NCBI GenBank assembly: GCA_009659895.1
Contig: PUXX01000027.1
Span: 1 to 33,905, forward strand
DNA from: Campylobacterota bacterium
GTDB lineage: Bacteria > Campylobacterota > Campylobacteria > Campylobacterales > Nitratiruptoraceae
DNA: 33,905 nucleotides
Reading direction: 5' to 3'
Shown here one piece after another: positions 1-33,905 of this stretch (within the stretch, counting starts at the first letter, position 1; each line of letters starts with the position of its first letter). Under the pieces are notes generated by a model. The model was given only the letters and a program-made list of their open reading frames with translations. It did not search any database and was not told the origin of the DNA. The position numbers were made by a program, and so were the translations under genes.

Positions 1-1422
1 AAAGCCAACAAAGCCAAAGAGTACCTAAAGAACTGGATACCCTATCGCTACAAACGATATGTGGTATTTGCTATCGTCACCGTCGTGTCGCTGGTGCTGC
101 CCTGGATCAAGATAAACGGTAACCACTTCTTCTTGCTCAATTTCGATCATAAACAGCTGCACCTCTTCTTCGTGCGGTTCGATATGCAAGAGCTCTACTT
201 GATGCCTTTCTTGCTCTGGATACTCTTTTTTGGGATATTCTTCATCACCACACTTGGAGGCCGGGTCTGGTGTGGCTGGAGCTGCCCTCAGACCATCTTT
301 CGAGTGATCTATCGGGACTTGATTGAAACAAAGCTTTTGCATCTGAGAAAAAGGATCAGCAATAAACAGATAGAGCCCGATATGAGTAAACCAGAAAACA
401 AGGTCAAAAAGCTCATAGCCATCCTTCTATGGTCACTCCTGGCCTTCATCGCCGCTGCTGATTTCATCTGGTACTTTGTACCACCAGAAGAGTTCCTCCA
501 CTATATCCAAAATCCTGGTGAACACCCGATCCTCATGGGCTTTTGGATAGGGACGGCACTCTTCTTGATAGCCGATGTGGTCTTTATCAAAGAGAATTTT
601 TGTATCTATATCTGCCCCTACGCAAGAGTCCAGTCGGTACTCTACGATGAAGATACCTTCCAGACTATCTACGACTATAAAAGAGGGGGCCGCATCTACG
701 ATGAGCACGGCAACCTCATAGTCCACAACAAAAAAGAGCTCAAAGAGATAAACGGAGAGAGTGCTGAGTGTACCCTGTGCGAATCCTGCGTCAAGGTCTG
801 CCCGACCCATATCGATATACGAAAAGGGATGCAGCTTGAGTGTATCAACTGCTTGGAGTGCGCAGATGCCTGCACCAAAGTGATGGGGGCTCTTGGCAAA
901 GAGAGCCTGGTGCGATGGACCAGCTACTACGCTTTGGAGACCGGTAAGCCCACCAGAGTCTTTCGATTTCGAATCATCGCCTACATCGTGATGCTGGCGA
1001 TTGCTTTCGTAGCACTCTTCTATATGGGAAGCAAAAAAGAGCATATGCTCTTAAATATCAATAGAACCTCCCAGCTCTATAAGATTGAGCCAGATGGAAG
1101 AGTCAAGAATACTTATGTCTTCTTGTTTCAAAACACCGAAAATGAGAAGCATCAATACTACTTCGAAATCGTCAACAACAAAGATATCAAGATTGAAAGA
1201 CCCAAAAAGCCTTTTACGGTGATACCGGGCAAGAAGGTCAAGAAGGTGGTGATTCTCTATACCGACAAAGTGTTGGCCAAAGATACCACCAAAGATACGC
1301 CAATACCTATCAAGATCAAAGCCTATGCGGTGGACGACCCCAAAAAGATCAAGGTCTATCGAGACACCATATTCGTATTCCCAAGATGGGATATCTATCA
1401 AAAGCATATCAAGAAGGATTAG
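1..1422 (+). CDS. ccoG: Cytochrome c oxidase accessory protein CcoG/FixG-like (5'-truncated by window edge)
   Basis: Reading frame is open from base 1 (KANKAKEYLKNWIPYRYKRYV...), so the GTG at 61 is probably internal; polytopic membrane protein with ferredoxin-type cysteine clusters CTLCESCVKVCP and CINCLECADAC; CGWSCPQTIFR motif typical of CcoG. Confidence 0.93.
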   Translation, partial: KANKAKEYLKNWIPYRYKRYVVFAIVTVVSLVLPWIKINGNHFFLLNFDHKQLHLFFVRFDMQELYLMPFLLWILFFGIFFITTLGGRVWCGWSCPQTIFRVIYRDLIETKLLHLRKRISNKQIEPDMSKPENKVKKLIAILLWSLLAFIAAADFIWYFVPPEEFLHYIQNPGEHPILMGFWIGTALFLIADVVFIKENFCIYICPYARVQSVLYDEDTFQTIYDYKRGGRIYDEHGNLIVHNKKELKEINGESAECTLCESCVKVCPTHIDIRKGMQLECINCLECADACTKVMGALGKESLVRWTSYYALETGKPTRVFRFRIIAYIVMLAIAFVALFYMGSKKEHMLLNINRTSQLYKIEPDGRVKNTYVFLFQNTENEKHQYYFEIVNNKDIKIERPKKPFTVIPGKKVKKVVILYTDKVLAKDTTKDTPIPIKIKAYAVDDPKKIKVYRDTIFVFPRWDIYQKHIKKD

Positions 1423-1424
1423 GC

Positions 1425-1772
1425 ATGCTTACGGCTCTGCCGGTCAAGACAAACAAGGACAATCCCGCCCTCTCGCCCCTTTTTGGGCACGCGAAGTGGT
1501 TTGCGTTCGTGGAGGAGGGAAGAGTCTCCATCGAGGCTAATCCCTACGACGGGGGTGTGGCCGTGGTGGAGTGGCTGCTACATAGGGGAGTGGATCGTAT
1601 CATTACGCAGCATATCGGGCTCAAGCCCTTCATGCTGCTGGCACGTGAAGGTGTGGAGTGCTTCTATCCGGGAGAGGGGCGGATAGAGCTTGACGAGGCT
1701 TTGAAAAGATGCGAAAATGGTGAGTGTGAGCCGATATCCCAGCACAATATCGAAAAATTCACTCGCCACTAA
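1425..1772 (+). CDS. NifX/NifB-type dinitrogenase iron-molybdenum cofactor family protein
   Basis: ATG at 1425 in the frame of the 1386..1772 ORF; N-terminal (A)LPVKTNKDNPALSPLFGHAKWFAFVEEG and GVDRIITQHIGLKPF pattern of the NifX-NifB superfamily. Confidence 0.75.
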   Translation: MLTALPVKTNKDNPALSPLFGHAKWFAFVEEGRVSIEANPYDGGVAVVEWLLHRGVDRIITQHIGLKPFMLLAREGVECFYPGEGRIELDEALKRCENGECEPISQHNIEKFTRH

Positions 1773-1781
1773 GGAGCCGAC

Positions 1782-2000
1782 ATGAAAAAAGAGGGTTTCG
1801 ACGAGTACGGAGAGCCGACGCTAAGAGAGATCGATGACTACAAAGGCACCCACTCCAAAGAGAAAAGCAAAGTCATCATGTGGGTGATTATCAGCGGGCT
1901 TATCCTTGGCGTCTTCTACGCTATGGCTAGATACTATTTTTGGGATGCGGGGGAGAAAGAGCTCAACGTCCCTCAAGATCAAAAAATCAGACACTATTAG
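1782..2000 (+). CDS. Small single-pass membrane protein of unknown function (72 aa)
   Basis: ATG preceded by AAGGAG; charged N-terminus then one hydrophobic segment VIMWVIISGLILGVFYAMARYYF; tightly packed between the NifX-like and SQR-like genes. Confidence 0.65.
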   Translation: MKKEGFDEYGEPTLREIDDYKGTHSKEKSKVIMWVIISGLILGVFYAMARYYFWDAGEKELNVPQDQKIRHY

Positions 2001-2008
2001 GAGCGATC

Positions 2009-3178
2009 ATGAAAAAGGTAGTAGTGCTTGGAGGCGGTTTTGCGGGTGTGGAGGCCGCGATCTTTTTGCGTAAGGAGGGCTTTGACGTCGATCTGATAAG
2101 TCCTAGGCCATTTATGTATATCTATCCTACCTCTATCTGGGTGCCGGTGAACGAGGCGGAGTTTAGCGACGTCTGTATCGCGATGGAGGAGCTTGAGAAA
2201 GTGCATGGCTTCAAGTGGATCGACGATGAGATCACCCAGATCGAGGCCAAGGCCAAAAGAGCGGTAGGCAAAAAGGGCGAATATAGAGGGGACTTCTTGG
2301 TGATCGCCATGGGAGCCGGGAAGATGAAGCATGAAGGAAATGAACACTACCTCTCTATCTGCGGCGATCCCGATGAGGCGATCAAGATGCGCGACGCCAT
2401 CGACAAGCTGGTCTGCGAGAAGCGAAAGGGCAAGATCGTCATGGGTTTTGGAGGCAACCCCAAAGACTCCACCGCCGTTCGGGGAGGTCCGGCTTTTGAG
2501 ATGATGTTCAACGTCCACAACTACCTCAAAAAGAAGGGGCTTCGGGATAGATTCGAGCTTACCTTCTTTGCGACGATGAAAGAGCCGGGCAAGCGTCTTG
2601 GGCCACAGGCTCTGAAGATGATGGACCTTTTTTTCAGCAAGCTGGGCATCAACAAGCATTTTGGCAAGAAGATCAAACGCTTCGAGGCAGATGGAGTTGT
2701 CTTCGAAGATGATAGCAAGCTTGAGAGTGACTTTACGATGTTCATCCCTGCTGGTGCCGGGCACGAAGTCTTTGCCAAAAGCGATCTGCCTCTTAGTGAG
2801 GCCGGGTTCATCCTCATCGACGAATATTGCGAAGTCAAAGAGACTCCCGGCGTCTACGCCATAGGTGACAGCGCCTACATCGAAGGGCCCGACTGGAGAG
2901 CGAAGCAGGGACATATCGCCGAGGTGATGGCAAGAAACACCGCCAACAACATCGCAATCGCCAGCGGAGCCAAAGTGGGCAAAAAGCTAAGCTACCTGCC
3001 TCACCTCAACATCATCTGCGTCATGGACAGCGGAGACGGGGCCGCTTTCGTCTATCGCGATGACAAGCGAGGGCTCATGATCCCGATGCCGATCGTGGGA
3101 CACTGGCTCAAAAAAGCTTGGGGCTGGTATTGTAGATATTCCAAGCTTGGCAAGATTCCGAGGCTACCGGGCCTATGA
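2009..3178 (+). CDS. FAD-dependent oxidoreductase, sulfide:quinone oxidoreductase (SQR)-like
   Basis: GGGFAGVEAAIFLRK dinucleotide-binding motif, TPGVYAIGDSAY FAD motif, C-terminal CVMDSGDGAAFVYRD typical of SQR-like proteins; ATG at 2009 after GGAG. Confidence 0.8.
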   Translation: MKKVVVLGGGFAGVEAAIFLRKEGFDVDLISPRPFMYIYPTSIWVPVNEAEFSDVCIAMEELEKVHGFKWIDDEITQIEAKAKRAVGKKGEYRGDFLVIAMGAGKMKHEGNEHYLSICGDPDEAIKMRDAIDKLVCEKRKGKIVMGFGGNPKDSTAVRGGPAFEMMFNVHNYLKKKGLRDRFELTFFATMKEPGKRLGPQALKMMDLFFSKLGINKHFGKKIKRFEADGVVFEDDSKLESDFTMFIPAGAGHEVFAKSDLPLSEAGFILIDEYCEVKETPGVYAIGDSAYIEGPDWRAKQGHIAEVMARNTANNIAIASGAKVGKKLSYLPHLNIICVMDSGDGAAFVYRDDKRGLMIPMPIVGHWLKKAWGWYCRYSKLGKIPRLPGL

Positions 3179-3246
3179 TACAAAAGTAGCGGAATGTGGG
3201 ATGATAAATAGATACAATGCTCGAAAAAATTTACAAGGAGGCCCTC

Positions 3247-3663
3247 ATGGCAAAATTGACCGAATTCGAACGAAACGTAGCTGAGCGCATCAAAGAGCAG
3301 ATCGAGCTCAACAAAGATAAACCAGAGCTTGGCAACGTCGATCTCAAAAAAGCCATCGAACTGGTCAAAGAGGCTGGAGCTATCTTGCTCGACGTTCGCC
3401 CGCCGGCCAAGGTTGAGACCGAAAACGCGGAAGAGGCGGACATTCCCGATGCCTACTACACTCCCTATCCGGAGTTTACGAACTATCTCGATATCTTGCC
3501 AGACGACAAGACCACGGTGATCGTCACCGCGTGTCTCAAGGGGCTTTTTGCAAGTCGCGTCAAGGCCTACTTGGAGGTCTTGGGATATGAGAACGTCTAT
3601 GTCTTCACCGGCAACATCGAAGACTGGATCGCGGCGCACAAAGCCCACACGGGTGAGATCTAA
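3247..3663 (+). CDS. Rhodanese-like domain protein
   Basis: ATG 3247 preceded by AAGGAGG; AILLDVRPPAKVE...IPDAYYTPYPEF...TTVIVTACLKGLFASRVKAYLEVLGYENVYVFTGNIEDWIAA is a rhodanese fold pattern. Confidence 0.85.
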   Translation: MAKLTEFERNVAERIKEQIELNKDKPELGNVDLKKAIELVKEAGAILLDVRPPAKVETENAEEADIPDAYYTPYPEFTNYLDILPDDKTTVIVTACLKGLFASRVKAYLEVLGYENVYVFTGNIEDWIAAHKAHTGEI

Positions 3664-4045
3664 GCTCCTTTGGCCGCTCCTTGCGGCCCTTCTGTTTTTT
3701 GGATGCGAGAAGAGGATCTACCGGCACAAATACGCCGAGCCTTCAAGACCTATCACCTGCCTCAAACTTCAAAGCGACAATCTTTTGACCAAGTCCCTTT
3801 TGCAAGATCGCTACCGATTTACCGACGATTGCCCTTTTAGGCTCAAGACCACCTCCCACTTCGTCTCCACATGCACTTCGGCCAAAGCCAAAGCTTTAGG
3901 CAGCGATTTCGACGGATTTTTGCGATTTGAGCTCTATGAGAGAGATCGGCTGCTCTATCGGGGTCAAATCGATTTCAAGGGGTGTTTGAGCGAAGGAGTG
4001 GTGAGCAGACTCTTCGATCTTTTGCGAAAAGAGAACGATTTGTAG
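3653..4045 (+). CDS. Small predicted lipoprotein of unknown function
   Basis: GTG start at 3653 overlapping the rhodanese stop; signal peptide with lipobox (VRSKLLWPLLAALLFFGC|EKR). Confidence 0.6.
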   Translation: MRSKLLWPLLAALLFFGCEKRIYRHKYAEPSRPITCLKLQSDNLLTKSLLQDRYRFTDDCPFRLKTTSHFVSTCTSAKAKALGSDFDGFLRFELYERDRLLYRGQIDFKGCLSEGVVSRLFDLLRKENDL

Positions 4046-4058
4046 ATATTTTTTTAGC

Positions 4059-4064
4059 TATAAT
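4059..4064 (+). promoter_or_regulatory. Putative -10 box (TATAAT) upstream of the modE operon
   Basis: TAGCTATAATAG 20 nt upstream of the modE ATG, preceded by a T-run, no clear -35. Confidence 0.5.
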
Positions 4065-4084
4065 AGAGCCAAAAAGAGGGTGCG

Positions 4085-4726
4085 ATGGAGCTTGAGCTTG
4101 TTTGGAAAGAGGGAGATAGACTCTTCTTGGATCAAAAGAGGGCCGAGCTTTTAGAGTCGATCCAAAAGCATGGCTCTCTCTCCAAAGCCGCCAAAGAGTG
4201 TGGGATGAGCTACAAAGGTGCGTGGGATACGCTCCAGAGCATGAGCCAGCTTGCGGGCACCAGGCTCTTTGAGAGCAGGATTGGCGGAAGCAGAGGCGGG
4301 GGCACGAAACTGAGCCAAGAGGCTTTGGATCTGCTCAAAAGATACAAAGAGCAGCGATCCAAACTTTTCGAAAAAAAGATCCAACATCTCAACACGCTTC
4401 CAGTGACCATCGATCGGGTCAAAAAAAAGGGAGATGAGGTCCTGGTCTGGGGACTCTTTGGCTCCTATCGGCTCAAGGCCAGGGTCTTGGGTGAGGCCTG
4501 GGAAGAGCTAGGGCTCCAAGAGGGCCAGAGGGCTCTTTTTCTTTTCAAACCTTTTGGTTGCAAAGGAGAGGAGAATCGTATGGAGGGGATATTGCTAGAA
4601 TCTGGCAAGAAGATGGTAAAGGTCCTGGTCGAAGATGAGGTGGTATGGGTATACAAGTACCGGCTCAAGGGCTCATCGGTCCACTTTTTCGTCGATCCAA
4701 AAAGCATCGTCGTTGCGAAGGTGTGA
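4085..4726 (+). CDS. modE: ModE-family molybdate-responsive transcriptional regulator with a C-terminal Mop-like region
   Basis: HTH region LLESIQKHGSLSKAAKECGMSYKGAWDTLQSM and RIGGSRGGGTKLSQEALDLL are characteristic of ModE; followed directly by modABC. Confidence 0.88.
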   Translation: MELELVWKEGDRLFLDQKRAELLESIQKHGSLSKAAKECGMSYKGAWDTLQSMSQLAGTRLFESRIGGSRGGGTKLSQEALDLLKRYKEQRSKLFEKKIQHLNTLPVTIDRVKKKGDEVLVWGLFGSYRLKARVLGEAWEELGLQEGQRALFLFKPFGCKGEENRMEGILLESGKKMVKVLVEDEVVWVYKYRLKGSSVHFFVDPKSIVVAKV

Positions 4727-4728
4727 GG

Positions 4729-5445
4729 ATGAGAGCCATCGTGGCGCTAGTGCTAGGAGCGATATGGAGTTTTGGGGCCTCCATTACCGTCGCCGCCGCT
4801 GCGAATATGAGCTTCGCTCTTCCAAAACTCATCGAAGCCTTCGAAAAAAGTCATCCCAAAATAGAGATAAAAGCCATCTATGCTAGCAGCGGCAAGCTAG
4901 CAGCCCAGATCCAAAAAGGAGCCCCCTATCATATCTTCCTATCAGCGGATATGGAGTATCCAAAGAGGCTCTACCGCCAGGGGCTCACTACCATTCGTCC
5001 CCTCGTCTACGCCAAAGGCAAGCTGGTCTTTTTGAGTCGCCATATCCAAAATTTTCAAGATGTCCCAAAGCTTGCTTCCATCGCCATAGCCAATCCAAAG
5101 ACCGCCCCCTATGGCAAGGCGGCCAAGGAGGCGCTGGAGCGTATGGGAGTGTGGGAGGAGCTGCAAGCTCGATTGATATTTGGCGAATCGGTAGCCCAGA
5201 CCTTTTTCTACGCTACCAAGGCAGCGCAGGGAGGCTTCGTGGCGGAGTCGGCTCTCTTTGGTCCAGAGGGTAAAAAGCTGCGAAAAATGGCTCTGGAGGT
5301 GCCAAAGGAGCTCTACCGACCCATAGAGCAAGGTGGTGTCATCCTCAAAGGAGCTCCTAAAGAGGCTATGGAGTTTTTTTGCTTTCTGTTCTCCCCGCAA
5401 GGGGTAGAGATACTGGAGTCTTTTGGGTATCGCTGCGATGATTGA
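4729..5445 (+). CDS. modA: Molybdate ABC transporter substrate-binding protein
   Basis: Signal peptide, then SITVAAAANMSFALPKLIEAFEKSHP...SSGKLAAQIQKGAPYHIFLSADMEYPKRL, a ModA signature. Confidence 0.93.
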   Translation: MRAIVALVLGAIWSFGASITVAAAANMSFALPKLIEAFEKSHPKIEIKAIYASSGKLAAQIQKGAPYHIFLSADMEYPKRLYRQGLTTIRPLVYAKGKLVFLSRHIQNFQDVPKLASIAIANPKTAPYGKAAKEALERMGVWEELQARLIFGESVAQTFFYATKAAQGGFVAESALFGPEGKKLRKMALEVPKELYRPIEQGGVILKGAPKEAMEFFCFLFSPQGVEILESFGYRCDD

Positions 5446-6106
5446 CTGGACACCTTTTTGGCTCTCTTTCAAGCTAGCGGGAGTGACGACGGTAATACTG
5501 CTTCTTATTGGCATTCCCCTGGCCTGGTGGCTCTCCAGGACGAAAACTGCGATCAAGCCAATCTTGGAGACGATCGTGGCACTCCCTATCGTCCTGCCTC
5601 CTACCGTGATCGGCTTTTATATCCTATGGGCCTTGGCCCCCGACTCCTATCTTGGCTCCATTCTCCATGAGCTCTTTGGGATCAAGCTTGTCTTTAGTTT
5701 TTGGGGGATCGTGGTGGGTAGCGTCATCTACAGCCTCCCTTTTATGGTTCAGCCGCTCCAAAGCGGATTTGAGAGCGTGCCCAAGAGTCTTTATGAAGCT
5801 AGCTTCATAGCGGGTAAAGGGGAGCTGGAGACTTTGGTGAGGGTGATCTTGCCAAACATCAAGGGCGCTTTGGCTACCGCTGTCATCATCACCTTTGCCC
5901 ATACCCTCGGGGAGTTTGGGGTGGTGCTGATGGTAGGCGGAAGCATCCCCGGCGAGACCAAAGTGGCCAGTATCGCTATCTATGAGCTGGTGGAGAGTCT
6001 GGATTTTAGGAGAGCCCATATCTATAGCTTGGTGATGGTGGCGATAAGTTTTGCTATCCTTTTGGCGGTCTACTCCATCAAAAGAAGAGACGATGCTAAG
6101 AGCTAG
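5438..6106 (+). CDS. modB: Molybdate ABC transporter permease
   Basis: ATG 5438 (overlaps modA); polytopic; LGEFGVVLMVGGSIPGETKVASIAIYELVE permease motif. Confidence 0.93.
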   Translation: MIDWTPFWLSFKLAGVTTVILLLIGIPLAWWLSRTKTAIKPILETIVALPIVLPPTVIGFYILWALAPDSYLGSILHELFGIKLVFSFWGIVVGSVIYSLPFMVQPLQSGFESVPKSLYEASFIAGKGELETLVRVILPNIKGALATAVIITFAHTLGEFGVVLMVGGSIPGETKVASIAIYELVESLDFRRAHIYSLVMVAISFAILLAVYSIKRRDDAKS

Positions 6107-6881
6107 AGTCAAAAAGAGGCTAAAAAGTTTCGATCTGGAGTTCTCTTTGGAGATTGGGGCTGGAGAGTTTGTGATGCTCACAGGACCCAGTGGCAGTGGC
6201 AAAACCACTCTTTTGCGCATCTTGGCGGGATTGGAGAGAGGTGAGGGGGTCGTGGAGGTCGATGGTCAGATCTGGCAGGATCGAAGCAGATTTCTCCCAC
6301 CCCAAAGAAGAGGGGTGAGCTTCGTTTTTCAAGACTACGCTCTTTTTCCCAATATGAGCGTACTGCAGAATCTGCTCTATGTCCAAAAGGATCGCTCCTT
6401 GGCCATGGAGCTTTTGGAGATGGTCGATCTGGTGGAGTACCAGGATCGCTATCCCCATACCCTCAGCGGTGGACAAAAACAGAGGGTGGCTCTAGCAAGA
6501 GCCATGATGAAAAGACCACGTCTTATGCTCTTAGACGAGCCTCTCTCGGCTCTAGATCCCAAAAGCAGAAGCTATCTCCAGGGCAAGATCCAAGAGCTCC
6601 ATGAGGCCTTTGGGGTGGCTACGCTCATGGTCAGCCACGATATAGCCGAAATCTATCGACTTGGGGAGCGGATCTTTCGTATGGAGCGAGGCAGCCTCAC
6701 TCCCCTTGGCAAAAACCGTCTTGTCCAAAGCCAGATCTACAAAGCGGAGGTGGTCGATCTGGTCGATGGGGGGATATTGGTGGGATTTATGGGCGGAATC
6801 TACCAAATAGCTACCCAAAAGTCCTATCGCATAGGCCAGATCGTGGATGTCCGTATAGAGGAGCTGGCTCTTGGAGTATGA
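6093..6881 (+). CDS. modC: Molybdate ABC transporter ATP-binding protein
   Basis: Walker A GPSGSGKTT, signature LSGGQKQRVALARA, Walker B LMLLDEPLSALD; overlaps modB. Confidence 0.92.
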   Translation: MLRARVKKRLKSFDLEFSLEIGAGEFVMLTGPSGSGKTTLLRILAGLERGEGVVEVDGQIWQDRSRFLPPQRRGVSFVFQDYALFPNMSVLQNLLYVQKDRSLAMELLEMVDLVEYQDRYPHTLSGGQKQRVALARAMMKRPRLMLLDEPLSALDPKSRSYLQGKIQELHEAFGVATLMVSHDIAEIYRLGERIFRMERGSLTPLGKNRLVQSQIYKAEVVDLVDGGILVGFMGGIYQIATQKSYRIGQIVDVRIEELALGV

Positions 6882-7461
6882 GATCTTGCGTCAGAGGCGA
6901 AAGAGTGTGAGGATCTTCGTGGAGGAGGACAGAGTGGTGGTCAAGGCGCCCTGGTATCTTCCCAAAAGGATCATCGATGCTTTCGTAAAATCCCATCAAG
7001 ACTATATCCAAAGACTCATCGCTCCTTTGGAGGAGTTCTTCTATCTGGGTCAAAAGATCAAGATCGAGCCGATCCGGCATGGCTGGCGCATGGAGGGGGA
7101 GATCTTCTATAGCGATGAGGATCGCAGGAAAAATGTAGAGAGCTTTTTACAAAAGGAGGCTCAAGCCTATATCCCCAAAAGGGTCCAAGAGCTTGCTAAA
7201 GCCTTTGGCGATCGCTATACCAGGGTCGGCATTACCGGTGCGAAGAGCCGATGGGGGAGCTGTAGCTCCAAAGGCCACCTCAACTTCACGTGGAGACTCA
7301 TGACACTCCCGCCAGATCTGATTGAGTATGTCATCGTCCATGAGCTTTGCCACCTAAGCTATATGAACCACTCCCGTGCCTTTTGGGATCTGGTCCGAAG
7401 CAGAATGCCAGACTACCAGCAGCGCCGAAAGAGACTCAAAGAGTATTCCACGCTTTTTTAG
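6871..7461 (+). CDS. YgjP/DUF45-type M48-like metallopeptidase
   Basis: SRWGSCSSKGHLNFTWRLMTLPPDLIEYVIVHELCHLSYMNHSRAFWDLV: HExxH plus downstream H; overlaps modC by 11 nt. Confidence 0.88.
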   Translation: MEYEILRQRRKSVRIFVEEDRVVVKAPWYLPKRIIDAFVKSHQDYIQRLIAPLEEFFYLGQKIKIEPIRHGWRMEGEIFYSDEDRRKNVESFLQKEAQAYIPKRVQELAKAFGDRYTRVGITGAKSRWGSCSSKGHLNFTWRLMTLPPDLIEYVIVHELCHLSYMNHSRAFWDLVRSRMPDYQQRRKRLKEYSTLF

Positions 7462-8150
7462 AAGCTGTAGACGATGGTGGCTTTGGTGACGGTGTCGGTG
7501 CTCTTTTTGCCCGCTGGCGGGAGATGGTCGTAGGTCAACTCAAAGGAGATCTTAAAACTCAGCGCCCGGACGATATGCAGCTGCAGGGAGCTTTCGAAAT
7601 CGATCTCATAATCTTGTGATTTTTCTATGTTTTCTATGATGTCGATGGTGGTCTTGAGGCGATTTTTTTTGGTGAGGCGATAGAGATGGTGGAGCTGGGC
7701 TTTGGCGTAGTGGAAGTTCTCGTGGGGCTGATTGGTGTAGTTGTTGCGGCGTAGCTCATATCCTAGCTTGAGGCTGAGTCGCTTGGTAGGTGTGTGGATG
7801 AGTCTATAGCCAAGCCCTGGGTTGATGCTGTACTGCTGGTCGTAGCCTTGGAAGACGTTGCGCAAAAATCCCAGATAAAAATAGGAGAAAAATTTGCGAG
7901 AATAAAGACGTGTGAGCTCCATTCTGGCACGGTAGCGCTCGTTGTTCTTGTCTCCGTATCTGGTGGAGTAGAGGATGTCGCCTCTGAATTTGAGGGTGGT
8001 CTTTGGATCTGGGTGGGTTCGCAGATGATAGGCTGCGGTGATGGAGTTTGTCTGGGTATTGCCCGTGGTGCCAAAGTAGCCAAACTCCACCTTTTGCTTC
8101 GTCTGTGCCATGGCGCAAAGGCAGAGCATCAACAGCCAGAGCCTTCTCAT
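7458..8150 (-). CDS. DUF481-like outer-membrane protein
   Basis: Start at complement of 8148..8150 (MRRLWLLMLCLCAMAQTKQKVEFGYFGTTGNTQT...) with signal peptide and alternating beta-strand pattern ending in aromatic residue (KATIVYSF). Confidence 0.7.
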   Translation of the reverse strand: MRRLWLLMLCLCAMAQTKQKVEFGYFGTTGNTQTNSITAAYHLRTHPDPKTTLKFRGDILYSTRYGDKNNERYRARMELTRLYSRKFFSYFYLGFLRNVFQGYDQQYSINPGLGYRLIHTPTKRLSLKLGYELRRNNYTNQPHENFHYAKAQLHHLYRLTKKNRLKTTIDIIENIEKSQDYEIDFESSLQLHIVRALSFKISFELTYDHLPPAGKKSTDTVTKATIVYSF

Positions 8151-8235
8151 CCTCTCTCCTTTTGGCAAATTGTACCACATTGCAATCTTTAAGCAAGATT
8201 GAGATAAAATTAACCTTAAAAAACGAAGGCTTGAT

Positions 8236-9858
8236 ATGACGCGATATATCTTCGTTACCGGAGGGGTGCTCAGCTCCCTTGGCAAAGGGATCTCAAGTGC
8301 CAGTATCGGCGCGCTTTTGAAAAATAGCGGACTAGACGTCTCCATTCTCAAGATCGATCCCTATATCAATGTCGATCCAGGCACCATGAGTCCACTTGAG
8401 CATGGAGAGGTCTTCGTCACCGCCGATGGAGCGGAGACAGATCTAGATCTTGGCCATTATGAGCGATTTTTGGATGTCAAACTCTCAAAAGACAACAACT
8501 TCACCACCGGCCAGGTCTACATGTCGGTGATCCAGCGTGAGCGCAAAGGAGACTATCTGGGCAAAACCATCCAGGTCGTCCCCCATATCGTCGATGAGAT
8601 CAAGAACCGCATCAAAAAAGCGGGCAGGGGTAAGGATGTGCTCATCGTCGAGCTTGGAGGGACAGTAGGAGATATCGAAGGGCTGCCCTTTTTGGAGGCG
8701 ATTAGGGAGCTGACCCACGATATGGGTCCTCACAAGGCCTACAATATCCACGTCACACTGGTCCCTTATATCGCAGCTGCCGGAGAGCTCAAGACCAAGC
8801 CGACCCAGCACAGCGTCCAAGAGCTTCGCCGTATCGGTATCAGTCCCGATATGATCATAGCCAGATCCGAGCGTCCTTTGCCCAAAGATGTCAAAGAGAA
8901 GATCGCAAGAAGCTGCGGGATCCCTAGCCAAAGCGTCATCGAGGCCAAGGATGCAGAGACCATCTACAAAGTGCCTCTAAACTTCCTGCGCCAAGATATC
9001 CTGGGCCCCATCTCCCATCAGCTGCGCCTTGGCAGCCTTCAGCCTCAGATGGATGAGTGGGATCTGATTGTCAAGAAGATCATCGCACCAAAAGATGAGG
9101 TGACCATCGCGTTTGTGGGCAAATATCTAGGTCTCAAAGAGTCCTACAAATCCCTGACCGAAGCGCTGGTCCACGCTGGAGCTGCTTTGGATACTAGGGT
9201 CCATATCAAATGGGTCGATAGTGAGCTCATAGAGGCAGAGGGTGTAGAGCCCTTTTTGAAGGATGTGGACGGAGTGCTGGTAGCTGGCGGATTTGGTGAG
9301 AGGGGAGTGGAGGGCAAGATCGAAGCGATCCGACACGCCAGAGAGCACAAGATCCCCTATCTTGGGATCTGTTTGGGGATGCAGCTTAGTATCATAGAGT
9401 TTGCCAGAAACGTATTGGGTATCAAAGAGGCCAACTCCATGGAGTTCGATCCCAATACCCAGGCCCCCTTTGTCTATCTCATAGACGAATTCATCGACAC
9501 CTCCGGCCAAAAGCAGATCCGTACCCACACCTCCCCTATGGGTGGGACCATGCGTCTTGGGGAGTATGCCTGCAAAGTCAAGGAAGGCACCAGGCTCTGG
9601 GAAGCCTATGATCACAGTCCCGTCATCTATGAGCGTCACCGCCACAGATACGAGGCCAATCCCAAATACCGCTCCATGCTGGAGCAAAATGGGATGACGG
9701 TGAGCGGTGAGAGCGAAGAGGGGCTCATCGAGGCGGTGGAGATCGAGGATCATCCATGGTTTGTGGGTGTACAGTTCCATCCAGAGTTTACCTCCCATCT
9801 TCAAAAGCCCAATCCACTCATCAAGGCCTTCATCGACAACGCACTGCGCAATAAATGA
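8236..9858 (+). CDS. pyrG: CTP synthase
   Basis: [29 protein letters not shown]-terminus, glutaminase GICLGMQ and GVQFHPEF motifs. Confidence 0.98.
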
Positions 9859-11423
9859 GACGACTTACAAAAAAAGATGTCGAGGCGATTTTGGCCAGGA
9901 GATTTGCCGAGGGGTTCTTGAAGCTCTCCTCCTTGCCCCAGCCCCAAAGCCTCAAAGATATCACCAAAGCAGCCCAGAGGATCAAAAGAGCGGTCGATGG
10001 CAGGGAGAGGATCGCTATCGTGGGTGATTATGACGTGGATGGGGTGGTCTCGACTGCTTTGATGGAGGAGTTTTTTGACTATCTGGGCTATCCCGTCACC
10101 ACCATCATTCCCAACCGCTTCAAGCACGGCTATGGCCTAAGTCCAAAAGTGATCGAGGAGCTGGGGGATGTGGATCTTATCATCACCGTCGATAATGGTA
10201 TCAGCGCCTTGCAAGCAGCAAGGCTTTGCCAAGAGAGGGGGATCGATCTTATCATCACCGACCATCATACCCCTGGCGCTGAGCTGCCCCAAGCCTACGC
10301 CATCGTCAATCCCAAGCAGCAAGGATGTGGCTTTGAGTATAGCGAGATCTGTGGCGCTCAGGTGGCGTGGTTTTTGATAGGGGAGCTCAAGAGGGTCTTT
10401 GGGCTGGATCTGGATATGAGGGCTTTTTTGGATCTGCTGGTGCTGGCCATCATTGCCGACGTGATGCCTCTGCGCCACATCAACCGTCCCTTGGTCCAAG
10501 CTGGGCTAAAGGCTTTTGGGCAGAGTCAAAGGCCGGCGATACGATATTTAAGAGCTGTTTTGAAAAAGGAGGCGATCAGCAGCGAGGATGTTGGATTTGG
10601 TGTCGCACCCTTGCTCAATAGCGCCGGACGGATGGAGGATGCCTCTTTGGCGCTGGAGTTTCTAAGAGCGCCAGATTTTATGAGTGCTCAGATCCTTCAT
10701 GAGCGGCTCTCCTTGCTCAATGCCCGCAGAAAGGCTCAGGAGCGAAAGGTATTTGAGGAGGCCCTGGCGTTTGTAAAAGATGATGATCCTATCATCCTCT
10801 GTGCGGGCGATGACTGGAGCGAGGGGGTGGTGGGAATCGTCGCGGCTAGATTGACGGATCGCTTCAAAAAACCCTCTATCGTCCTGACAAAAAGCAAGGA
10901 TCTGCTCAAAGGAAGTGGCAGGAGCCTGGGAGATGTGGATCTCTTTGCTCTTTTGCAAGAGAGCAGCCACTTTTTAGAAGGGTTTGGCGGACACAAAAAG
11001 GCCGCAGGACTGAGTCTATATCCCAAAAATCTCCCCCTCTTTCGCCGCTCCATCCAAGAGGCTGCCTCCCAGATCCCAAAAGAGGCCTTTTTGGATGATG
11101 AGGGGGTATTGGGTGAGCTTCCTTTATCAGAGGTGGACTGGGAGTTGATGGAGATCTTGGAGCGGTTCGCTCCCTATGGAGAGAGCAATCCTTCTCCCAA
11201 ATTTGCTGCCAGGAGCGTGGAGGTGCTGGAGTGGCGTATGGTCGGGCAAAAGGAGGAGCATCTGCTCATGACCCTCAGGGAGGGAAACAAGATCTTCAAA
11301 GGGATCTGGTTTCGCAGCCCTTTAGAACCTGCCAAAAATTTCGTCGATATCGTCTACCAACCGATCAAAAATATTTATAGAAATGAGATTAACATTCAAT
11401 TATATATCAGTAAAATTGTATGA
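9855..11423 (+). CDS. recJ: Single-stranded-DNA-specific exonuclease RecJ
   Basis: [37 protein letters not shown] motifs; C-terminal [14 protein letters not shown]...[15 protein letters not shown] overlap with pyrG. Confidence 0.95.
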
Positions 11424-11492
11424 CGTCAAAAGTTTTTCTTATTTTCGCTCAAATTTTCCCCTACTTTAAGAAGTTTTTTGCCATTTGTTTCT

Positions 11493-11498
11493 TATAAT
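11493..11498 (+). promoter_or_regulatory. Putative -10 box TATAAT upstream of the twin-arginine SQR gene
   Basis: TTCTTATAATATGCG 33 nt upstream of the ATG at 11531, in a T-rich context without a clear -35. Confidence 0.5.
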
Positions 11499-11530
11499 AT
11501 GCGAATATGTAACAATCGAAGGAGTGTGTA

Positions 11531-13021
11531 ATGGATAAAGAGATCAAAAGCTTTGAAGAGGCGCTAGAGGAGGTGCGCCACAAGGAGGGGCTCTCCAGAC
11601 GGGATGCTCTTAAGATCATGGGAATCTCCTCTGCTGCAGTGCTTACTGGTGGAGTGAGTCAGGCCAAAGCAGCGACAGAGGCCAAGGCTTCTGGCGCAAA
11701 AGGTCGAGTCCTCATTGTCGGTGGTGGCCTTGCTGGGATGAGTACGGCAGCAAGACTCATGCGCCAAGCCGATGGACTCCAGATCACCGTGGTGGAGCCA
11801 AATCCTAGAAGTGTCTCCTATCAGCCGGGACTCACTCTCATTGGTGGCTATGAGTGGCAGCCTAGCGATATTTTGTATCAGACTGCAGATTTTGTCCCTA
11901 GCGGGGTGACCTGGGTGCAGGATAAGGTGGTGGAGTTTGATCCAAAGGGCAACAAGGTCAAGACAGCCAAGGGCAAAACTATTGAGTATGATGTGATGAT
12001 CGTAGCAGGTGGACTTGAGCTGGCTTTCGATAAGATCAAAGGCCTCGAGGAGGTAGGGACTCTCTATACGCTGGGCCAAAACGAAAAAGCGGCTCAGATC
12101 CTGGCCAAAGGAAATGCTGCCTCCTTGTATTTTGTCGATGGCGCCGTGCAGATGAAGAAAAATCTGGCTGCCTTCATCGAAGCTGCCAAGAGCGGCAAAA
12201 AGGTCAAGGGTATCTATACCCATCCAAACACTCCTATCAAGTGTGGTGGAGCGCCCAAGAAGATTCTCTTTTTGACCGATTCCAATCTTCGCATCAAAGG
12301 CGGACGGGAAAACGCGGAGCTGGTATTTTATCCAAACGGCGGCAAGATGTTTGGTGTGCCTGAGTACCATGAGGCGATCTTGAAGCTTTTTCACGAAAAA
12401 GATCTCAAGTATCACTACAAGCACAATCTCATCGGCATCGATCTTGACAAAAAAATCGCCATATTCGACAAACACGATCGCACCAAAAAGGTCTACGATC
12501 CAGATCTGGAAGAAGAGGTCGAAGAGGTGATCCACGAGACGGTGGAGGTGCCCTACGACATGATCCATATCACTCCTCCTATGAAGGCTCCCGATCTTAT
12601 CGGAAAATCACCGGTGGGCAGCTCCAAAGGCTTTGTGCCTGTCAATTTTGAGACTCTCCAGCATGTCAAATATAAAAACGTCTTCGCTCTTGGAGATATC
12701 GCTGCTGTGCCTCTGGGCAAGACGGGAGGAAGCGCCAGGAAGCAGTACAAGGTCGTGGTCGACAATGTCATCGCCGTGCTTGAGGGCAAAGAGCCAAAAG
12801 CCAAGTACAACGGCTACACCGTCTGTCCTTTGATCACGGAGATCGGCAAGGTGATGCTGGCGGAGTTTAAATGGGCAGATCCGGCCAACGGGGACTATCA
12901 TGGCGTCGTGGCTCCATCCTTCCCGCTCGATCCGACCAAGCCACGCTGGATCTACTGGCTGCTCAAGGTCTATTTGCTCAAGCCTATGACACAGTACGGC
13001 ATGCTCAAAGGGCTAGCCTAA
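11531..13021 (+). CDS. sqr: Sulfide:quinone oxidoreductase-like flavoprotein (type-II-like) with N-terminal twin-arginine signal
   Basis: SRRDALKIMGISSAAVLTGG twin-arginine segment, VLIVGGGLAGMSTAARL FAD motif, TPIKCGGAPKKILFL and YTVCPLIT cysteine motifs, VFALGDIAAVP. Confidence 0.85.
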   Translation: MDKEIKSFEEALEEVRHKEGLSRRDALKIMGISSAAVLTGGVSQAKAATEAKASGAKGRVLIVGGGLAGMSTAARLMRQADGLQITVVEPNPRSVSYQPGLTLIGGYEWQPSDILYQTADFVPSGVTWVQDKVVEFDPKGNKVKTAKGKTIEYDVMIVAGGLELAFDKIKGLEEVGTLYTLGQNEKAAQILAKGNAASLYFVDGAVQMKKNLAAFIEAAKSGKKVKGIYTHPNTPIKCGGAPKKILFLTDSNLRIKGGRENAELVFYPNGGKMFGVPEYHEAILKLFHEKDLKYHYKHNLIGIDLDKKIAIFDKHDRTKKVYDPDLEEEVEEVIHETVEVPYDMIHITPPMKAPDLIGKSPVGSSKGFVPVNFETLQHVKYKNVFALGDIAAVPLGKTGGSARKQYKVVVDNVIAVLEGKEPKAKYNGYTVCPLITEIGKVMLAEFKWADPANGDYHGVVAPSFPLDPTKPRWIYWLLKVYLLKPMTQYGMLKGLA

Positions 13022-13060
13022 GAACCAAAGGCCTTCGGGCTTTTGGCGAAAAGGGGGAGT

Positions 13061-13309
13061 ATGAAGCAAAGAGTCTTGAAAGAGTTGGGAATATTTCTCT
13101 TTTTGTTCTTTTTCCTATCGATCTGGATGCACTACCAAGAGTGGCTAGACCATCCCATAGAGCATATCAAAGCGCTGCCTGAGAGTCAGTTTGGGATCTT
13201 CCATCCTCTTGTCTTTACCTTTTTTGTCTATATCTTGATCTTGATCGTGCGGATCTTCATCAAAATAGCCAAAAGATTCATCGAAACAGGTGCGAAGAGG
13301 GGCGTCTAA
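13061..13309 (+). CDS. Small two-TM membrane protein of unknown function
   Basis: ATG 13061 after GGGGG/AGT; segments IFLFLFFFLSIWM and FHPLVFTFFVYILILIVRIFI; 39 nt after the SQR gene on the same strand. Confidence 0.65.
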   Translation: MKQRVLKELGIFLFLFFFLSIWMHYQEWLDHPIEHIKALPESQFGIFHPLVFTFFVYILILIVRIFIKIAKRFIETGAKRGV

Positions 13310-13315
13310 GCCCTT

Positions 13316-14797
13316 CTAAAGAGTCGTTGGCCAAAAACTTACGCTATTTTCTTCTATTTTGGCTTTTAGCCCCTCTATTTTTTGGTATTTGAAGGTGCCT
13401 TTTGGGGTTATGCCGCTTAGTTTGTAGATCTTGTCGGTGCCGTTGACATTTTTGTATAGAACCCAGTCGAACCTCCCATCCTTGTCCTTGTCATAGTCTC
13501 CCAGGTAGATCATATTCCAAGAATCGGGAGTGATCCTAGGAGTGATATCGACTCTTTTCCAGCCAAAAACGTTCTCTTGGGTGGGTGATGCTCCCTGAAG
13601 CTGGTAGACTTTGTGAGATGGGGTGACAAAGATCCAGTCAAATGCCTCGTCGACACCATCGAAGTCGTGTGGGGTGAACGTGCCACTTTTTTGGAAGGTT
13701 TTGGTAAGCAAGAAGAATCGCAGATCGATTCTAGAAGTATTGGTATCCACTACAAAGACCCCTCTCTCAGTAGCCAGGTAGATCAGATCTTTTGTCGGGT
13801 ATGCGGCGATATCTAGAGGCGTGCCTGTCTCGTCCAAGGAGATGGTCTGGAATAGGAGCTGCGCCTTTTGGGTAGTAGGGACAATTTTGAGATTTTGTGC
13901 TATGGAGCTATCGGTTTGATGGGAGAGGATTTGGTGGTTGTCCACGACTATCAAGCTATCATGGGTGAAGGCAAAGGTGCGGTTGAGATCGGTAGAGTCT
14001 GCGATGGCCAGGATCGGATCGTGGATAAGGTCTCTATCCAAAAGATAGATCTCATCACCATCTGTGATCCCATAGAGTCCGCCGTCATGCTCACCGGTCT
14101 TGGTGAGATAGGATCCGCCAAAGCACCAGTGCTCCTCGTCGATGACCGATACGGTCTCGATGGAGATTCCAGGTATCAAAGGGATACGCTGGGCATGGAG
14201 AGTGCCGTTCCAAAAGACCTCAAAGGCTCCGATACCTTTGTGTCCCAGGGCCATCAATCCTATGAAATAGGTGGGGGATGAAGAGATGGTGCTGATCTCT
14301 TTAGCGGGGGCTGGTGGCAAGGAAGTGGCGGTGACCGTGGGCCTGGTCGGATCTTGGAGATCGATGATGGAGACAAGATCCCTTGCGCTTGTGGGATCGT
14401 AGGAGGCCACGACGACGAAGTCATTTTCCACGGCACATGTGAGGGGGATCTGATCGAGAGATTTTTGCCCTATGGGTGTGGGGCTGGCAGGATCGCTGAT
14501 ATCCAGGATCGTGATAGTCGAAGTATCCTCAAGTCCGTGAAGGAGCAGGAGTGCGTAATTTTCCCAAAGGGCGATATCGGCTACGTTGGAGCTGGTCAAA
14601 TAGCGCCCGATCTGTTTTGGGGATAGGGGCTTGGAGATATCATAAACAATAGCTACGTGCTTCTTTGACGAAACCAGCAAAAGCGCTTTGGCAGGATCTA
14701 GAGCGATGGCGCTAGATGGGGTAGGGATGAGATGAGCCACTCTGTCGCTAGCCCATAGATGGCCTAAAAGTGTGAGGATGGTGATGAGTCGAAACAT
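13316..14797 (-). CDS. Secreted LVIVD-type beta-propeller-like protein with C-terminal tandem FDW repeats
   Basis: Signal peptide MFRLITILTLLGHLWAS; LVIVD-like units such as ITILDISDPASPTPIGQ and VSIIDLQDPTRPTV; C-terminal EAFDWIFVTPSHKVYQLQG and DYDKDKDGRFDWVLYKNVNGTDKIYKLSG. Confidence 0.75.
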   Translation of the reverse strand: MFRLITILTLLGHLWASDRVAHLIPTPSSAIALDPAKALLLVSSKKHVAIVYDISKPLSPKQIGRYLTSSNVADIALWENYALLLLHGLEDTSTITILDISDPASPTPIGQKSLDQIPLTCAVENDFVVVASYDPTSARDLVSIIDLQDPTRPTVTATSLPPAPAKEISTISSSPTYFIGLMALGHKGIGAFEVFWNGTLHAQRIPLIPGISIETVSVIDEEHWCFGGSYLTKTGEHDGGLYGITDGDEIYLLDRDLIHDPILAIADSTDLNRTFAFTHDSLIVVDNHQILSHQTDSSIAQNLKIVPTTQKAQLLFQTISLDETGTPLDIAAYPTKDLIYLATERGVFVVDTNTSRIDLRFFLLTKTFQKSGTFTPHDFDGVDEAFDWIFVTPSHKVYQLQGASPTQENVFGWKRVDITPRITPDSWNMIYLGDYDKDKDGRFDWVLYKNVNGTDKIYKLSGITPKGTFKYQKIEGLKAKIEENSVSFWPTTL

Positions 14798-14865
14798 GAG
14801 AAAGACCTTTTTTGTGGATTTGCCAGACCTTTCTCTATGATAGGACGATCGATATGAATATTGGC

Positions 14866-16071
14866 TTAAAATTTCTCTTTGAGGATCTTTTTGCCAAGCT
14901 CCACGCCGGGCTGATTGTAGGTGTCGATCCCAAAAAGAGCCCCTACGGCGGATGTGAGGAGCTGGTAGTAGATGATGAGCTCTCCTATGTTTTTGGCCTT
15001 GATGCTACCGATCTCGATGAGATCGACCGGGACTCCTTGCATCATCACCGACTCCATCGTCGCTTCACACTCTTTGTTGATAAGTTCGTTGAAGGTGTGG
15101 CCATTGACGAAGTCGGTGGACTCTAGATGGGGCAGGGAGATCTGGGGGATCTTGATATGGTTGCGAAACTCCTTGACCTTGAGGAATGTCACACTCTTAT
15201 CCAAGGGACCGTCGATGAGGAGCTGCAAGAAGGAGTGCTGATCGATCGATCCGATATGGGCGATCGGAGTGAGTCCGATCCTCTCATCTCCTTTTCTTTT
15301 ACCCAGGGACTCCCCCCAAAGCTGCTCATACCAGCGGTTGAAGTCCAAAAGCATGCTGGAGTAGGAGAAGAGGACATTCATCTTGATATCGGGATAGTGG
15401 CTGTAATAAAAGGCAGCTTTTTTTAGGATATGGTCGGCTCTGTGGGCGAAAAAGTCGATGACAAGCTTACCAGCCCCTAGCAAGAGATTTTCCGTATCGA
15501 ATCCAGCGATGGTAAGAGGCACGATCCCTACAGCGCTAAGGACCGAGAAGCGTCCTCCCACGTTGGGCGGGATGTTGTAGACGGGGACCCCTTTGTCACT
15601 GCCCAGACGCTCCAGAGGAGAGCCTGGATCGGTGATGAAGATGAGGTTGTCCTTTTGGAACTCCAGCTCAAAGTGCTTGATGGCAGCTTTGAAGATGGAG
15701 ATGGTCTCTATGGTGGTGCCGGATTTGGAGATGACGATGAAGAGGGTTTCGTTCTTTTTGATCCGTGAGAATTTGTCCTCCAGATCGATGGGGTCTGGGT
15801 TTTCCAGGAAGATGATCTCCTTGTGGTGGATACGGTGTCGAAGAAGCTCATAGATCGCCTTGGTCCCCAAGGATGAACCCCCGATACCGATGATGGCGAT
15901 CTTTTTGATATGGGGGTAGTTGGGGATGCGCTCTAAAAGTCTCATAGAGCTAAAGGGCAGATCATAATATCCCGTGACACCTCTTTGGCGCTCTAGGACC
16001 AGACTCTCAAAAGCCTTTTGCATCAAGGGCTCAAGAGCTTTGGTATCGAAGTGGAGCTCATAGCGTATCAT
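14866..16071 (-). CDS. pgi: Glucose-6-phosphate isomerase
   Basis: IIGIGGSSLGTKAIYELL, FIVISKSGTTIETI, NVGGRFSVLSAVGIVPLTIAGFD, GALFGIDTYNQPGVELGKK. Confidence 0.96.
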   Translation of the reverse strand: MIRYELHFDTKALEPLMQKAFESLVLERQRGVTGYYDLPFSSMRLLERIPNYPHIKKIAIIGIGGSSLGTKAIYELLRHRIHHKEIIFLENPDPIDLEDKFSRIKKNETLFIVISKSGTTIETISIFKAAIKHFELEFQKDNLIFITDPGSPLERLGSDKGVPVYNIPPNVGGRFSVLSAVGIVPLTIAGFDTENLLLGAGKLVIDFFAHRADHILKKAAFYYSHYPDIKMNVLFSYSSMLLDFNRWYEQLWGESLGKRKGDERIGLTPIAHIGSIDQHSFLQLLIDGPLDKSVTFLKVKEFRNHIKIPQISLPHLESTDFVNGHTFNELINKECEATMESVMMQGVPVDLIEIGSIKAKNIGELIIYYQLLTSAVGALFGIDTYNQPGVELGKKILKEKF

Positions 16072-16807
16072 CGTCGCTCCTTTGCCATTTTGGTTCGCTG
16101 TGCAATGGGGGAAAGCCCTCTAGAAGCTCATAAGGCTTAAAGGCGGTCTTGTAAGCGAACGAAGCGCATCCATTGACCCAATATCCTAGATAGATCCACC
16201 TAAGTCCCAGACGTTTTGCCAGATCTATTTGGACAAGCAAGGAGTAGATCCCCAAGGAGAGCCTCTCATAGTCTGGATCGTAATAGAAGTAGATGGAGCT
16301 GATGCCATCGTCTAGGATATCCACAAGATCGACACCGATGATCTTGTCATCTTTGATATAGAGGATCTCCTTGCCAAAGTCGTGGGCACCGACGACAAAC
16401 TCCTCATAGTAGGTCTGAAGATCCATCTCGTTGTATCTCCAGCCGCTCTTTTGCTCTTTGTATTTGTGAAATTTGTTGTAGAGCTCCACATGCTCAAGAC
16501 TCAAAGTGGGAGTATGGAGATAGATGCGGGTGTCGTTGTTGCGCTTGATGGCTCTTCGCTGACTTTTGGTGGGCTTGAAGTTTGCTACATCGATGCGAAG
16601 ACTCTTGCACTCATTGCATCCGTGGCAGATAGGGTGGAAGTAGGAGTGACCAAACCGTCGCCATCCCCTTTTGATCAGATCTGAGGCAAGCTCTTTGGTG
16701 GCGTTTGGGATGTAGCGATAGTACATCCGTGTCTTTTTGTCAGGCAGATAGGCACACTCATAGTCGAGTGTGCAAAAGTCTATGGAAAAAAGATCGTCTC
16801 GCTTCAT
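16058..16807 (-). CDS. bpt: Aspartate/glutamate leucyltransferase (arginyl-tRNA-protein transferase family)
   Basis: YRYIPNATKELASDLIKRGWRRFGHSYFHPICHGCNECKSLRIDVANFKPTKSQRRAIKRN is characteristic; overlaps pgi by 14 nt. Confidence 0.92.
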   Translation of the reverse strand: MKRDDLFSIDFCTLDYECAYLPDKKTRMYYRYIPNATKELASDLIKRGWRRFGHSYFHPICHGCNECKSLRIDVANFKPTKSQRRAIKRNNDTRIYLHTPTLSLEHVELYNKFHKYKEQKSGWRYNEMDLQTYYEEFVVGAHDFGKEILYIKDDKIIGVDLVDILDDGISSIYFYYDPDYERLSLGIYSLLVQIDLAKRLGLRWIYLGYWVNGCASFAYKTAFKPYELLEGFPPLHSEPKWQRSDDDTL

Positions 16808-16823
16808 AAGAGAGATTATAGCA

Positions 16824-17111
16824 TTAAATAGGCAGGACCCGGATATTGGGGTAGTTTAGGCGCTCTTTGAGTGTGTGCTCTATACCAAAGAGGGTCCCCG
16901 TCGTGGCGCTGGCGCATCCCACGCAGGCACCCATGTAGCGGATATAGACGTCGATGAACTCTCCATTTTCCTTGACGTCGATGATCTCCAGATTGCCTCC
17001 GTCCATGACCAGATACTGGCGGATACCCTCATCGATCGCTTTTTCGATCGCTTTGTACTTCTCCTCAAAGGGAAGATCTTTAAAACTCTGCTCTTTGACC
17101 TCTTCACTCAT
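16824..17111 (-). CDS. NifU C-terminal-domain Fe-S scaffold-like protein
   Basis: VMDGGNLEIIDVKENGEFIDVYIRYMGACVGCASATTGTLFGIEHTLKERL with CxxC; ATG at complement 17109..17111 preferred over GTG at 17117. Confidence 0.9.
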   Translation of the reverse strand: MSEEVKEQSFKDLPFEEKYKAIEKAIDEGIRQYLVMDGGNLEIIDVKENGEFIDVYIRYMGACVGCASATTGTLFGIEHTLKERLNYPNIRVLPI

Positions 17112-17199
17112 GACCACTCCTAAATAAGATAATTTTACTCCTAATTTGCGAAATACTACATCACATATCCTTAAGAAACGGTAAAAAACTCTCTCTATA

Positions 17200-17229
17200 T
17201 TCGATCGTATCGGTTCTGTTTTGATCGAA
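17200..17229. repeat. Inverted repeat TTCGATC-N16-GATCGAA in the divergent intergenic region
   Basis: Perfect 7-bp arms (17200..17206 and 17223..17229) in the longest intergenic gap of the window. Confidence 0.5.
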
Positions 17230-17316
17230 ACTTATCGCAAGTAACTAAAGCGAATGATTAATAATTTAATGCTTTTTTAATTAAAGACATTTTATACTTG
17301 GAAAAAGGAGGAGATC

Positions 17317-19209
17317 ATGAGAGCGATAAAGCATATATTTGGCTTGGTGGTGTTTGTGGTCGGTGTAGCCATGGCCCAGGTGCCCACTATCGATCCCAAT
17401 ATCGATATCATAGATATCCCCTATCCATCGCAGGACGAGTATGAGTATGTGGGAGGGTATGATACGATAGAGCCCATCACTTTCGCACTGGCCGATCAAA
17501 AGGTCTTTTTGGCCGATAGGAGGGATGGGGTCTATGTTTTGGACGTTGCGAATCCTGCATCGATCCAAAAGATCAAACTGATCCAAAGCACCTTGATGCG
17601 CAATATCAAAAAGCTCGAAGTCACTCCATATACGACAGAAGACGCGCAGAAGGTCTATACGATCTTTGGTGGATTTGAGTATGTGGAAAAGGAGGATGGT
17701 TTGGATAATTTTTATGCCGGAGTGGAGATACTTCAGGGCATTGAGCGAAAAAACATATTTGAGATTATGGAAATAAACAAAGTATTTAACTCTCTAAGTC
17801 GCGGTTTTACTGTTAAGTTTGGCGATTTCGATCTCATGGAGGTCACATATTTTCCCAATGGCGATCTTCGTTTGGCTGAGCTCTATTTGGGGCTTAACAT
17901 ATTTCATGGAAACTGGAAGCTCTTTAGCGAGCTGTATAAGGGGTTGGTCTATAAGCGTGCCGATAATAGCTATTACGCAGAACAAAAAAATATATATTTA
18001 TTTTTAACCGATAAAAATATCTCTATTATTGATGTAGAGTGTATAAAAAATGATGTTTTCGAAGACGATATCTTCGTGGTCTTACAAATTGATAGAACCG
18101 GTGGTCTATTTGTAGTGGGTGAAGATGGGAATAGGAAGTTTTTCATGCCGTTTGAGGGCATCCAAGGTATGGTGGCACAAAAACACAATGAATCCATAGG
18201 CTCCAGCCTTGCCGATCTCTTTTTGGTCAGAGCGCGGCTTTTTGTACTCACTTCCAAAGATATCTTCATCTACAATTTTGGCTACGATAGACCGACGCAA
18301 AAAAATCTCTTGAAGCTTGTTGCTAGGATACGGCTTTCGCATCCGGCTAAATCTTTTTCTATCGATGGTGATAGGCTCTATGCGGTCGAGGGAGAAGAGG
18401 GGGTGGAGGTGTTTGATATCTCCGATGTAGCTCATCCCTTTTTGAGAGGCTATATCGGCACCTACGCTACCCTGGCGCAAGGAAGCGAAGAGCTTGTCTA
18501 CATTCTCAATCCCGATACCGGACTCAAAATCTACAAAAGAGTGGGTGAGAGCTCCAGTTCGTCCAGCAGCACTTCAAGCTCTAGCAGCAGCTCGACTTCT
18601 AGCTCAAATTCGTCTAGCAGCAGCACTTCAAGTAGCGCTTCAAGCTCAAGTACCAGCTCCAGTGAGCAAAGCTCCACATCCAGCAGCTCATCTTCGGCGC
18701 AGGATCAAGTGGGAGGAGATGGTATCCTAGGCCCTGCCTTTTTGTCAGAGCTCCTTGGTGAGGAGTTCAAAGTCAATGGCTATTTCTACCATTTTGGCAA
18801 TGGGGCATTTGACTGGATCTACATCTCTTCTAGCAAAGCTTTCGTCGCAAAACTAGAGGGTATGGATGAGCAAGGCTATTTTAGATGGACCAATCTTCGA
18901 TCCCTTGTGGGTGATGTGGATCTTTACTACGAGCCGGCTGCAAGAGCGGGCATCATAGAGCTCAAAAATGTCTCCTACGAAGCTCCGGCCTATCTCAAGG
19001 CCCTCGATGGCAAGGTACTTGAGGCTGATGGATACTTTTTCAACTACGGCAACGGTGCATTCGACTGGCTCTATCTCTCCAGCTCCGGCAGACTTTTGGC
19101 CAAGCTTGAGGGTATGGATGATCGAGGCTATTTTGTCTGGACCCAGATCGAAGATCTTGTGGATTTTGAGTTTGATGGGGAGCGGTTGCGTATAGATCCC
19201 AAGGAGTAG
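17317..19209 (+). CDS. Secreted LVIVD-type protein with Ser-rich linker and two C-terminal FDW repeats
   Basis: Signal peptide MRAIKHIFGLVVFVVGVAMAQ; GVYVLDVANPASIQKI and GVEVFDISDVAHPFLRGYI LVIVD-like units; Ser-rich segment then duplicated GYFYHFGNGAFDWIYISSS... module; strong SD AAGGAGG. Confidence 0.8.
   Translation: MRAIKHIFGLVVFVVGVAMAQVPTIDPNIDIIDIPYPSQDEYEYVGGYDTIEPITFALADQKVFLADRRDGVYVLDVANPASIQKIKLIQSTLMRNIKKLEVTPYTTEDAQKVYTIFGGFEYVEKEDGLDNFYAGVEILQGIERKNIFEIMEINKVFNSLSRGFTVKFGDFDLMEVTYFPNGDLRLAELYLGLNIFHGNWKLFSELYKGLVYKRADNSYYAEQKNIYLFLTDKNISIIDVECIKNDVFEDDIFVVLQIDRTGGLFVVGEDGNRKFFMPFEGIQGMVAQKHNESIGSSLADLFLVRARLFVLTSKDIFIYNFGYDRPTQKNLLKLVARIRLSHPAKSFSIDGDRLYAVEGEEGVEVFDISDVAHPFLRGYIGTYATLAQGSEELVYILNPDTGLKIYKRVGESSSSSSSTSSSSSSSTSSSNSSSSSTSSSASSSSTSSSEQSSTSSSSSSAQDQVGGDGILGPAFLSELLGEEFKVNGYFYHFGNGAFDWIYISSSKAFVAKLEGMDEQGYFRWTNLRSLVGDVDLYYEPAARAGIIELKNVSYEAPAYLKALDGKVLEADGYFFNYGNGAFDWLYLSSSGRLLAKLEGMDDRGYFVWTQIEDLVDFEFDGERLRIDPKE
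18550..18696 (+). repeat. Serine-rich low-complexity linker (49 codons) inside the 17317..19209 CDS
   Basis: SSSSSSTSSSSSSSTSSSNSSSSSTSSSASSSSTSSSEQSSTSSSSSS encoded with a mixture of AGC/TCC/TCG/TCA/AGT/TCT codons. Confidence 0.95.
18778..18888 (+). repeat. FDW repeat unit 1 (37 codons)
   Basis: GYFYHFGNGAFDWIYISSSKAFVAKLEGMDEQGYFRW; 25/37 identical to unit 2 by hand alignment. Confidence 0.85.
19030..19140 (+). repeat. FDW repeat unit 2 (37 codons)
   Basis: GYFFNYGNGAFDWLYLSSSGRLLAKLEGMDDRGYFVW; same length as unit 1, offset 252 bp. Confidence 0.85.
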
Positions 19210-19285
19210 TTTTGAGTTTTTGCCACATAGATAGCTCACATTTTTGGAATATTTTGCTACTATTAGGATAAAAAAAGGAGTAGCA

Positions 19286-19537
19286 ATGCATCTAGATCAA
19301 CTCACAAGTATCGATGAGCTCTATGTGGTGTGTGAGTGCGCCAATGTCACCTACAAGGAGATCCTAGACGCCATCAAGGCCGGACATTGCGACATGGAAT
19401 CACTCATGGATGCCACAAACGCCGGTATGGGCTGCAAGAAGTGCCGATCCAAGGAGTACGATCCGGCCGATGAGCGGGCAATCCATCTAGATGAGATCTT
19501 GGCTTTGGCCAAAGCCGAGGGGCTTTGCAAGGACTAG
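19286..19537 (+). CDS. BFD-like [2Fe-2S]-binding domain protein
   Basis: ATG 19286 after [46 protein letters not shown] with CxC...CxxC arrangement. Confidence 0.8.
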
Positions 19538-20112
19538 AAGCGATTGGGCTGAGGGGAGGTCACTAAGCTAAAGAACTCCTCTCTTGTTTTGAGGTTCTCC
19601 TTGAAGACACCTCGCAGTGCGGAGCTAACAGTCGTGGAGCAGATCTTCTCCACCCCACGCATCTCCATGCACATATGGCGAGCCTGCAAGACCACCGCCA
19701 CGCCTTTTGGATTGACCGTCTCCATCAGTGCGTCGGCTATCTGTTCTGTCATCTGCTCTTGGATCTGAAGCCGTCTGGCAAAGACCTCCACCATCCTGGG
19801 GATTTTGGACAGACCCACCACCTTGCCGTCGGGGATGTAGGCTACGTGGGCTCTGCCGATAATAGGGAGGAGATGGTGTTCGCACAAAGAGTAGAACTCT
19901 ATATCCCTTACTAGTACCATCTCGTCGTTGGTGGAGCTAAAAAGAGCCTCACCCAAGATCTCTTTTGGGTCTTGATGGTATCCTTGAGTCAGATGCAAGA
20001 AGGCTTTGTAGACCCTCTGGGGAGTCTTGAGGAGGCCCTCTCTATCTGGATCTTCTCCTATGATTGTGAGTATGGTACGTACCGCCTCTTCGAATGATTT
20101 TTTCTCTTCCAT
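19534..20112 (-). CDS. folE: GTP cyclohydrolase I
   Basis: [78 protein letters not shown]. Confidence 0.97.
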
Positions 20113-20191
20113 CGACGCTCCAAACTTTTTTGATCCATTTTAACACAAAATTTTGATAAAATAAGGACTAAATTTTTCACAAAGGGACTCA

Positions 20192-21502
20192 ATGGAGATT
20201 AAAGCCACCAAGATTGACAACGCCAACGCAAAAGTAGAAGCGAAAATCACAAAAGAGGAGATCGCAAAAAAGAGCGAAAGCATTGCCAAAGAGCTTGCAA
20301 AGACTATGAATATCCCAGGATTTCGCAAGGGCAAGGTTCCCGTAGCTGTAGTGAAGAAACGCTATGGAGACAAGATCGACCAAGACGCCGAAGCAGAGCT
20401 CATTCGTCAAGCCATAGATAAGGCTTTGGAGGATCTTGGCGTATCGAAGGAGGATATGCTAGGAGAGCCGGTCTTTACGAAGTTTGAAAAGGGTGATGAG
20501 GGGATAGAGATGGAGCTGGAGATCGGCCTAAGACCCCAGATAGATATTGAAGGCTACGAAGATCTCATCCCAGATTTCGAAGAGCCAGAAGTCAGTGACG
20601 AAGAGGTCCAAAAGCGCCTTGAGGAGCTTGCTGAGTCTATGGCACAGTTTGTGGAAAATCCAAGACGCAAGGTGGCCAAAGAGGGCGATCTGGTAGTGAT
20701 TGATTTCAAAGGGCGACTAGAAGATGGTACCCCTATTGAGGGAGGAAGCGCCGAAAACTTTGAGCTAAGACTGGGAAGCGGGCAGTTTATCCCAGGGTTT
20801 GAGGAGCAGATCGTCGGGATGAACAAGGGTGAGACCAAGACCATCGAAGTCACCTTCCCCGAAGATTATCCCAACAAGGATCTAGCTGGCAAGAAGGCCC
20901 TCTTTGACGTGACACTCCACGCTATCAAGGAGAAAGAAAAAGTAGAGCTCAACGACGATCTGGCCAAAAAGATGCTTCCACAAAAAGAGGATGCGACCCT
21001 GGAGGATGTCAAGGCCGAGATCAAGAAACAGCTCAAAGCCGAGAAGCTCTCCAGGCTCTACAACGAAGAGCTCAAGCCAAAGCTTTTGGAAGCTTTGGTG
21101 GAGAAGTTTGAGTTTGATCTGCCCAAAAACATCGTCGAGCAAGAGATCGATGTCCAGCTCAACAACAAAGCGGCCCAGATGAGCGAAGAGGAGATCAAGG
21201 AGCTTAGAGAAAATGAAGACAAGCTCAAAGCCCTCCGTGAGGAGCTTCGCCCAGAGGCCGAGAAAAGTGTCAAGGCCACCTTCATCGTCGACGCCTTGGC
21301 TAAGGCGGAGAATATAAAAGTAGATGACCAAGAGGTGGTCCAGACCATCTACTATGAAGCACTTCAGATGGGCAGAAACCCTCAAGAGATCCTCGATGCA
21401 TATCAGAAGCAGGGGCTCTTGCCCGCTATCAAGATGGCTATGATCGAAGATCGACTCCTGAGCCATCTGCTTGGCAAAAAACTCAAAAAAGAGGAACAAT
21501 GA
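20192..21502 (+). CDS. tig: Trigger factor
   Basis: N-terminal ribosome-binding region [19 protein letters not shown], PPIase region [49 protein letters not shown]. Confidence 0.97.
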
Positions 21503-22089
21503 GCTACTATGTCCCATTTGTCATAGAGCGCACGGGGAGGGGCGAGCGAAGCTACGATATCTACTCAAGGCTGCTCAAGGATCGCATCGTCATGCTCAGC
21601 GGTGAGATCAACGACGCCGTCGCCTCTTCCATCGTGGCTCAGCTGCTCTTTTTGGAAGCAGAAGATCCTGATAAGGATATCTACCTCTACATCAACTCCC
21701 CAGGTGGAGTGATCACCAGCGGGATGAGCATCTACGATACCATGAACTACATCAAGCCCGACGTCTCCACCATCTGTATAGGCCAAGCTGCTAGTATGGG
21801 GGCTTTTTTGCTCAGCTCGGGAGCCAAGGGCAAGCGCTACGCCCTGCCTCACGCGCGCATCATGATCCATCAGCCCCTTGGGGGAGCCCAGGGCCAGGCT
21901 ACCGATATCGAGATCCAGGCCAAGGAGATCTTGCGCCTTAAAAAGATTCTCAACGAGATCTTGGCCCAAAATACCGGTCAAAGCGTCAAGAAGATCGCCC
22001 GAGATACGGAGCGAGACTTCTATATGAGTGCCGAAGAGGCCAAAGAATACGGCATTATCGATCAGGTATTGGAAAAAAGCGCTCGATGA
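21499..22089 (+). CDS. clpP: ATP-dependent Clp protease proteolytic subunit
   Basis: [45 protein letters not shown] active-site Ser, [10 protein letters not shown] active-site His; ATGA overlap with tig. Confidence 0.98.
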
Positions 22090-22607
22090 TACGCCAGATC
22101 ATCACCTATCCCGACAAGCGGCTCTTCATGCGCTCAAACGAAGTGGAGCATTTTGATCAGGAGCTCCACAGGCTCTTGGACGATATGTACGAGACCATGA
22201 GAGCCAAAAACGGCATAGGCCTAGCTGCCATCCAGGTGGCAGTACCTCTGCGTGCTCTCATCATCAATCTCCCCGACGAAGAGGGCAACCAGCACAAAGA
22301 GGATCTTTTGGAGATCATCAATCCCAAAATAGTCCAATCCAAAGGAAGCATCGTCTATACCGAAGGGTGCTTGAGTGTGCCTGAATACTATGAGGATGTG
22401 GAGCGGTCGGAGTGGGTGAGGGTGGAGTATCAGGATCGATATGGCAACCCCAAGAGTCTTGAGGCCGAGGGACTCTTGGCCGTGGCCCTTCAGCATGAGA
22501 TGGACCATCTAGATGGCCATCTCTTTATCGAAAAGCTTCCCTATCTCAAGCGCAAAAAATTTGAAAAAGAGTGGAAGAAGAAGGCCAGGGTGAAGGTGAA
22601 GCGTTGA
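22086..22607 (+). CDS. def: Peptide deformylase
   Basis: [47 protein letters not shown]. Confidence 0.98.
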
Positions 22608-24088
22608 GACGGCTTCTTTGCGCTACCCTAGATGGGGTAGAGGCAAGGGTGGTGGAGGTGGAGAGCAGCTTTTTAAGGGCTCTGCCCTCCTTTAGTATCG
22701 TAGGTCTTGCCTCCAACTCCATCCAAGAGGCCAAAGAGCGGGTCAAATCGGCCCTGCAAGCTTGTGGATTCTCCTTTCCTCCCAAGAAGATCACCATCAA
22801 TCTGGCTCCCAGTGACCTTAAAAAGAGTGGAAGTCATTTTGATTTGGCTATCGCGCTCTCCATTGCCTTGCAAAAAGAGCGTCTCGATATGGAAGATATC
22901 TTTATTTTCGGTGAATTGGGACTTGATGGGACGATCAAGGAGAGTAGAGATATCTTCCCTATCGTCTTATCCCTAGCCAAAAGACCCGTGAGGATCTTCG
23001 CTCCAAGGAGCGCTGCCAAGAAGCTTAGCGCCATCCCCAACGTCACCCTCTATAGCGCTTCGCACCTTCAAGAAGCGATCGATATCTTCACTCACAAGAG
23101 GCTCATCCCAGAGCCAAAGAGAGAGTTTGACTACCCAAAAGTGGGCGACGCCTACTACACGACCCACTATCCTCTGGATTTCAAAGAGGTGCTTGGCCAG
23201 TCCATGGCCAAGCGAGCGGCCATGATCGCAGCTGCTGGGATGCACAATATCTTGTTTGAGGGCAGCCCTGGCAGTGGCAAGAGCATGATCGTCAAGCGTA
23301 TGCGCTATATTCTGCCTCCCATGAGGATCGATGAGATCTTGGAGGTAGCGAAGATGGAAGCACTAGAGGGCAAGGAGCCCACATTCACTCCCCTGCGTCC
23401 CTTTAGATCCCCTCACCACTCATCGTCTAAGGCCAGTCTCTTTGGTGGTGGAAGCACGGCAGCTAGACCAGGAGAGGTGGCGCTGGCCCATCTTGGGATA
23501 CTGTTTTTTGATGAGTTGCCCCACTTTAGCAAGAGTGCGCTGGAGGCTTTGAGAGAGCCTCTGCAAGATAGGCGAGTGCTCATCTCCAGAGTCCAGGCCA
23601 AGGTGGAGTATCCTACCAAGTTTCTCTTCGCAGCCGCTCAAAACCCCTGTCCTTGTGGCAATCTTTTTAGCACTACTCAAGAGTGTCGCTGTAGCGAGGT
23701 GGAGATCAGGCGCTACAAGGGCCGCTTGAGTGAGCCCTTGCTGGATAGGATTGAGCTTTATGTGCGGATGGATCGAAGTGATCCTACAGATGAGGCAGAT
23801 ATAGACTCTGCCCAGATTCATGAGCAGATCCTCCAGGCCTTTGGCTTTCGTCTAAGACGTGGACAGAAGGAGTTCAATGGCTGGCTGGATGAGGCGCAGA
23901 TAGAGCATTACTGCACGATGGAGGATGAGGCGAAAGAGATACTAGAGCGATCGGCCAAGAGTATGGGACTCTCCCAGCGATCCATCGCCAATATCAAAAA
24001 GGTAGCCCGCACCATCGCAGATCTGGCTCAAAAGGATCTCATCACCAAAAAGGAGATCCTGGAAGCTTTTGGGTATCGAAGACGATGA
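22604..24088 (+). CDS. comM: YifB/ComM-family Mg-chelatase-like AAA ATPase (TTG start)
   Basis: In-frame TTG 22604 overlapping the def stop; [55 protein letters not shown]. Confidence 0.92.
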
Positions 24089-25047
24089 AAGACAGATATT
24101 TTATCTCCATCACCACCGTCCATGGCACCAAGCACTATAGTGTACGCCAGATCATCAAGCATCTCATAGGAGGGCTGCTGCTTTTGGTGATCGCAGCCTT
24201 TGGGGTGGGGTATTTTTATATCGACTATCTCCACTCCAAAGGAGAACAACTAGAAAAAGAAAAAAGTGCCCTCCATCGCCAAAGCCAAGAGCTTGCCGAA
24301 GAGCTGAGGGCTCTTAATCTCAGGCTTCTTGAGAAAAAGAGCCAGCTAGAGACTCTTGGCTCCAAGATAGATGACCTAGAGGCCAAGCTTCAGCTCAAAG
24401 AGGAGTTTTTCAAGCCACCCACCGATATCAAACGTCTAAGCCCTCAGGATAGAGCCCTTATCCTGGATCTGGTCCCATCGGGCAGCCCGGTCCCAAAACT
24501 CACCATCTCCGCCCCCTTTGGATGGCGCAAGCATCCCATCCTCAAAAAAAGAGAACTCCATCCTGGCATCGACATCAGCGGATCTGGGACGATCCCTATT
24601 AGAGCCACTGCCTATGGGATCGTCTCTCAAGCTAGGATAAGCCGCTATGGATACGGCAACGTGGTGCGTATCAATCATCTCTTTGGGTTCAAGACCCTCT
24701 ACGCCCATCTTCGCAAGATCGTCGTCAAAAAAGGTGATTTTATAAAAAAAGGTGATATTATAGGCTATATGGGAAATAGCGGGCTTAGCACCGGGCAGCA
24801 CCTCCACTACGAGGTACGCTACGACTCAAAGCCCCTCAATCCCTACCATTTCATCAAATGGAGTGAAAATGACTTTTATACAATCTTCAAAAAAGAGAGG
24901 CGAGTGCCATGGGAATCTTTGGTAAAAGCGCTCACAACCATCCCGTCTCTAAAGAGACCACCGTCATTTCGGCCCAAGCAAGAGTCGTCGGAGAGTTCGA
25001 GCTCGACTCAAACCTCCACATCGATGGGGAGGTCGAAGGCAAAGTGA
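24085..25047 (+). CDS. Membrane-anchored M23-family (LytM) peptidase
   Basis: N-terminal TM, coiled coil, ISAPFGWRKHPILKKRELHPGIDISG, STGQHLHYEVRYD. Confidence 0.92.
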   Translation: MKDRYFISITTVHGTKHYSVRQIIKHLIGGLLLLVIAAFGVGYFYIDYLHSKGEQLEKEKSALHRQSQELAEELRALNLRLLEKKSQLETLGSKIDDLEAKLQLKEEFFKPPTDIKRLSPQDRALILDLVPSGSPVPKLTISAPFGWRKHPILKKRELHPGIDISGSGTIPIRATAYGIVSQARISRYGYGNVVRINHLFGFKTLYAHLRKIVVKKGDFIKKGDIIGYMGNSGLSTGQHLHYEVRYDSKPLNPYHFIKWSENDFYTIFKKERRVPWESLVKALTTIPSLKRPPSFRPKQESSESSSSTQTSTSMGRSKAK

Positions 25048-25307
25048 CCAGCACCAAAGCGGTCTCTATCGGCAAGAGCGGGAAGTTTCGAGGAGAGATC
25101 AGCGCCGCCAAGGTAGTGATCAGTGGAATGGTGCTAGGGAGTATCGACTGCGACGTGGCGGAGATACTTAGTGGTGGTAGAGTGGTGGGGGATGTGTGTG
25201 CGAAGAAGTTCATCATTCAAGAGAGCGGGGTGTTTGATGGGGTGTGCAAGCACAAAGAGGAGGCCAAGCCCCAAGAGCCTCAGCAAATAGAGCTCAAGGA
25301 GTCCTAA
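24909..25307 (+). CDS. Bactofilin
   Basis: ETTVISAQARVVGEFELDSNLHIDGEVEGKVTSTKAVSIGKSGKFRGEISAAKVVISGMVLGSIDCDVAEIL, the right-handed beta-helix repeat of bactofilins (CcmA-like); overlaps the M23 gene. Confidence 0.93.
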   Translation: MGIFGKSAHNHPVSKETTVISAQARVVGEFELDSNLHIDGEVEGKVTSTKAVSIGKSGKFRGEISAAKVVISGMVLGSIDCDVAEILSGGRVVGDVCAKKFIIQESGVFDGVCKHKEEAKPQEPQQIELKES

Positions 25308-26353
25308 GCCCCAAAAGCCGCTACCGTCCACTTGGTGACGAAGTAGCCTCCTACCATGAGCCAGACGGCCATGAGCGCAGCCAACGCCACCGGCTTGGCA
25401 CCTGCTTGCTTGAACTTCTCCACGCTGGTCTCCATACCAAGCGCCGTCATCGCCATAGTCAGCAAGAAGGTATCAAAATCGTTGATCCATCCGATGATGG
25501 GCTTGACCTGTTCGATGTCGTGGATGAGGGAGTTGACCCCGGCCATGACGATGAACCAGACCGCAAACCAAGGAATGGAGATTTTGAATTTGCTCTTTTC
25601 TGCCTCTTTGGCGCTGCTTTTGGATATCAAGATCCCAAGGATGATGAGCAGGGGCGCTATCATCATGACTCTGGTCATCTTCACGATCACTGCGTTGTCC
25701 GCCGCCGCTCCTCCGATGGCTCCTCCCGCCGCTACCACTTGGGCCACTTCATGGACCGTGCCGCCGACATAGATCCCGTAAGTGGCCGGATCCATATCCA
25801 AGATACCGGCTTTGTAAAGGGCTGGGTAGGTGAACATGGCGATGGTGCCAAAGAGCACCACCGTCCCTACCGCCACGGCGCTTTTGTAGGGCTCGGCCTT
25901 GAGCACCGGCTCCGTGGCAAGCACCGCCGCCGCGCCGCAGACGCTGGATCCACTGGCACAAAGAATTGAGGTATCTCGATCGAGCTTGAAGAGCTTGACT
26001 CCAGCCCACCATCCAAGAACGAATGTGGTGCTCAGCATCACCACCGAGACGATGAGCCCTGCCATGCCGACTTCTGCGATCTGTTGGAAGGTGATGCGAA
26101 AGCCGTAGAGTATGATGGCGAAGCGCAGGAGCTGTTTGGAGCTAAAGACGATGCCCGGCACCCACTCTTTTGGGATGTGGCTGCGCAAGGTGTTGGCGTA
26201 GAACATCCCGATGACGATACCGATGATAAGAGGGCTGATGGCCAGCTTCTTGATAAATCCCACCTCCGAGATCTGAATCGCCGCAATGGTGAAAAGGGCG
26301 ACGAAAAGGATCCCGTTGAGGGTATATTTGATGTTTTCCTTGCTAAACGCCAT
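25304..26353 (-). CDS. yeiH: YeiH/UPF0324-family putative sulfate/anion exporter
   Basis: Polytopic; LRFAIILYGFRITFQQIAEVG, SILCASGSSVCGAAAVLATEPVLKA, IYVGGTVHEVAQVVAAG. Confidence 0.9.
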   Translation of the reverse strand: MAFSKENIKYTLNGILFVALFTIAAIQISEVGFIKKLAISPLIIGIVIGMFYANTLRSHIPKEWVPGIVFSSKQLLRFAIILYGFRITFQQIAEVGMAGLIVSVVMLSTTFVLGWWAGVKLFKLDRDTSILCASGSSVCGAAAVLATEPVLKAEPYKSAVAVGTVVLFGTIAMFTYPALYKAGILDMDPATYGIYVGGTVHEVAQVVAAGGAIGGAAADNAVIVKMTRVMMIAPLLIILGILISKSSAKEAEKSKFKISIPWFAVWFIVMAGVNSLIHDIEQVKPIIGWINDFDTFLLTMAMTALGMETSVEKFKQAGAKPVALAALMAVWLMVGGYFVTKWTVAAFGA

Positions 26354-26459
26354 ACCGCTCCTTTTAGTTTCATTAATGCGTTATTATAAATCCTTTCGTT
26401 TAATAAGTAAAATAAATAAAATGTTATATAATATTAAAAATTTTTGAAAAAGGGTGGGG

Positions 26460-27377
26460 ATGAAAATAACGCTGCGCCAAATGGAGCTCTTTTTGGAGGT
26501 GGCAAAGATAGGACACTTAACCCAAGTGGCGAAGAAATTTGGACTGAGCCAGTCGGCGGTGTCGATGTCGCTCAAGGAGCTGGAGTCGATTTTGGGTTGT
26601 AAGCTCTTTGAGAGAGTGCAAAAGAAGCTGGTGCTCAACGAAAAGGGAAGGGCCTTTTTCGAAGAGATCGAGCCTCTTATCATGCGCCTTCGAGATATCG
26701 AGGCAGAGTTCATGAGCCAGGAGAACAAAGGAAAACTGGTCGTGGGGGCCAGTACCACCATAGCCGACTATATCTTGCCCAATATCATCTGCGAATATAT
26801 GGAGCGTTACCCAGAAGTCAAAATCTCCATGAAGATCGGCAACACCGCCGAGGTGATGGAGATGGCAAGAAGCGGCGAGGTGGACCTTGGCTACATCGAA
26901 GGGGAGATATTTTGTCCCGAGTGCCACATCACGCCGATGGGCAAGGACGAGCTGGTCGTGGTGACGGGAGATAAGAAGCTGGCGAAAAAGAAAGAGCACT
27001 ATATCGACACACTCTTGCCAAAGAAGTGGATATTGCGCGAGGAGGGGAGCGGTACCAAGGGAGAGTTCATCAAGCGTCTTGGCAAATTCGCCGCCGATCT
27101 CAATATCTACCTGGAACTCCGCCACACCGAAGCGATTATTAGCGTGCTCAAAGAAGTAGAAGATAGTCTTAGTTGTGTCAGCAAGATAGCCGTCAGAGAC
27201 AGGATCGAAAAAGGAGAGCTTTTTGAGCTTAAAATCAAAGGCTTCGAGTTTGGAAGGGACTTCTACCAAGTCTACTACAAGGACAAGTACCAAAGCGATC
27301 TGTTCAAGAAATTTAGCCTCTTTGCAAGAAGTAAATTCGCCCAAGCCTTAGGAGAGAGATATGAAGAATCTGTTTGA
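26460..27377 (+). CDS. LysR-family transcriptional regulator (YeiE-like by context)
   Basis: MKITLRQMELFLEVAKIGHLTQVAKKFGLSQSAVSMSLKELESILGCKLFERVQKKLVLNEKG HTH; divergent from yeiH; ATG 26460 preferred over GTG 26454. Confidence 0.92.
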   Translation: MKITLRQMELFLEVAKIGHLTQVAKKFGLSQSAVSMSLKELESILGCKLFERVQKKLVLNEKGRAFFEEIEPLIMRLRDIEAEFMSQENKGKLVVGASTTIADYILPNIICEYMERYPEVKISMKIGNTAEVMEMARSGEVDLGYIEGEIFCPECHITPMGKDELVVVTGDKKLAKKKEHYIDTLLPKKWILREEGSGTKGEFIKRLGKFAADLNIYLELRHTEAIISVLKEVEDSLSCVSKIAVRDRIEKGELFELKIKGFEFGRDFYQVYYKDKYQSDLFKKFSLFARSKFAQALGERYEESV

Positions 27378-28752
27378 GAGCGTGGATCATCTGGATAGAA
27401 AGTGTTATGATCTCTACAACCTAAATGAAGATATCTTGATGGAGCACGCCGCTTCGGCTATGACGAGGCTTATCAAGGAGCGTGTAGATCCGGGATCTGG
27501 TGTACTCATCGTAGCCGGACCCGGAAACAACGGAGGCGATGGGGTGGCGACGGCCAGGCAGCTGCTGGGTGAATACGACGTGCGCCTCTTTATGCCTCTT
27601 GGAGCCAAAAGCGCTATGTGCAAACTCCAGCTTGAGCGCTTCTATGCTTGTGGAGGGGAGCTGAGCGACGATCTTGGAGGTGATGTGGTGGTGGACGCTC
27701 TCTTTGGCTCCGGCCTCTCCAAGCCCCTTAGAGAGGATATTGCCCATCTTGTCGAGCGCCTCAATGAGCTTGAGGCTTTGAAGATCGCTTGTGACATACC
27801 TACCGGCATAGACTCCAGGGGCGCTCCCTTGCCCATAGCCTTCAGAGCCGACGTGACGGTGACGATGGGAGCCAGAAAGGCAGCACTTTATATGGATATG
27901 GCGAAGGACTACGTAGGAGATGTGATCGTAGCGGACTTGGGAGTGAGCAATATGCTTTATGAGGAGCCCAGCGATATGAAGCTCTTGGAGCGGGAGGATT
28001 TTCATCCCCCCTACCGAGATCGCCAAAACAGCAACAAAGGCACCTACGGGCATCTGAGCGTCATCGCCGGAGAGAAAGAGGGAGCGGCGATCATGGCCGC
28101 TTCGGCGGCCCTTCGCTTTGGGGCCGGGCTGGTGACGGTGGTCACTTATGAGCCGATTCAAGTGCCCTACGAGCTGATGCACTCCTCCGCCCTTCCTCCA
28201 AAGACCACGGCCTTGGCGGTCGGCATGGGGCTTGGGCTAGAATACAGCGACGACGACTTCAAGCGGCTGGTGCTAGACAACGATCTGCCGGTGGTGGTGG
28301 ACGCCGATTTCTTTTATGACGAGAAGATTTTGGAGCTTCTTAAGCGCTCTCAAATCGTCTTGACGCCCCATCCAAAGGAGTTTAGCTCACTTCTCAAGCT
28401 CTGCGGCATCGCCGAGCTTAGCGTCGAAGAGATCCAAAGAGATCGCGTGCATGCCGCCAAACTCTTTTGCCAAAAGTATCCCGACGCCGTCTTGGTGCTC
28501 AAGGGAGCCAACCCTATCATCGCCCAAGGTGATCAGCTCTTCGTCAACCCTCTTGGCACCAACGCCTTGGCCAAAGGGGGGAGCGGCGACGTGCTCACCG
28601 GCTTCATCGGCGCTCTTTTAGCCCAGGGCTACTCTCCGTTAGCAGCGGCGATACAAGGCTCTTTGGCCCATACCTTGGCGGCCAGGAAGGTCAAGAGGGC
28701 CAACTACGCCCTCACGCCTCTTGATCTCATCGAGGCGGTAGGAGAGCTATGA
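27361..28752 (+). CDS. nnr: Bifunctional NAD(P)H-hydrate epimerase / ADP-dependent dehydratase
   Basis: VAGPGNNGGDGVATARQL epimerase motif; KGTYGHLSVIAG, LTPHPKEFSSLL, NPLGTNALAKGGSGDVLTGFIGALLAQG kinase-like motif. Confidence 0.95.
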   Translation: MKNLFESVDHLDRKCYDLYNLNEDILMEHAASAMTRLIKERVDPGSGVLIVAGPGNNGGDGVATARQLLGEYDVRLFMPLGAKSAMCKLQLERFYACGGELSDDLGGDVVVDALFGSGLSKPLREDIAHLVERLNELEALKIACDIPTGIDSRGAPLPIAFRADVTVTMGARKAALYMDMAKDYVGDVIVADLGVSNMLYEEPSDMKLLEREDFHPPYRDRQNSNKGTYGHLSVIAGEKEGAAIMAASAALRFGAGLVTVVTYEPIQVPYELMHSSALPPKTTALAVGMGLGLEYSDDDFKRLVLDNDLPVVVDADFFYDEKILELLKRSQIVLTPHPKEFSSLLKLCGIAELSVEEIQRDRVHAAKLFCQKYPDAVLVLKGANPIIAQGDQLFVNPLGTNALAKGGSGDVLTGFIGALLAQGYSPLAAAIQGSLAHTLAARKVKRANYALTPLDLIEAVGEL

Positions 28753-29321
28753 AGAAAATCGTGATTTTATTTAGCGGCAACGGCACCAACCTCGAAAACA
28801 TTATCCAAAAGCTCCATGACAAAGAGCTCCTCGTCGCCAGGGCGATCACCAACAACCCTTCTGCCAAAGGGATCGAACGAGCTAAAAAATACGGCGTGGA
28901 GGTGGAGGTGATCGATCACAAAAAATTCCCCACCCGTGAGGCCTTCGACGAAGCATTGGTGCGATCGATCGAAGAGGTCGATCCGGACTTGGTGGTATTG
29001 GCCGGATTTATGCGTATCCTCACCCCCGTCTTTACACAAGCTATCACCAACGCTATCAATATCCACCCCTCACTCCTGCCGCTTTTCAAGGGGGCCAAAG
29101 CGATTGAGCGCAGTTTCGAAAGCCCCATGAAAGTGGCCGGAGTCTCGGTGCATTGGGTCAGCGAGGAGTTGGATAGCGGGGAGATCATCGATCAAGCCTG
29201 TTTTCGTAAAGATCAAAAGAGCTTGGAGGAGTTCGAGGCGAAGATTCACGAGATCGAGTACGATCTCTACCCCAAGGTCATATTGCGCCTCTTGTCACAA
29301 GAAGCAGCCCGGCGATCATGA
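28749..29321 (+). CDS. purN: Phosphoribosylglycinamide formyltransferase
   Basis: ILFSGNGTNLENII, VVLAGFMRILTPVF, NIHPSLLPLFKGAKAIE, GVSVHWVSEELDSGEIIDQA. Confidence 0.95.
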   Translation: MKKIVILFSGNGTNLENIIQKLHDKELLVARAITNNPSAKGIERAKKYGVEVEVIDHKKFPTREAFDEALVRSIEEVDPDLVVLAGFMRILTPVFTQAITNAINIHPSLLPLFKGAKAIERSFESPMKVAGVSVHWVSEELDSGEIIDQACFRKDQKSLEEFEAKIHEIEYDLYPKVILRLLSQEAARRS

Positions 29322-30543
29322 CACCGAGTGTCAGAGCGAAAAAGAGCGAGAGCCTCTTGCCAAGAGTCGCGCCTCCAAGATAGAAGGCGATGGCTAATTT
29401 GACCAATGAGTTGGTGACCGAAGCGATGACGATCCCGGCCATCGCCGCATGGGGCGAGAGGCTCTTTTTGGCCATTTCGCTAAGAGACAGCGTAATGGCG
29501 TCCACGTCGGTGATGCCAGAGAGAAAAGAGATCACATAGACGCCGATATCTCCGTAGCGGTGCTCCACCACCTTGATAGCTCCGTAGATGATCCCAAAGA
29601 GCAGCCCAAACTTGATCGCTTCGCTAAGTTGCAAGGGATTTTTGGAGAGGGTCTCGTCTTTGATCTCGATATTGGGCTCTTTGATTTTTTTATAGAGAAC
29701 ATAGACATACAAAAGCCCGACAAAAGAGGCGGCAAGATAGGGGACGGAGAGCTTGGCGGCTAAGTCTGGGTTGACCACGAAGGCCTCAAGAAGCACTCGC
29801 AAGAACATGAAAGTACAAGCGATGGCGATACCGGCGGTGAAGGCCTCTACCAGCCTTCGTTGGTTGGCGTACATTTTTGATAGCGTAATAGTCACCGCCG
29901 TGGAGGAGATAAGCCCTCCGGCAGCCCCGGTGAGAAAGAGGCCGTGCTTGTGGCCAAAGACCTTCACCGCTATGTAGCCAATAAAGCTAATCGAAGCGAT
30001 CACCACGGCCATGAGCCACGTTTTGTAAGGATTGAAAAGGCCGTAAGGGTCGATGAAGCGATCGGGGAGGATTGGCAAAATCACGAAGGTCATCACCAGC
30101 AAAAGCACCACCGAGTTGATGTCGGTGGGGGAGATATGGCGTTCGAACTTTTGGAGTCTGGATTTGAGCTCCAGGAGGGCTATGATGATGGTGGCGATGG
30201 TGATGGCGAAAGCTTCATGCCCTTCGTAGACCATGACGCCTAGCAAAAAGGTCACGAGTGCGCTCACTTGCGTGGTGACGCCGCTTTTTTTGTAGAGTGC
30301 CACTTTGGAGTAGTAGGCCAAGGTACTCACCGCCACTACGCCCAAGAAAGCGGCGGCTACGATCCACTCATACTCTTGGGATAGATAGGCCGCTACGTAG
30401 CCGCTAAGAGCGATGAGGGCGAAGGTGCGGCTGCCCATGATGACAGGCTCGTTTTTGAGCATGTTGGACAGGGCTCTTTGCAGCCCTATCATAAATCCGA
30501 TGGCAAGAGCGATGAGCAGGGATTGTAAGAGTTCATATTCCAT
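29278..30543 (-). CDS. MgtC/DUF4010-family polytopic membrane protein
   Basis: ALAIGFMIGLQRALSN...GSRTFALIALSGYVAAYLS, SGITDVDAITLSLSEMA, multiple TM segments. Confidence 0.85.
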   Translation of the reverse strand: MEYELLQSLLIALAIGFMIGLQRALSNMLKNEPVIMGSRTFALIALSGYVAAYLSQEYEWIVAAAFLGVVAVSTLAYYSKVALYKKSGVTTQVSALVTFLLGVMVYEGHEAFAITIATIIIALLELKSRLQKFERHISPTDINSVVLLLVMTFVILPILPDRFIDPYGLFNPYKTWLMAVVIASISFIGYIAVKVFGHKHGLFLTGAAGGLISSTAVTITLSKMYANQRRLVEAFTAGIAIACTFMFLRVLLEAFVVNPDLAAKLSVPYLAASFVGLLYVYVLYKKIKEPNIEIKDETLSKNPLQLSEAIKFGLLFGIIYGAIKVVEHRYGDIGVYVISFLSGITDVDAITLSLSEMAKKSLSPHAAMAGIVIASVTNSLVKLAIAFYLGGATLGKRLSLFFALTLGVMIAGLLLVTRGAI

Positions 30544-30619
30544 AGGAGTATTATAGTCTTTTGACTTGAAAGGGATTTTAAAGTAAAATAAGACAAATTA
30601 TATCCTATTAGGAGCGCAG

Positions 30620-31396
30620 ATGGCTGATATCTTGAAAGTCGGAAAGTATGAGTTTACCAGTAGGTTGATTGTAGGAAGCGGGAAGTATCCAGATTTCAAA
30701 ACCACCTACGACGCTACGATCGCCAGCGGAGCGGAGATGATCACCGTGGCGGTGCGCCGGGTCAACATCACCGATCCTAATAAAGAGAACCTCATGGACT
30801 ATTTCAAAGACTCAAACGTCCAGCTCTTGCCAAATAGCGCCGGATGCACCACCGCCGAAGAGGCGATCACCCTTTTTCGTATGGTAAGAGAAGCCACCGG
30901 GATCGACATCATCAAGCTCGAGATCATCGGCGATACGGAAAAGACGCTCTATCCCGATGTCATCGAGACCATCGAGGCGTGTGAGGTGCTCGCCAAAGAG
31001 GGCTTTACCGTCATGGCCTATACCAACGACGATCCGATCGTAGCCAAAAAGCTTGAAAACGCAGGAGCCGCGGCGGTGATGCCTCTGGCAGCGCCTATTG
31101 GCAGCGGGCTTGGGATCCAAAACCGCTACAACGTAGTCTTCGTCAAAGAGGCGGTGAGTGTGCCGGTTATCGTCGATGCGGGAGTCGGGTGCGCCAGTGA
31201 CGCGGCGATCGCTATGGAGCTAGGAGCTGATGGAGTGCTTACCAACACCGCCATCGCCCAAGCCAAAAATCCGATCCTCATGGCCGAAGCGATGAAACAT
31301 GCCGTCAAGGCGGGACGCATGAGCTATCTGGCAGGGCGTATCCCCAAAAAGCCCTACGCGACCGCCAGCAGCCCTACCGAGGGGATGATATTTTAG
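30620..31396 (+). CDS. thiG: Thiazole synthase
   Basis: [85 protein letters not shown]. Confidence 0.98.
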
Positions 31397-32141
31397 CGTT
31401 GAAGGCTTCTATAAACTGAAGGGGATCAACGCTGATCCCTTTTATCTTGATGGTCAGATGCAGGTGAGGGCCGCTGACTCTGCCGCTCTTGCCGCTTTTG
31501 GCGATGATTTGCCCCCGTTTGACCTTCTCTCCTTTTTTTACCAAAAACTTGCTTAGATGGTAGTAGCAGCTGTATATCCCTCGTCCATGATCGACGATCA
31601 CCGAGCCTCCGGCGTAGTAGCGATCCTTGACCAAGACCACTTTGCCGTCGTTGATAGCTTTGATAGGGGTGCCAACTTTGGCTTTGAAGTCGGTGCCGGA
31701 GTGAAAGCTTTTCAAGGAGCCATTGAAGAGTCTGGCGTTTCCATAGCTGCTGGTGATGGGTGTGGATAGAGGCAGGACAAAAGGCTTGTGGATGTAGCTG
31801 ATAGGCGTGGTGGTGGCGTAGATCTTCATCGCCTCTTTGTATTCGGCGCTGATGCGCTTTTGGAGGCTTTTTGGAGGGTGAACCTTGGACTTTGGGACGC
31901 GGATACGCTCTTTGGGGTAGTTTTTGGGTTTGATGAGGAGGGTGATAGGTTCGCCGTCGATGAAGATGGTCCGCTTTCCTTTGGCATGGTAGTCGATGGG
32001 GAAGATAGCCAAGGAGCCTACGGTGGTGTAGGGGTAGACGGACTGGATAGTTGAGCGATAATGGGTGATGTAGGTGGTGCCGTTGAAAAGCTCGGCGCCA
32101 AAGAGGGCCGCCGCCCAAAGAAGGGCAAAAAGGATCCTCAT
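31374..32141 (-). CDS. Secreted M23-family peptidase
   Basis: Signal peptide [54 protein letters not shown]. Confidence 0.92.
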
Positions 32142-33490
32142 AGCTCGATGACTCCTAAGAGATTGAGCATCATAAAAAGCAGAGCCAAAGGAGCGATGTA
32201 GCGGATGGAGAAATACCAGATCCTATACATGGTCGGATTCATTTCGTTGAAGGTTTGCAAGTGGGCTTTGACTTGGGACTTTTGCATCACATAACCGACG
32301 AATATGGCGATGAGAAGCCCTCCAAGAGGAAGCAAGATCGAATCTGTCGTATACTCCAGTATATCGAAGAGCGGTTTGCCCCCGATGCTAAAGATTTTGC
32401 CCCATGCGTTGGAGTATGAGAGGATCGCTCCCACACCTACCAGCCAGTAGATGAAACTGATGAAGATGACCGCTTTGGTCCGTGTCATATGGAAGCGATC
32501 GATGAGGTATTGGACGACCGGCTCGACCAAGCTGATGGCCGAGGTGATACCGGCAAAGGCTAAGGCTAAGAAAAAGAGCAGGGCGAAGAAAATCCCAAGA
32601 GTGCCGAAGTTGTTGAGGATGGTGGGCAAGGAGATAAAGACCAGTCCCGGCCCTTGCCCCGGCTTGGCTCCAAACTGAAACAAAAAGCTAAAAATCACAA
32701 GCCCTGCCACCAAAGCGATGAGCGTGTCCATGAAAGTGACGATAAAGGCGGTCTTGGTGATGCTGGCTTCTTTGGGCAAAGAGGCGGCGTAGGTCATGAT
32801 AGCCCCCATACCGAGCGAGAGGGTAAAGAAGGAGTGGCCTACCGCTCTGACAAACGCTTCGGAGTTGAGCTTCTCCCACTTTGGCTCGAACATGAAGCTC
32901 AAAGCCTCTTTGAACCCGTCAAGCGTCATGGCATAGGCGAGCAGGCCAAAGAGGATGAGCATGAGAGCTGGCATGAGGATGAGGTTGATGCGCTCGATCC
33001 CTCCTTTGATCCCTCGATAGACGATGTAGCCTACAATGACTACGGCAAGGGTATGGAAGAAGATCTGGGCCAGCACTTCGTTGCCGACAAGATTGTCGAA
33101 AGCAGCTTTGGCCTGATCGGTGGATGTGGGAAGCCCTCGAAGAAGGGAGTAGAGATAGTAGAAAATCCAGCCGATCACCACTGAATAGAAGGTCATGATG
33201 ATGATGCCGTTAAAGCCCATGAATCCGGCCAGTTTCCAGTACTTCTTGTTTGGGGGTGCGAGCTTTTCAAAGCTGGTGACCGTATCGCTGCGACCCAGGG
33301 CTCCTATGAGCATCTCGGCAATCATCACCGAAAAGCCGACAAAGGCGATGATGATGAGGTAGACCAGCACAAAAGCCCCCCCTCCGTATTCGCCTGTCAT
33401 ATAGGGAAATTTCCAGATGTTTCCAAGCCCCACGGCACTCCCGGCAGCAGCCAGGATGAAGCCGATCTTGCTAAATCTTTGTACTTTCAA
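32138..33490 (-). CDS. Sodium-dependent transporter, NSS/SNF family
   Basis: FILAAAGSAVGLGNIWKFPYMTGEYGGGAFVLVYL hallmark motif; about 11-12 TM segments. Confidence 0.95.
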   Translation of the reverse strand: MKVQRFSKIGFILAAAGSAVGLGNIWKFPYMTGEYGGGAFVLVYLIIIAFVGFSVMIAEMLIGALGRSDTVTSFEKLAPPNKKYWKLAGFMGFNGIIIMTFYSVVIGWIFYYLYSLLRGLPTSTDQAKAAFDNLVGNEVLAQIFFHTLAVVIVGYIVYRGIKGGIERINLILMPALMLILFGLLAYAMTLDGFKEALSFMFEPKWEKLNSEAFVRAVGHSFFTLSLGMGAIMTYAASLPKEASITKTAFIVTFMDTLIALVAGLVIFSFLFQFGAKPGQGPGLVFISLPTILNNFGTLGIFFALLFFLALAFAGITSAISLVEPVVQYLIDRFHMTRTKAVIFISFIYWLVGVGAILSYSNAWGKIFSIGGKPLFDILEYTTDSILLPLGGLLIAIFVGYVMQKSQVKAHLQTFNEMNPTMYRIWYFSIRYIAPLALLFMMLNLLGVIEL

Positions 33491-33530
33491 AACAGCTCCT
33501 GTGAAAGAGTTTTTGATATTATATCAATTC

Positions 33531-33559
33531 TTGACAAAAAAGGCTTTTTTCCATATAAT
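33531..33559 (+). promoter_or_regulatory. Consensus sigma70-type promoter for the tRNA cluster
   Basis: TTGACA (33531..33536), 17-bp spacer, TATAAT (33554..33559), 15 nt upstream of the first tRNA. Confidence 0.9.
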
Positions 33560-33574
33560 TTCAGTCCAACTTGT

Positions 33575-33652
33575 CGGGGCGTAGCGCAGCCTGGTTAGCG
33601 CACCTGGTTTGGGACCAGGGGGTCGGGGGTTCAAATCCCTCCGCCCCGACCA
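33575..33652 (+). tRNA. tRNA-Pro (anticodon TGG)
   Basis: CGGGGCG/CGCCCCG acceptor stem, CCTGG-TTTGGGA-CCAGG anticodon arm, GGTTCAAATCC T-arm, encoded CCA. Confidence 0.96.
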
Positions 33653-33679
33653 TTTATTCAACTATTTTCACACTCATGT

Positions 33680-33757
33680 GGTGGGTGTAGCTCAGGTGGT
33701 TAGAGCACCAGATTGTGGCTCTGGGGGTCGCCGGTTCGAGTCCGGTCATCCACCCCA
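33680..33757 (+). tRNA. tRNA-His (anticodon GTG), with encoded G-1
   Basis: G-1 opposite discriminator C; CCAGA-TTGTGGC-TCTGG anticodon arm; GGTTCGAGTCC T-arm; encoded CCA. Confidence 0.95.
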
Positions 33758-33805
33758 TAGATTTTGGGCCGGGTTGTTTTGATAGAAGCAGTTAGGTTGT
33801 TTTAT

Positions 33806-33882
33806 GCGCCCGTAGCTCAATTGGATAGAGCAACGGACTTCGGATCCGTAGGTTAGAGGTTCGACTCCTCTCGGGCGTGCCA
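33806..33882 (+). tRNA. tRNA-Arg (anticodon TCG)
   Basis: GCGCCCG/CGGGCGT acceptor stem, ACGGA-CTTCGGA-TCCGT anticodon arm, GGTTCGACTCC T-arm, encoded CCA. Confidence 0.94.
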
Positions 33883-33893
33883 CTTGTCTTCAT

Positions 33894-33905
33894 GCGCTCG
33901 TAGCT
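33894..33905 (+). tRNA. Probable 5' end of another tRNA, truncated by window edge
   Basis: GCGCTCGTAGCT matches the start of the preceding tRNA-Arg except one acceptor-stem position; too short to identify. Confidence 0.55.

Follow-up and report, generated by a model that had tools for sequence, protein, structure and literature searches.

The window analysed here, a stretch of 33,905 nucleotides, comes from a deep-sea vent bacterium of the genus Nitratiruptor (Campylobacterota); it constitutes contig C85 of the MAG, which measures 1.39 Mb and is 86% complete. Two genes on opposite strands, P0001 and P0002, encode proteins that each open with a hydrophobic signal peptide and end in a pair of similar units, which will be called FDW units (Table 1). 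Both reading frames were confirmed at their coordinates. A lipobox cysteine is found at the signal cleavage site of neither protein. The surrounding genes, identified by inspecting their translations and by scans, are unrelated housekeeping genes: pyrG, recJ, pgi, folE, tig, clpP and genes for a TAT-type FAD oxidoreductase, an arginyltransferase-like protein, a NifU-like protein and a BFD-like ferredoxin.

Table 1. Features of the two window proteins (positions in the window), and plasmids and contig that carry the secretion cassette discussed in the text.
Feature	Position	Strand	Remark
P0001, exported protein, 493 aa: signal peptide, propeller-like body, C-terminal FDW pair	13316..14797	-	
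P0001 signal peptide MFRLITILTLLGHLWAS	14747..14797	-	by inspection
P0001 LVIVD-like stretch, weak	14480..14524	-	16.1 bits (E 0.007); Pfam cutoff 20.2
P0001 FDW unit 1	13520..13696	-	profile E 5.4e-19
P0001 FDW unit 2, Asp-rich loop (DYDKDKDG)	13334..13516	-	profile E 7.6e-19
P0001 paired module, AlphaFold2 model, mostly beta	13319..13714	-	pLDDT 95.2, pTM 0.86
P0002, exported protein, 630 aa: signal peptide, body, Ser-rich linker, C-terminal FDW pair	17317..19209	+	
P0002 signal peptide MRAIKHIFGLVVFVVGVAMAQ	17317..17379	+	by inspection
P0002 LVIVD-like stretch, weak	18346..18450	+	16 bits (E 0.007), under Pfam cutoff
P0002 Ser-rich linker, body to module	18550..18702	+	limits approximate
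P0002 FDW unit 1	18763..18918	+	profile E 3.9e-21
P0002 FDW unit 2	19018..19164	+	profile E 1.9e-19
P0002 paired module, AlphaFold2 model, mostly beta, no PDB fold match	18742..19206	+	pLDDT 95.0, pTM 0.85
Cassette plasmids/contig	NZ_AP023066 1-24473 (L224); NZ_AP023064 (L225); G003:C2 (L182+L183)		

The four FDW units quoted in the preliminary description are exact, and a 15-unit profile, in which these four were themselves rows, recovers all of them at E values between 7.6e-19 and 3.9e-21, so that the repeat is no chance resemblance. The BLASTP alignment of P0001 with P0002 spans the C-terminal module (27% identity, E 0.002), and no significant similarity was detected by BLASTP outside it. 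The earlier suggestion of a paralogous exported system is therefore borne out by the signal peptides and the common module but not by the bodies, between which no paralogy is detectable. The LVIVD-like repeats reported upstream of the module amount to one weak stretch in each protein, and both stretches fall below the curated cutoff of PF08309. When the P0002 pair was used as the query, other module proteins of the same genome were matched at E values of 1.8e-11 to 1.6e-4.

Scans of the whole proteins and of 86 single units against Pfam, NCBIfam and PHROGs yielded no family for the module, and the best match of a profile search of the PDB was an endofucoidanase at E 0.36, in agreement with the earlier remark that no named function was recognised for this combination. 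AlphaFold2 models of both pairs, built on alignments of homologous pairs, are confident and mostly beta. Foldseek comparison of the two models with the PDB returned nothing at E < 0.1, and comparison of the P0001 pair with viral models likewise returned nothing at E < 0.1; TM-scores in these comparisons were mostly below 0.25. The FDW repeat constitutes a genuine domain. Its paired form has no counterpart in the curated families searched or among solved structures, but may have one among unsolved cellular folds.

The module is distributed across the whole genome from which the window comes, where the 15-unit profile makes 27 unit matches at E up to 1 in about 15 proteins. At E up to 0.001, the same profile finds 9-46 units in 12 of the 16 Nitratiruptor genomes, none in six genomes of sister genera, and one further positive genome in the sample of the order Campylobacterales. 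An 86-unit profile identifies 15 positive genomes among 399 Campylobacterales, namely the 12 Nitratiruptor genomes and G028, G318 and G377; outside the 16 Nitratiruptor genomes FDW units thus occur in 3 of 383. A phylum sample of 298 genomes contained no additional positive genome. A contig scan of named genomes found matches in Campylobacterota only, including a Sulfurovum MAG and other Campylobacterales MAGs; its patterns were narrow, and other phyla are covered only to that extent. Two scans of viral contigs gave one relative between them. The FDW module has been expanded in one genus.

The proximity of the two loci, from which the preliminary description argued, loses its weight in view of this distribution. 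Both genes lie amid unrelated housekeeping genes, and P0001 is missing from the same site in the relative G014, where the interval is empty and pgi directly follows the small upstream gene. At the P0002 neighbourhood of G003 and G014 there are proteins whose module is 42-47% identical to that of P0002 and whose body barely aligns, which shows that the module is conserved while the body changes. The LVIVD body, previously noted as part of the architecture, is one among many kinds of partner. The original observation is correct, but far too narrow.

The architecture of the module proteins can be described from 116 non-redundant proteins of the retrieved loci, a set drawn from the best matches and including orthologues of related genomes, so that the counts are descriptive. 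The module lies 11-32 residues before the C-terminus in 42 of these proteins and just behind the signal peptide in 61 (N-terminal distances being measured from where the open frame begins, which need not be the start codon); of the other 13, most are truncated at the end of a contig or locus. Two units are present in 88 proteins, one in 27 and four in one. A simple signal peptide test is passed by 87 of the 105 proteins with an intact 5' end, and several of the failures merely begin at non-ATG codons. A simple lipobox pattern occurs in only four of the 87 signal peptides; a few members may already be lipid-anchored. No other obvious anchor was found behind the C-terminal modules. In 15 of 96 cases the module is bordered by linkers rich in Ser and Thr, compared with 4 of 431 neighbouring proteins, although the search spans differ. 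The module is almost strictly terminal, usually paired, and portable among unrelated proteins that carry signal peptides. One 20 kb locus, L181 (G003:C1:1825000-1844900), contains several FDW genes including near-identical copies, which suggests recent local duplication.

The bodies to which the module is joined are diverse. The 72 proteins scanned include subtilases (6), LVIVD (5), DUF285/PARCEL (4), DUF2202 (4), RCC1 (3), CAP (3) and MtrC/F-like cytochromes (2), as well as a serpin, a PQQ propeller and a beta-helix. GH12 and M60-type domains occur in FDW proteins longer than 2000 residues, and one body resembles M23 by a weak match. LVIVD repeats exceed the cutoff in other FDW proteins (82 bits in L196, for example); this repeat belongs to the bodies and is distinct from the FDW module. 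Two FDW proteins match the NCBI 'choice-of-anchor' families B and Q, names that are given to bodies with differing anchors in differing lineages. Nine CxxCH motifs are present in two of the multiheme c-type cytochromes, which combine MtrC/MtrF-like domains with an FDW pair; one is encoded in the same genome as the window (L216 5351-7759, G000:C20) and the other at L194 2233-4476. Such a nine-heme protein is possibly a surface electron-transfer protein. Serpins stand behind an N-terminal FDW pair (loci L240-L250; for instance L204 2606-4762), and serpins with the module are present in 10 genomes. Of the 12 FDW-positive Nitratiruptor genomes, 11 give serpin matches; the four FDW-negative ones and the six sister-genus genomes give none. 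The FDW-serpin may balance the FDW subtilases.

These observations lead us to propose, tentatively and with somewhat less than even confidence, that Nitratiruptor uses the FDW pair as a portable terminal module by which exported proteins are kept at or on the outer cell surface. Retention is suggested by the terminal placement of the module, its fusion to unrelated bodies, the presence of choice-of-anchor bodies among them, the lack of other anchors and the Ser/Thr-rich linkers. The signal peptides, the predominance of exactly two units, the clustering of FDW genes with secretion and mannosylation genes on plasmids (and with the secretion genes in G377), and an exported one-unit protein of a prophage (the last two described below) were also counted in its favor. 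In the process envisaged, the protein would cross the inner membrane by means of its ordinary signal peptide, which is apparent from the sequence, and the FDW pair would then fold up as the compact, chiefly beta domain of the high-confidence models. Ca2+ may be used by some units through their Asp-rich or EF-hand-like loops, for which the evidence is weak. The folded pair would bind a component of the cell surface, for example a glycan, a receptor or a protein of the outer layer, and proteases, protease inhibitors, cytochromes and propeller proteins would thereby be displayed. In strains with a plasmid-borne type II secretion system (T2SS), at least the plasmid-encoded module proteins probably cross the outer membrane by that system, as gene clustering suggests. 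Some evidence points against retention: there are one-unit proteins and very short ones (115-130 residues) with nothing obvious to display, a few members may be held by a lipid instead, neither a receptor nor a sortase-like partner was found among neighboring genes, and a module that can occupy either end might equally be a binding domain.

The plasmids of YY09-18 and of YY08-26/YY08-13, and G003:C2, carry genes for T2SS components, among them GspD, E, F and G, together with module proteins that include a subtilase, and also encode a PMT-type protein mannosyltransferase, GtrA and a GT2. The YY09-18 plasmid (NZ_AP023066, 24.5 kb) is identical to the second contig of G005. The published description of the Nitratiruptor isolates reports plasmids of 24-35 kb, and the word 'secretion' is absent from its main text (PMC9723563). 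A secreted family of about 400 residues with the motif 'DGTGDYL..PVY', hyp400, is specific to the cassette and lies alongside the plasmid T2SS (L184 7620-8828, alignment A7), with distant forms in other Campylobacterales. Gene-neighbor clustering in search of a universal FDW partner returned solely T2SS/plasmid genes and common housekeeping genes, and no receptor or sortase-like partner was found among the neighbors of the FDW loci. The temperate Nitratiruptor phage NrS-4 (and NrS-5) encodes a 115-residue protein with a signal-like N-terminus and one FDW unit (E about 7e-20); in NrS-4 it is ORF 55 (L223 11917-12264), between the tail genes and the lysozyme.

The plasmid arrangement could also mean that the pair is a recognition tag of a particular T2SS, driving export across the outer membrane and not retention. 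Besides the joint occurrence of the T2SS, the module proteins and PMT, GtrA and GT2 on these plasmids, such a tag would agree with G377, a member of another family, in which a T2SS of the plasmid type (GspE 72% identical) is found together with a module protein. Among the two-contig or closed Nitratiruptor genomes, FDW and the T2SS are both present in two and both missing from two, and all five genomes with a close relative of hyp400 (> 380 bits) are FDW-positive. As a marker of FDW, however, hyp400 fails, its distant forms being present in genomes without FDW. The T2SS is widespread in the order, GspD exceeding the cutoff in 74 of 200 genomes, and is common there without FDW. A more distant type of T2SS occurs in the sister genera and in G012, G028 and G318, and the rest of the cassette was not found in the stretches read around it; the 27 kb second contig of G001, whose genome has no FDW, holds no cassette gene. 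Against the tag, GspD is not found over the cutoff in the FDW-positive MAGs G006, G008, G013 and G014, which are 98-99% complete; this could reflect independence from the T2SS, or a plasmid lost in binning. A T2SS as a strict requirement could not be upheld from MAGs. T2SS cargo is in general not known to carry a common tag. On balance, we consider a T2SS tag rather unlikely, though a live alternative.

A binding function of another sort has to be weighed as well. The module may be an accessory domain that binds a glycan, a mineral or other cells and mediates adhesion or targets a substrate instead of keeping the protein on the cell that produces it. Its conserved aromatic residues, predicted all-beta fold and Asp-rich loops would suit such a domain, as would the fusion to hydrolases such as the GH12 and M60-type proteins, and its ability to lie at either terminus is as compatible with a binding domain as with an anchor. 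An accessory domain would not be expected to be placed almost strictly at the termini, usually as exactly one pair, nor to be carried by serpins and cytochromes, which need no substrate targeting; we regard this alternative as doubtful. The Asp-rich or EF-hand-like loops are found by motif in 19 of 207 units, and possible use of Ca2+ by some units is a suggestion only. That FDW units derive from repeats of the FG-GAP or EF-hand type and merely complete or stabilize a propeller is very improbable: a subset of units shares D-x-D-x-D-G loops with these Ca-binding repeats, and among 86 units there are weak Pfam EF-hand matches in up to seven (best E 0.0005) and one FG-GAP_3 match (E 0.024), none of them convincing, but propellers make up a minority of the bodies, AlphaFold2 gives confident models of the module by itself, and Foldseek matches neither a propeller nor an integrin at better than E 0.1.

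The retention of exported proteins by an FDW pair would be comparable in role, though not in ancestry, to that achieved by SLH domains or by the C-terminal domains of T9SS cargo. T9SS C-terminal domains and the PEP-CTERM and GlyGly-CTERM tags are sorting tags at the ends of exported proteins. Like the FDW pair, each is one short end module found on many unrelated exported proteins of one lineage, and the likeness extends to the choice-of-anchor families among the FDW bodies. Unlike them, the FDW module is either N- or C-terminal, is usually paired, has no hydrophobic tail and matches none of them in sequence. A T9SS is not known from Campylobacterota. Surface-layer anchoring domains such as SLH are also small repeated units at either end of exported proteins, but SLH is helical and has three units, whereas the FDW module is predicted to be all-beta, has two units and gives no Pfam SLH match.

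A more far-reaching speculation, which we consider possible but rather unlikely, is that the FDW pair is the common cargo code of a plasmid-borne package for secretion, O-mannosylation and surface display in vent Campylobacterota. Proteases, a serpin inhibitor and multiheme cytochromes would then all reach the cell surface through one module, and plasmids and a prophage would spread both the machinery and its cargo. Should FDW prove to be a sorting or anchoring module common to Campylobacterota, the surface proteome of these vent bacteria could be read directly from sequence. It would include the nine-heme cytochromes, with possible electron exchange, and the set of proteases and serpin, and it would become testable whether a module that cargo proteins have in common can be used by type II secretion, a question long open.
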